Origin: Bacteroidales bacterium
Lineage (GTDB): Bacteria > Bacteroidota > Bacteroidia > Bacteroidales > JAAYJT01
Reading direction: 5' to 3'
DNA: 51,827 nucleotides
Assembly (NCBI GenBank): GCA_012522795.1
Contig: JAAYJT010000058.1
Location: forward strand, 1 to 51,827
Shown here: positions 1 through 51,827 of the stretch, one piece after another
Numbering within the stretch: the stretch's first letter is position 1
Layout of the letters: every line of letters begins with the position of its first letter
Notes under the pieces: model-generated
What the model was told of the DNA's origin: nothing
What the model saw: the letters and a program-made list of their open reading frames with translations, nothing else
Database searches by the model: none
Program-made: the position numbers and the translations under genes

Positions 1-1290
1 ATGAATTTATGTTTTGCTGATATTCCTAATGGACCTACTGCTGATGATATTGCTGAATTATTTGTAGACAACTGCAGTGAGGTAGTTGTTATTAAATCCG
101 ACGAATATGATGGAGATGATTGTAGCTGGATTGTTACTTACACCTATACAGTTTCAGATGAGTGCGGAAACGCTGCTGAACCTGTTGTAATTGTATATAG
201 CGGTGGTGATACTGAAGCTCCTGAGCTTGTCGGAACCTTACCAGGAGAAGTAGGTATGATGTCTTGTGTTATAGCAATACCTGAGCCAACAATAAATAAG
301 ATTGCTGAACAGTTTATTGATAATTGCGGTAATGTTAATGTTGTGAAATCAGATGAACAGTTTATCGGTGATACATGTGGCTGGGCTGTAACCTATACTT
401 TTACCGTTAGTGACGATTGTGGCAATTATACTGATCCTGTGGTTATCTCATTTTCAGGTAGCTATCCTCTTCCAGTATTGAAAGATGAAGAGGTGGATTG
501 TTCAAGCCTGAATAAACTCAATTTAAACTGGGATGTTGGTTATGCTGAACAATTTCAGCCTGCATCCTTAGAAGAACAGGTAGGAGATCTGTATCTTGAT
601 CCATGTGGTGGTACAGTTACAGCTACACATATACATACAGAGAAGGATCATTATAACAGCTCAGGACCGGTTCAGTGGAACTTCTATTATACATACAGAA
701 TTGTGAATTCCTGTGGTGATTTCGTTGATTGCACTGTGCATTATAGTGGTTCGCCTACAAATGTTCCTCCTACTATAACTATTGATGATAAAATAGTTGA
801 AAGTGGTCAGGAAATGTGTTTTGGCGCAACTGAAACTATTGAAATCTCAAATCTTACGGTAGAGGCAGGAGGAGTTATCACATTGATAGCCGGTCAGTCA
901 ATAAAAATGTTGCCGGGTGTTGTAGTTATGCCGGGTGGTTATCTGCATGCATACATCAGTGATACTTATTGTGAAAATCCGACTCCATTGATTGTAGCTA
1001 AGGCCACGGAAGATACACCATCAGAAATTTCTGCTGAAATACCTGAAGAATATGCACTCTTCAATGTATATCCTAACCCCACTCATGGTTCATTTACCCT
1101 TGATGTTTATGATTTTGATAGTGATCTGACTATTGAAATTTATAATATGGTTGGAACCAGGATTCTGAGTAAGGAAGTTTCTGGATTCAGCAAGTATACT
1201 TTTGACCTTTCAACACAGCCTAATGGTATTTATATCATCAGAATGTTAAAAGACAATGAATCAGCATTCAGACGTATTATTAAACAATAA
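1..1290 (+). CDS. T9SS-sorted secreted repeat protein (5' partial)
   Basis: The reading frame is open from the first base and the predicted protein has no signal peptide, so this is probably the 3' part of a longer gene and the ATG at 1 is an internal Met. At least two repeats of about 90 residues are visible, each with a DNC motif, a W-x-VTYT strand and a SD-x-CGN motif (residues about 10-70 and 95-150), resembling the HYR/Ig-like repeats of Bacteroidetes adhesins. A module beginning CFGATETI (about 273-335) is nearly the same as one in the next gene. Residues about 353-429 are a type IX secretion C-terminal domain (YPNPTHGSF, then PNGIYIIR). It is likely an exported, surface-attached or released protein. 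Its ligand or substrate is unknown. Confidence 0.8.
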   Translation: MNLCFADIPNGPTADDIAELFVDNCSEVVVIKSDEYDGDDCSWIVTYTYTVSDECGNAAEPVVIVYSGGDTEAPELVGTLPGEVGMMSCVIAIPEPTINKIAEQFIDNCGNVNVVKSDEQFIGDTCGWAVTYTFTVSDDCGNYTDPVVISFSGSYPLPVLKDEEVDCSSLNKLNLNWDVGYAEQFQPASLEEQVGDLYLDPCGGTVTATHIHTEKDHYNSSGPVQWNFYYTYRIVNSCGDFVDCTVHYSGSPTNVPPTITIDDKIVESGQEMCFGATETIEISNLTVEAGGVITLIAGQSIKMLPGVVVMPGGYLHAYISDTYCENPTPLIVAKATEDTPSEISAEIPEEYALFNVYPNPTHGSFTLDVYDFDSDLTIEIYNMVGTRILSKEVSGFSKYTFDLSTQPNGIYIIRMLKDNESAFRRIIKQ

Positions 1291-1321
1291 CGTCGCTGCT
1301 GATTATTAGTTCTTATTCCCA

Positions 1322-1357
1322 AAAGCTCTATCTGTATCTTCGCAGATAGAGCTTTTT
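1322..1357 (+). terminator. Rho-independent terminator after the first gene
   Basis: A perfect 13-bp inverted repeat (1322-1334 with 1343-1355, AAAGCTCTATCTG arm) with an 8-nt loop is followed by T residues. It lies 32 bases after the stop codon of the first gene. Confidence 0.85.
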
Positions 1358-1435
1358 ATTTGGCTACAAAGCATGAATATAACCAGCGGTGTATTGGTAA
1401 TTAAGCCTAAGTATAACTACAGTATTCAAAATATA

Positions 1436-1443
1436 TAACTTTG
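1436..1443 (+). promoter_or_regulatory. Candidate -7 box (TAACTTTG)
   Basis: This matches the Bacteroidetes TAnnTTTG -7 consensus about 107 bases before the ATG at 1550. No convincing TTTG -33 box was seen at the expected distance, so the call rests on the -7 match only. Confidence 0.4.
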
Positions 1444-1549
1444 GGTGGTTCAACAGTAGGAAAATGTTATAGTTCTTCTTAACAAGTTTTCGTGACCGGT
1501 GTTTTAATTATATGTATGATCATTTATTAAATATTTTAAAAACAATAAA

Positions 1550-3973
1550 ATGATAAGAATCTTTACATTTCCGCTACTAATCATTTTTCTATGTACCGGC
1601 AGTCTTTCATCTAAAGCCGCTACTGCTACTATCGCTCACCATAATGAACATCCGGGGCAGGTACTCATTCCTGTAACAGTTAGTGATTTTACTAATATTA
1701 CTACAATAACTATGTCGTTTTCATACGATTCCACAGTTTTGGTTTATACCGGATATCAAAACTTTGCTTTATCAGGAAGTCTGGTTGTTGCTTCTTCTAC
1801 TGTTAGCGGTAATAATCTGAAAAAGGTTACTATTTCATGGTTTGGCAATAAGCAAACTATTAATGGTACCCTGATAAATATAAAATTCAATTATATAGGC
1901 GCTCACTCTGATCTTGATTATACATATGTTGAGGTTACAAACCAAAACTATAATCCTATTAATGTTACAACTAATAATGGAAGTATCTCGCCTCCTGTTG
2001 AGATAATCCTGGGTGAGTTGAATAACCATTTACCCGGTGAGGCGTTAATTCCAATTGATGTTGACTTTTCCATGATTTATTCAGGAGTACAGATATTTCA
2101 GTTTTTTTTGGAATATGACAGCGATATGTTGGAGTTTAATGAAGTTGAGAACAGTTATTATTCTGAAATACAATATTCCATCCCTTCTGCTGGTCAGATC
2201 CTTATTTCCTGGAGCGGAAGCGCAACACAATATAACGGTAAACTTCTTGACCTTAATTTTACTTATAAAAGCGGATATTCTCTGCTTTCTTTTAAAGAAA
2301 CTTCATGTTTTGTTAAGAAAACCATAAATAGCAGTTTGCCTGTTTCCTATACTGATGGTTATATTGACGGTCCTGAGATTTCTTTATCATTGAGTACTCT
2401 GGTTGCTGAACCTGACACACTAAATATATGCTCCCATTCTTTGATAACATTACAGTTAAAAGATGAAACAGGTATGAATTTTCCGGTTTGCGTTGATAAT
2501 ATTATCATAGAAAGCGATTTTGGTCATTTATCAGAGCTAACAGCGCATGATAATGGCTTGTATACTACTTTATTATCTCCTGAGATACCATATAATGATG
2601 GATATGCAATTATAAAAGCCAGATACTACGATAAATATTTTGATCAGGAAACAGAAGTTCTCTTTCTTTCCGAACCTGAGATAGTTTTCCCGGATAATAT
2701 TCAGGCTTTTAACGATGAAGGACTTTGTGGAGCGGAAATTGATATTTCCATACCCTTTACCGGGAGTCCAACCCCTGTTTTTACATTTACTGTTGATGAT
2801 TTAATAATTGAATTTCCGTATTTTTTCCCCGCTGGAACCAATCTGGTTCTGGTTGAGGCTGATTATCAATGTGGTGTGGTAACTAACAGTTTCGCAGTGC
2901 AGGTAATTGATAATGAAGCGCCTCAGGCGCCCTCAAATGTAAATTATATTGTCAATTGCGTCTCGGAAGCTATACAGCCTGAATCTCTTTTTGCATCCGA
3001 TAACTGCGATGGTCAGGTTCAGGGTATTTTGCTGTATGTAATTGATGAACCTGATCCAATAATATGCTCAGGACAAAGGACTTTTGTTTTTTCCTATACT
3101 GATGCTTCTAACAATACTTCGTCTTCGACCTATAGTTACACCATCCTGCCAACTACTGGACCTGAATTGATTGATCCTGAAGAAGATTGCAGCAGCCTTA
3201 ACCTTTCAGAGCTTGAGTGGAATCTTACTCAAACTTATGAGTTTGATGCCAATAGTTTAACTGATGATGTTGCAGCACTTTATACTGACAATTGCAATGG
3301 CTCGGTTATAGTTGTGTTCACAGGGGGAATCCCGGATGAAAACAATAGCGATGAATCCTGGATAATGAACTATGAATTCACTATCACTGATATTTGTGAT
3401 AATTCCATTATCTGCTGTGTTACTTACAGTGGCGGAGTTCAATCCGAAGTTCCTGAAGAAATTGACTTGCCGGAGTGGGTTGTTGAAACTGGCGATGACT
3501 TATGTTTTGGTGCAACAGAAACTATTGTAATTCAGCATGGATTGACAGTTACAGGTGGAAGCATTAATCTTGTTGCCGGAAAATCTATCAGACTTTTACC
3601 TGATATTGATGTCCAAAGCGGAGCTTATTTGCATGCTTATATCAGCGATACCTATTGTGAAAATCCCACACCTTTAGTAGTAGCTAAGGAAATAAGTGAC
3701 GGACAGTTGTCTGAATCAGAGTGCCTTGCACCAATCAATGAATTGTTTGTTGCGTACCCCAATCCTACTTCCGGAGCTTTTGTAGTAAAATTGAATGGTG
3801 AAGATATTAATTCGGATATTGAAATTTTCAGTCTTACTGGTCAAAGAATATTAAAGCATCAAGTTAAAGAAACAACAGTGCGTTTTGATCTTAAAGATTA
3901 TCCGAACGGGATTTATATTATACGTGTGATCAATGGCACATCAACAGGTACTGCCAGGATCGTAAAGCAATAA
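1550..3973 (+). CDS. Secreted protein with two cohesin-like domains and a T9SS tag
   Basis: The 807-residue protein begins with a signal peptide (hydrophobic residues about 6-20). Two cohesin-like beta domains follow at about 25-147 and 150-270; both have the PGQ/PGEALIPI-V start, a SFSYDS/FLEYDS strand and an ISWFG/ISWSG strand ending in a L-x-FxY motif. Next come an Ig/invasin-like stretch (about 275-375), HYR-like repeats with DNEAP and DNCDG motifs (about 375-540), the CFGATETI-type module shared with the previous gene (about 655-720) and a C-terminal type IX sorting domain (YPNPTSGAF to the end). It is likely a surface or released scaffold or adhesin. Cohesin domains classically bind dockerins, and a dockerin-like protein is encoded at 29782-31524. 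The partnership is inference. Confidence 0.85.
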   Translation: MIRIFTFPLLIIFLCTGSLSSKAATATIAHHNEHPGQVLIPVTVSDFTNITTITMSFSYDSTVLVYTGYQNFALSGSLVVASSTVSGNNLKKVTISWFGNKQTINGTLINIKFNYIGAHSDLDYTYVEVTNQNYNPINVTTNNGSISPPVEIILGELNNHLPGEALIPIDVDFSMIYSGVQIFQFFLEYDSDMLEFNEVENSYYSEIQYSIPSAGQILISWSGSATQYNGKLLDLNFTYKSGYSLLSFKETSCFVKKTINSSLPVSYTDGYIDGPEISLSLSTLVAEPDTLNICSHSLITLQLKDETGMNFPVCVDNIIIESDFGHLSELTAHDNGLYTTLLSPEIPYNDGYAIIKARYYDKYFDQETEVLFLSEPEIVFPDNIQAFNDEGLCGAEIDISIPFTGSPTPVFTFTVDDLIIEFPYFFPAGTNLVLVEADYQCGVVTNSFAVQVIDNEAPQAPSNVNYIVNCVSEAIQPESLFASDNCDGQVQGILLYVIDEPDPIICSGQRTFVFSYTDASNNTSSSTYSYTILPTTGPELIDPEEDCSSLNLSELEWNLTQTYEFDANSLTDDVAALYTDNCNGSVIVVFTGGIPDENNSDESWIMNYEFTITDICDNSIICCVTYSGGVQSEVPEEIDLPEWVVETGDDLCFGATETIVIQHGLTVTGGSINLVAGKSIRLLPDIDVQSGAYLHAYISDTYCENPTPLVVAKEISDGQLSESECLAPINELFVAYPNPTSGAFVVKLNGEDINSDIEIFSLTGQRILKHQVKETTVRFDLKDYPNGIYIIRVINGTSTGTARIVKQ

Positions 3974-3989
3974 TAAAATGAAATAAGGA

Positions 3990-4031
3990 AAGAGGCTAAT
4001 TGATAGTCAGCTCATTATCAATTAGCCTCTT
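3990..4031. terminator. Bidirectional terminator hairpin
   Basis: A perfect 16-bp inverted repeat (3990-4005 with 4016-4031) with a 10-nt loop lies between two convergent genes. It is A-rich on one side and T-rich on the other, so it can act in both directions. It includes the last codons and stop of the minus-strand gene ending at 3996. Confidence 0.85.
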
Positions 4032-5954
4032 ATTATATTGCTGGATAAATGCCTTAAGCATGGTTTCCATTTCAACACCTTTGCTGCCTAAAATCCCAAT
4101 ATCATCGTTAAGAAGCAAAGGATCAGTAACAAAATCATAGGCATTGGTAATTTTCTCACTATCAAAATAGATAAGGTATTTATCCATGGTCATCAGGTAA
4201 TATGAATTGAAATACTGCAAAGTATAAGCAGTAGTGGTTGTGTCAAACAGATTTCGTCCAAAAGCTATAAAAGGCTGATCATATTCCATGTATCCGAGAA
4301 CAGAAGGCATAATATCAATTTGCTGAGCAACCTCTTCATGAACTCCTGCAAGGCTGTTGTCGGCTTTGTAAAAGAATAGCGGCACAGCAAAAGCGCCAAG
4401 ATTGGTCTGATACTCCGGAATAAATGTTCTGTTTGGATGATCGGCAGTAAAAACAAATAAAGTGTTCTCAAACCAATCAGTTTTACTGATAGTTTCGAAA
4501 AACCTTCTGAATGCATAATCAGTATATCCAGCACATTCATGCATTGGATGTATGCCTTTGGGAAATACATTTTTATATCGCTGCGGCAGATTATAAGGAT
4601 GATGCGAGGTGGTAGTAAAAATTGCAGTACAAAATGGTTGCGGAAATTCATTTATTTTCTCAGCCCAGAACTGCAGGAATTCTTCATCCCATATCCCCCA
4701 ATAACCGTCAAAGTCACTTTTATTGCCATATTCGCTCATACCATAATATTCCTTAAAACCTGCGATATTAGTGAAAGCAAGAAATCCCATTGACCCGTTT
4801 GGTGCTCCGTGAAAAAATGAAGTGTGATAGCCTTTTTGCTCTAAAAGTGAGCCTATACTGTTTATCCGGTTCGAAGCATATTTTGTGAGCACATAAGGTT
4901 CAACCATCATTGGAATAGAAGAAAGCACCGAAGGTAAAACATCAATTGATTTTCTGCCATTCGAAAATGAATATCTGAACATCAGGCTTTTATCAATGAT
5001 TGAATCAAGAAAAGGAGTGTATCCCGTATAGTCTCCGCTTTCAATCAAATGTTGGTTATACCTGCTTATATATTCGCGCCCCATGCTTTCAATTATAATT
5101 ATAACTACATTCATGTGTTTGAACTGATTTTCAGTGGCAGGTATATGAACCGGATTGAATGCAAGTTCCAGGTCTTCGTTATTTTCAAAATATTTCTTGT
5201 ATTCAAGTGTTTTCTTGCCAATGGTTCGGTAAACTGCGAAAGGAGTATTCAATACAATAGCAATTTCGTTTGGATTGTCAACAAACTGACCTGCATTGCT
5301 TAAAGTTATTGGACGGGTACTGTGCCGAAAACCACCACGAAGACCAGCAACAATAAATACACTGAATATTGCAAGGATAATAATTCCGGTGACAAAGAAG
5401 AAAAGCTTTTCATTGAACTTCCGCAAAGGGTAATAATTAACCGGTTTATTATAAGTCCATGCCAGGAACAGTATCATCAAAACAAAGAGCAGTAGGAGGT
5501 ACCAATATTCGCTTAAAAACTGAATAGACAGACTGAGAATATTAGTTTCGTTGCCAAACTCGCTGAAAACACTTGCTGTTGTTCGCCTGAATGAGAATTT
5601 ATAATAGGCAATATCAGCACAATTGGCTGCCAGAGCAATACCATTTGTGGTAAGAAAAATGATTTTTGTTACTGTCTGATAGGTTTTTTTATACCTGAAT
5701 GAAAAGGGGAGGAGCAAGGCTATTATGTACAACAGATTGGTGTATAGAATTGCTGAAGTGTCAAAATACAGCCCTCCAACCATTATTCGCATCATTCTTT
5801 GAAAATTTATTCCCGGAAAAAGCGACAGGTTGAAAATATAAAAAGCCAGACGGGTAACGGTGAATAATAAATAAACCAGTAAAAGATTGTAGATTAGTAC
5901 GAAATATGTATTCCTTGATTTAAGGGAAGAGAAATACCGGAATATGAAATTCAT
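3996..5954 (-). CDS. LTA synthase/MdoB-family membrane transferase (sulfatase fold)
   Basis: This is a membrane enzyme of the LtaS/OpgB (COG1368) family, 652 residues. Five membrane segments cover about residues 17-205 and an alkaline-phosphatase/sulfatase domain facing the periplasm fills the rest. Landmarks: metal-ligand Glu in IIESMGREY (about E289), candidate nucleophile Ser in SNGRKSIDVLPS (about S336, where LtaS uses Thr), FFHGAPNGSMGF (380-391), SHHPY (450-454) and TADH (503-506). Family members transfer phosphoglycerol or phosphoethanolamine from a phospholipid to a glycan or lipid and release diacylglycerol; the donor and acceptor here are unknown. It is divergent from the lipid kinase gene at 6080 and paralogous to the gene at 7151-9118. 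Its 3' end lies inside a terminator hairpin. Confidence 0.88.
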   Translation of the reverse strand: MNFIFRYFSSLKSRNTYFVLIYNLLLVYLLFTVTRLAFYIFNLSLFPGINFQRMMRIMVGGLYFDTSAILYTNLLYIIALLLPFSFRYKKTYQTVTKIIFLTTNGIALAANCADIAYYKFSFRRTTASVFSEFGNETNILSLSIQFLSEYWYLLLLFVLMILFLAWTYNKPVNYYPLRKFNEKLFFFVTGIIILAIFSVFIVAGLRGGFRHSTRPITLSNAGQFVDNPNEIAIVLNTPFAVYRTIGKKTLEYKKYFENNEDLELAFNPVHIPATENQFKHMNVVIIIIESMGREYISRYNQHLIESGDYTGYTPFLDSIIDKSLMFRYSFSNGRKSIDVLPSVLSSIPMMVEPYVLTKYASNRINSIGSLLEQKGYHTSFFHGAPNGSMGFLAFTNIAGFKEYYGMSEYGNKSDFDGYWGIWDEEFLQFWAEKINEFPQPFCTAIFTTTSHHPYNLPQRYKNVFPKGIHPMHECAGYTDYAFRRFFETISKTDWFENTLFVFTADHPNRTFIPEYQTNLGAFAVPLFFYKADNSLAGVHEEVAQQIDIMPSVLGYMEYDQPFIAFGRNLFDTTTTAYTLQYFNSYYLMTMDKYLIYFDSEKITNAYDFVTDPLLLNDDIGILGSKGVEMETMLKAFIQQYNKRLIDNELTIN

Positions 5955-6026
5955 TTTTTCGACAAATTTAATGTATTTTTAACAACAAAATCCTCAGGCC
6001 CTTTTATCCTGAAGATGATAAAAAAT

Positions 6027-6034
6027 TAATTTTG
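6027..6034 (+). promoter_or_regulatory. Candidate -7 box (TAATTTTG)
   Basis: A perfect TAnnTTTG match sits 45 bases before the ATG at 6080. It covers the alternative upstream start at 6032, which argues that 6080 is the true start of the lipid kinase. Confidence 0.5.
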
Positions 6035-6079
6035 TACTTTATTTTTAACTGTTTGATATACCCTGAAGAACAGCCGGCA

Positions 6080-6964
6080 ATGACAAAACGAAAGATACTT
6101 TTTATTATCAACCCTTCATCGGGAAGCAGTTTGAAATTCAAGGGACTTATAGCCGGACATATTCTTGATACTATTGACAGAAGCAAATATTTTCCGGAGA
6201 TACATCATTCGTCAGGAGCAGACAATATTACAGAAATATGCACTGCGGCAGTAGAATCAGGGATTAAAACTATTATAATAGCCGGCGGCGACGGTTCAGT
6301 AAATCTTGTTGCCCGAAATCTCATAGGAACCGATACAGCTTTAGGTATTATTCCTGCAGGTTCAGGAAATGGTCTGGCACGACATCTGAAAATACCTGTT
6401 GATGTTAAAAAGGCAGTGAAGATCATAAATCGTAGAAAGACACAACTTATTGATTCAGTTAATATTAACGATCGAGTCTTTTTTAGTATTGCAGGCATCG
6501 GTTTTGATGCTCTTGTAGCCCGCGAATATGCAAGACTAGGGATGAGAGGTTTTTTGTCGTATTTCAAAGTTGTTGTTAGCCGGTATCTGGGCTATAAACC
6601 TCAGACATATGAACTTAAAGTTGATGGTGTCAGCCTTGCAAGAAAGGCTTTGTTTGTTGCTTTCGCCAATTCCAATCAGTTTGGCTATAATGCAATCATA
6701 TCTCCACAGGCAAAACCCGATGATGGCTTTGTGGATGTTTGCATTACACCCAAAATTCCTTTGCTGAAAACCCCGTTGCTTGCTTTGAAGATGTTTGGAA
6801 ATACAATTGATAAATCAGCTTATGTTGAAATTATTAAAGCCCGCCATGTGGAAGTGAAAAGACATGAAGACACATGGATTAACCTCGACGGGGAATCACT
6901 GGAACTTACAAAAGATCTCATAATTAAGGTGAATCCCGCATCATTACTGGTAATTGTACCTTGA
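6080..6964 (+). CDS. YegS/DagK-type diacylglycerol (lipid) kinase
   Basis: This is a soluble lipid kinase of the diacylglycerol kinase catalytic-domain family, about 294 residues from the MTKRK start, which is usual for YegS/DgkB. The frame is open 48 bases further upstream, but that extension overlaps a -7 box and does not look like family sequence. Motifs: IINPSSGSS at the N-terminus (nucleotide binding), AGGDGSVN (GGDG signature, about residues 64-71), GIIPAGSGNGLARHL, and NLDGE near the C-terminus. Enzymes of this kind phosphorylate diacylglycerol to phosphatidic acid. Flanking genes on both sides encode LtaS/MdoB-like transferases whose reactions release diacylglycerol, so lipid recycling is a sensible role (inference from family and context). 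Confidence 0.9.
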   Translation: MTKRKILFIINPSSGSSLKFKGLIAGHILDTIDRSKYFPEIHHSSGADNITEICTAAVESGIKTIIIAGGDGSVNLVARNLIGTDTALGIIPAGSGNGLARHLKIPVDVKKAVKIINRRKTQLIDSVNINDRVFFSIAGIGFDALVAREYARLGMRGFLSYFKVVVSRYLGYKPQTYELKVDGVSLARKALFVAFANSNQFGYNAIISPQAKPDDGFVDVCITPKIPLLKTPLLALKMFGNTIDKSAYVEIIKARHVEVKRHEDTWINLDGESLELTKDLIIKVNPASLLVIVP

Positions 6965-7150
6965 AGGAAGTTTCCGGAAAACCAGGTAGTGATATTTACA
7001 ATACTTCGCATAATCAGAAAATGATAATAAACCGCTTATAGCGAATTGATTTTTATTTTTGCAATGAATTTGTTTTTCTTTTCAAATCAAAATTCCTGTT
7101 ACGACCTGCTTTTATTTAACAGGTAGGCATAATGGTTCAAAAAATTAATT

Positions 7151-9118
7151 ATGAAAACACGGCTTATTGAGAAAAGACAACTTAACCAGCAATTATTACT
7201 ATTGTTAAGGCTTGGTTTTGTGTTTGTTCTGATGAGCTTTACACGCTGGTTGTTTTATATCTTCAACTTAAACAGTTTTCAGCATGTTAATGCCGGTGGG
7301 CTACTACGCATAATGTTAATAGGAATATTGTATGATGCAAGTGTTATAGCCTATTTTAACCTGCCACTTATTCTGTTTACCCAGATACCTTTTGGCTTCA
7401 GATATCACACTGGTTACCAAAGGTTCTTGAGAATATTGTATGTGATTACAAATAGTATTCTTATCATTTTCAATATGGTAGATGTTATTTTTTATCGTTA
7501 TATTTTTAAAAGAACTACTACCGAGATATCAGAATTTTTCTTCAATCCGGCTGAGAATTCAGGCAGTTTGCTTTTACAGTTTTTTATTGATTTCTGGTAT
7601 ATCGTACTGATTTCGTTTTTTTTAATTTTTCTGCTTTTTTTCTTCAGCCGATACTTTAAAAGCAAGAGTTCTGTCCATAACCGAAAGTCTGGATGGTATC
7701 TGCGCCAGTCTTTGTGGCTGTTAATATTCTCGTTTTTCACATTTATAGCTATGCGTGGCGGATTCCAGCTTAAACCCATAAAACTGATGAGTGCCGCTAA
7801 ACACACTGAAAACCGTAATGTTCCTTTATTGATAAACTCACCTTTTTCTATTATTAAGACCTTTGGAAGTAAGGCTTTAAAAGAAATATCCTATTTTAAC
7901 GAAAGTGAGCTTAGAGGTGTGTTTTCGCCTGTTCACAATGTAACTGGTATTTCAAAAGAAAATGACAGCCTGTTATGCAAAGGATACAACGTTGTTTTAA
8001 TCATCATCGAAAGTCTTGGAAGAGAGTATATAGGTTTCTACAATAACAGGCAGCCTTCACTTACTCCTTTTCTCGATAGCTTGTTCAGCCGGAGTATGGT
8101 TTTTGACGGTTTTGCCAACGGGAAACGTTCAATTGAGGCTTTGCCTTCCATTCTTGCGGGAATACCATCGCTTATGCCTGCTGACTATCCCAGCTCGCCA
8201 TACATAAATAACCGAATACAGGGAATGGGCACATTATTGAAAAACGAAGGTTATGTTACTGCCTTTTTTCATGGAGGAAATAATGGCACTATGGGTTTTG
8301 ACTTATTTTCTGTAATAAGTGGGTTCGATCAATATTTTGGAAGAAATGAATTTGCCTCCGATGAGTTTTTTGATGGTAACTGGGGCATATATGATGAGCC
8401 TTTTTTGCTGTATGCTGTTCAGGAAATCAATAAAATGAGTCAGCCTTTTGCTGCCGGGATCTTTACATTGTCGTCACACCATCCTTACAAATTGCCACCA
8501 CAGTTTCAGGGGAAGTTCACACATGCACAAAATGATATGGAAGCTACCTTTTGTTATGTGGATTACGCGTTAAAAACATTTTTCAAAGAAGCGGCACAGC
8601 AGCCCTGGTTTGAGAAAACTATATTTGTTATCACTGCTGATCATACGCCTGAGAATACTTATTTGAAGACTTCCCCGGACTTCGAAGCCGTATATGCAGT
8701 ACCGGTCGTATTTTATATTCCGGGTAAAAAGACCAGCTATACAGGGGAAGATGCACAGCATACTGATATTTTACCCACTGTCATGGGTCTGATTGGAACA
8801 GAACAGCTGGTTTTTTCGTTTGGACGCAATTTGTTAGATTCAGAATATCCGCCTTACATCCTGAACTACATGAATGAGATTTATAAGATAATTCGTAATG
8901 ATACCCTAATTATAACAAACGGAGAGAGCATTTCTGAAATGTATGATTTGTACAGTGACCCATCAATGGATCTAAATTTAATATCTTCAGCACGATCTTC
9001 TTCCGAACCTCTTTTAAATTTTGCAAGAGGAGTCATTCAGCAATATAATAACCGCATGATACACAATCAATTGTATCCTTTGTATGAAGACATTGAGTGG
9101 CTTTTAAGAAACCAATAA
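7151..9118 (+). CDS. LTA synthase/MdoB-family membrane transferase, second copy
   Basis: This 655-residue paralogue of the protein encoded at 3996-5954 shares the five membrane segments (about 15-200) and the periplasmic sulfatase-fold domain. Landmarks: IIIESLGREY (Glu near 287), ANGKRSIEALPS (candidate nucleophile near S327), FFHGGNNGTMGF, SSHHPYKLP and TADHTPENTY. The two proteins align over their full length, down to an IQQYNxRxIxN tail, but are clearly diverged, so this is not a recent duplication. Reaction: transfer of a phospholipid head group, probably phosphoglycerol or phosphoethanolamine, at the outer face of the inner membrane. It is on the same strand as the lipid kinase, 186 bases downstream. 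Confidence 0.88.
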   Translation: MKTRLIEKRQLNQQLLLLLRLGFVFVLMSFTRWLFYIFNLNSFQHVNAGGLLRIMLIGILYDASVIAYFNLPLILFTQIPFGFRYHTGYQRFLRILYVITNSILIIFNMVDVIFYRYIFKRTTTEISEFFFNPAENSGSLLLQFFIDFWYIVLISFFLIFLLFFFSRYFKSKSSVHNRKSGWYLRQSLWLLIFSFFTFIAMRGGFQLKPIKLMSAAKHTENRNVPLLINSPFSIIKTFGSKALKEISYFNESELRGVFSPVHNVTGISKENDSLLCKGYNVVLIIIESLGREYIGFYNNRQPSLTPFLDSLFSRSMVFDGFANGKRSIEALPSILAGIPSLMPADYPSSPYINNRIQGMGTLLKNEGYVTAFFHGGNNGTMGFDLFSVISGFDQYFGRNEFASDEFFDGNWGIYDEPFLLYAVQEINKMSQPFAAGIFTLSSHHPYKLPPQFQGKFTHAQNDMEATFCYVDYALKTFFKEAAQQPWFEKTIFVITADHTPENTYLKTSPDFEAVYAVPVVFYIPGKKTSYTGEDAQHTDILPTVMGLIGTEQLVFSFGRNLLDSEYPPYILNYMNEIYKIIRNDTLIITNGESISEMYDLYSDPSMDLNLISSARSSSEPLLNFARGVIQQYNNRMIHNQLYPLYEDIEWLLRNQ

Positions 9119-9553
9119 AAACAAATATTGCTTTTACTGATCATGTTCCAGTTGAGTTATTTGACAGGATGAGCAGTCAATTATCCTGAACTTCAATAAT
9201 TTTTGCAAATTAATGTCGTTAATGATACAATCATAAACAGGGTTGGATGCGCGTTTAATGAACCAATAATATTTGTGGATTAATGAATATTAATTAATTT
9301 TGCACACTTTCAAGAAAAAAGCATTCTTTAGTACCGACTTATCAAAATCTATCAAATCAGTTATTCAGATAAAAGTCAATAAATATTGATGTAAAGATTT
9401 AAAGAATAAAGAATAGAAATGCGTCATAATTTTCCATGAAGAATACATGATTTGGATCAGCAATAGTATTTTTATCCTGAAGTCGTTTTAAAAAATCATT
9501 TTACATTATACCTATGTGTTTAATTATCAACAAATTCTAATTAAATTAATAAT
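9119..9553 (+). other. 435-base intergenic region before the SusC operon
   Basis: No ORF is credible here. It holds a good promoter (9272-9302) and then a leader of about 250 bases, unusually long, with no clear hairpin, riboswitch or ORF that I could recognise. Confidence 0.6.
9272..9302 (+). promoter_or_regulatory. Bacteroidetes-type promoter of the SusC-SusD operon
   Basis: TTTG at 9272-9275 and TAATTTTG at 9295-9302 are separated by 19 bases, the consensus spacing of the Bacteroidetes -33/-7 promoter. It is the best promoter match I found in the window. Confidence 0.7.
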
Positions 9554-12523
9554 ATGAACAAACGTGTATCAGAATTACGATCTTTACTTTTCTTGCTATC
9601 GTTTTTACTTGTGTTTCAGGCTTTCGGACAGGAAGTAACGGTTTCAGGAAGAGTAACAGATGCTGACAACGGTAGTGCAATGCCTTATGTTACTGTGGCT
9701 GTACTTAATACTTCCATAGGAACCGTAACTGATATGGATGGTTATTATACCATTAAGGTTAATAAGGGTTCTGTACTATCTTTTTCATTTGTTGGGTACA
9801 ATACTCAGGAATTTCACATTCAGGACCAGCGTAAACTTGATGTTATATTGGTTTCGGCTACTACTGCACTTGAAGAACTGGTTGTAATTGGGTATGGAGT
9901 TCAAAAAAGAAGTGACCGTACCGGGGCAGTGGCAAGTATCACATCAGATGAAATGAACCGTGGTGTGCTTGTAGATCCCATACAGGGACTGCAGGGGAAG
10001 GTTGCTGGTGTTATGATCTCAAAACAAGGTGGTGACCCTAACAAAGGATTTGATATTAAGATCAGGGGAGCATCCAGCCTGGAGACTTCCACAAGTCCTT
10101 TATATGTTATTGACGGTGTGCCCGGAGCTGACCCTACAACCATTGCACCTGAAGATATTGAAACTTTCAATGTGCTTAAAGATGCCTCGGCAGCAGCTAT
10201 TTATGGTGCAAGAGGTGCTTTCGGCGTTGTCATTATCACCACCAAACGTGGAAAAGAACGCAAAGGCACTCAAATTGATTTTAACAGCTATGTTTCGTTT
10301 GAGAATGTTGCTAAACGTCTGGATTTGATGTCAGCCGGCGATTTTCGTGATTTCATAGATAAGAACCCTGAATTCCAGACTTTCTTTATTGATGGCGGTG
10401 CTGATACTGACTGGCAAAACGAAGTTTACCGCAACGGTTCTTCACAAAATTATAATCTTGCTTTCTCAGGTGGTGATGGAAGTACAAATTACCGTGCATC
10501 CATTGCTCATGTTAATTATACCGGAGCTATAAAGGGTTCTGATAAAACCAGAACAATAGGTCGTATAAATCTTGACCAGAAAGCATTGAACGACAAGCTT
10601 ACAATTATGTCAGGTTTGGCTGCTACTATTGAGCATAATAATTATATCAATTACGGTGGCTGGGGTGCTGACCAGGTTTTATTCCAGACCTTCCAGCGCA
10701 ACCCTACTGATCCGGTAAAAACTGATGACAGCCCTTATTACGGCGGATATTTTGAATTGGAACGAGTATTCCAGTACTATAATCCGCTGGCTTTAATTGA
10801 GCAGATCCATAATGAGAGAGATGCAAAACGCTATTTTGGCTATTTAAAAGGAGATCTGGAGATTTTCAAAGGCTTTGAAGTAGGGATCAACCTTGCATAC
10901 ACACGCAATGATGAAGAGGGCTCTTACTTTATGCCAACCACATTATATCTGAATAGTTACGATGGTTACGGACGTAAAGCATACAATAATTTCGAGTCAA
11001 AAATTCTTGAAACCACTCTCAGATATAATAATGTGTTCGGAAAACATAGTTTGCAAAGTGTAGCAGGTTATTCATTTCAGGAAGATTTCTTTACCGGGTT
11101 CACAGCTCAGGGTCGCGAACCTTTTATCAATGTTGTTAAAATGCACGACCTGTCACTTTTACAAAGTGTTAAGCCCGGGGATGTTTCTTCATATAAAAAC
11201 TCAAACCGTTTGATCTCATTCTTTGCACGTGGTATTTACAACTGGGACAGTAAGTATTTCTTTACTGCTACTTTGCGGCGTGACGGTTCTTCAAAGTTTG
11301 GAAAAAATAATGAGTGGGGATGGTTCCCGTCTGCTTCGGCTATGTGGAATATTACCGGTGAAGAATTTATGCAGAATATAGGTTTCCTTAACAATTTGCG
11401 TTTGCGTGTAGGATACGGTATTACCGGAAATCAGGAAATTGGCAGCTATAATGATATTGAATATTATAAAGCTGCTGGCAACTCATTTAATTTTGAAACC
11501 GGAGAATCTTCAATTTTATTCCAATATGCCCATAATGCAAATCCTGATTTGAAATGGGAAGAAAATGCAGAGCTGAATATTGGTATTGATTTCGGATTTT
11601 TGAACGATAAAATTTCAGGCTCTATTGATTATTTTGATAAAAGAATATATGACCTGCTTGGTTCTTACTCGGTACCTGTTCCGCCAAACAAAGTTGACCG
11701 AACATGGGCAAATGTCGGAGAATTCAAGATTTCAGGTATTGAATTCTTTATTCAGAGCTATCCTGTTCGCAAAGCTAATTTCGATTGGAAGACTTCTCTT
11801 GTTTTTACAACCTATAAACAGGATGTGGTTAGCCTCTCAAGCGGAGTTTATAACTGGTCAACACTTAAAGAAGGTTATTTGTCAGGTCCGGGACTTGTGG
11901 GTGCAGAAAACTGGACTCAGCTTGTTGATCCGGGATTTCCGCTGGGTACCTGGTATATGCCTGAATATGCAGGTTTAAGCACTGATGGTAAATTTTTGTT
12001 TTATACTGAAGCCGGCGGAGTAACACGCGATCTAACACTTGCAGAACGCAGAAGGGTTGGATCGGCTCAACCCGATTTTGATCTTGGATGGTCAAACTAT
12101 TTTGAGATAAACAAAAAATTTGATGCAAGTATTACATTAAGAGCAGTTTATGGCCATCAGATATTTAACACCACGCGATTAATATTTGGCAATCCTACTT
12201 TTTTACCAGATCGCAATGTTTTGCGTTCGGCAGCCGATGAATATGCAAGCGGACTCAGGGATAACCCCAAGGTCAGCAGTTATTATCTTGAAGATGGTTC
12301 ATTCCTGAGGCTCGATAATATATCTTTCGGTTATAATATTCATAATGTGGCTGGTATAAATCGTATCAGATTATATATAGCATCAAACAACATCTTAACG
12401 TTAACCAATTATAGCGGGGTGGATCCTGAGGTTAACCCTGTAGGAAGGTCGTTTGGTCTGGATCAGTATAATGTTTACCCGAAAACCCGTACATTCACTT
12501 TTGGTGTAAATATTAATTTGTAA
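9554..12523 (+). CDS. SusC/RagA-family TonB-dependent outer-membrane transporter
   Basis: The 989-residue protein has a signal peptide (about 1-26), then a carboxypeptidase-D regulatory-like domain (VSGRVTDADNGSAMPYVTV, about 28-105), the LEELVVIGYG segment typical of SusC proteins, a plug (about 115-230, with VLKDASAAAIYGARG) and a 22-strand-type barrel to the C-terminus, which ends in an aromatic-rich TFTFGVNINL strand. SusC proteins import glycans or peptides through the outer membrane with TonB energy while SusD forms the lid. It is the first gene of an operon with SusD (18-base gap) and a SusE/F-like lipoprotein. No glycoside hydrolase, protease or sulfatase enzyme adjoins, so the cargo cannot be read from context. 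Confidence 0.95.
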   Translation: MNKRVSELRSLLFLLSFLLVFQAFGQEVTVSGRVTDADNGSAMPYVTVAVLNTSIGTVTDMDGYYTIKVNKGSVLSFSFVGYNTQEFHIQDQRKLDVILVSATTALEELVVIGYGVQKRSDRTGAVASITSDEMNRGVLVDPIQGLQGKVAGVMISKQGGDPNKGFDIKIRGASSLETSTSPLYVIDGVPGADPTTIAPEDIETFNVLKDASAAAIYGARGAFGVVIITTKRGKERKGTQIDFNSYVSFENVAKRLDLMSAGDFRDFIDKNPEFQTFFIDGGADTDWQNEVYRNGSSQNYNLAFSGGDGSTNYRASIAHVNYTGAIKGSDKTRTIGRINLDQKALNDKLTIMSGLAATIEHNNYINYGGWGADQVLFQTFQRNPTDPVKTDDSPYYGGYFELERVFQYYNPLALIEQIHNERDAKRYFGYLKGDLEIFKGFEVGINLAYTRNDEEGSYFMPTTLYLNSYDGYGRKAYNNFESKILETTLRYNNVFGKHSLQSVAGYSFQEDFFTGFTAQGREPFINVVKMHDLSLLQSVKPGDVSSYKNSNRLISFFARGIYNWDSKYFFTATLRRDGSSKFGKNNEWGWFPSASAMWNITGEEFMQNIGFLNNLRLRVGYGITGNQEIGSYNDIEYYKAAGNSFNFETGESSILFQYAHNANPDLKWEENAELNIGIDFGFLNDKISGSIDYFDKRIYDLLGSYSVPVPPNKVDRTWANVGEFKISGIEFFIQSYPVRKANFDWKTSLVFTTYKQDVVSLSSGVYNWSTLKEGYLSGPGLVGAENWTQLVDPGFPLGTWYMPEYAGLSTDGKFLFYTEAGGVTRDLTLAERRRVGSAQPDFDLGWSNYFEINKKFDASITLRAVYGHQIFNTTRLIFGNPTFLPDRNVLRSAADEYASGLRDNPKVSSYYLEDGSFLRLDNISFGYNIHNVAGINRIRLYIASNNILTLTNYSGVDPEVNPVGRSFGLDQYNVYPKTRTFTFGVNINL

Positions 12524-12541
12524 TCTTAAAATAAAATAGCA

Positions 12542-14056
12542 ATGAAAAAGATATTAGTTTTTACTTTAATATTGTTTGCGGCTTTTGGTTGTACAAAGCT
12601 TGATGATACCCTTTACGATCGTATTTTACCTTCTGATTATACTGCAGATCCAATTTTGAAAATGAGCCCTATTTATGAACCTATGCGCGATTTCCTGGAT
12701 TGGGGCGGCTGGTGGTTTGCTCAGGAAGTTACTACTGATGCCGTTGTTTGTCCTACACGTGCCGGCGACTGGGATGATGGTGGCAAATGGAGGGTTCTGC
12801 ATCAGCATGCATGGGATAATAATACTGAGGCTATTACAAGCATGTGGGGTAGGTTTTTCGGAGGTGCGATTGAAGCAAATAAGTTCATTGAAGAATTTGC
12901 ATCAGAAGCCGGGAACCCTGTGATTGATGTGGCTCTTGCCAAAGCCCGTATTTTAAGGGCATATTATTATTATCTGTTAATTGATAATTATGGTGATGTC
13001 CCTTATATAACCAAATATCTTGATGCTGATCCTCAGCCACATAGAAATTTTAGAAAAGATATTTATAATGAAATAGTTAATGAAGTTGAGCAAAGCATAC
13101 CATATGTCAGTACCGGAAATTCAAAAACCGGTATTACTAAGGCTATGGCATGGAGTCTTCTTGCGAAATTATATCTGAACCATGCCGTTTACACAGGTAA
13201 TGTTAATAATGAGTATTGGGCAAAAGCTGAAGCAGTGTGTGACAGTATAATTAATCTTCAGAGTTATTCACTTGAAAGTGATGTGTTATCAGCATTTGTT
13301 ACCCGTAATGAGAATTCTCCTGAGAATATATGGGTAATTCCTTACGATGAAGATACATATACCGGATTTAACCTCCACATGAGAACCTTACACTACAACA
13401 GTAATCTTACTTTTGAGATGGTTGTAGGACCATGGAATGGTTTTGCTATGGTGGAATCTCACTATAATACATATACACCTGACGATAACCGCCATGAATG
13501 GTTTATGGTGGGGCAGCAATATACTTATGACGGGCAGCCTATCAAAGATCAGGGCGCAGGAGGACTTCCCCTGATTTTTACTCCCCATATCCCTTCATTG
13601 GAAATGGGTGCCGGAAATACCCCACAGGAAATACGTATGTCAGGAGTCAGGGTTAAGAAATTTGAAATTCGTCGTGGAGCAAAAGAAAACCTTAGTAACG
13701 ATTTTCCAATCTTTCGCTATGCCGATGTGTTGTTAATGATGGCTGAAGCTCAATTAAGACAGGGTAAAACAGTAGATGTACCGGGTCTTGACCAGATTAG
13801 AACCAGAGCGGGATTACCGGCTGGATGGAGTGCAACTTTAAATGGTCAGGCAGGTTTGAACGAATTACTTGCCGAACGTGGCAGGGAGTTGTTTTGGGAA
13901 GCCCACCGCCGTCAGGATTTGATAAGATTTGGAGAATTCAATAAAGCATGGTGGGAAAAACCAGCATCAACATCTGATAAAAATGTGTTCCCGATTCCCC
14001 AGTGGGTAGTTGATGCAAACCCCAATATTACACTTGATCCTGTGTCAATTAATTAA
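12542..14056 (+). CDS. SusD/RagB-family surface lipoprotein
   Basis: This is a 504-residue nutrient-binding partner of the SusC transporter. The signal peptide ends in a lipobox (AAFGC, Cys about 17), so the protein is lipid-anchored and expected on the outer face of the outer membrane. SusD-family features include TPR-like helices with AKARILRAYYYYLL (about 138-151), ADVLLMMAEAQLRQG (about 394-408) and the closing ERGRELFWEAHRRQDLIRF segment with the conserved R-x-E-L-F/W-E-x-H-R-R-x-D signature. It starts 18 bases after the SusC stop and is certainly co-transcribed. Ligand unknown. Confidence 0.95.
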   Translation: MKKILVFTLILFAAFGCTKLDDTLYDRILPSDYTADPILKMSPIYEPMRDFLDWGGWWFAQEVTTDAVVCPTRAGDWDDGGKWRVLHQHAWDNNTEAITSMWGRFFGGAIEANKFIEEFASEAGNPVIDVALAKARILRAYYYYLLIDNYGDVPYITKYLDADPQPHRNFRKDIYNEIVNEVEQSIPYVSTGNSKTGITKAMAWSLLAKLYLNHAVYTGNVNNEYWAKAEAVCDSIINLQSYSLESDVLSAFVTRNENSPENIWVIPYDEDTYTGFNLHMRTLHYNSNLTFEMVVGPWNGFAMVESHYNTYTPDDNRHEWFMVGQQYTYDGQPIKDQGAGGLPLIFTPHIPSLEMGAGNTPQEIRMSGVRVKKFEIRRGAKENLSNDFPIFRYADVLLMMAEAQLRQGKTVDVPGLDQIRTRAGLPAGWSATLNGQAGLNELLAERGRELFWEAHRRQDLIRFGEFNKAWWEKPASTSDKNVFPIPQWVVDANPNITLDPVSIN

Positions 14057-14119
14057 GTGTTCCATATATTTGCATATTAAATTAACCTTTATTTCTAACT
14101 AAATTAAAATTTAAAAATT

Positions 14120-15589
14120 ATGAAGAAAAATCATTTAAGAAAACTGTTATACCTTATGGGAGTTTTATTACTCGCCTCAATGGTAATGATAGCATGTAAG
14201 AAAGATGATCCGGATCCTGATCCAACTCCACAAGTTGAAGATGGAATTTATATTAAAGGAGCCGGAACAGCTTTAGTGGAATTTGACCTAAAAGGTTTAA
14301 TGAAACCCACTTTGAATGAGAACGGACAAGAAGAGCGTGCCGAATTACTTGAATTGTTTGTTGCTGTTAAAGGCGGTAGCGAAGGATTTAATATTGTTAA
14401 AGTTGCTGGTACCACTCATACTGTTTATGGACCAGGTGCTGACTTTGCCCAGATTACAGAGGACGAATGGGATACTTCGAACGAATACCCGAGAACTTCA
14501 AGATTTTGGCGTGGATTAATCGCTGAAACTGATGCAAAATTCACTATTCCAAATGATGGTTTATACCAAGTGGTGTATGATACCGAATTGGGTGTGGTTG
14601 TGATTGTTGAAGCAAAATGGGGTATGATTGGTGCTGCCACTCCCGGTGGCTGGAGCGATGATACCGAAATGACCACAAGTTTTGACCTTCAAAAAATGGA
14701 GTTTAAAGTAGTTGATATCCCATTGTTGAAAAACGATTGGAAATTCCGCATCGGAAACGGTTGGAAAGTATGGATGAATGAAGATGGTTCAGTTCGCGTG
14801 AACACTAACTTAGGTGGTTCTGTTTCTGCTCCTACTCCAGGTGGTGACGATTTTGTAAATGACGAGTATGCTTTATATACCGTTACCTTGAACTGGGAAC
14901 TTGGAAAACCATTTGCAGGTGATATTGTGAAAACCGGTGAAGGTGAACCACTGCCCGAATATCCTGAAGAGATGTTCTTGGTAGGTAGTGCCACAGCTTA
15001 TGGTTGGGATACTCCGGGTACATATGAAGATGCTCTTATGCATCCACTTGCCGGTGGTGCTCCCAGTGAAGGAATATTCTGGAAAATTGCTCACCTTGAA
15101 GGTGGAGAAGGATTCAAACTGTCTGATGAGGGTTGGGGTGCTGTAAACCTGGGCTATAATGAAATTGATGAATTTGATGCCGAAGGTGTTGAAGTAGGTG
15201 AAGACGGCGGAAATATGAAAGTAGCTGAAAGCGGAATGTACATCATTGTACTTAACCTGCGCGACGACCAGATCAAAGTATCAGTAAAACCTGCTGAAGT
15301 ATATGGTATTGGTGATGCATTTGGTGGATGGGATGCAGCTGTTCCTGCTAATAAGTTCACTATTGACAACAATGCTAAAACACTAGTTTCTCCTCCATTG
15401 GCAGCAACTGCCAATATACGCATGTATGCTGAGCACAATTGGATTCCGGATTGGTGGAATGCAGAGTTCAATGTATTTAATGGTGAAATTCTTTATCGCA
15501 ATGCCGGTGGTGATCAGGAAGCTGTTCCTGGAGAAGCTGGACAAGTGATTACACTACACTTTGACGATAATACTGGTTCAATCGACTAA
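14120..15589 (+). CDS. SusE/SusF-like outer-membrane lipoprotein
   Basis: The 489-residue protein has a signal peptide with lipobox (MIACKK, Cys about 26) followed by a short acidic, Pro-rich linker, typical of SusE/SusF glycan-binding lipoproteins. Several SusF/SusE-type beta modules follow: two with GAATPGGWSDDTEM and GSATAYGWDTPGTYEDAL motifs (about 175 and 290) and a last one with IGDAFGGWDAAVP (about 395-407). In family members these modules bind the glycan on the cell surface. The gene lies 63 bases after the SusD gene and ends just before a strong terminator, so it closes the operon. The assignment is by domain pattern; the ligand is unknown. Confidence 0.8.
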   Translation: MKKNHLRKLLYLMGVLLLASMVMIACKKDDPDPDPTPQVEDGIYIKGAGTALVEFDLKGLMKPTLNENGQEERAELLELFVAVKGGSEGFNIVKVAGTTHTVYGPGADFAQITEDEWDTSNEYPRTSRFWRGLIAETDAKFTIPNDGLYQVVYDTELGVVVIVEAKWGMIGAATPGGWSDDTEMTTSFDLQKMEFKVVDIPLLKNDWKFRIGNGWKVWMNEDGSVRVNTNLGGSVSAPTPGGDDFVNDEYALYTVTLNWELGKPFAGDIVKTGEGEPLPEYPEEMFLVGSATAYGWDTPGTYEDALMHPLAGGAPSEGIFWKIAHLEGGEGFKLSDEGWGAVNLGYNEIDEFDAEGVEVGEDGGNMKVAESGMYIIVLNLRDDQIKVSVKPAEVYGIGDAFGGWDAAVPANKFTIDNNAKTLVSPPLAATANIRMYAEHNWIPDWWNAEFNVFNGEILYRNAGGDQEAVPGEAGQVITLHFDDNTGSID

Positions 15590-15611
15590 TAAAACGATTG
15601 TAGAACAGAGT

Positions 15612-15647
15612 AAAAAGGGGCTGTCTATAAAGGGCAGCCCCTTTTTT
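15612..15647 (+). terminator. Terminator of the SusC-SusD operon
   Basis: A perfect 12-bp stem (15612-15623 with 15635-15646, AAAAAGGGGCTG arm), an 11-nt loop and a run of T residues lie 22 bases after the third gene of the operon. Confidence 0.9.
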
Positions 15648-15721
15648 GTTTGCTTTGTATGTTCACTATCTATAGGGCTAAAGTCAAACCTTAAATATAT
15701 ATCAGATAAATTTCCCTGGAA

Positions 15722-16394
15722 TTACTGATTCCAGGAAATTTCTTTAATTGATGGATCAGATTTTAAAGCATTAATAATTTCTTCTGGTTTAATAGCACCG
15801 GAGTCATCAAATTTTAGCTGATATACAAATTCATTTCCGGTTTTGCCCACTATAAAGCTTTCAATTTTTAAGCCGGTTTGATCAAGTATGTTTTTAAGCA
15901 ATACTGATGAATCGGCATCTATATGAGTTACAATTCTCAAAGTGCTTTGTTTAATTTTTTTTTGAGTATGATCTTTCTATTGGCTGCAAAGCCCAAAGAA
16001 TTATTAATGCAATAACTGTGGTGGCTGCTGCTGCAAAATACAATCCGTCTCCGGTAGCCAACCCTATAGCAACTACTGTCCATAGTCCTGCTGCAGTGGT
16101 CAATCCTCGGATGGCGCGCGTTTTAAAAATAATATTGTTCCGGCGCCAATAAAACCAATACTACTTACTACCTGTGCTACCACCCTCAAAGGGGTCAAGC
16201 GATACATGATCGGTTCCTAAAATGTCGGCAAATCCAAAAGCAGAAACTATCATTATTAAACAGGAGCCTACACTTACCATCAGGTGGGTTCTCAGACCAG
16301 CAGCCCAGTCTTTTCTCTTCCGCTCCAGATAAATAAATGCTCCAAACAGGGCAGCCAGAGATAAACGTATTAATATTTTGCCTCAGCTGATCAT
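15722..16394 (-). pseudogene. MgtC/SapB-family membrane protein, broken by frameshifts
   Basis: Read on the minus strand from ATG at 16394, the three frames together give a nearly full MgtC protein: ILIRLSLAALFGAFIYLER, AAGLRTHLMVSVGS, VSSIGFIGAGTI, IRGLTTAAGLWTVVAIGLA, then a C-terminal ACT-like domain (the intact 72-codon ORF 15722-15940). Lesions: TGA at codon 4 (16383-16385), a one-base gain in a C4 run near 16191-16194, a one- or two-base change in the GC repeat near 16112-16120, and one extra A in an A9 run (T9 at 15955-15963 on the plus strand). MgtC proteins are inner-membrane proteins linked to Mg2+ limitation. Three small indels in simple repeats could also be sequencing errors, but the nonsense codon points to real decay. 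Confidence 0.8.
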
Positions 16395-16439
16395 TTTATA
16401 CGAATTGTATTTACAAAATAGTCCAAGCTGTTTTGTAAA
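16394..16439 (-). repeat. 46-bp palindromic element, copy 1 (before mgtC-like gene)
   Basis: It matches 16976-17021 at 45 of 46 bases. It contains a perfect 9-bp inverted repeat (TTTACAAAA / TTTTGTAAA, 12-base spacer, 16410-16439). It sits directly upstream of, and touches, the start codon of the mgtC-like pseudogene. Confidence 0.85.
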
Positions 16440-16493
16440 TTATGCCGGTGGTTAAAACATTAAGAACAATTTAGCGAAGCGATAATTGGTCTG

Positions 16494-16516
16494 TTATATT
16501 TTTCCAATCGGTATTA
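16494..16516 (-). repeat. 23-bp exact repeat, copy 1
   Basis: Identical over 23 bases to 47506-47528; this copy begins at the stop codon of the PepSY-like gene and extends downstream. Confidence 0.7.
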
Positions 16517-16951
16517 ATCGTCAATCCATAAAAAGCTTCCGTCTATATCAAATACTAGCTCAAGCCCGTTGTTAAGCTTGATTTCCTGGCCCTTGTATTC
16601 TAATTCCCATTTTATGATGTAATTGTCAGGATAATTTTTAATGACATATTGCAGAATTAAGTCAGGAATAACACTATCCGGTAATTTTGATTTTGCTTCT
16701 ATATCAACGATTACCTTGTCCTTGTTGAATTCAAGTACAATATTATCGTATAGCTTAATTTCATAGCTCTTTTTTAACCATTCTTTCTCAATAACTGCTT
16801 TCTTTATCGGATTGTCAGGGAAATGGGTGGAAATATAATTCAATATTTCTGTGGGAAGCTTATTAGGATTAATTGAAGTTTCTTTTTCGCAACCCAAAAG
16901 TGTAATTGTAGTTGACAGAAATACCAGAATTAGGGATAGGAATTTTTTCAT
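16514..16951 (-). CDS. PepSY-like (DUF2874-type) lipoprotein
   Basis: The protein has about 145 residues from the MKKFLS start; the frame is open back to 17008, but that extension runs into the palindromic element and the lipoprotein signal fits 16951 (an ATG at 16957 is also possible). The signal peptide ends in TLLGC, so it is a lipoprotein of the periplasm. Two beta-alpha-beta repeats follow, each with an I-x-x-YIxxxFPD / VIKNYPDN start and a V/I-E-x-E-W/WELEYKGQEIKL-type strand, the pattern of the PepSY-like family common in Bacteroidetes. Function is unknown; PepSY-like proteins are thought to be periplasmic regulators or inhibitors. A near-identical operator-like element lies before this gene and the mgtC remnant. 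Confidence 0.75.
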   Translation of the reverse strand: MKKFLSLILVFLSTTITLLGCEKETSINPNKLPTEILNYISTHFPDNPIKKAVIEKEWLKKSYEIKLYDNIVLEFNKDKVIVDIEAKSKLPDSVIPDLILQYVIKNYPDNYIIKWELEYKGQEIKLNNGLELVFDIDGSFLWIDD

Positions 16952-16975
16952 TTTCATTTTTAAGAGATTTAAATG

Positions 16976-17021
16976 TTTTATACGAATTGTATTTACAAAA
17001 TAGTTCAAGCTGTTTTGTAAA
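16976..17021 (-). repeat. 46-bp palindromic element, copy 2 (before PepSY-like gene)
   Basis: It has the same 9-bp inverted repeat as copy 1. In this copy a second perfect palindrome, AGCTGTTTTGTAAACAGCT (17008-17026), overlaps the outer arm. It ends 24 bases upstream of the lipoprotein start, the position expected for a promoter with an operator. Confidence 0.8.
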
Positions 17022-17164
17022 CAGCTGCAAAAATAAACAAAAATGCTTTTTTACATTGTTTTAATTTTTAGAGTTTTGTGAATAACTGAAAAAACTGATA
17101 GGATTTCTAAGAGATCCGGCAAGGTATTTCAAAGATCAGCTAATGAAAATAGCGTCTTTAATTT

Positions 17165-18715
17165 TTAATGCACGTCTGCAACATTCACTTTATCAACGCC
17201 TTCCAGTATCAGCATAATATTCCTGTCTTTTGCCTTATTATCAAATTCACTTATGATTTCCAGAATATCGTGGTCAATGAAATTACAATCTTTGCCATCA
17301 ATTATCAAAACACTATTATGACGTACCTTGTCAAGTGTTTTCTTTAAATTGGCTTTATTCAGGAAAGTAACATTAGTGTTAAGCTTTATGACGTATCTGT
17401 CAAAACCTCTGTCAAAAGCTTCTGTAATTTTAAACTCTTCTTTGAAGTTATTGCTGATAATGTAATAAATTGAAATTAAAAGACCTATGCTAACACCTAT
17501 GAGCAGGTCGGATAAAAGAATGAATATTATAGTGGCAATAAACGGAATAAACTGTTTCCAGCCCAGGTTCCACATATGCCTGTAAAGTTTTGGTTTAGTA
17601 AGATTATATCCTGTAATAAGCAGAATTGCAGCCAATGAGGCGTAAGGGATTTTATTGAGTGCAAAAGGAATAAACAAAACTGCAAGAATAAGAAACAAAC
17701 CATGAGTAAATGCTGATAATCTGGTTCTTGCACCTGCATCAACGTTTGCAGCTCCTCGTACAACAACAGCGGTCAATGGAATAGCTCCAAACACACCACA
17801 AGTCATATTACCTATACCCTGAGCAATAAGTTCACGGTTTCCGGGGGTAATACGATTGTGCTTATCCAGTTTGTCAATTGCTTCAATACTGAGCAATGAT
17901 TCAAGTGAGGCAAGTATGGCAATTACAACCCCGTGTTTCCAGATCTCAGATGATGAAAAAAGCTTGCTGAAGTCGGGAAATGAAATTTCATCAATTATAT
18001 TTAATGGTACATCAACAAGCTGCATTGGTTTTAATGAGAAACTGGAAGAGAAATGTGAGAAGATCAGGTTTGCAACAATTCCGAAAATAACAACAATTAG
18101 CGGAGCAGGTATTACTTTAAATTGTTTTGCTTTGGTATGATGCAGTATAATCATAATGATTATTGAAATACCTGAAATAAATAAAGCTCCTTTTGAGATA
18201 AACTGGTTGAAATTATGAACATTAGTAAAAATATCCATATCCATAAAAAGCTGCAGAAACCTGCTTGTCCAGAAATCAGGCTGCTCGTATCCCAGTGCAA
18301 TAGGAACCTGTTTAGAAATAAGCATAATGCCTATTGCTGCCAACAAGCCTTTGATTACAGACGATGGGAAGAAACTGGCAATGGTTCCGAGTCTTAAGAC
18401 CCCGAGAACTACCTGAATAAATCCCGCTATTATTACTGACAGTAAAAAAAGCTGATAATCGCCAAGGGAAATTATAGATGCTGCAACTACTGTGGTCAGA
18501 CCTGCTGCAGGTCCTGAAACTGAAAGATGCGAACCACTTATGAATGAAACAACAAGTCCTCCAATTATACCTGACAGTAAACCGGCATAAATTGGTGCCC
18601 CCGATGCCAGAGCAATTCCAAGACAAAGAGGAAGTGCTACAAAAAATACTGAAAGACCAGCGGCAAGATCATGCTTTAACCATATAACCCTGTAATAATT
18701 AATAGTTTTTCTCAT
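17165..18715 (-). CDS. SulP-family anion transporter
   Basis: This is an inner-membrane transporter of the SLC26/SulP family, 516 residues. Residues about 15-430 form the membrane part, with the conserved GSHLSVSGPAAGLT segment in TM3 (about 62-75) and GAIPLTAVVVRGAANVDAGARTRLS (about 310-333). A short STAS domain follows (about 435-516) and seems complete. SulP proteins carry sulfate, bicarbonate or dicarboxylates; no carbonic anhydrase gene is next to it, so the ion cannot be assigned. A TATCTTTG box (18747-18754, minus strand) lies 32 bases upstream. Confidence 0.9.
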   Translation of the reverse strand: MRKTINYYRVIWLKHDLAAGLSVFFVALPLCLGIALASGAPIYAGLLSGIIGGLVVSFISGSHLSVSGPAAGLTTVVAASIISLGDYQLFLLSVIIAGFIQVVLGVLRLGTIASFFPSSVIKGLLAAIGIMLISKQVPIALGYEQPDFWTSRFLQLFMDMDIFTNVHNFNQFISKGALFISGISIIIMIILHHTKAKQFKVIPAPLIVVIFGIVANLIFSHFSSSFSLKPMQLVDVPLNIIDEISFPDFSKLFSSSEIWKHGVVIAILASLESLLSIEAIDKLDKHNRITPGNRELIAQGIGNMTCGVFGAIPLTAVVVRGAANVDAGARTRLSAFTHGLFLILAVLFIPFALNKIPYASLAAILLITGYNLTKPKLYRHMWNLGWKQFIPFIATIIFILLSDLLIGVSIGLLISIYYIISNNFKEEFKITEAFDRGFDRYVIKLNTNVTFLNKANLKKTLDKVRHNSVLIIDGKDCNFIDHDILEIISEFDNKAKDRNIMLILEGVDKVNVADVH

Positions 18716-18746
18716 ACTCCGTAAGATACATAATTTTGGGGAATGC

Positions 18747-18754
18747 CAAAGATA
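18747..18754 (-). promoter_or_regulatory. Candidate -7 box (TATCTTTG) for the SulP gene
   Basis: It is a perfect TAnnTTTG match on the minus strand, 32 bases before the start codon. No clear -33 box was seen. Confidence 0.45.
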
Positions 18755-18921
18755 TAAAACTTAAGTGTGGCATTGATAGATTAATATCGTTAACGAAAAA
18801 AATATTTATAAACTCTGAAGTAAGAGAATTTCAGGGTAAGAAATTAATACCAGAAATATTGTATTGATAAGGGTTTGACCACAAGTCATTTTTTAGACGG
18901 TGTACCCCTAGGCCGCTCATA

Positions 18922-18960
18922 AAAAGCGTTATCCCCGGCTTGAAAGGCGCGGGGATAACG
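18922..18960 (-). terminator. Terminator of the flavoprotein gene
   Basis: A perfect 11-bp stem (18927-18937 with 18950-18960, CGTTATCCCCG arm) with a 12-nt loop is followed on the minus strand by CTTTTTAT, about 90 bases past the stop codon at 19053. Confidence 0.85.
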
Positions 18961-19052
18961 AAAAAGTTTGATTAGAAAATGGTAAACAGTTTTATAAGGC
19001 TGTAGGTTTCAGATATATGAATTTTCAGAACCAGCCTTGTTTAAGTTTTGTA

Positions 19053-20411
19053 TTATTTAGAATGTAACATTCTGATAGCGATCATTTCAGCGGCTTTGAT
19101 CAAAGGATAAACTGCCGGAGAAGCTGTTAAACTGGGATGAGTGCCAATCTGAATACTAAGCAGGTTATTTACTGTCATCCGGTTCTGAATAGCCAGGCCA
19201 ATAACATTGGTTAGTTCGCCTGCTTCAAGTCCTCCCATAACTTCCCCGCCAATGATTACTCCTGAATATCGTGCTGTGATAAGCTTTACTATTTGTTTAT
19301 GAGCGTCGGGAAGATTAACTGGGTGGCGATTTACGTTTTCAAACACTGCTGATAATGTTTCTAGTCCTTCTTCGTTTGCACGTTGTTCGGTAACGCCAGC
19401 AGTTCCAAATCCGGTATTTCCTATAGCTGTTGAATAAATAGCTATTGTGCCGCTGAATGTTTTGACCACATGCAGATTGAATAGGTTCATTCCCGCAATA
19501 CGGGCTTCGGCGCAAGCTGTTGAAGCAAGCATGGTGGAAACGCGTTTTCTGGTTACAAAATCACGCTTCTGAGCACAGTCACCCACTGCAAAAACGTCTT
19601 TTACAAGGGTGCGCATGTATTCATCAACGATAATGAATCCATCCTGATCAACAGGAATATCAGAATCTTTTGCTAGCGAACTATTTGGTTTATAGCCAAT
19701 TGAAAGAATTACGGCATCCATGTCCATTATGTTTCCATCTTCAAGTTCAATCTGAGATACCTTGTTGTCGCCTATCACTTTGCTGATACCTGTTCCGGTA
19801 ATAACCTTAATACCGCGATCAACTAGCATTTTGTGAATTTCTGATGCCAGGTCAACATCAAAGGCAAGATTCAGAATATGAGGCAGTTTCTCAATAAGGG
19901 TTATTTCATAACCACGTTTGTTCAGTTCGTCAGCCAATTCAACGCCGATAAACCCGGCACCAATTACTGCAATTTTACGCATACCTGAGAGTTTTTGAAG
20001 CATGTCATCAAGATAGTATTTATCTTTAGGTACTACAAAAACTCCTTCATTATCTGCACCTTGTAACCATTTGGGTTTTACAGGGGTTGAACCGGTTCCT
20101 ATAACCAGCTTATCATATCCGATAACTTCACCGCTGGCAAACTTTACTGTCTTTGCCTCATGATCAATGGAAACAGCTTCGTCAACTATTGATGTTATAT
20201 TGTTTTTTTCCATCATTGCATCCACAGGCATAATATTCTTGTTGATGCTGTCAAGAGTTCCGAAAATATAAGGAATTCCACAAGGAACCATAACATCTTT
20301 TTGTTTTTTGACCAGGATAAAATCTTTGTCAGGCCAATGGGCTTTGCCGGTAAGCGCTGTTACCATTCCACCGGCACTACCACCGATAACTAAAACATCT
20401 GTTTTTTTCAT
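19053..20411 (-). CDS. FAD-dependent CoA-disulfide reductase/NADH oxidase-like protein
   Basis: A flavoprotein of the class III pyridine nucleotide-disulfide oxidoreductase group, about 452 residues from the MKKTDVLVIGGSAGG start at 20411; the frame is open to 20555, but the first 48 codons do not look like family sequence and run over a palindrome. It has an FAD dinucleotide fold at the N-terminus (VIGGSAGG), one redox Cys in VPCGIPY (about C44, the CoADR-type position), an NAD fold (AVIGAGFIGVELA, about 148-160), the FAVGDCAQ FAD motif (about 277-284) and a dimerisation domain with GTAGVTE. It may reduce CoA disulfide, polysulfide or oxygen; the choice cannot be made from sequence. A 14-bp palindrome upstream suggests TetR-family control. 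Confidence 0.85.
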   Translation of the reverse strand: MKKTDVLVIGGSAGGMVTALTGKAHWPDKDFILVKKQKDVMVPCGIPYIFGTLDSINKNIMPVDAMMEKNNITSIVDEAVSIDHEAKTVKFASGEVIGYDKLVIGTGSTPVKPKWLQGADNEGVFVVPKDKYYLDDMLQKLSGMRKIAVIGAGFIGVELADELNKRGYEITLIEKLPHILNLAFDVDLASEIHKMLVDRGIKVITGTGISKVIGDNKVSQIELEDGNIMDMDAVILSIGYKPNSSLAKDSDIPVDQDGFIIVDEYMRTLVKDVFAVGDCAQKRDFVTRKRVSTMLASTACAEARIAGMNLFNLHVVKTFSGTIAIYSTAIGNTGFGTAGVTEQRANEEGLETLSAVFENVNRHPVNLPDAHKQIVKLITARYSGVIIGGEVMGGLEAGELTNVIGLAIQNRMTVNNLLSIQIGTHPSLTASPAVYPLIKAAEMIAIRMLHSK

Positions 20412-20448
20412 AATATTTATAGTTAAAAAATCGTATTTATAGCAAATA

Positions 20449-20462
20449 CGAACGATCGTTCG
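20449..20462 (-). promoter_or_regulatory. TetR-type operator palindrome
   Basis: CGAACGATCGTTCG is a perfect 14-bp palindrome 38-51 bases upstream of the flavoprotein start. GAACG-n-CGTTC centres of this kind are typical binding sites of TetR/AcrR-family repressors. No TetR gene is in the window. Confidence 0.6.
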
Positions 20463-20609
20463 ATTCCAAATATTGTGAAAAATTTTATGTCTTATAATAA
20501 GGAGAGATTGAAATCTGAAAATAATTAACTTCAAATAAATAATATGTTGAATCACAATATTATATATGCCTTGTTATAGAAGTTTCAGGCATATGTTAAA
20601 AATCCCTAA

Positions 20610-22889
20610 TCAGATAATAGGCTTAACAGATTGAATTTTTCCGGAAGTAAAAAGAACAAAGTCTCTATGCGATTTAAACAGATTGACCGTGAATAAATGC
20701 AGGTTTTTGGTTTCAGCCAGGATATTGAAATACAGTAAACTGTTCTTGGTTCCCGCTTCACTGCCTTTAATGCGTTTTATTTGTGCCTTACGTGCTGTGT
20801 CAATAGTTTCAAGAACTGTTGCCTGCATCTTAATAATTTCTTCCTGCCTTGAATATTCAGCTTTTCTAATAGTGTCAAGAATATAATTAATAAGCTCTAT
20901 TGTCTGTATTGTGATTTTAGTCATTTCCTCTTTTTGCTCATCAAGCAATCCTTTATGATTATTGTTTATATGCACATAAACCGGTTCTGAGATATAATTC
21001 ACACAGTGAGCGATTTCACGTAGATAGTCAAGAGCCTGCACGTAGTAATAGCCGGTTTCTACAGGAACTTCACCAAGTTTTCCAACAACTTTGTTTATAT
21101 TGTCTTTTAGTTTTTTAGTCTGAATATTTAATTTATCAACTTCGCTTTGTACTTCTTTTAAACTTTTGTGATCCTCTTCAAACAATCCCTGAAGAAGCCG
21201 GTCGTAAAGAACAGAAACAGTACTTAAATTATCTAAAACATTATCAGTGCATTTTTGCAGAACATTTGTATTGTCAAATGTATCTGTTGCATCATCAATT
21301 GATATTGCAGATGCTTTAGCAGCTTCACGTTTTTGGAAAACCTTCTGTTGTCGGAAAAGAATAAAAACAGCAACCAGGATTAGAATAATAATACTTATAA
21401 CTCCTCCTTTAAGCATGACAAGGGTTATGATCATAGTGGCACCAAAAGCAAAAAGAGCAGTAATAAACCAGCCCCCAATCACCGATAGTACTCCTGTGAT
21501 CCTATACACAGCACTTTCCCGACCCCATGCTCCGTCAGCAAACGAGGTGCCCATTGCAACCATGAAACTAACATAGGTTGTACTTAAGGGAAGTTTCAGG
21601 CTGGTGCCGAACCCAATTAAAATACTGGCAACCACGAGGTTGACAGATGCCCTTACCAGGTCAAAAGCTGTCTCTTCCTTTTTATCAGGTACTTTTATTT
21701 TTTTATCAGCTTCAAATCTACGGCTTATAAAATCTTTGACTTTTGCGGGCAAGGCATTATCAATTTTTTCACCTAAATTCACACTCAACCTTACAAGATT
21801 TCTTGATAATAATGTTGACCCAAAACGTTCTTCTCCTTCTTCCTGACGGCTTAAATTAACGGCAGTGGCGATCACTGAACGCGATCTTTTTGAATAAATC
21901 AAAGTTATTGACATCACAGCACCGGCAAGCAGAAGCAGGTAAGTAGGGGTAACTACCGGCTTTGTTAACGATGTCATAAGGAATTGGTCAGGGTCAGAAG
22001 CAGGATCAAGAGCAAAAGTCTTAAATGATTCAAGTCCGGCTAAAGGTACCCCGATAAAATTTACAAGGTCGTTTCCTGCAAAGGCCATAGCTACCGAGAA
22101 AGTTCCAAGCAAAACTATTACTTTAAGGATATTAACACGGAAAACCATTATGAGGAACTGAAATATAAGCGAGAATCCGACAAAGCTTAATGACAGGATC
22201 ATAAAAGTATGCTGCTCAATATATTCAATAAAATCTTGACTCATGAACGATGCTCCGCGTACTCCCTTTATTATCATAAAATAAATAATGAAAGTAATAG
22301 CAAAACCTCCCCATAATCCACCCAGATATTTAAGCTTTGAACGATAATTAAATGTGAACAATAAACGTGAAACAAACTGAACTATAGTGCCAATAGTGAA
22401 GGCTATAACAACTGAAAGTAAAATACCTGAGATAATGGCAAGCGACTTACCGGAATTTATGTAAGTCCCGATATCGTTCATAGTTTGATCACTATTGCTT
22501 ATCTTGATTATAGCAACCATTACCGAAGCACCGAGAAGTTCAAAAACTATAGAAACTGTGGTAGATGTGGGTAATCCGATACTGGTAAAGGTATTAAGCA
22601 GTAATATATCAGTGATCATTACTGCAAGGAAAATTGTCATCATTTCAGAAAAATGAAACTGTCCGGGGTAAAACACCCCGCTTCTTGCAATCTCCATCAT
22701 CCCGCTCGAGAAGGTAGTACCTGCCAGGATGCCAAGTATAGCAACTAATAGTATGACCCGCATTGGAGCAGCTTTGGAGCCAATTGCAGCATTCAAAAAG
22801 TTACCGGCATCATTACTTACTCCCACTATAAGATCAAAGATGGCGAGAATGAATAAAAAAGTAAGAATGATCAGATAAATATAGTCCAT
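20610..22889 (-). CDS. PiT-family inorganic phosphate transporter with PhoU-like tail
   Basis: The 759-residue inner-membrane protein contains two PiT halves. The first carries GVSNDAGNFLNAAIGSKA (about 23-40) and GLPTSTTVSIVFELLGA (about 104-120); the second carries FAGNDLVNFIGVPLAG (about 269-284) and LKLPLSTTYVSFMVAMG (about 425-441), the paired signatures of low-affinity phosphate permeases. After a basic linker and the last membrane helix (about 497-515), residues about 540-745 are soluble and helical, PhoU-like, so a regulatory domain seems fused to the permease. A promoter-like TAATTTTG (23021-23028) lies upstream. It probably couples phosphate or another anion to protons or Na+. Confidence 0.9.
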   Translation of the reverse strand: MDYIYLIILTFLFILAIFDLIVGVSNDAGNFLNAAIGSKAAPMRVILLVAILGILAGTTFSSGMMEIARSGVFYPGQFHFSEMMTIFLAVMITDILLLNTFTSIGLPTSTTVSIVFELLGASVMVAIIKISNSDQTMNDIGTYINSGKSLAIISGILLSVVIAFTIGTIVQFVSRLLFTFNYRSKLKYLGGLWGGFAITFIIYFMIIKGVRGASFMSQDFIEYIEQHTFMILSLSFVGFSLIFQFLIMVFRVNILKVIVLLGTFSVAMAFAGNDLVNFIGVPLAGLESFKTFALDPASDPDQFLMTSLTKPVVTPTYLLLLAGAVMSITLIYSKRSRSVIATAVNLSRQEEGEERFGSTLLSRNLVRLSVNLGEKIDNALPAKVKDFISRRFEADKKIKVPDKKEETAFDLVRASVNLVVASILIGFGTSLKLPLSTTYVSFMVAMGTSFADGAWGRESAVYRITGVLSVIGGWFITALFAFGATMIITLVMLKGGVISIIILILVAVFILFRQQKVFQKREAAKASAISIDDATDTFDNTNVLQKCTDNVLDNLSTVSVLYDRLLQGLFEEDHKSLKEVQSEVDKLNIQTKKLKDNINKVVGKLGEVPVETGYYYVQALDYLREIAHCVNYISEPVYVHINNNHKGLLDEQKEEMTKITIQTIELINYILDTIRKAEYSRQEEIIKMQATVLETIDTARKAQIKRIKGSEAGTKNSLLYFNILAETKNLHLFTVNLFKSHRDFVLFTSGKIQSVKPII

Positions 22890-23020
22890 TACTGAGCAGT
22901 ATAGATTAAGTATTTATAAGGTTCAGAACCTGTTTGCATTTGTAAGAAGCACTGATCAAGGTACTTGTGTAAAATAAGCAATACTTGAATCCTGAACATA
23001 TCTATGTATTAATGAACGCC

Positions 23021-23048
23021 CAAAATTATAAAGTATAACGAATTTCAA
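23021..23048 (-). promoter_or_regulatory. Candidate promoter of the PiT gene
   Basis: On the minus strand, TTG (23046-23048) and TAATTTTG (23021-23028) are 17 bases apart. The -7 box is perfect and the spacing is two bases short of the Bacteroidetes consensus. The transcript would have a leader of about 130 bases. Confidence 0.5.
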
Positions 23049-23168
23049 CAGTGTTTTTAATATTAATTTATAATTAATTATCAACATTTACAGTATATAG
23101 CTGAATTTCATAGAGTTTTCATTATGTAAGACTATTTGAACCCATTCGGTTTTTATCATTATGACGCT

Positions 23169-23462
23169 CTACAACAGAACAACCTCATCAATTACTTCTT
23201 CTCCGGCTTCCTTATTCAGCATTTTTATGAGTTTAGACCTTACATACGATAATTCCGATTTAATGACCGACGAATTGATCACAACATAAAGTTTCTTGTT
23301 TTTGATATATAAATTGCTTGTATGTTTTGCGATCATGGTGCCAACAACTTTTTCCCATGCATAAATCACACCCGCCTCAGTCAAATGTCCACTAAGGTTG
23401 TAAAATTCAATCATCTCCCTGATAGCTTCACCTATAAATATTTCATTTGGCTTTTTAATCAT
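23169..23462 (-). CDS. DUF721/DciA-like protein
   Basis: This 97-residue protein fits the DUF721 (DciA-related) family that often follows recF in Bacteroidetes. It has the typical AWEKVVGTMIAKHT segment (about 29-42) and the LYVVINSSVIKSELSYVRSKL segment (about 53-73) of that family. Its start codon lies inside the end of recF (8-base overlap), so the two are translationally coupled. DciA loads the replicative helicase in many bacteria; the role of the short Bacteroidetes forms is an inference. Confidence 0.85.
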   Translation of the reverse strand: MIKKPNEIFIGEAIREMIEFYNLSGHLTEAGVIYAWEKVVGTMIAKHTSNLYIKNKKLYVVINSSVIKSELSYVRSKLIKMLNKEAGEEVIDEVVLL

Positions 23463-24579
23463 GCCTGAGCGAATTTATTAAATTAAGTATTCCTGCTTCT
23501 ATTTCCCACACATGGTAGGTTGCAGATAAAGAATTGGTCAATTTTTCAATCCTATCGTACTGTGTATCGGTTATTACAACCTGTCCGAAACTATCCTGGC
23601 TTACTAATTGAATCAGTTGAGTTACCCGTGTTTCATCAAGTTTGTCAAAAATATCATCAAATAGCAATATAGGCTTGAATCCTTTGATGTTCTTTGTATA
23701 GTCAAACTGAGCAAGTTTTATGGCAATAATGAATGATTTTTGTTGTCCCTGCGAACCAAAACGTTTCAAAGGGTATGAATTTATCCCAAATGACAAGTCA
23801 TCTTTATGGATGCCTGCTGTGGTATATCGAAGTACCTTATCCTTTTCAAAGCTTTCCTTCAGCAATTTATCAAGTGTCTTATCATGAAGCTGCGATTCAT
23901 AAGTTATATCTACACCCTCACGGTTATTACTGATAATTGAGAAATACTGCTTGAAAACAGGTATAAAGTCTTGTATGAAATCTTTACGCTTACGATAAAT
24001 ATCCATTCCGAATTTTATCAATTGCTCATTCCATATTTCAATTAAGCTGAGGTCGTAATATTCCCGTTCTGCAAACCCCTTTAACAGGCTGTTGCGCTGA
24101 AACAACGCTCTGTTGTAGTTAATCAGGTTGTCGAGATATATCTTGTCAAATTGCGATATTACTGAATCAATATATTTTCTTCTGACATCACTGCCTTCGT
24201 TTATCAGGTCACGATCGTAAGGCGAGATCATAACCAGCGGAAATAAACCTATATGATCGGCAAAGCGTCCATATTCCTTGCCGTTTAGCATGAATTGTTT
24301 ACGATGGTTTCGTTTTTGGATACAGGATACTTTGCTTGAATCATTACCATTGCGATTATAGGTTCCATGAATGGCGAAAAAATCTTCTTCGTGTTTAATG
24401 TTTTGAGTATCAACAGGATTGAAATAGCTTTTGCAAAACGAAAGGTAATAAATGGCATCCAGAAGATTGGTCTTTCCAACACCATTGGCTCCGACAAAAC
24501 AATTTATTTTATCAGAAAACTGTAACTCAGCCTCTTCGTAGTTTTTAAAATTAGTAAGGCGTAGATGTTTAAGGTGCAT
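23455..24579 (-). CDS. recF: RecF recombination mediator
   Basis: The 374-residue SMC-like ATPase acts at gapped DNA with RecO and RecR to load RecA. The Walker A motif is GANGVGKTNLLDAI (about 33-46), the family motif GRFADHIG is near 104, RRKYIDSVISQ is near 128, the ABC signature region FGSQGQQKSF is near 274, and the Walker B ILLFDDIFDKLDE is near 304. The length is normal for RecF. It overlaps the DUF721 gene downstream. A perfect TATCTTTG -7 box (24601-24608, minus strand) lies 21 bases upstream of the ATG. Confidence 0.96.
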   Translation of the reverse strand: MHLKHLRLTNFKNYEEAELQFSDKINCFVGANGVGKTNLLDAIYYLSFCKSYFNPVDTQNIKHEEDFFAIHGTYNRNGNDSSKVSCIQKRNHRKQFMLNGKEYGRFADHIGLFPLVMISPYDRDLINEGSDVRRKYIDSVISQFDKIYLDNLINYNRALFQRNSLLKGFAEREYYDLSLIEIWNEQLIKFGMDIYRKRKDFIQDFIPVFKQYFSIISNNREGVDITYESQLHDKTLDKLLKESFEKDKVLRYTTAGIHKDDLSFGINSYPLKRFGSQGQQKSFIIAIKLAQFDYTKNIKGFKPILLFDDIFDKLDETRVTQLIQLVSQDSFGQVVITDTQYDRIEKLTNSLSATYHVWEIEAGILNLINSLRHD

Positions 24580-24600
24580 AAATGAGTATGTAATGATTTA

Positions 24601-24608
24601 CAAAGATA
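24601..24608 (-). promoter_or_regulatory. Candidate -7 box (TATCTTTG) for recF
   Basis: It is a perfect TAnnTTTG match 21 bases upstream of the recF start on the minus strand; no clear -33 box. Confidence 0.45.
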
Positions 24609-24645
24609 CAAAAGCAAAATCGTTATTCATGAAAACAGACCATTG

Positions 24646-25023
24646 CTATTCAAAAAGTCCGCTGTCCCGTTCTAACAACAGAATGGAATGTTGCGGTACA
24701 ATATAGTATTTTTCGTCATTATAAATGATCTCAATAGCACCTTTATGCAAAAAAATTGCAAGATCACCAACCTGAGCCTGCAAGGGTATATATCTGATTT
24801 TATCGTCAACAGCCTTCCATGGCTCGTCATTATCTTCTGCCGGACTGGGTATGGGATATCCCGGTCCTGTTTTTACCACGTAACCTGTTTGAATTTCCTC
24901 TTTTTCGCTATAACCTGGCGGAAGAAATAACCCGCTCTTGGTTTTATTGTTGGTAGTACGTGGTTTTATCAGAACCCTGTCGCCTACAACCCATAAGTTT
25001 TTTAATGTTAGATTCTCAGTCAT
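24646..25023 (-). CDS. GroES-like co-chaperone family protein
   Basis: From the MTENLTLKNL start the protein has 125 residues; the open frame runs back to 25125, but the first 34 codons are unlike the family. GroES-fold strands are visible: GDRVLIKP, SGLFLPP (the mobile-loop region), EEIQTGYVVKTGPG, QVGDLAIFL and GAIEIIYNDEKYYIVPQHSIL. It is longer than the usual 95-residue GroES because of an acidic insert of about 25 residues (SPAEDNDEPWKAVDD). No groEL adjoins, so it is more likely a stand-alone GroES-fold protein than the main co-chaperonin. Confidence 0.8.
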   Translation of the reverse strand: MTENLTLKNLWVVGDRVLIKPRTTNNKTKSGLFLPPGYSEKEEIQTGYVVKTGPGYPIPSPAEDNDEPWKAVDDKIRYIPLQAQVGDLAIFLHKGAIEIIYNDEKYYIVPQHSILLLERDSGLFE

Positions 25024-25277
25024 GCTCTTATTATTCGCATTTTGTATCTTTAAAACTGAAACAAAAATAAGGTTTTGTTTTAAATCAGAACGCTTATAAA
25101 GCTCTTTGAATATACTGATCTTCAAAAAATTTATTTCTGGTTCGAACCTGTAGGAATCCGGTTCAGAAGATGCGAAATATCAGTTTTTACAAAAACAAGA
25201 TGGATTTCTGCTTTGCTTACGTTTCTTTTGCCGAAATTTGTAGATTCATTGTTTGGAATTTTTTAACAGAGTTTTTT

Positions 25278-27440
25278 ATGAAATTGATATATACCGAATA
25301 TATTGCCGGAGAATTGAACATTGACAGCAATGCGGTTGAAAACACGCTGAAACTGTTGAGCGAAGGTGCATCTATACCATTCATAGCCCGTTATCGTAAG
25401 GAATGGACTGGTGGTCTTAACGAGGTACAGATCGTTGCGATAAGGAATATGGCTCAGCGGCTTGAAGAATTGGATAAACGCCGCGAAACAGTGCTGAATA
25501 CGATCAGGGAGCAGGGTAAACTTACTCCTGAACTGGAATCTAAGATCATGCAGGCACAAACCCTTGCAGAAATTGAAGACCTGTATCTGCCCTATAAGCC
25601 TAAGAGAAAAACCAGAGCCAGCATAGCCAGAGAACGCGGATTGGAGCCTTTGGCAAAAATGATCATGGTGCAGCAGGAACGCAAGGTTGAAGAAATGGCC
25701 CAGCGTTTTGTCAATCCAAAGCTGGAGGTAAACAATACAGGCGAAGCTCTGGCTGGCGCACGGGATATTATTGCCGAATGGGTGAACGAACATACCTATG
25801 CACGTCAGCGAATGAGAACGCTGTTCAACCGGGAAGGTATCCTGAAATCAAAAGTTGCGAAGGACAAGGAAGAAGAAGCTGCCAAATACCGTGATTATTT
25901 CAACTGGGATGAACCTGTGTCGCGAATTCCTTCGCACCGTATTCTTGCAATAATGAGAGGCGAAAATGAAGGAATGTTGAAATTCTCAATTAATCCGGCT
26001 GAAGAAATTGCACTTGAACAACTGGAAAAGATTTTTGTAAAAGCCAGAAATGAATCTTCTGAACAGGTGGCTATGGCAATGAAAGACAGCTATAAACGTT
26101 TGCTGCAGCCAGGTATGGAAACAGAGATAAGACAGCTCCTCAAGCAAAAAGCTGATGAGGAAGCTATAAGAATATTTGCTGAAAATCTCAGACAGTTGCT
26201 GTTGGCATCTCCTCTGGGTCAGAAACGAGTTCTGGCTATTGATCCGGGTTTCCGGAGCGGCTGTAAACTTGTATGCCTTGATGCACAGGGTAATCTGCTG
26301 CATAACGAAACCATCTATCCGCATCCTCCTCAAGTGGAGGTAGGACCTGCAATAAAGAAGATACTTTTTCTTGTTAATGCATATAAGATTGATGCAATTT
26401 CAATCGGTAACGGCACTGCAAGTCGCGAAACTGAGAATTTCATTCGCCGCATTCGCTTTGACAGAGATATTACGGTAGTGGTAGTAAATGAATCAGGAGC
26501 TTCGGTATATTCGGTTTCAGAGCTTGCCCGTGAGGAGTTCCCTGATTATGATGTTACAGTGCGTGGTGCTGTTTCAATAGGGCGCCGCCTTATGGACCCG
26601 CTTGCCGAACTGGTGAAAATAGATCCGAAATCTATTGGAGTTGGTCAGTATCAGCATGATGTGGATCAGAATGCCCTTCAGAAAAGTTTGTCGGATGTGG
26701 TGGAAAGCTGTGTGAATCTGGTTGGAGTGGATATAAATACAGCAAGCAAGGAATTACTTACCTATGTTTCGGGTGTTGGACCTGCAATTGCCGGTAATAT
26801 TGTGAAATACAGAGCATTAAACGGAGCTTTCACCTCAAGGGAAGAGATCAGGAATGTGTCGAGGATAGGGGATAAGGTATTTGAACAGGCAGCCGGCTTT
26901 TTACGGATTCATAATGCCGAAAATCCGCTGGATTCAAGTGCTGTACACCCTGAAAGCTATCCTGTTGTATTTCAAATGGCTGAAGATCTTGGCACTACCG
27001 TTCAGGAGCTTATTAAGAACAAGCAGGTTCAGAAAAATATAAAACCTGAAAAGTATGTGAGTGAAACAACAGGAATGCCTACCATAAAGGATATTCTGGC
27101 AGAATTGGAAAAACCGGGAAGAGATCCGCGCGAATCGTTTGAATATTTCTCGTTCGACCCTAATGTACATGAGATTGAAGATCTTAAACCAGGAATGATA
27201 TTGCCGGGGATAGTTACAAATATTACTGCATTTGGGGCTTTTGTAGATATAGGAGTGCACCAGGACGGGCTGATACATAAGAGTAACCTTGCCGACCGCT
27301 TTGTAAATGATCCGGCGCAGGTTGTAAAGATTTACCAGAAAGTGAAGGTGAAAGTACTGGATGTGGATTTGCCCCGAAGGCGTATTCAATTGTCAATGAA
27401 GGGAGTGGAACAGAAAGAACCGGGAAATGTAAAGCCTTAG
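25278..27440 (+). CDS. tex: Tex-family S1 RNA-binding protein
   Basis: From the MKLIYTEYIA start at 25278 the protein has 720 residues; the frame is open back to 25170, but that extension is not family-like and crosses the likely promoter. Domains in order: Tex N-terminal helical domain (IPFIARYRKEWTGGL), YqgF/RNase H-like domain (VLAIDPGFRSGCKL, about 320-333), helix-hairpin-helix (YVSGVGPAIAGNIVKYRA), and a C-terminal S1 domain (PGIVTNITAFGAFVDIGVHQDGLIH, given here as positions about 632-656). Tex binds nucleic acids and affects transcription. It is divergent from the GroES-like gene. Confidence 0.93.
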   Translation: MKLIYTEYIAGELNIDSNAVENTLKLLSEGASIPFIARYRKEWTGGLNEVQIVAIRNMAQRLEELDKRRETVLNTIREQGKLTPELESKIMQAQTLAEIEDLYLPYKPKRKTRASIARERGLEPLAKMIMVQQERKVEEMAQRFVNPKLEVNNTGEALAGARDIIAEWVNEHTYARQRMRTLFNREGILKSKVAKDKEEEAAKYRDYFNWDEPVSRIPSHRILAIMRGENEGMLKFSINPAEEIALEQLEKIFVKARNESSEQVAMAMKDSYKRLLQPGMETEIRQLLKQKADEEAIRIFAENLRQLLLASPLGQKRVLAIDPGFRSGCKLVCLDAQGNLLHNETIYPHPPQVEVGPAIKKILFLVNAYKIDAISIGNGTASRETENFIRRIRFDRDITVVVVNESGASVYSVSELAREEFPDYDVTVRGAVSIGRRLMDPLAELVKIDPKSIGVGQYQHDVDQNALQKSLSDVVESCVNLVGVDINTASKELLTYVSGVGPAIAGNIVKYRALNGAFTSREEIRNVSRIGDKVFEQAAGFLRIHNAENPLDSSAVHPESYPVVFQMAEDLGTTVQELIKNKQVQKNIKPEKYVSETTGMPTIKDILAELEKPGRDPRESFEYFSFDPNVHEIEDLKPGMILPGIVTNITAFGAFVDIGVHQDGLIHKSNLADRFVNDPAQVVKIYQKVKVKVLDVDLPRRRIQLSMKGVEQKEPGNVKP

Positions 27441-27587
27441 AAATGTTAAAACTCCGGTTGAGGAAAAGATATTAAACGGAAAAAAGTATGCAAAGGATAC
27501 AGAATGATTGGCGCAAATCTGTTTTGAATAATCTTTTTAACGTATTTCCGTTTAATAGCCTGATCATCGTTAAAAAAATATAATAAT

Positions 27588-27639
27588 TCAAAGCTAAGGT
27601 CAGAGAAAATATTTTTCCGGACAACTCAGCTTTGAGTTT
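27588..27639 (+). terminator. Possible terminator after tex
   Basis: TCAAAGCT (27588-27595) pairs with AGCTTTGA (27628-27635) around a 32-base loop, followed by GTTTTTC. The stem is short and the loop long, so the call is weak. Confidence 0.3.
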
Positions 27640-27685
27640 TTCACAAAAGAGTGGTTCGGAACAATATTAAAAATATAAAGAAACT

Positions 27686-28459
27686 ATGAAGCGCTGTGCG
27701 ACCGTGATATTTGTATTGCTTTTCAGCCTTGTTGCAATAGCGCAGGATAAAAAGATTTCTTTTGGATTTGTAGCCGAACCCATCATTCCTACAAAGCTTT
27801 TCAGGATCACAAAAGATGTGAAAACCATTACCGATTCAGCATCAATGAACCAGATTGCTTTCACGTCCACACCAAGGTACGGATATGCTTTTGGCGCTAT
27901 AATGAAAATTGATTACTCTCCCCGCTTATCGTTCGAAACAGGTATTAATTACCTTGTACGTAATTATAAAATGGAAGTTGAAGAGCCGGGATATCATATC
28001 TCTTTGAGTTTCAATGAAGATAGCTACGAGATACCGCTAACGGTCAAATATTTTCTGCGCCTTGCTGACAAGCTTTATCTCAGCAATGCTGTGGGAGTAT
28101 CGCTGATAATGATCCCCGGAAGTGTTATGACTAAAGTAGTGAATGGTGCTGAAAACTCAGAAGATTATTTCATTTTTGAGCAACATTCATATATCATGCG
28201 AACCATGATGCCGGCATTCAAGGGAGGATTCGGGCTTAACTACCGTACTGAGAATAGTGGACAGCTTTATCTGGAAACATACTACCGGCTTTTTTCTACT
28301 TATTACGATACACGTCTTCTTTATTATAATGCTACTACACGAACAGATCAGGTAAATGTTAAGATCAAGTCAATAGGTGATTATTTCGGATTCTCGCTGA
28401 AATATACTTTCCCTCCTTCTGATTTTATAAAGCGAACCAAAAAACAACAGAAAAAATAA
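27686..28459 (+). CDS. Outer-membrane beta-barrel protein, PorT-like
   Basis: The 257-residue protein has a signal peptide (about 1-18, ending VAIAQ) and alternating aromatic strands (for example LSFETGINYLVRNYKM, YEIPLTVKYFLRL, LYLSNAVGVSLIM) that end in a barrel-like C-terminal strand FGFSLKYTFPP. The tail KRTKKQQKK is basic and unusual. This is the pattern of the outer-membrane beta-barrel domain family of Bacteroidetes that includes PorT. Its role is unknown. It is convergent with trmN6. Confidence 0.75.
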   Translation: MKRCATVIFVLLFSLVAIAQDKKISFGFVAEPIIPTKLFRITKDVKTITDSASMNQIAFTSTPRYGYAFGAIMKIDYSPRLSFETGINYLVRNYKMEVEEPGYHISLSFNEDSYEIPLTVKYFLRLADKLYLSNAVGVSLIMIPGSVMTKVVNGAENSEDYFIFEQHSYIMRTMMPAFKGGFGLNYRTENSGQLYLETYYRLFSTYYDTRLLYYNATTRTDQVNVKIKSIGDYFGFSLKYTFPPSDFIKRTKKQQKK

Positions 28460-28517
28460 ATATTGAACCTGGACTCCGATCCGGAACTTTCTGCTTGTTT
28501 TTACGAAATCACTAACC

Positions 28518-29249
28518 CTACTGGTTCAGAAAAAGATAAAAATCGTTTGTCAATAATTTATATTTCTCATTATAGCTCATGTCGCTGTTAAAAATGTGAA
28601 TTGTTTCATGTTTGATTTCCGGTACTTTATCCTTGGTTATCTCAAGCATTGCTCTTATTGGCTTTGAAAAGGATTTGCCAAAAATCTCGGCAATCCTGTA
28701 CAAGTTCAAACCAGTATTATCCAGTTTTTGTAATACTGTTTCAAGTTCGGGGTAAGGAATAATAAATGCAGCCCTGCCTTCTGGTTTCAGAAGTTTGAAT
28801 ATTGAGCCGAAAAAAATATCAGGAAAATCAATATCAGTATGTTTGGCAATCAATAGGTTGTCTTTACAGGGCTTCAGGGAATTAATGAAAAAAGGAGGAT
28901 TGGAAATTATGAAATCAAATATCCCGGCATTGTTCTCAGAAAATGATTCCAGACTGATCTCCAACACGTTCAATCTGTTTTTCCATGGGCTTTCCGAAAA
29001 ATTCATAAAAGCTTGTTTCACACTTTGCAGATGAATATCAATAGCCGTTATATCAGCATTGGTTTTCTGAGCCATCATCAGAGCAAGTATGCCGCACCCG
29101 GTTCCAATATCGAGTATATTACCTGTTTGAGGCGGTCTTGACCAGGCTCCAAGCAAAACAGCATCAGTACCTACTTTCATGGTACTTATATGATCATATA
29201 CATGAAACTGTTTGAACCTGAATGGATTAACTGTGCCCATACTTCTCAA
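28518..29249 (-). CDS. trmN6: tRNA1(Val) (adenine-37-N6)-methyltransferase
   Basis: This SAM-dependent methyltransferase of the YfiC/TrmN6 family has 243 residues. FRFKQFHVYD and MKVGTDAVLLGAW at the N-terminus are the family signature; motif I is LDIGTGCGILALMMAQ (about 46-61) and the catalytic NPPF motif is DFIISNPPFF (about 111-120). It methylates A37 of tRNA1(Val) in E. coli; the substrate here is inferred. An ATG three codons in (29240) is an alternative start. Confidence 0.9.
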   Translation of the reverse strand: MRSMGTVNPFRFKQFHVYDHISTMKVGTDAVLLGAWSRPPQTGNILDIGTGCGILALMMAQKTNADITAIDIHLQSVKQAFMNFSESPWKNRLNVLEISLESFSENNAGIFDFIISNPPFFINSLKPCKDNLLIAKHTDIDFPDIFFGSIFKLLKPEGRAAFIIPYPELETVLQKLDNTGLNLYRIAEIFGKSFSKPIRAMLEITKDKVPEIKHETIHIFNSDMSYNEKYKLLTNDFYLFLNQ

Positions 29250-29781
29250 GCACCTTGTTTGTGAAAATAATCATTCTTATCCGGGATTATGTCGGAAGCC
29301 GCAAAATTAGAATCTTTTGGGTTTATATGAATGATTAAACACAATATCTGAGCCTGTTCCGATCATTATCAATACTAATACTTCCGGTTATTATCAAAGA
29401 TTCTCCATTATATAGCCTTCTGACTGATATATAAATTAAGATTGAAAATTATTCCGTAAATGAATTGTGCTAAAATACTCTTCCCTGGTTAAACCGTCAT
29501 GATCTTATGTAACTAATGAATGACATATTGTAGTAAAATGCACAATCTTTATTCCTGATAAGAATATAATGGCATAGCGTTCCCAATGGCAAATTATGTA
29601 TTGTTAAATCAAAATTGTGATTGAATGTGGTAAGAGAAATAAAGTTCAGTAAAAAAAAGATAAGTTGCTGAAAACTATACTTCTTGTATTATCTTTGCAT
29701 AGAGCTAGTATTTATAAAGATAATTACTTTCACAAGTTGACTTAATATAGTTAAATAACACCGGATCAAAAACCTGAAGCT
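29250..29781. other. 532-base intergenic region between divergent genes
   Basis: It holds a promoter-like box at 29690-29697 for the gene at 29782. Nothing else was recognised: no ORF, no clear repeat or hairpin. Confidence 0.5.
29665..29697 (+). promoter_or_regulatory. Candidate promoter of the leucine-rich/dockerin gene
   Basis: TATCTTTG at 29690-29697 is a perfect -7 box; TTG at 29665-29667 is a possible -33 box but 22 bases away, wider than the consensus. Confidence 0.45.
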
Positions 29782-31524
29782 ATGAGGAAAATTATTTCAG
29801 TTGTAGCAATTTTGGCTTTTAGCCAATATATGGTTTTTGCCGAAAGCTGCCTGCCTAAAGGTATTATTTTCAGCACTCAGGAACAGATTGACAATTTCAG
29901 GATAAATAATCCCGGATGTACTGAAATTGAAGGAAATGTCACTATTACAGGTAACAGGATAACCAATCTGAATGGCTTGCATGTTCTTAATTCAATTGGA
30001 GGTAATTTGAGGCTTTTCTATAACCCGGCACTTACCAGTCTTACAGGACTGGAAAGTCTTACTTCAATAGGGGGGAATCTCAGAATTGAATGTAACTATA
30101 CTCTGACTTCCATACATGCACTGGAAAATCTTATTTCAGTAGGTGGTAATCTGCTTGTTGAATCGAATTATGCTCTCACGGCTTTAACCGGACTTGAAAA
30201 TCTTGTATCTGTTGGAGGTAGAATAGATATTGGTTTTAATCATTCATTGAACGATCTGAATGGATTAAATAATATTACCAATATTGACGATGGTTTATAT
30301 ATATACGGCAATCATAACGTGACCGCTTTGAGTGGGCTGGAGAATCTGGCTAATATTAAGGGAAATTTATTTATTGTTCTGAACAGCGCTCTAACTGATT
30401 TAAGCGGCCTGGATAAGCTAATTTCAATCGGAGGTAATGTTGATATCAGCGAGAACAACCTGCTTGCTGATTTGTCAGGACTTGAGAATCTAACCTCTGT
30501 TGATGGTGATCTGTTCATATATACCAACAATGCGCTGACTAGTATTAACGGACTGGAGAATCTGGAAACAGTCGGACGTACTCTGACTATCAGTTATAAC
30601 CCATCACTGGCTAATATAGCAGCTTTGGATAATCTGAGCTTTGTGGGTGGTAATATTGTTATTAATTCTAACCAGATTTTGTCAGTTTGTAATGATAGCT
30701 GGTTATGCACACTTATAAGCAATGCAGTGGGCAAAATTAAGATCACCAATAATGCCCCCCGATGTGGCAGTATTATAGATGCAGCTTATTCCTGTGGCGG
30801 GCTTCCATGCCTTCCGAATGGTGATTATTATTTTGAAACCCAGATAAATATTAACCGTTTCGCCGAGGCATTTCCGGATTGCACTGATACTGAAGGGAAT
30901 ATTATCATTAATGGTGTCGGAATATATGACCTCAATGGTCTGCATGTGCTTACTTCTGTGGATGGTTTCCTGAATATTTTCCATAACCCTCAGCTAACAG
31001 ACCTTACCGGACTTGAAAATATTAATTCAATTGGCAGTGGTCTTTTTATCAACAACAACTGTAATCTAAGCAGTCTGAATGCACTTGAAAACCTTACATC
31101 CATTGGAGGCTATCTTAGTATTAACTGGAATCATTCCCTCAGCAGTCTTACAGGTCTGGAGAATATTGCTCCAGGTTCAATATCAGCTCTTAATATCAAG
31201 TATAACCATAACCTGTCGTTCTGTGCTGTAAGAAGTATCTGTGATTTTCTGGCAGCACCTGCCGGAATGGTGCATATCATGAATAATGCCCCGGGTTGTA
31301 ATAATTCAGGAGAAATAATTAATGAATGTAACAGTATTGTTCCCGGTGATGCAGACTGTGATGGAGAGGTAGATATTTTGGACGTAATCACTATTGAGAA
31401 CTATATTCTTGGTATGAACCCGTATCCATTTTGCTTTGAAAATGCGGATATTGATTCCAATGGTCTGATCAATATAGCAGATGTAGTTGGCACTGTCAAT
31501 ATAATTGGTTGTGGTTTGAAATAA
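29782..31524 (+). CDS. Secreted leucine-rich protein with C-terminal dockerin-like domain
   Basis: The 580-residue protein has a signal peptide (about 1-20). Two blocks start with C-L-P-x-G (about residues 23 and 342) and each has leucine-rich or receptor-L-type repeats of about 23 residues (LTGLENLTSIGGNLxI-type), about ten in the first block and five in the second. The second block is a shorter copy of the first: both carry an EIEGN/DTEGN motif and NGLHVL. The C-terminus (about 515-575) is dockerin-like, with two calcium-loop motifs: DADCDGEVDILDVI and NADIDSNGLINIADVV. It lacks a type IX tag. The dockerin may dock it to a cohesin-bearing protein such as that encoded at 1550-3973 (inference). 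Confidence 0.82.
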   Translation: MRKIISVVAILAFSQYMVFAESCLPKGIIFSTQEQIDNFRINNPGCTEIEGNVTITGNRITNLNGLHVLNSIGGNLRLFYNPALTSLTGLESLTSIGGNLRIECNYTLTSIHALENLISVGGNLLVESNYALTALTGLENLVSVGGRIDIGFNHSLNDLNGLNNITNIDDGLYIYGNHNVTALSGLENLANIKGNLFIVLNSALTDLSGLDKLISIGGNVDISENNLLADLSGLENLTSVDGDLFIYTNNALTSINGLENLETVGRTLTISYNPSLANIAALDNLSFVGGNIVINSNQILSVCNDSWLCTLISNAVGKIKITNNAPRCGSIIDAAYSCGGLPCLPNGDYYFETQININRFAEAFPDCTDTEGNIIINGVGIYDLNGLHVLTSVDGFLNIFHNPQLTDLTGLENINSIGSGLFINNNCNLSSLNALENLTSIGGYLSINWNHSLSSLTGLENIAPGSISALNIKYNHNLSFCAVRSICDFLAAPAGMVHIMNNAPGCNNSGEIINECNSIVPGDADCDGEVDILDVITIENYILGMNPYPFCFENADIDSNGLINIADVVGTVNIIGCGLK

Positions 31525-31544
31525 GACTGATTTTTTCCATTTCT

Positions 31545-31716
31545 CCACCGACTAAGGTCGGTGGCAATTGATCTCGAATGATTAGGGAGAGAATGTTATG
31601 AATAGGGACGGGCTTTAGCCCGTTTAACAAATAAATACTCTCCTTCCCTATGGGCTTTAGCCCAAATATATTGACTGTTAATATTCTGCATTTTAAACTA
31701 TTTTGGCTAAGGCCAA
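31545..31716. repeat. Cluster of four short palindromes with TAAG/TTTA centres
   Basis: Four palindromes lie in 172 bases: CCACCGACTAAGGTCGGTGG (31545-31564), ACGGGCTTTAGCCCGT (31608-31623), TGGGCTTTAGCCCA (31651-31664) and TTGGCTAAGGCCAA (31703-31716). The arms differ but all share a C-TAAG-G or CTTTAG centre. The same pattern occurs at 51749-51805. They lie between convergent genes and may serve as terminators. They look like REP-type repeats. Confidence 0.7.
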
Positions 31717-31809
31717 TATTGTATTGTTACCCCTTTTTAACCATCGGCATTGACGATTGTAAATACAAATCGTATGATTTGTCCCGCAGCGGTCAGGACT
31801 GCCGGCGTT

Positions 31810-32337
31810 TTATTTTAGATACATTTCAATAAGTCCTTCAGGTGCTTGAATACGAATTATACGCTTGTCCTTATCCACTTTTGTTATGATCTCATTAGCA
31901 ACCGGTATCAGTATTTCCTTGTCGTTATGCATAACCTGTAATAATGCCTGCATAGGATAATCAAACACTTTTTCAATTTCACCCAGAACACCAAATTTCT
32001 CATCAATTACTGTAAAGCCTTCAATCTCATGGTAATAGAATTGATCTTCAGTAAGTTCAGGTAAGGCTGATAATGGTAAATACAAACCTACTCCCACAAG
32101 CACAATGGTTTGATCAATATCATCAATATCATGAAATCTGACTGCAGCCTGCTTGCCCGAACGCAAATTTATCTCCTGAACAATGAAAGGCACCAGATTG
32201 CCGGCAACATACGCATAAACAGCATCAAGATCACGGTATTTATCCGGTTCGTCAACATCCAGATAGATAAGTAATTCGCCTTGAATTCCTATTGGCTTGA
32301 GTATTTTCCCCAGATAATAATATCCGCTTATTTCCAT
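31810..32337 (-). CDS. rimM: Ribosome maturation factor RimM
   Basis: The 175-residue protein acts in assembly of the 30S subunit head and binds S19. The N-terminal beta domain starts with YYYLGKILKPIGIQGELLI (about 6-24); the second, PRC-barrel domain spans about 95-170 and includes FYYHEIEGFTV (about 100-110), LGEIEKVFDYPMQALLQV and EILIPVANEIITKVD. The length is normal. In most genomes rimM sits next to rpsP and trmD, but here rpsP is not adjacent; the gene lies just after the polysaccharide locus on the same strand. Confidence 0.93.
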   Translation of the reverse strand: MEISGYYYLGKILKPIGIQGELLIYLDVDEPDKYRDLDAVYAYVAGNLVPFIVQEINLRSGKQAAVRFHDIDDIDQTIVLVGVGLYLPLSALPELTEDQFYYHEIEGFTVIDEKFGVLGEIEKVFDYPMQALLQVMHNDKEILIPVANEIITKVDKDKRIIRIQAPEGLIEMYLK

Positions 32338-32473
32338 ATTTATAAAGATGATTTTTTGCTTTGGATCATGACAATAACTGAATGCTTTAAAGTGCCGTTA
32401 GTAAACTTGTGATTTTGGTTTCAAAAAACCGGAAGATGATAATATTTTAGTGTTTGAACCGGAATAAAGTAGT

Positions 32474-33487
32474 TCAGGCTTCTGATACCACAAGTTTCCT
32501 GGTTGCCAGATAGCGAGCAAATATATAAACAGCCAGCAGTACAGCCAGTATAGTAATAAAGATAATGAGATTCATTTTGCCTGTGAAAACCAAATAGATA
32601 ACAAAAAGGTTCAGCACAAGCTGTATCCCTGCATATAGGGCAGCTACAATTAATTGAGGCCAGCCATTCTCATTTGCAAGTAATTGATAAAGATGAAGCC
32701 TGTGGGGTTTAAAGATGTTTTCCTTTCTTAAAATACGGATAAAAATAGTGTAAGATGTATCAATTCCATACACAGCAAAAAACAATATCCAATAAAACTC
32801 TTTGGATTTAACCATGAGATTGATAAGCAGCCACGACATCAGAAAAGCCATGCCAATACTTCCTACATCCCCGGCAAATACAACTGCTTTACGCCTCGCA
32901 TTGAAAAAGCCAAATACAAGCAGACTTGCCATTAGCGTTCCCACCAGTCCGCCTGGGAAAAATGGTTCCCATCCTGCGGGCAAACCCATTGAAAAGAAGG
33001 GTAATAGCAGGTTATATGCATTATTAAGCAAGCTGAAACTGCCAAGTGTGATAAAACTGTAAAACGCAGTAATGCCATTTATCCCATCCATGAAATTAAT
33101 GGCATTGATACTTCCGATTGTAAGTATTAAGGCAAATAATATCCAGTACCAGTGAAACCCAAGTAGTCCAATCTCATAAAACAATAAGGCAACTGCCAGC
33201 AGATGTACTATTATGCGAATTGAAGCTCTTACTCCTTTTACATCATCTAAGAAGCTAATGAAGCTGATGAGTACCATGCCGGTAATTATGTATGGATACT
33301 GAAAGCCATATAACAGGAACCAAAAAATAACAGCAACCGGAAAAATAATGCCTCCGCCTCTGATAGTGGGTGTTTTATGCGAGGTGCGATCTGTCGGCTG
33401 ATCAATAATATAGTATCGGGCAGCGATTTTTAGATATAGCCACATAACACCAAACAGAACTATTGAAAGTAATAAATGGTTAGTCAT
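32474..33487 (-). CDS. WecA/MraY-type polyprenyl-phosphate sugar-1-phosphate transferase
   Basis: An integral membrane glycosyltransferase that starts lipid-linked glycan synthesis by moving a HexNAc-1-phosphate from UDP-sugar to undecaprenyl phosphate. The 337-residue protein has about ten membrane segments and the family motifs SHKTPTIRGGG (about 36-46), LDDVKG (about 80-85, Mg2+ binding), NFMDGINGI (about 131-139) and HRLHLYQLL near 260. This form is typical of Bacteroidetes O-antigen and capsule loci. It is the last gene of the minus-strand polysaccharide cluster, 36 bases after the epimerase. Confidence 0.92.
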   Translation of the reverse strand: MTNHLLLSIVLFGVMWLYLKIAARYYIIDQPTDRTSHKTPTIRGGGIIFPVAVIFWFLLYGFQYPYIITGMVLISFISFLDDVKGVRASIRIIVHLLAVALLFYEIGLLGFHWYWILFALILTIGSINAINFMDGINGITAFYSFITLGSFSLLNNAYNLLLPFFSMGLPAGWEPFFPGGLVGTLMASLLVFGFFNARRKAVVFAGDVGSIGMAFLMSWLLINLMVKSKEFYWILFFAVYGIDTSYTIFIRILRKENIFKPHRLHLYQLLANENGWPQLIVAALYAGIQLVLNLFVIYLVFTGKMNLIIFITILAVLLAVYIFARYLATRKLVVSEA

Positions 33488-33523
33488 GTGATAGTTTTTT
33501 GCAAATATAAAACATGCGTTTGT

Positions 33524-34486
33524 TTAAACAGGTTTTTTTATTTGTTTTTTCGTATCTGTGGCAAAAGAATCCAGGGTGTTCTTCATGCCTTCCCTTGCTG
33601 TAAAGGGTAAGCTTCTGATATTTAAAGCTTTTTTGATTTTACTGTTCGAAACCACATAATTCTCAGTGAGTTTCTTCAATCTTTCCGAATTTAATGGCAG
33701 GCATAAAAAATCTCCGCTTTTTGCGATAAAACCAATGAATTTTCGCGGCATTTTCATAATTCTGGCTTTTCGCCCGCTTGAAGCGGCTATCAGACTTATC
33801 AATTCATTTGTTGAAAGTGGCTCATCATCGGCAATATTATATATGCCTGATCGTATATTGTTGCTAATCAGCTGATTGATGATGAATGAAAGATTTCCGG
33901 TGCTTAAAAAAGAGCGCCGGTTGTCGAAAGCACCAAGAGGCCAGGGGATGTTCTTTGTAACCACCTGATAAAGCAGGTTGAGATTACCTTTGTTGCCCCG
34001 CCCGTGTATCATGCTGGGGCGGAGTATATAAACCATTTTATCCTCCGGAATGGGTTTTGAAAGAATATACTGTTCGGCAGCTAATTTCGATTTTCCGTAA
34101 GGTGTCTTCGGATCAGGAACTGCCTCTTCGGTAAGGGTTTCTCCTTCAACAGTATCGGCGACTGCTTTTACTGAACTGAAAAAAATGAATTTCTGTGCTT
34201 CCGATTGCAGAAAAATATTAAATATCTTTTGGGTCAGACCCGAGTTCACTTCAAAATATTCTGCTTCCTCACTTATGTTTTTCGTGTCGTGGGCTTTTCC
34301 TGCCAGATGTATGATGACTTCTGTTGCGGGAAGTAAATCAAGCTGATCCCAGCCAAATATCCTTTCTTTAGGAAATTTTCCCTTTTCGGTAATGTCCAGA
34401 CCATACAATTCAAACTCCTGATGCAGTGCATCATAAAGATTGGAGGCTACAAAACCTGATGAGCCTGTTAAAAGAACTTTTATCAT
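33524..34486 (-). CDS. NAD-dependent sugar epimerase/dehydratase (extended SDR)
   Basis: The 320-residue protein has a Rossmann nucleotide-binding motif GSSGFVASN at the N-terminus (about 8-16) and the catalytic YGKSK (about 129-133, Y-x-x-x-K). Position next to the WecA-type gene fits a WbpV/GalE-like 4-epimerase that supplies the initiating sugar (for example UDP-GalNAc or a UDP-2-acetamido-6-deoxyhexose). The substrate is inferred from position only. Adjacent genes on both sides are on the same strand. Confidence 0.88.
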   Translation of the reverse strand: MIKVLLTGSSGFVASNLYDALHQEFELYGLDITEKGKFPKERIFGWDQLDLLPATEVIIHLAGKAHDTKNISEEAEYFEVNSGLTQKIFNIFLQSEAQKFIFFSSVKAVADTVEGETLTEEAVPDPKTPYGKSKLAAEQYILSKPIPEDKMVYILRPSMIHGRGNKGNLNLLYQVVTKNIPWPLGAFDNRRSFLSTGNLSFIINQLISNNIRSGIYNIADDEPLSTNELISLIAASSGRKARIMKMPRKFIGFIAKSGDFLCLPLNSERLKKLTENYVVSNSKIKKALNIRSLPFTAREGMKNTLDSFATDTKKQIKKPV

Positions 34487-34583
34487 GATAATTGCGGGAT
34501 TGTTAAAATGCGATCATTCAATACGGCTGTCAATGCAGAGTGAGATATTGTTGAGCAGGTACCCGGTCAGCACTGATGTTATT

Positions 34584-35342
34584 TTATTTTTTGCGGTATA
34601 ACGGCAGGTATTTCCTTAAACCATACATGCTGTACAATACAATATACCATATGCTTTTGAAAAATGGTATCTGCTCTACCTCACGGTAAACCTTCCAGAT
34701 ATAATACATGGTTTTAAACTTATTGCCTGATATTGAATAGCTGCGAAGTCTGTAATAACCTAGCGGCTCATGATAACTATATGCATACGGTATCTTTCTA
34801 AGAATCCTAAGCCATAATGTGTAATCATGCCTTTTCCTGATATTTGCCATGTGCATATTCCCCAGAACACTGCGATCGTAAACTGCTGTAAGGCAGCCAA
34901 TATCACACGTGCGCAGAATATCAGTATAGCTGACCTTGCTTCGGGTGGTGCTTAATCCCAATTCTTTACCTTCTTCGCTGATAATGTAGTAAGGTGCAAA
35001 TGTGAACTCATAGTTGTTTTCTGCCATGAAGGCAATTTGTTTTTCAAGTTTTTCGGGAACCCATAGATCATCACTATCACAAAATGCTATGAACCTGCCA
35101 CTTGCATTATCAATAGCCGTGCTGCGTGCCAGTGCGCCTCCCCGGTTCTCATTATGTCTAAAAAGCCTGATACGATCATCTTTTTTTATGTACTCTTCAA
35201 TAATGGCACAGGTGTTATCACCGGAGTTGTCGTCAGTGATAAGTAATTCCAGATCTCTATATGTCTGATTGAGAACTGATTCAATTGATTCACCAATATA
35301 TTGAGAGGAATTATATGCAGGCATGATCACTGAGACTGTCAT
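34584..35342 (-). CDS. Glycosyltransferase family 2
   Basis: The protein has 252 residues from the MTVSVIMPAYNSS start; the longer open frame (to 35405) overlaps the upstream gene, and this start is 2 bases after that gene's stop. A GT-A fold is indicated by SVIMPAYNSSQYIGESIESVL at the N-terminus, the DxD-type AFCDSDDLW (about 89-97) and the RGGALARSTAIDNASG region. It probably adds one sugar of the polysaccharide repeat on the cytoplasmic face of the membrane. Donor and acceptor are unknown. Confidence 0.88.
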   Translation of the reverse strand: MTVSVIMPAYNSSQYIGESIESVLNQTYRDLELLITDDNSGDNTCAIIEEYIKKDDRIRLFRHNENRGGALARSTAIDNASGRFIAFCDSDDLWVPEKLEKQIAFMAENNYEFTFAPYYIISEEGKELGLSTTRSKVSYTDILRTCDIGCLTAVYDRSVLGNMHMANIRKRHDYTLWLRILRKIPYAYSYHEPLGYYRLRSYSISGNKFKTMYYIWKVYREVEQIPFFKSIWYIVLYSMYGLRKYLPLYRKK

Positions 35343-35344
35343 TA

Positions 35345-36478
35345 TCAGTTTACTTTTTTTATTGAAGAATATAAATTTATTAATTTCTCCGCTACCATTT
35401 CCCATGAAAATGTCAGTGAGGCTTCATAGGCATTATTTGACAAACGAGCATAATAAGAATATATCATTTTGATCTTTGAAGCTATTTCGTTGGCGTCATG
35501 CGGATTAACTGTAAAACCAACATAACCTTCAGGAAAATGACCATCGAAACCTTGGTTTTTTGAATAAATAACAGGTAAACCCTGAGACATTGCTTCCGGA
35601 TATATCAAACCAAATGTCTCAATTAAACTTGGTACGGCCAATAAATCCGCTTCTCTGTACAGATCACGGAGTTTCTCAGGGTCTGATATATGTCCGTAAT
35701 AGCTTACAGGTGTCAAATGTTTTTGTTTTTTAAGATCTGAAAGTAAAGGTCCGTCACCGGCAACCATAAGACGAATGTTAAAGGATTGTTTGTTCAGTAT
35801 TTCGCAGGCATTGATAATCGCTTGCAGATTTTTCCTTTTATTAATGATTCCAACAAAGATCACAGTACGCTGATTATTTGCCCTTTCTTTGCTTTTGCGA
35901 TTATTCAACCAGTAATCATTGATGCCGTTAGGTATAATATGACTTTTTGGTTTCAATTCTCTGTATATCTGATCTCCAAGGATAGCCTTTAATTGAATAT
36001 CAAGATAGGCAGGGGATAGAAACATTATTGCAGAAGCATTTTTTAATATCCTGTAACCTATATTTCTAAATATAAAAGACTTCTGCATAAAAATATGCAT
36101 ATCAGTAGAACGGATGCTTACGATATAGGGCAGTTTCCATTTTTTATGCGCCCGATAAGCGATCAATCCGTTAACAATTAAAGAATGTGCATGAATAAGT
36201 TCTGTTGAATGTTTGGCATAATGCTTTTTAAATGCCTTCCATGTCCTCATCATTTTAAGAGGCCAAAGATAACGATGGAATGTACTGAAACAGTGTGTGT
36301 AATAAATTTCACCATGTTTCAGTTTTTCGGGCATATTTTTGTTCAGATGTGCAGTTTTTTGCACAGGCACAAAAACATGCTGCTTCAATCCTTTTTTATC
36401 AAGCATACTTACCAGTTCACCATGAAGACGACTGGTAATATAGTAAGAGTTGATATGGGTTAGTTTTATTTCACTCAC
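35345..36478 (-). CDS. Glycosyltransferase family 4
   Basis: A 377-residue GT-B enzyme. The N-terminal half is acceptor binding (HINSYYITSRLHGELVSML); the C-terminal half has the donor-site motifs VIFVGIINKRKNLQAII (about 209-225), MVAGDGPLLSDLK and PSLIETFGLIYPEAMSQG (about 294-311), containing the conserved E-x7-E pair. The next gene starts two bases downstream. Sugar specificity is not readable. Confidence 0.9.
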   Translation of the reverse strand: MSEIKLTHINSYYITSRLHGELVSMLDKKGLKQHVFVPVQKTAHLNKNMPEKLKHGEIYYTHCFSTFHRYLWPLKMMRTWKAFKKHYAKHSTELIHAHSLIVNGLIAYRAHKKWKLPYIVSIRSTDMHIFMQKSFIFRNIGYRILKNASAIMFLSPAYLDIQLKAILGDQIYRELKPKSHIIPNGINDYWLNNRKSKERANNQRTVIFVGIINKRKNLQAIINACEILNKQSFNIRLMVAGDGPLLSDLKKQKHLTPVSYYGHISDPEKLRDLYREADLLAVPSLIETFGLIYPEAMSQGLPVIYSKNQGFDGHFPEGYVGFTVNPHDANEIASKIKMIYSYYARLSNNAYEASLTFSWEMVAEKLINLYSSIKKVN

Positions 36479-36601
36479 AGCAGGTTTTACTATAGTTGGC
36501 TACTTCGATATTCTCTTTTTTATTAACTTATTTTAATGAGATAGTAGAATACAAATCATCAACATACTCTTATATATTATATTTCATAAATATAATTTCT
36601 T

Positions 36602-37504
36602 TTATTCTTTAATTAAGTAATTCTTGTTTTTTTTGTACTTTAGACTTACCAGGGTCTTTAACCAGTTCTGATATCCTACGAAAAGATTCCCTGACCATAA
36701 TGCTTTGGAAAGTAATCTGATAAAAGGCACAGGCCCATATTTGGTACTTTGTATTATAAAGTTCATTACTGAATTGGTTTTTTTATAGCCATGTTCTTTT
36801 AACATCTGATTCTTCCTGATAATAGTATCAAATCTGCTTTCTATATGTTTCAGGCTTATAGTATTAGTCAGGCTTCCTTTTTCAACTATAATACAATAAA
36901 TATAATTGTTGTCTGCTGCTATCTTTTTGGCAGCCAAGCCAATCTTTAATCCAAACATAACATCATTACTTGCCGGCACCTCATCAAAAATAATATTATT
37001 CCGTTTGACCAGATCATTGGATACCAGTTTTGCACAAGGCGAAGGCCATTTAGTTCTGAGGTGGTATTCATCCTTATCTTTAAAATAATTATTTATCACT
37101 GCTTCATAGTGCTCATGGCGTGTTGCCGGTTCCATGGTGTCAGAATAAACACTTGTCATTTTAAAGAATACAATGTCCTTATCGCTTTTTAAATATTTTT
37201 CTAATAAATTGAATGCGTCATCCGTAAAGAAATCATCTGCATCTAAAAAAAGCAACCATATTCCTTTAGCATGTTGTAGCCCTATGTTTCTTGCATGTCC
37301 TGCTCCTTTGGTTTTGTCTGAATAATATATCTCAACATTGGAGCGCTTGTCGAATAAGTTTTTGTCAATAGAGATTGGTGAATTATCAACAACTATAACC
37401 TGAATGTCTTTATTATCCGGAATTGACCCTACAGCCTTCCCAAGAAGCACAGTATCTGTTTTTGTATAATGTGGGATAATAATACTGATCGTTATAGCTG
37501 TCAT
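36602..37504 (-). CDS. Glycosyltransferase family 2
   Basis: This 300-residue GT-A protein has ISIIIPHYTKTDTVLLGKAV at the N-terminus (about 6-25), GAGHARNIGLQHAKG (about 66-80) and the DxD motif LLFLDADDFF (about 84-93). Its ATG overlaps the TGA stop of the decayed glycosyltransferase upstream by 4 bases (ATGA), a trace of former translational coupling. The C-terminal part contains a basic, aromatic stretch that could touch the membrane. Donor unknown. Confidence 0.88.
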   Translation of the reverse strand: MTAITISIIIPHYTKTDTVLLGKAVGSIPDNKDIQVIVVDNSPISIDKNLFDKRSNVEIYYSDKTKGAGHARNIGLQHAKGIWLLFLDADDFFTDDAFNLLEKYLKSDKDIVFFKMTSVYSDTMEPATRHEHYEAVINNYFKDKDEYHLRTKWPSPCAKLVSNDLVKRNNIIFDEVPASNDVMFGLKIGLAAKKIAADNNYIYCIIVEKGSLTNTISLKHIESRFDTIIRKNQMLKEHGYKKTNSVMNFIIQSTKYGPVPFIRLLSKALWSGNLFVGYQNWLKTLVSLKYKKNKNYLIKE

Positions 37505-37867
37505 TTTGTTTTAATAAGTTTCAGTCCTGCAGGAATTAATTCAGGATCATGCACGTGGTATATATCAGCATTTAATTTGATAGCTTCTTTTTGATTTTGG
37601 CATTGTTTATCGGTTGATAACCGTGTGTATCTGATCAGTACCTCCATTATTTCAGGAACATTTGGATTGACCATAAAACCTTGAATAACGATTTGAGTTC
37701 AACAATTCCATTATTAGTTCTTGTCTAGATAGTATTAAAACAAAATAATGATTGTCATTAGAATATTTTCTTTCATACTCCTTTGCAATTCTTAATAAAA
37801 TATCATTAGATAGAATTTTATTAAGAATTGATAAGAAAAATATTGTTGTAAGATGTAGAATATTCAT
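37501..37867 (-). pseudogene. Glycosyltransferase family 4 remnant
   Basis: Two overlapping frames hold pieces of a GT4 gene. Frame one (37652-37867, 71 codons) begins MNILHLTTIF, a typical GT4 start. Frame two (37501-37674, 57 codons from an internal ATG) ends in AIKLNADIYHVHDPELIPAG, the acceptor-site motif of Bacteroidetes GT4 enzymes, then stops at a TGA fused to the start of the next gene. A normal gene would be about 380 codons, so most of the protein is missing; both indels and a large deletion are needed. It may contain pieces of more than one GT. Confidence 0.72.
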
Positions 37868-37870
37868 AAG

Positions 37871-38755
37871 TTATCTTCTTTCTTTATTTCCGCCAAAAAG
37901 TAAAAAATAATGATGTCTAAAGCGTATAATTCGAATGAAATAAATAAAATACATAATATAAATAAAATCGGAAGTACTCAATTCGAGGGAATGCCTATTC
38001 CTTAATAATGCAAAATAATATTTTATTGGGGGACGTAAATGATAAACTCCAAAGAAGAAAAGAAAAAGTTTTGATTTCTTTTTTGTGAGTCTTTCAAGGT
38101 GGCTGGGGAAAAGTCGTTTTGTTTTTGTTATGATTTGTCCTTTGCTTCTTGCAGGATGTAAAACAAAACTCTCAGGAACATAAATTAATGAAAAGCCTGC
38201 TAAAGTAGCTTTTTCGTTCCATTTCATATCACTTCCTGAGAAAACAGAATCGTCGAATAATCCAATACTATTGAATAAATCACTTTTTACAAATAGGTTT
38301 GCAGTGACAGCTTTTTTATTTTTCGAATAAATATCTTGTCTGATAGCAAATATTGACTCATATTTGTTTATGTATTTAGGATTATTATCGTTTGGGAATA
38401 TTTTAATAGCTCCTGCTACTCTATCATAAGTACTATATATTAACCAGGTTATTCCCTGTTCTAGCCACCCTTTATCCGGAATGCAATCCGAATCTGTAAA
38501 AGCCAGAATCTCTCCCTTAGCAATGCTTATTCCGGCATTGCGAGCAGCATAGGAACCTGGTTTTGTTTCAATTATTATTTTCATATTATACGCCGGAAGT
38601 TCATAAGGGCAGGTTTCTTCAGGGTCGTTGTTTACAATAATCACTTCAAACTGATTTGCCGGATAAGTTTGATTTGCCAATGCTTCAAGACAAAGCTTAA
38701 GACGGTTCCAGTCTTTGTAGGTGGCAATAATTACGGAGATGATAACTGAACTCAT
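37871..38755 (-). CDS. Glycosyltransferase family 2 (membrane-associated)
   Basis: The 294-residue GT-A protein has ISVIIATYKDWNRLKLCLEAL (given as about 5-25), GSYAARNAGISIAKG (about 87-101) and the DxD-like AFTDSDCIPDKGW (about 106-118). A hydrophobic stretch near the C-terminus (FIYIMYFIYFIRIIRF) could anchor it to the membrane. It ends 4 bases before the decayed GT4 remnant. Confidence 0.88.
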   Translation of the reverse strand: MSSVIISVIIATYKDWNRLKLCLEALANQTYPANQFEVIIVNNDPEETCPYELPAYNMKIIIETKPGSYAARNAGISIAKGEILAFTDSDCIPDKGWLEQGITWLIYSTYDRVAGAIKIFPNDNNPKYINKYESIFAIRQDIYSKNKKAVTANLFVKSDLFNSIGLFDDSVFSGSDMKWNEKATLAGFSLIYVPESFVLHPARSKGQIITKTKRLFPSHLERLTKKKSKLFLFFFGVYHLRPPIKYYFALLRNRHSLELSTSDFIYIMYFIYFIRIIRFRHHYFLLFGGNKERR

Positions 38756-38786
38756 TTTAAGGTTGTGTTTATTTGGCTTGACAAAT

Positions 38787-39091
38787 TTAATTTAGAAAAC
38801 TTTTGACTACTCTGACAAAATCTTTTTGTGAATATTCAGCTTCAAATTGATGGAATTTCTTTACATTGTATTTCATTTCTTGTTTTGATAATCTGATGTT
38901 TCCGGTTTTTATATCATTTTTTAATTCAGAAACTTAAGAAATGATAAAATCATTGGTCTTTAACCAGTTAAAAGTTTGTGATTATTTATGTTTTTGAGAG
39001 ATTTGAACATTTTCAAAATATCAATATAATTATTACAAAGATGCTTGCTGTTTCCTTTAAGGATCAGCTCTTTTTTTGGAATGTCCATCAT
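38787..39091 (-). pseudogene. Remains of a second glycosyltransferase-like gene
   Basis: Between two intact GT2 genes lies about 400 bases with no full ORF. One frame (38787 to about 38930) encodes SELKNDIKTG then a charged helix and ends VVKSFLN followed by TAA; this looks like the C-terminal helix of a GT4-type enzyme. The preceding codons in the same frame (NWLKTNDFIIS) are cut by TAA, and a 43-codon ORF in another frame (38960-39091) starts MMDIPKKELI. I read this as a decayed gene tail. Family is uncertain. Confidence 0.45.
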
Positions 39092-39153
39092 TATTGTTAT
39101 GTTTATAAAAAGAATGCGTTGGATTTATAAAAATTAATTAAAAGTCAATAACA

Positions 39154-40158
39154 TCACCAGATAAAAGCTTTTAAAAATTGAAAAAATCCTTGAGGCTCCG
39201 TTGCAGTGGATATTGCTTTATTAATTAAATAAAATCTTGTTATATCAGGATTTGCTTTTATAAATCTATTGTTTATGATTAGTTTAATATAAATCTTAAA
39301 TACTTTGTAGCGTAAATGAACATCATCTTTATTATATTCATACAATTCAGAATAAACATTTAAATGTGTTCTTAGTTTATTTGCTTTTGACAGAGGACTA
39401 TAGATGCCGCCATCATGTATGTTGTAAACCCCTAATACTTCTTTTAAATAATAGCCTTTCTTTTGCTTAATAAGATGGTAATTACGATGTGCATCACGCG
39501 AGTATTTATATTTTTGTTTTTTTTGTGAATACAATAATTCCTTTCTAAACATTAATGTTAATGATTTAATATACCACCCTTTATGTAATACTTCCAAAGT
39601 AATGTCAAATCCTGTATTTGTGTAATTAGGAGCAGATCTTGTATCCATAATTATGATCTCTTCCTCACCAGTATTTGAATCTCTGGATATAAAACCTCCT
39701 GAGATCAAACTGTATTCATTATTTCTTTCCAAAAAATCCACCTGCTTCTGTAGCTTAAGCGGATCTGTCCAGTAATCATCGCCTTCGCAGGGAGCAATAT
39801 ATTTTGCTACTTTGCGTGCTTCATCATAAGGTTTTCTTGCCTGACGCCTTATCTCACCTTTCCCATATGTATTTTCTTTCTGGCAGAATGCAAATATCAG
39901 CCCTGGGTATTTATATGCGTATTCTTTTACTATTTCTGCCGTTCTGTCAGTTGAGGCATCTTCAAATATACAAACCCGTACCGGAAAGGTGGTTTTTTGC
40001 ATTAAAATACCTTCTATGCAATCGCGAATATAAGGCTCATGATTGTATGTTAGCGTACTGGTGGACACTAAAGGGAGAGTGCCTTCAGGCCAGACCTGCT
40101 CGGTTAATGGTATTGGCTCAGGTAAAGGTGTGAAATTATTTCGAGTTTCGTTATACAT
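39154..40158 (-). CDS. Glycosyltransferase family 2, tandem copy A
   Basis: The 334-residue GT-A protein has [21 protein letters not shown] (about 31-51), [17 protein letters not shown] (about 65-81) and the motif [20 protein letters not shown] (about 125-144) that carries the metal-binding acids and donor site. The first 145 residues are almost identical to copy B (40260-41252), while the C-terminal halves differ. It may add a different sugar or use a different acceptor than copy B. The gene lies 101 bases after copy B. Confidence 0.9.
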
Positions 40159-40259
40159 TAATACTTATTTCCAATTTATTAATAGCAAACAGGAATGCAC
40201 TATGTTAAAGTATTCTGCCTGTTCAGATTATTGCATTGATAGATGAATAATATGGTTTT

Positions 40260-41252
40260 CTATCTCCCTTTTACCTTTTTAAGAATTCTCTTTAACAACT
40301 CTATAACCGAATCAAAGAAAATTACTATACCCATACCTTTATACATTAACTTGAAATGACGATATGGATAATTATGCCTTTTGTATTCAGGATAAGCTTT
40401 TGGTAAATTAAGGTCAATTGCATGTTTTAATTCTTCAAGACTTATATTCATCCGGTGCTCATCTTTTTGTTCCTTGAAGTAATTATATACTTTAATTTTT
40501 GTAGTAATTGCGCCATAATATTTGCTAGACTCACTTTTCGAAGACCATACACCACCGGAATGAACACGTCTGACTGAAGGTCCAACTGAGGCTAAAAACT
40601 TGCATTTGCCCAGAGTTCCTAAAAATGCATTTAAAAGATAATCGGCTCCAAAACCAGCCGGAGTTGATATGCCGTAGACATTAATATAATTAATGTAAAA
40701 CTTTGTAGCCGTGGCAATTCCTGAAGGAGTTGCTATTAATTCATCCTGAGTAAAATCCCTGCCTTTCTTTGGAAACGTGTTTTTACTCAATATACCATTA
40801 TTTATTCTTTTGTGAGAATGATAGCATAAACTGTAGTCACGGTTTTTTTCCATAAATTCCACCTGCTTTTGCAATTTCAATGGATCGGTCCAGTAATCAT
40901 CGCCTTCGCACAAAGCAATGTATTTTGCTACATTTCGTGCTTCATCAAAAGGCTTCCTTGCCTTGCGTCTTATCTCACCTTTTCTCCATGTGTTCTCTTT
41001 CTGGCAGAATGCAAATATCAGTTCCGGGTACTTATCTGCATATTCTTTTATTATTTCTGCTGTTCTGTCTGTTGAGGCATCCTCAAAAATACAAACCCTT
41101 ACTGGGAATGTGGTTTTTTGCATTAAAATGCCTTCTATGCAATCGCGAATATAAGACTCATGATTGTATGTTAGCGTACTGGTGGACACTAAAGGGAGAG
41201 TGCCTTCAGGCCATTTTTGTTCGGTGATAGGTGTTGGCTGAGACAATTTCAT
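40260..41252 (-). CDS. Glycosyltransferase family 2, tandem copy B
   Basis: The 330-residue GT-A protein shares the N-terminal donor-binding part (about residues 8-130) with copy A, including [19 protein letters not shown] and [10 protein letters not shown], with only scattered substitutions. From about residue 135 the sequences diverge: copy B has YHSHKRINNGILSKN and a GADYLLNAFLGTLGKC motif not seen in copy A. The pattern suggests duplication with later exchange or divergence of the acceptor half. It begins 12 bases after the formyltransferase gene. Confidence 0.9.
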   Translation of the reverse strand: MKLSQPTPITEQKWPEGTLPLVSTSTLTYNHESYIRDCIEGILMQKTTFPVRVCIFEDASTDRTAEIIKEYADKYPELIFAFCQKENTWRKGEIRRKARKPFDEARNVAKYIALCEGDDYWTDPLKLQKQVEFMEKNRDYSLCYHSHKRINNGILSKNTFPKKGRDFTQDELIATPSGIATATKFYINYINVYGISTPAGFGADYLLNAFLGTLGKCKFLASVGPSVRRVHSGGVWSSKSESSKYYGAITTKIKVYNYFKEQKDEHRMNISLEELKHAIDLNLPKAYPEYKRHNYPYRHFKLMYKGMGIVIFFDSVIELLKRILKKVKGR

Positions 41253-41264
41253 ATATGCACTGTT

Positions 41265-42119
41265 TTATTTTGATATGATTTTGTCAATTACAAGTATTTC
41301 CATCTCAGGGTGTAGTTCATAAAACACCCTGCCAACATTCTTATCTTGAGAATAAGAGGATAGATTCATTAAATCAAGCTGAGGGTACTTCTTTACAGAA
41401 TCGTTTAAATATTCTATAAATACTGTTATTTTATAATAAGATTTAACATAGTATTTTATGGCATAATGAATTTCCTTATGATTAATCTCTTTCAATTTAC
41501 CCTTGTCAATAAGCAATTGAACTTTTTTCTTAAATATTAATTTCCCGGTATCAATCCCTTCATCAATGTAAAAAATACTACAACCAAGCGGATCGTTATA
41601 TAATAATGAATAAAAAAAGTTGTCCAATCCTTTATAATTAGGGACTATTCCTGAATGAATATTTATGAATTTCACATCCGGAATACTTAAGATCTCTCGT
41701 TTTAATATGCCACTTGCCCCTACCAATATTACACCTTTAATATTTGATTTTATACAATTAATTAATTCATCGCTATTAAAATTATCTGATTCAATTGAAA
41801 TAACATTTAATTTATTCAAAATATCAGTCATTTTTAAATTTCTGATTTCAAATATGTTTTTTGGAAGAAAAACATCAACAACATTTTGAAAAGCTTTTCT
41901 TCTTTTATATTGCTTTTTACTATTATTAAAGATGAATAGTTTATTTGCTTTTTGTTTACCTATTAAAAATGATAAAATCTTATATTTCTTATTTACAGTT
42001 CTTGTTTTGGGGTGAATCAGAATTATCGTTTTAGGATAATAACCGGCTCTGATCAATTCAGAAAGATATATATCTGTAACCAGATTGCCGTTTTTCATTA
42101 TAAGTGAGAACTCAACCAT
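41265..42119 (-). CDS. Formyltransferase-family protein
   Basis: The 284-residue protein has the core of the methionyl-tRNA/sugar formyltransferase family: FINIHSGIVPNYKGLDNFFY (about 149-168, with the catalytic Asn-His pair) and FYIDEGIDTGKLI (about 182-194, with the catalytic Asp). Enzymes of this kind move a formyl group from N10-formyl-tetrahydrofolate to an amino group. In a polysaccharide locus that also encodes a VioA-like aminotransferase, an N-formylated amino sugar is a sensible product (inference). The N-terminal part is divergent. The gene is visibly AT-rich. Confidence 0.78.
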   Translation of the reverse strand: MVEFSLIMKNGNLVTDIYLSELIRAGYYPKTIILIHPKTRTVNKKYKILSFLIGKQKANKLFIFNNSKKQYKRRKAFQNVVDVFLPKNIFEIRNLKMTDILNKLNVISIESDNFNSDELINCIKSNIKGVILVGASGILKREILSIPDVKFINIHSGIVPNYKGLDNFFYSLLYNDPLGCSIFYIDEGIDTGKLIFKKKVQLLIDKGKLKEINHKEIHYAIKYYVKSYYKITVFIEYLNDSVKKYPQLDLMNLSSYSQDKNVGRVFYELHPEMEILVIDKIISK

Positions 42120-42122
42120 GTT

Positions 42123-42464
42123 TTAAATCTTATAAAAAGTCTCTTTTAATTCCTTAATATTTTCGTAATAAGTTGACTCATCTATTATTGCTTTTGACAA
42201 CATAAGATCGTTTAACTTAAAAGCGCTGTTTAAAAATTTATAATCACCTGATGTCTTTAATATGTGAAATAATGAAATATAGCTGATATTTGAGATCTCT
42301 GATTTTGATTGAGGTTTAGACAAATCAAGATCATAATATTTAAAGATGATCTTGTATACATCAATATGCTTTACTATTTTATCAAATAACAAAATATTAT
42401 CTTTAGTTATTTTTCCTTCTTTTTTAATAGTGCTTTCTATATTTATGGATTCATCGCTAATCAT
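42123..42464 (-). CDS. Uncharacterised 113-aa protein in coupled cassette
   Basis: I do not recognise this protein. It is 113 residues, charged and mostly helical in pattern, with no signal peptide, membrane segment or metal motif; the N-terminus is SDESINIESTIKKEGKITKD and the C-terminus has SALKLN-like and YENIKELKETFYKI helices. Its start overlaps the stop of the cytidylyltransferase gene by 4 bases and its stop is 3 bases before the formyltransferase start, so it is almost certainly translated with them. Possibly a small partner of the LicD or cytidylyltransferase enzyme. Confidence 0.65.
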   Translation of the reverse strand: MISDESINIESTIKKEGKITKDNILLFDKIVKHIDVYKIIFKYYDLDLSKPQSKSEISNISYISLFHILKTSGDYKFLNSAFKLNDLMLSKAIIDESTYYENIKELKETFYKI

Positions 42465-42865
42465 ATTTCGTAATTTTTAAGGATTTCGCGTAAACGGGTT
42501 GATGAGATCCCTTCAGTTCTTGTGGATGTAACAATTTCTTTATTGTTTTTTCTGCACCAATCAAATGCTTTTTGAAAATATTTATGATTTTGGTCAGGAC
42601 CACGCATAAAAACATCAAACTCTACTTCTTTTACAATTAGATCAACTCGCTCATAAGGAATTACCTTATCAACAAATTTTATATTTTCTACCAGGCGCAT
42701 GCGTTCTTCAAGACTATAAAGAAAATCTACTCCTTTTATGTTTAGCTTATCATCATGTACGGCTACAATTATATAGTCTCCATACTTTTTTGCCTGTTCA
42801 ATTACATTTAGATGTCCAATATGAAAAAAATCAAAAACACCTACCATTAATACTTTCTTTTTCAT
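42461..42865 (-). CDS. Cytidylyltransferase (TagD-like nucleotidyltransferase)
   Basis: The 134-residue protein is of the HIGH-motif nucleotidyltransferase family. VGVFDFFHIGHLNVIEQAK (about 7-25) holds the HxGH catalytic motif, and TRTEGISSTRLREIL near the C-terminus holds the ISSTRLR motif. Closest by pattern are glycerol-3-phosphate, choline-phosphate and ethanolamine-phosphate cytidylyltransferases (TagD, Pcy). With the adjacent LicD gene it could form a CDP-activated alcohol and transfer the phospho-group to the glycan. The exact substrate is unknown. It overlaps the LicD gene and the next gene by 4 bases each. Confidence 0.88.
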   Translation of the reverse strand: MKKKVLMVGVFDFFHIGHLNVIEQAKKYGDYIIVAVHDDKLNIKGVDFLYSLEERMRLVENIKFVDKVIPYERVDLIVKEVEFDVFMRGPDQNHKYFQKAFDWCRKNNKEIVTSTRTEGISSTRLREILKNYEI

Positions 42866-43773
42866 ATAAAAACTTTTACAGTTAAAGGGACTTTATATTC
42901 TTTTAAATGATCTGTATTGAAATTTCCTTCTTTAAAACTGAAATCCATTTTTGTTGGGTTTTGCCAGTTACCATATACGTGTGTCAGGTAGTCCATGTGA
43001 TTATAAGGCAGAAAAAGTTTTTTACCTCCTTTGTTTAATTCATCGTATCCATTAAAATGTTCAGCTTTACACGAAAGATATTTTGTTTGCATCACAACTG
43101 ACAGATTATCAAAAGTCCTGCGGATCCTCACTCCAAATTCAAATTCATGGAAATCTTCATTCCTGCCATTGAACCGAATTTCATAATAGCGTATTTCATC
43201 TTTATCGGTCACTTTCTTAAGTACATACCAATCAAGTTCATCAGAATATGGAAAGCTGCTTATATTGTTTTTTAAAAGATTTCCAAATTTCTCAACATTC
43301 TCATAGTTTATTGCAAAATCAACGTCATCGTCCCATTGTATTATATCACCATCTCTGACAAATCCTAAAAGTGTTCCATATTCGAGATAAAGGACTATAT
43401 CATTTTTCTTTGCCAGTTCAGATAAATAAAAGATCATTTCTCTGGCCATTTTATGAGTTTTCTCATTTTCAAAGGGCTTGCCGTTTTTTAGTTTATATTT
43501 GTAAGGAACAAATATTTTATTTTCCGGTATATTTGTTCTTTGCTTTAGTTGCTCCTTTATTGCATCTATATATGAACTGACAATGAGTATATAATCAAAT
43601 TCGTAATTATCAAAACAATAGGGATTTATAACTGTAATACCCTGAATGCTTTCTCCATGCTTTTCATAGTCCCAATCGGTTATTCCAATTATATCATATT
43701 CGTCTCTGTAATTTCTGATGTAATTATTAAAAGCCCATCCAGTACCAAAAATTATTACTTTTTCTTTTTTCAT
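42862..43773 (-). CDS. LicD-family phosphotransferase-like protein
   Basis: The 303-residue protein has two parts. Residues about 1-100 resemble a Rossmann-type fold (VIIFGTGWAFNNYI). Residues about 110-300 are LicD-like, with YLEYGTLLGFVRDGDIIQWDDDVDFA (about 128-153), containing the GTLLG and DDD metal-binding motifs. LicD transfers phosphocholine from CDP-choline to a sugar; here the donor may be any CDP-alcohol made by the neighbouring cytidylyltransferase. It overlaps both flanking genes by 4 bases. Confidence 0.88.
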   Translation of the reverse strand: MKKEKVIIFGTGWAFNNYIRNYRDEYDIIGITDWDYEKHGESIQGITVINPYCFDNYEFDYILIVSSYIDAIKEQLKQRTNIPENKIFVPYKYKLKNGKPFENEKTHKMAREMIFYLSELAKKNDIVLYLEYGTLLGFVRDGDIIQWDDDVDFAINYENVEKFGNLLKNNISSFPYSDELDWYVLKKVTDKDEIRYYEIRFNGRNEDFHEFEFGVRIRRTFDNLSVVMQTKYLSCKAEHFNGYDELNKGGKKLFLPYNHMDYLTHVYGNWQNPTKMDFSFKEGNFNTDHLKEYKVPLTVKVFI

Positions 43774-44657
43774 AATTTTTTTATTTTTTCCTCAAAAATA
43801 CTTCTCACAATCTGTTCCATGTTGTATTGTGGCTGCCATTTGGTATCCTGATATAGTTTTGTTGAATCAAGTTCGGCATATAGTATTGCATCCGAAGGTT
43901 CTTTTTTTATTTCAACATCAATATGATAATCTTTGGCAACCTGTTTCACGGTTTCGGCTATCTCCTTTATAGTGTAACTTTTTAAATATCCAAGATTGTA
44001 AATTTGCTTCCAGTTTTTAAAAGGGATATTCAATAAAGCAATAATACCCGCCGCTGCATCATGGATATCAAGTTGAGAAAAAAGAAGATTATTATTTGAA
44101 ATTTTGATAGGATCACCTTTTAATGCACTATCAACAAATTTGGAAACCATTCTCGTATCTGCTCCAACACCAATAAGTCCGGCTAAACGTAGATTTGTAA
44201 ATGCTATATTTGAATTCTCCGATATTTTTTTTAAATACAGTTCAGAAAAGTACTTAACTGTTCCATATACTGTAACAGGTTCTGCTTCCATAATCTCATT
44301 CCATGGTGCTTGAATTTTTCCGTAAACCTCCTGGGTTGATATATTGATAATACCGGTTTTTTCATTTTTTGCTACATTATCAAACAGGTTCGTAGTAAAT
44401 AATAGGCTTTTAGCGATTTCTTTACCTTTTTTATGACCTCTTGCAAAAGCACAATGCACAATAATATCTATTTCAGATAAAAATGATTTTTCGGCAAACA
44501 ATTCATCGTTTGAAAGACCAATAACACTGCTTCCAAACCTCTCCTCAATTTTTACCTTGTTTGAAGTTAAAGCATAGATCTTATTTTCAGTTTTCACCAA
44601 CTGTTTTATAATCTCTGTGCCTAAATAACCGCCTGCGCCTGAAATTAATATCTTCAT
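43770..44657 (-). CDS. NAD-dependent epimerase/dehydratase (extended SDR)
   Basis: The 295-residue protein has GAGGYLGTEIIKQL (about 7-20) for NAD binding and YGTVK (about 131-135, the Y-x-x-x-K catalytic pair). Substrate unknown. The overlaps with the ATP-grasp and LicD genes (4 bases each) tie it to the cassette, so its substrate is likely made or used in that pathway. Confidence 0.86.
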   Translation of the reverse strand: MKILISGAGGYLGTEIIKQLVKTENKIYALTSNKVKIEERFGSSVIGLSNDELFAEKSFLSEIDIIVHCAFARGHKKGKEIAKSLLFTTNLFDNVAKNEKTGIINISTQEVYGKIQAPWNEIMEAEPVTVYGTVKYFSELYLKKISENSNIAFTNLRLAGLIGVGADTRMVSKFVDSALKGDPIKISNNNLLFSQLDIHDAAAGIIALLNIPFKNWKQIYNLGYLKSYTIKEIAETVKQVAKDYHIDVEIKKEPSDAILYAELDSTKLYQDTKWQPQYNMEQIVRSIFEEKIKKL

Positions 44658-45928
44658 AATTCATCTAAATTATAGCCCGGCATAACAACTGAATTTCCTT
44701 CTGTTGATATTACGTCAATTTTTTCTGTAACAACTTTAATAAGCTCTATCATTTCCGCCTTTGAATTACAAACAGCCAGTACTCTTACAACAACCTGATT
44801 TAATGTTCCTAATGCAGATTGTGGAATGGTTGTGCCAACTTCATGATTTTCAATAACTCTTAAAACGCCCGGCATTTTTCTTGCCTCTTCAATACCTAGG
44901 TACTCTTTAATAGTACAAGGCATAGCTAAAAAAGTGATATTGAAAGCATATTTATTCCTGAAATAAGGGTCTACTAAATGTTTAATGTCTCTATCACCCA
45001 TCTCTTTGGTCAAAGCATAATCCACCATCATTTCAAGTGGATTGTATTCACAAATATGTTCTAATATGTGATATTCCTGAGTTCCAGTTAATCTGAAACC
45101 AATGTCATAAAACATAAACTCATCATTATCAATAAACGACTGAATAAAGATCATACCATTTTTTAATCCTATTGAATTAAAAGCAGCAATGACTTTATTA
45201 TTCAGCTTCTTTATATAATTATTCAGATGTTGAGATGGGAAAATATATAATACAGGTAAGGGAATGGTGTATTTATCACCATTTCCGGTGTTCCTGTTAG
45301 CCAGAGCACTAAGCATTATTTTACCATTTTGTAAAATATAAAAGATAGTTACTTCCCGTGCATCAATGAATTTTTCTATAAGTGCTTTTTTCAATATAGA
45401 AACTTCTAGTGCATTTTTGTAACCTTTTCTTAATTCTACTTCATCATAACAAATTGAAATGCCATAGCCTCCGCTGCCATCAACTGGTTTTACCAAAACT
45501 GGATAGTCTGTTTTATTTACATCTTCAATACTGGGAATTTCCGGTACAACAGGGATATCAAATTTCCGAAACAATGCTTTATACCTGGATTTTAAGGAAG
45601 TATTTAGCATGTCTTCCCTGCTTGCATAAAAAGGCAGATTTAATGCCTCGCAAACATCTAATGTGCGCCAAATATTATATTCATGAATTCCTGTAAAAAC
45701 TGCATTAACTCTTTCCTTTTTACATTTATTGACTATTATATCCACATCGGCAGTTGATATATCCCATGCATCATAAGAAAGTTTTTTGGCAGGCGACTCA
45801 GATACAGGTAAATTATCTGTTACAATAGTATGCGCACCATTCTTATTTAGATATAGTACAATATCTTTAGATGCAATAGGCTTCCCAGCCATTATCAGCA
45901 CCTTTTTATTCTTATATTTTCCTTTCAT
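44654..45928 (-). CDS. ATP-grasp ligase
   Basis: The 424-residue protein is an ATP-grasp enzyme: N-terminal PreATP-grasp domain (VLIMAGKPIASKDIVLYL, about 9-26) and nucleotide loop DYPVLVKPVDGSGGYGISI (about 136-154), followed by the metal-ligand region with EFMFYDIGFRLTGTQEY. Members join a carboxylate to an amine, thiol or similar using ATP. In a glycan locus such an enzyme could attach an amino-acid-like acyl group to an amino sugar, but this is only a guess. It overlaps the genes on both sides by 4 bases. Confidence 0.85.
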   Translation of the reverse strand: MKGKYKNKKVLIMAGKPIASKDIVLYLNKNGAHTIVTDNLPVSESPAKKLSYDAWDISTADVDIIVNKCKKERVNAVFTGIHEYNIWRTLDVCEALNLPFYASREDMLNTSLKSRYKALFRKFDIPVVPEIPSIEDVNKTDYPVLVKPVDGSGGYGISICYDEVELRKGYKNALEVSILKKALIEKFIDAREVTIFYILQNGKIMLSALANRNTGNGDKYTIPLPVLYIFPSQHLNNYIKKLNNKVIAAFNSIGLKNGMIFIQSFIDNDEFMFYDIGFRLTGTQEYHILEHICEYNPLEMMVDYALTKEMGDRDIKHLVDPYFRNKYAFNITFLAMPCTIKEYLGIEEARKMPGVLRVIENHEVGTTIPQSALGTLNQVVVRVLAVCNSKAEMIELIKVVTEKIDVISTEGNSVVMPGYNLDEL

Positions 45929-46626
45929 ATCAATTCATATTCATCCAACATTTCGTTCACCTCCTCTGCACTGTTAAACATAAGTACATCCAAAATTGAG
46001 AGCCATGGAACAAATTCATTGTTAAACTGCTTGTATTTAATAGGTAAGGTTTTAATAAATTTCAACTCAATATCCTGTTGTTTAAAATCTTCTTTTTTAT
46101 ATAATTCTATTCCTCCAATAGCGTTTATGTAGGTTTTAGTATTAAGTTGTTTGCAAATATATAATATCCTTTCTGTTCTGTTTAAATCATTAGAATTAGA
46201 AAAATCAGATGATGAAACATAAAACTCAGTTTTTAGCCCTAGATAAGAGGCGCAAACTTTTACACTCTCTATTGCAATTTCAGCAATATTATTATAATCT
46301 TTATTTAAGACAGGTTTGACAATCTTAATGACTTGATCAAAATATGGTGCTTTTTTATAAGCTATTTCAATGGTTTTTTGTAGTTTAAGATATTCTTTTG
46401 ATTGAAAGCCAATTTCAACCTCATTAATTAGTTTATTCTGGCTTGCTTTTAAAAGCGGAATAGTAAAGTGTTTTGCTATGCTATTAATCAGCATTCTGTT
46501 TCTGTTAACCCATCCTCTGTTTATATAGTTTACATCATCGTAAAACACGAACCTGTCAACAGCATTTAGGAGCTGAAAATATCCGATATAAGGTAGGAAG
46601 TATGGCTGCATGATAGCTGTTTTCAT
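45925..46626 (-). CDS. WbqC-family protein
   Basis: The 233-residue protein begins TAIMQPYFLPYIGYFQLL (about 3-20) and carries FYDDVNYINRGWVNRNRML (about 28-46), the signature of the WbqC family found in O-antigen loci. The biochemical role of the family is not firmly known to me. It lies first in the overlapping cassette and ends with a 4-base overlap with the ATP-grasp gene. It may contribute an acyl or aminoacyl modification together with that ligase. Confidence 0.85.
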   Translation of the reverse strand: MKTAIMQPYFLPYIGYFQLLNAVDRFVFYDDVNYINRGWVNRNRMLINSIAKHFTIPLLKASQNKLINEVEIGFQSKEYLKLQKTIEIAYKKAPYFDQVIKIVKPVLNKDYNNIAEIAIESVKVCASYLGLKTEFYVSSSDFSNSNDLNRTERILYICKQLNTKTYINAIGGIELYKKEDFKQQDIELKFIKTLPIKYKQFNNEFVPWLSILDVLMFNSAEEVNEMLDEYELI

Positions 46627-46631
46627 AGTAT

Positions 46632-47426
46632 CTACTCCTTCTCAGTGCTTTTTACGTCTTCTTGCAAATTTTTTACAAATTCTTTAACTTTCATTGCATT
46701 TGATTCCAAATTATCTGATGTATCAATATCTAAGACAGGTAAACCTTTTCCACGTAAAAGATCAACAAACATTTTTTTATTGTTGAGCGATGTTGTCTGG
46801 CTTTCAACTAGCTCGTTTAATGTTTTGTTTTTGTGTTGAGGTCTCATATGTTTTATGGTTTGGTGTCTTTCAATAATTCTTTTTGAGATTATCTCAGGAT
46901 TAGCATAGCAAAATACCAATGCACGGTTTTTTATAAGGCTAATGAGGTCTATTTCATTTTTTTGATGCAGCTCTATAATAGCACTTCCGAAGTTATGGAA
47001 TAATCCATCTTCCATTATTAATGTATATTTTTGATTGCTATGCCGGGCAATTATTTCTTCTTTTATATTTTTTAAATAAAATGTCATAAAACCTATAGTG
47101 TCTTTTGTATTATATTTTCTGGTTACTTGTTCATATTTTTTATTCAGTATTTTTTTATAAACAGGATGAATGTCTTTGGCTAAAGGCCATAAATTGCCGT
47201 TTATGTAATTTATATATTCTTTTACACCCATCCAGTTGTCGCCGGCAATTCTTAATTTAAGCATTGCTTTATAAAGTGTGGTTTTTCCTGCTCCGGACAC
47301 TCCGACAAACTCTATGAACAGTGGATCTTGATAGGTTAAAGTATGTATTTTAACTTTCTTGCCAGGATTTATTCTTACTATCTTGTATCCAAGTTTATTC
47401 AGGAAATATTTAATAAGATTTTTCAT
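46632..47426 (-). CDS. P-loop kinase-like protein
   Basis: This 264-residue protein has a Walker A motif GVSGAGKTTLYKAM (about 42-55), and a basic R-rich lid-like segment (IIERHQTIKHMRPQHKNK, about 188-205), the layout of thymidylate-kinase or small-molecule kinases. It has no membrane segment. A sugar or alcohol kinase that supplies a phosphorylated precursor for the cytidylyltransferase would fit the context, but sequence does not show the substrate. Confidence 0.7.
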   Translation of the reverse strand: MKNLIKYFLNKLGYKIVRINPGKKVKIHTLTYQDPLFIEFVGVSGAGKTTLYKAMLKLRIAGDNWMGVKEYINYINGNLWPLAKDIHPVYKKILNKKYEQVTRKYNTKDTIGFMTFYLKNIKEEIIARHSNQKYTLIMEDGLFHNFGSAIIELHQKNEIDLISLIKNRALVFCYANPEIISKRIIERHQTIKHMRPQHKNKTLNELVESQTTSLNNKKMFVDLLRGKGLPVLDIDTSDNLESNAMKVKEFVKNLQEDVKSTEKE

Positions 47427-47440
47427 TCAGTTCTACACAT

Positions 47441-47584
47441 TTAAATGTAATATTGAATATTCTTTTGATTATTTTTAATTATTGGTTTGTAAACAAATTC
47501 AAGTTTTATATTTTTCCAATCGGTATTATTTCTAATTACAAACACCAATACAAGTGGTTCAATATCAAATAGATAATAAGCCAT
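47441..47584 (-). CDS. 47-aa ORF, possible remnant
   Basis: An ORF of 47 codons from ATG at 47584 lies between the aminotransferase and the P-loop gene. It starts MAYYLFDIEP and contains RNNTDWKNIK. No family is recognised. It contains the 23-bp exact repeat at 47506-47528. It may be a broken gene tail or chance. Confidence 0.3.
   Translation of the reverse strand: MAYYLFDIEPLVLVFVIRNNTDWKNIKLEFVYKPIIKNNQKNIQYYI
47506..47528 (-). repeat. 23-bp exact repeat, copy 2
   Basis: Identical over 23 bases to 16494-16516, in the same orientation. The core on the minus strand is TAATACCGATTGGAAAAATA. Confidence 0.7.
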
Positions 47585-47610
47585 TTATTGTTTGATAATA
47601 TAAGTTGGGC

Positions 47611-48720
47611 TTATCTGTTTAAAAGACTACAAATATCTTCAACAGTGCTTAAAGATAGTTCAGGGTAGATTGGGAGGCAAAGTACCTGTTCAGCTATTTT
47701 GGTTGCAACAGGTAAATTCCTTATTGATGCTGATTCCAGGCTATTATAAACCGGAAATTGACTGATCAACGGATAGAAATACCTTCTGGAATAAATATTA
47801 TTCTTTTTCAACAGTTCATATACTTCATCTCTTGATTTGCCATATTCGTTTTTTCGTATCAAAACAGGGAAATATGCATAGTTGTGTTTAACATTCGGAA
47901 AGTCGTTCAATAATATTAATCCATCTCTGCCGGCAAGATTTTCCCTATACATTTCAGCAATATTTTTTCTCTTTTCTATTGCCTGATCTACATATTTGAG
48001 CTGCAGCAATCCAAAGGCAGCCTGTACCTCATTCATTTTGGCATTTATCCCCGGTGCTATTACTCTGGTTTCGCCGGCAAAACCAAAGTTTTTCAGATAG
48101 TCAATTCTCTTTTTTGTTTTTTCATCATGGCTTACTATTGCTCCTCCCTCAAAAGTGTTATACACTTTTGTTGCATGAAAACTCAGAACCGATAAATCAC
48201 CCCAGTTACATATTGATTCTCCGTTGATTTCAACAGCAAAGGCATGGCAGGCATCATAAATAAGCTGTAATCCGTAAGTATCAGCTATTTCTTTGATCTT
48301 ATGAACATTGCAGGGATTTCCGTAAACATGAACCGGCATAATGGCTGTTGTTGCCGGCGTGATCAGCGATTCTATCTTATCGGGGTCAATATTGAAAGTG
48401 TTTGGTTCGATATCGCAAAAAACAGGTTTGATCCCATTCCACCAAAGTGAATGAGTAGAGGCAACAAAGCTAAATGGAGTAGTAATAACTTCTCCATTGA
48501 TTTTGTTGGTTTGCAAAGCTGTTATTAAAGCAAGTGTCCCGTTTGAGAATAGAGAAATATGTTTTATACCCAGATAATCGCAGAGAGCTTGTTCCAGTTG
48601 TTGATGAAACTGTCCATTGTTTGTAAGCCATTTGTTTTGCCATATTTCTTCAAGATATGGAATAAATTCTTCAAGTGGTGGGAGATAAGGTTGCGTAACA
48701 AAAGTAGTTTTCTTACTCAT
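47611..48720 (-). CDS. DegT/DnrJ/EryC1-family sugar aminotransferase (VioA-like)
   Basis: The 369-residue PLP enzyme has VTQPYLPPLEEFIPYL at the N-terminus (about 8-23), the PLP-phosphate site FSNGTLALITALQ (about 58-70), DACHAFAVEI (about 155-164) and the PLP lysine in SFHATKVYNTFEGG (about 180-193). The N-terminus resembles VioA, which makes dTDP-4-amino-4,6-dideoxyglucose from the 4-keto sugar. No sugar dehydratase is present in the window, so the keto substrate must come from elsewhere. The formyltransferase in the same cluster could act on its product. Confidence 0.88.
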   Translation of the reverse strand: MSKKTTFVTQPYLPPLEEFIPYLEEIWQNKWLTNNGQFHQQLEQALCDYLGIKHISLFSNGTLALITALQTNKINGEVITTPFSFVASTHSLWWNGIKPVFCDIEPNTFNIDPDKIESLITPATTAIMPVHVYGNPCNVHKIKEIADTYGLQLIYDACHAFAVEINGESICNWGDLSVLSFHATKVYNTFEGGAIVSHDEKTKKRIDYLKNFGFAGETRVIAPGINAKMNEVQAAFGLLQLKYVDQAIEKRKNIAEMYRENLAGRDGLILLNDFPNVKHNYAYFPVLIRKNEYGKSRDEVYELLKKNNIYSRRYFYPLISQFPVYNSLESASIRNLPVATKIAEQVLCLPIYPELSLSTVEDICSLLNR

Positions 48721-48762
48721 TTTAGTTTATGGTTTGTTGTGAATACTTGCCTCATTACCTGA

Positions 48763-48770
48763 CAAAAATA
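48763..48770 (-). promoter_or_regulatory. Candidate internal -7 box (TATTTTTG)
   Basis: Minus-strand TATTTTTG matches TAnnTTTG 42 bases before the aminotransferase start. It could start a second transcript inside the polysaccharide locus. No -33 box was seen. Confidence 0.35.
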
Positions 48771-48802
48771 AAATATTCCTAATTTGTTTTACAGTTTGTT
48801 TG

Positions 48803-50695
48803 CTATTTAACACTGAATATTTCGTCAGGATCATTATGAAAGCTGGCATTGTCCTGGCTTTTATTCAAATCCGATACCGGCTTGGGTTTATCAGAACGCT
48901 CTTTTGCCATTTCCCTGAATAATTTGTTTCTTTCTAAAAGTTCCTGATATGTTCCCTGATCAATGATCTTTCCTTTATCCATAAAATACAGCATATCGCA
49001 GTTCATAACTGTTGTAAGCCGGTGAGCTATCATGATCACTGTTCGTTCACCTTTCAGGTTTTCGATTGAGTCAATTATTTGTTGTTCAGTAATATTATCC
49101 AGTGCCGAGGTGGCTTCGTCCATAACAAGCACCTGTGGATTGTTATAAAGAGCACGTGCAATACCTACTCGCTGTCGTTGCCCACCCGAAAGGCGTGTAC
49201 CACGTTCTCCAACACGAGTATCCAATCCTTCAGGCAACTGGGCAACAAGTTCTTCAAGTTGTGCAAGTTTTACAGTCCTCAAAACTTCTTCTTCATCAAT
49301 GATTTTATCAGAAAGCCCAAAGGCTATATTTCGTCTGAGGCTTTCATCACCAAGATATATGAATTGAGGTATATAACCTATATTACGCTGCCATGCCGAT
49401 ATACTTTCATATATATTTTTACCATCAACAAGAATTTCACCTTGCTGTGGTTCTAACAAGCCTAATAATACATCCACAATAGTGGTTTTACCGGCTCCTG
49501 ATGCTCCTACGAATGCAATGGCTTTTCCATGAGGGATTGTCAGGCTTATACCATTGATTGCCTGCTCACTGCTATTGCTGTACTGATAAAAAATATTATT
49601 AATTGTGATATTGTTTTTAAGTTCGAGCTTATCCTTTTTTCTCCTGTCCTTTTCAAATTGTTTATTAAAGGGACGTAAGTACATCAGATCGTCGTAAACA
49701 GCATTCACTGATGGAAGATGGTATCTAATATCGGTTAATGTTTGGGTAATTTGCTGGATTGCCGGCATCAGGCGAATAATTGCAACGGCAAAGAGTGTCA
49801 GTATAGGTACAACATTTTCAATAGGTCGTCCTTGCAATACCATTAGCAGGGCAATAAGAATTACACCGGAAACAGCCAGAGTTTCGATCATAGGTTTGGG
49901 GATCATTGAAATAAACACCCTGTTTTGTTGAAGCCGACTGGATTTACGAGCCATGCTTCTGAATATTTCAATAAACTCATTTTCGCGGTTCAATACCCTT
50001 GCATCCTTTATACCTCCAAATCCCTGACGGGCTGCTCTAAGCATCTCGCGGCGGTAACGTTGTGCTTCTCTGCCAATAGTTTTCATCCTGTTTTGGGTCA
50101 TAAAAAGAAATATTCCGGCAAGGCCTCCCAAAACAACAGCAACAATTAGGGTTATCAAAGGCTCGATAAGAACTAAAAATACTATAACTGATGTTCCCAT
50201 GATTAATTCTTTCAAAATTATCATTGTGGGGCGCATAACACTGTTGATCATAAGATCAACTTCATTGGTTGTATTACGTAAAAGTTCGGTGGTATTGCGT
50301 TCAAGGTAAAAAGTATATGGGGCATGCATATAAGCGGTCATGAGCTTATGACTGAAGCTATACCGCCGGTTATATATGAATTTCGCTTCGACATAGCGGA
50401 AAAATAAAGTATAAGTATTTTTAATTAAAAAAATACTTATTAATCCTATACTCATGAAAATCAGCAATTCCCGTGGATTTTTGATGTTAAGGTATTTAAC
50501 TACTGAGCCAACGTATTTATGTTCCATTACCTTTTGAGGGTTTGCCACTACTGCAACAAATGCAGGTATAATCCCAATACCTATTACTTCAAGTACGGCA
50601 GCAATCATCATCAAACCAAAAAGAATGACGAGTTTTATTTTGTCGTTGCGTGAAAACAAACGACGTAGTTTTTGATATTCAGGTGGTAAGTGCAT
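48803..50695 (-). CDS. ABC exporter (permease-ATPase fusion), lipid-linked glycan flippase-like
   Basis: The 630-residue half-transporter has six membrane helices in residues about 20-320 and an ATPase domain with Walker A GASGAGKTTIVDVLLG (about 408-423), signature LSGGQRQRVGIARAL (about 508-522), Walker B VLVMDEATSALD (about 530-541) and H-loop AHRLTTV. Layout and length match PglK/MsbA flippases. Position first in a glycan locus without a visible Wzx supports flipping of the lipid-linked glycan, but this is inferred. It is separated from the regulator gene by a 209-base gap. Confidence 0.88.
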   Translation of the reverse strand: MHLPPEYQKLRRLFSRNDKIKLVILFGLMMIAAVLEVIGIGIIPAFVAVVANPQKVMEHKYVGSVVKYLNIKNPRELLIFMSIGLISIFLIKNTYTLFFRYVEAKFIYNRRYSFSHKLMTAYMHAPYTFYLERNTTELLRNTTNEVDLMINSVMRPTMIILKELIMGTSVIVFLVLIEPLITLIVAVVLGGLAGIFLFMTQNRMKTIGREAQRYRREMLRAARQGFGGIKDARVLNRENEFIEIFRSMARKSSRLQQNRVFISMIPKPMIETLAVSGVILIALLMVLQGRPIENVVPILTLFAVAIIRLMPAIQQITQTLTDIRYHLPSVNAVYDDLMYLRPFNKQFEKDRRKKDKLELKNNITINNIFYQYSNSSEQAINGISLTIPHGKAIAFVGASGAGKTTIVDVLLGLLEPQQGEILVDGKNIYESISAWQRNIGYIPQFIYLGDESLRRNIAFGLSDKIIDEEEVLRTVKLAQLEELVAQLPEGLDTRVGERGTRLSGGQRQRVGIARALYNNPQVLVMDEATSALDNITEQQIIDSIENLKGERTVIMIAHRLTTVMNCDMLYFMDKGKIIDQGTYQELLERNKLFREMAKERSDKPKPVSDLNKSQDNASFHNDPDEIFSVK

Positions 50696-50904
50696 AAAAT
50701 ATGTTTATTAAATCATTAATTTGATTTTGGTATGATAGAATGTGATTATATAATAGCCTTAGGGAATCTCATTACATAATAATCTGATAAGTATCTCACA
50801 CAGCTTAATTACAACATTATTATGCACCGTATTCTTACAGCTTCGCTCCGTCAGTTACAGATATAATGCTGACATTGAATATTAAGATATATAAAATCAA
50901 TCAG

Positions 50905-51444
50905 TTATAACTGATTTTCTTTTTGCCACAATAACAATGTTTCAGGGTTACCGTCAAGGCATTGTTGTTTGTTTTCAGGTGCTACGATATGATAATTAAT
51001 TTTACGGTTTATCAGTTTTTCGGCTTTTAAGACCAGGTGTTCCAGATTATCAAGACTTATATCATTACCTGCTAATAATAGGTTAATATAAGGGCTGTCA
51101 ATACCTTTTGCAAAACTTCCCAGAACGTATGCACTTTCCAGACCCTGAAGTTTTTTCAATACAAAATCCATAATATGATCAATACCGGTATGTTTCAATA
51201 TGAGCTGATGTATAGGTTCAAAAAGTGGATGTTGAGTGTTTGCCTGAAATACTTTTTTATTCCCCTTCATTTTTGAAGAAAGCAATCCAGCTTTTTCAAG
51301 ATGATTTAACTCAAGACGGATAGCATTTGTTGATTCGCCATATTCAGAAGCCAGGTCACGCAGATATGAAGTTGTATTACTGTTCAGAAAAAACCTGAGC
51401 AGTAGTTTAACACGAGTTTTTGATGTAATTAGAGCCTGCAACAT
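50905..51444 (-). CDS. Winged-helix regulator with degenerate nucleotidyltransferase-like domain
   Basis: About 179 residues from the MLQALITSKTRV start at 51444 (the frame is open to 51495; the first 17 codons are hydrophobic and unlike the family). Residues about 1-85 form an ArsR-like winged helix (LRDLASEYGESTNAIRLELNHLEKAGLL, about 28-55). Residues about 95-175 resemble the minimal nucleotidyltransferase fold (LGSFAKGIDSPYINLLLAG), but the second acidic pair is missing, so catalysis is unlikely. It may regulate the polysaccharide operon that starts 209 bases downstream. Confidence 0.72.
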   Translation of the reverse strand: MLQALITSKTRVKLLLRFFLNSNTTSYLRDLASEYGESTNAIRLELNHLEKAGLLSSKMKGNKKVFQANTQHPLFEPIHQLILKHTGIDHIMDFVLKKLQGLESAYVLGSFAKGIDSPYINLLLAGNDISLDNLEHLVLKAEKLINRKINYHIVAPENKQQCLDGNPETLLLWQKENQL

Positions 51445-51514
51445 TATTATGAAAATCTTGAGCAACAAAATTACTCGATTTGTTAAAAAGAACAAGTTTT
51501 TTGCTCAAAATTTA

Positions 51515-51546
51515 AAAGCCCTCAGTATTTTTATACAAAGGGCTTT
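51515..51546 (-). terminator. Terminator of tRNA-Val
   Basis: An 8-bp stem AAAGCCCT/AGGGCTTT (51515-51522 with 51539-51546) is followed by TTT-rich sequence on the minus strand, 8 bases after the tRNA 3' end. Confidence 0.65.
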
Positions 51547-51553
51547 ATATCAG

Positions 51554-51628
51554 TGAGATATACTGGATTCGAACCAGTGACCTCTTGCCTGTCAAGCAAG
51601 CGCTCTAAACCAACTGAGCTAATATCTC
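51554..51628 (-). tRNA. tRNA-Val (anticodon GAC)
   Basis: All four stems pair: acceptor GAGATAT/ATATCTC, D-stem GCTC/GAGC, anticodon stem CTTGC/GCAAG around loop TTGACAG, and T-stem ACTGG/CCAGT around TTCGAAT. The discriminator is A; CCA is not encoded. GAC reads GUC and GUU (Val). It lies upstream of the regulator gene on the same strand. Confidence 0.95.
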
Positions 51629-51748
51629 ATTTCGGGTGCAAAATTATAAAATTTCAATTGAATTGTTTGATTTGAATGTAAATTCATTCCAATAAATCGT
51701 AACAGGCTTATTATTGGTAAGGTGTAAAATGAATTGATATTGAATTAC

Positions 51749-51805
51749 CACCGACTTTAGTCGGTGATAAAAAATAGCTAATAACACCATATTGGCTTTA
51801 GCCAA
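51749..51805. repeat. Two short palindromes with TTTA centres
   Basis: CACCGACTTTAGTCGGTG (51749-51766) and TTGGCTTTAGCCAA (51792-51805). The first shares its arm with the palindrome at 31545-31564; the second shares arm bases with 31703-31716. Confidence 0.65.
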
Positions 51806-51827
51806 ACCGGTTAAATAATGTATTTAA

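Follow-up and report, generated by a model that had tools for sequence, protein, structure and literature searches.

A surface-glycan operon in a Bacteroidales genome as a patchwork of modules, with a small unnamed protein as the probable partner of a formyltransferase

Do six genes that run into one another through 4-base overlaps form one functional system, and with which enzyme does the small unnamed protein at the end of the run work? The question is raised by the 51,827-nucleotide stretch of Bacteroidales DNA analyzed here (the window; contig JAAYJT010000058.1), for which a first-pass annotation had proposed that the genes from WbqC to a 113-aa ORF jointly make and attach one unusual substituent. 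All six ORFs are intact and lie on the minus strand (Table 1). Each of their five consecutive junctions is an ATGA overlap (45925-45928, 44654-44657, 43770-43773, 42862-42865, and 42461-42464), the formyltransferase start (42119) lies 3 bases past the stop of the 113-aa gene (42123), and 5 bases separate the P-loop gene from the WbqC start. The family names WbqC, ATP-grasp, epimerase-type SDR, LicD, CTP_transf_like, and Formyl_trans_N all pass their Pfam cut-offs. The run is one tight operon within a surface-glycan locus, as had been claimed. Counting same-strand junctions with gaps of up to 300 bases under one crude ORF and start rule, we found 4-base overlaps at 59 of 267 junctions (22%) in 26 comparison loci, where the longest run was four (L111), and at 5 of 12 junctions in the glycan region of the window, all five in a single run, which is more than chance would give. 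The overlaps suggest coupled translation rather than one shared reaction, and such a run in a glycan operon can link separate modules.

Table 1. Genes of the glycan region, with module assignment and supporting matches
Feature	Coordinates	Strand	Module	Evidence
ABC transporter, PglK/MsbA type	48803..50695	-		PglK model 338 bits, cut-off 1000 not reached
DegT/DnrJ/EryC1/StrS aminotransferase, DesI-like	47611..48720	-	A	PF01041 355 bits
264-aa P-loop protein, kinase-like	46632..47426	-		no family over a cut-off (Pfam, NCBIfam)
WbqC family protein	45925..46626	-	A	PF08889 241.7 bits
ATP-grasp carboxylate-amine-type ligase	44654..45928	-	B	PF13535 32.6 bits, cut-off 27
NAD-dependent epimerase/dehydratase-type SDR	43770..44657	-	B	PF01370 E 4.5e-21
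LicD-family phosphotransferase	42862..43773	-	B	PF04991 48.5 bits, cut-off 22.6
TagD-like cytidylyltransferase	42461..42865	-	B	PF01467 E 1.7e-21
113-aa protein, unnamed family	42123..42464	-	C	homologues beside formyltransferases
Formyltransferase-fold protein	41265..42119	-	C	PF00551 57.8 bits, cut-off 26.1
Family-2 glycosyltransferase (GT2)	40260..41252	-	A	PF00535

The gene order itself did not recur. It was absent from L006 and L007, from all 20 WbqC loci, and, among 148 genomes searched, from the two further ones with a LicD, an outcome that the first-pass annotation had itself named as counting against its proposal. At E ≤ 1e-5, none of the 20 WbqC loci held relatives of the ATP-grasp, LicD, cytidylyltransferase, 113-aa, or formyltransferase proteins, and we found no second occurrence of module B as a set. 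WbqC belongs with the upstream DegT gene: all nine loci with a close WbqC (at least 40% identity) have a same-strand DegT gene of 40-60% identity no more than 1.6 kb away, the link being loose in 11 loci with a more distant WbqC. In five of these nine close loci, a GT2 relative (E < 1e-25) is located no farther than 1.8 kb from WbqC. WbqC is therefore best interpreted jointly with its DegT aminotransferase. As a conserved unit, the six-gene set is largely refuted, and the operon is best described as pieced together from several modules.

At E ≤ 1, neither Pfam nor NCBIfam offers a match to the 113-aa ORF. Its codon use is gene-like, and the view that it is a real gene of an unnamed family is upheld. 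Its codon score is 0.164 per codon in frame, against -0.101 and 0.028 for the remaining two sense frames and 0.096, 0.062, and 0.009 for the antisense frames; its six neighbors, which were inside the training set while the 113-aa ORF was outside it, score 0.139-0.207. We found divergent homologues in three other genomes: a 99-aa protein in G227 (L038:13348-13647, score 73), a 199-aa protein in G078 (L134:10293-10892, score 71), and a frameshifted ORF in G211 (L039). When its two pieces were compared with the 113-aa protein, they scored 60 and 46, values that 1 and 3 of 2000 shuffles reached, respectively. Among the three intact proteins the scores of 73, 71, and 67 were each reached by 0 of 5000 shuffles, and none of 272 control ORFs scored above 46 against the 113-aa protein, so that the similarity stands clear of both shuffles and controls. 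We propose that these proteins represent a small, undescribed family.

A three-row profile run against 2748 ORFs of at least 60 aa from 149 loci (the frameshifted G211 pieces were too short to be included) recovered only its own members at E ≤ 0.01, and thus no relative in the viral loci L138-L149 or the plasmid loci L129-L133. A single-sequence search of 395 genomes of the phylum matched only the protein itself; plasmids gave no match, viral contigs and solved structures no confident relative, and two scans of genome contigs none. Searches independent of formyltransferases yielded no confident further relative, but these searches are insensitive. The single-sequence search also missed G078, G211, and G227, apparently in the searched set, a sign of its insensitivity. 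We set aside a single, unconvincing PHROGs match (E 0.0094) and took as probable chance the matches of a two-row profile in 10 other genomes among 198 of the order (E 0.0016-0.0375), which lie in ORFs of at least 283 aa or contain stops. Structure prediction, which had been proposed as a check, was made for the protein alone (AlphaFold) and gave a pLDDT of 51, a low-confidence model that is uninformative and unfit for searching.

In all four genomes, the 113-aa homologue lies directly upstream of a related formyltransferase (intact in the window, L038, and L134; frameshifted in L039), a co-occurrence that is biased because relatives were sought beside formyltransferases. Identities of module C to its relatives are low (21-34%). 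Among the formyltransferases compared, those of G211, G227, and G078 gave the longest alignments to that of the window. The window's protein passes the PF00551 cut-off and keeps N153, H155, and D190, the Asn-His-Asp catalytic triad of sugar N-formyltransferases. It shares both triad and fold with PseJ (6ci2, E 3e-8) and with dTDP-4-amino-4,6-dideoxyglucose formyltransferase (6v2t), although only a core of about 100 residues aligns. The catalytic Asn is His in G211, G227, and G078, and the G078 enzyme falls below the PF00551 cut-off (18.2 vs 26.1 bits), so that the reaction may differ there. Among 18 plasmid formyltransferase matches, the neighbors of the five inspected included no annotated partner of the 113-aa kind. 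There is no support for the 113-aa protein as the new component acting with LicD and the cytidylyltransferase: each of its three known relatives adjoins a formyltransferase, in loci that lack LicD and TagD-like relatives. Judged from sequence and gene neighborhood, the protein is best seen as a putative partner of the adjacent formyltransferase, which lay outside the boundary first drawn. That boundary had separated the 113-aa gene from its likely partner. An orphan ORF thereby becomes half of a testable pair with a distinct formyltransferase type directly downstream.

We propose, with a probability of about 0.6, that the locus is a modular surface-glycan operon of modules A, B, and C in which the 113-aa protein acts as formyltransferase partner. 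What is observed is the gene order, the homologies, the linkage of DegT with WbqC, and the repeated placement of a 113-aa homologue before a formyltransferase; all substrates, the order of steps, and physical pairing are inferred. Module A would make and handle a 4-amino-6-deoxy sugar. Its DegT enzyme has PLP_DesI as best NCBIfam model (312.7 bits, cut-off 650 not reached) and 2po3, labelled a 4-dehydrase, as best solved relative; an RmlB-like gene in the same genome (66% identity to a query named by eye) means that the substrate on which DegT enzymes usually act could be supplied. WbqC exceeds its cut-off of 21.3 bits over profile positions 1-217 of 218. The family is termed functionally uncharacterized in the excerpt of PMC5532660, and the full-length member in the window likewise sits in an O-antigen-type locus.

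Module B would make a CDP-activated phospho-alcohol, which LicD would transfer, and its ATP-grasp protein would form an amide-type bond. The family matches and motifs of LicD and the TagD-like enzyme agree in pointing to such a CDP-activated compound, as first suggested. LicD passes the PF04991 cut-off and carries the acidic WDxDxD motif (W147, D148, D150, and D152, common to two other LicD proteins); the match covers only profile positions 1-88 of 227, the C-terminal part aligns loosely, about 110 aa are added at the N-terminus, and Fukutin-related protein 6kaj matches at E 2.7e-4. The TagD-like enzyme resembles 1coz (E 1.8e-20) and keeps HxGH and RTEGISST. In the KxK stretch of two solved glycerol-3-phosphate cytidylyltransferases (GCTs), both lysines of which are presumably catalytic, it keeps the first lysine and has the second changed, and it scores 71.9 bits against the TIGR01518 equivalog cut-off of 165.4 (NCBIfam). 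The nearest solved relative of the ATP-grasp protein is an L-amino acid ligase (3vot, E 8e-8), with matches at E ≤ 1e-30 in 3 of 395 genomes, its own counted. The SDR has GxxGxxG and YxxxK when read by eye and reaches no NCBIfam cut-off. In module C, a two-gene unit, the 113-aa protein would be a subunit or stabilizer of the formyltransferase, which would most likely N-formylate an amine of the glycan or of its sugar nucleotide. The product is most likely a surface glycan with amino sugar, phospho-alcohol, and N-formyl groups.

That the six genes jointly make and attach a phospho-alcohol/amide substituent, with the 113-aa protein working with LicD or the cytidylyltransferase, now appears unlikely: the tight coupling fits, as does the adjacency of the LicD and TagD-like genes, which are also neighbors in L128, there on opposite strands, yet the pairing of WbqC with DegT, the failure to find the order elsewhere, and the formyltransferase neighbors of the 113-aa relatives speak against it. 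Mere operon compaction, in which decorating genes were acquired singly and share no chemistry and the 113-aa protein is a rapidly evolving accessory without a role that can be defined, is very unlikely. The frequency of 4-base overlaps in comparison loci and the low GC of the genes (0.23-0.33) would fit such compaction, but distant genomes repeatedly place a 113-aa homologue next to the same type of formyltransferase, which would not.

The three other pair-carrying loci bear on what the pair might act on. Their operons resemble Campylobacter phosphoramidate synthesis: near the pair, G227, G211, and G078 encode glutamine-kinase-like and gamma-glutamyl-CDP-amidate-hydrolase-like proteins and an NTP transferase, with PF04464 in G227 and G211 and CDP-OH_P_transf in G078. 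These proteins resemble enzymes of the Campylobacter O-methyl phosphoramidate pathway; the window has no such enzymes, and LicD and the TagD-like enzyme stand in their place. Phosphoramidate synthesis by the window's genome was rejected as a candidate, as no glutamine-kinase-like match appeared at E ≤ 1e-5, a result of little weight in a search with no positive control. The pair recurs in a single phylum among distantly related members, and three of its occurrences fall within operons of the phosphoramidate type. Genes for CDP-linked phospho-transfer accompany it in all four genomes, as would be expected if it acted on a CDP-activated or transferred phospho-group instead of an amino sugar, for example by N-formylating a phosphoramidate or an amino-alcohol phosphate. 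We consider this improbable: a DegT aminotransferase is present in all four loci, so that an amino sugar is just as readily at hand, three of the four formyltransferases carry a replacement of the catalytic Asn, and the sample is small (four genomes, two from one family). Also improbable is a two-component enzyme that would act on such phospho-groups, on a phospho-alcohol in the window and on a phosphoramidate in G227, G211, and G078, to give a formylated phosphoryl decoration, of which we found no example in the literature searched. Should the pair prove real, a second formyltransferase subunit, or else a new phosphoryl decoration, would lie hidden in some glycan loci.

Parts of module B have counterparts in known systems. 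In the Campylobacter jejuni HS:1 capsule, a TagD-type glycerol-3-phosphate cytidylyltransferase supplies a phospho-alcohol to a surface glycan, much as would be the case in the window; the excerpt of PMC11924219 mentions a TagF-like enzyme but neither LicD, WbqC, nor a 113-aa protein, and the window's enzyme differs in lacking the second lysine of the two solved GCTs. In the Lic-1 phosphocholine pathway, too, a LicD-family protein uses a CDP-alcohol as donor and a glycan as acceptor (excerpt of PMC10434233), whereas the window's LicD has the additional N-terminal stretch and covers under half of the profile, and the ten window proteins scanned included no LicA-, LicB-, or LicC-type match. Upstream of these genes, the P-loop protein has a 24%-identical relative in L007 beside DegT and ABC relatives, and the PglK/MsbA-type ABC transporter is a possible flippase for the product.

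The first-pass annotation described five consecutive 4-base start/stop overlaps, and we found that all five junctions read ATGA, that the six minus-strand ORFs are intact, and that the formyltransferase indeed starts 3 bases past the last stop. By one crude ORF and start rule, 4-base overlaps account for 59 of 267 same-strand junctions in 26 comparison loci (longest run 4) and for 5 of 12 in the window's glycan region, all in a single run. The six-ORF run is thus a strongly coupled operon, although overlaps of this length are in themselves common. Pfam cut-offs were passed by WbqC, ATP-grasp, SDR, LicD, CTP_transf_like and the formyltransferase. The TagD-like enzyme retains HxGH, one lysine and RTEGISST, but a second lysine, which two solved GCTs have in the same stretch, is changed, and its score is under the NCBIfam TIGR01518 cut-off. 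LicD keeps its acidic motif and carries ~110 additional N-terminal residues, its profile match being confined to positions 1-88. The closest solved structure to the ATP-grasp enzyme is an L-amino acid ligase, and DegT is closest to DesI in NCBIfam and, among solved structures, to 2po3, which we take to be DesI. Elsewhere in the window, two membrane proteins that are related to each other and by eye resemble sulfatases or LTA synthases lie on opposite strands (3996-5954 and 7151-9118).

The suggestion that the six genes form one set was not supported. ATP-grasp relatives at E<=1e-30 occur in 3 of 395 genomes, counting the window's own, and both ATP-grasp comparison loci (L006 and L007, 18.5-19 kb each) lack LicD, TagD-like and 113-aa relatives at E<=1e-3. 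In L007, relatives of the ABC, P-loop, DegT, ATP-grasp and GT2 genes follow a similar order and are separated by other genes, as if a decoration cassette had been swapped. At L007:9018-17769, phosphonopyruvate-decarboxylase, MmgE/PrpD and aldo-keto reductase genes are interposed among the P-loop, DegT and ATP-grasp genes of this distant relative. Of the 198 order genomes, none of the 197 besides the window's own holds a relative of its LicD at E<=1e-10, and the LicD family occurs in 3 of 148 phylum genomes, again counting the window's own. In one LicD comparison locus (L128) a TagD-like gene adjoins LicD on the opposite strand; in the other (L127) BLAST found no TagD-like neighbour, and the adjoining gene resembles a LicC-type nucleotidyltransferase by eye. 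WbqC, at E<=1e-20, is widespread, with matches in 67 of 138 genomes. We compared its 20 best-scoring places, window's own left out: in 9 of 9 loci whose WbqC reaches 40% identity or more, a DegT gene of 40-60% identity is found on the same strand no more than 1.6 kb away. Among the 11 more distant loci, a DegT relative (26-29%) lies within 450 bases in three, lies farther off or on the other strand in six, and is absent from two. Relatives of ATP-grasp, LicD, cytidylyltransferase, the 113-aa protein, formyltransferase and P-loop occur in 0 of the 20 at E<=1e-5 (SDR matches weakly in four). WbqC is thus part of a DegT module that the window's operon has joined to others. On a viral-collection contig (L140:809-6626), a WbqC-like gene lies near NeuB-, NeuA- and PseJ-like formyltransferase genes, all by eye.

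As first described, the 113-aa ORF has no recognised family (no Pfam or NCBIfam match at E<=1); its codon use supports its being coding. A single-sequence search of 395 genomes returned only itself. Directly upstream of a formyltransferase in three genomes, we found a small ORF with significant similarity to it. The G227 and G078 proteins score 73 and 71 against it (0 of 5000 shuffles reach each), compared with a maximum of 46 among 272 control ORFs, and score 67 against each other (0 of 5000). For the two pieces of the G211 ORF, scores are 60 and 46 with the window protein (1 and 3 of 2000 shuffles) and 115 and 156 with the G227 protein (0 of 2000). Similarity is best over a stretch that is DYKFLNSAFKLNDL in the window protein, DIRFYNTALKIGDL in that of G227 and NYNDLNTVVKLNDL in that of G078. 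Low-sensitivity searches found matches to the 99-aa protein only in G227 and G211 among 92 genomes of G227's family, and a three-row profile matched only G078 among 32 genomes of its family.

Features of the three comparison genomes, all from the window's phylum
Feature	Genome	Coordinates	Detail
Relative of 113-aa protein	G227		99 aa, directly upstream of formyltransferase
Relative of 113-aa protein	G211		frameshifted ORF, directly upstream of formyltransferase
Relative of 113-aa protein	G078		199 aa, directly upstream of formyltransferase
His-for-Asn formyltransferase-fold protein	G227	L038:12528-13343	
His-for-Asn formyltransferase-fold protein	G211	L039:13008-13799	
His-for-Asn formyltransferase-fold protein	G078	L134:9530-10330	
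Phosphoramidate-type operon	G227	L038:7972-12526	glutamine-kinase-like, gamma-glutamyl-CDP-amidate-hydrolase-like, NTP transferase
Phosphoramidate-type operon	G211	L039:7467-12027	as for G227
Phosphoramidate-type operon	G078	L134:10892-15511	as for G227

At E<=1e-8 the window formyltransferase is matched in 108 of 395 genomes; most of the matches listed span only its ~100-residue core. Among the formyltransferases compared, those of the three genomes with 113-aa relatives give the longest alignments (G211 2-280, G227 6-280, G078 105-281). The co-occurrence of 113-aa relatives with formyltransferases is biased because relatives were sought beside formyltransferases (30 loci, own included, and 20 more). 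The window enzyme retains the catalytic Asn; the aligned residue is His in all three (motifs FIHIHPG, FIHLHPG), and the G078 protein is under the PF00551 cut-off. We propose that an amino sugar would most likely be built from dTDP-4-keto-6-deoxyglucose, on the grounds of DegT and an RmlB-like gene in the window's genome (66% identity), and N-formylated by the formyltransferase with the 113-aa protein as its small partner; LicD would most likely put a phospho-alcohol on the glycan, and the ATP-grasp enzyme would supply an amide-type bond. Here we infer substrates, order of steps and physical pairing; the component proteins are of known families. Neither the gene combination nor the small 113-aa family was found in the open-access literature searched.

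The pair has a different setting in G227, G211 and G078. A nearby 1036-1048-aa protein exceeds the cut-off of PRK05849 (876.6-908.5 bits vs 501), a model named hypothetical protein in NCBIfam that presumably covers the Campylobacter glutamine kinase; the G227 protein had no match in the window's genome at E<=1e-5, in a search without a positive control. The best named model for a nearby glutamine amidotransferase is gamma-glutamyl-CDP-amidate hydrolase, at 104.6, 116.1 and 85.4 bits respectively, under the 250 cut-off, and when structures were searched with the amidotransferase of G211, it was GMP-synthase amidotransferases that came up instead. An NTP transferase is also near (by scan in G227 and G078, by eye in G211), PF04464 occurs in G227 and G211, a CDP-alcohol phosphatidyltransferase in G078, and a DegT gene in all four loci, the window's included. 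The G227 and G211 phosphoramidate-type operons adjoin tandem flagellin-like genes (flagellin by eye).
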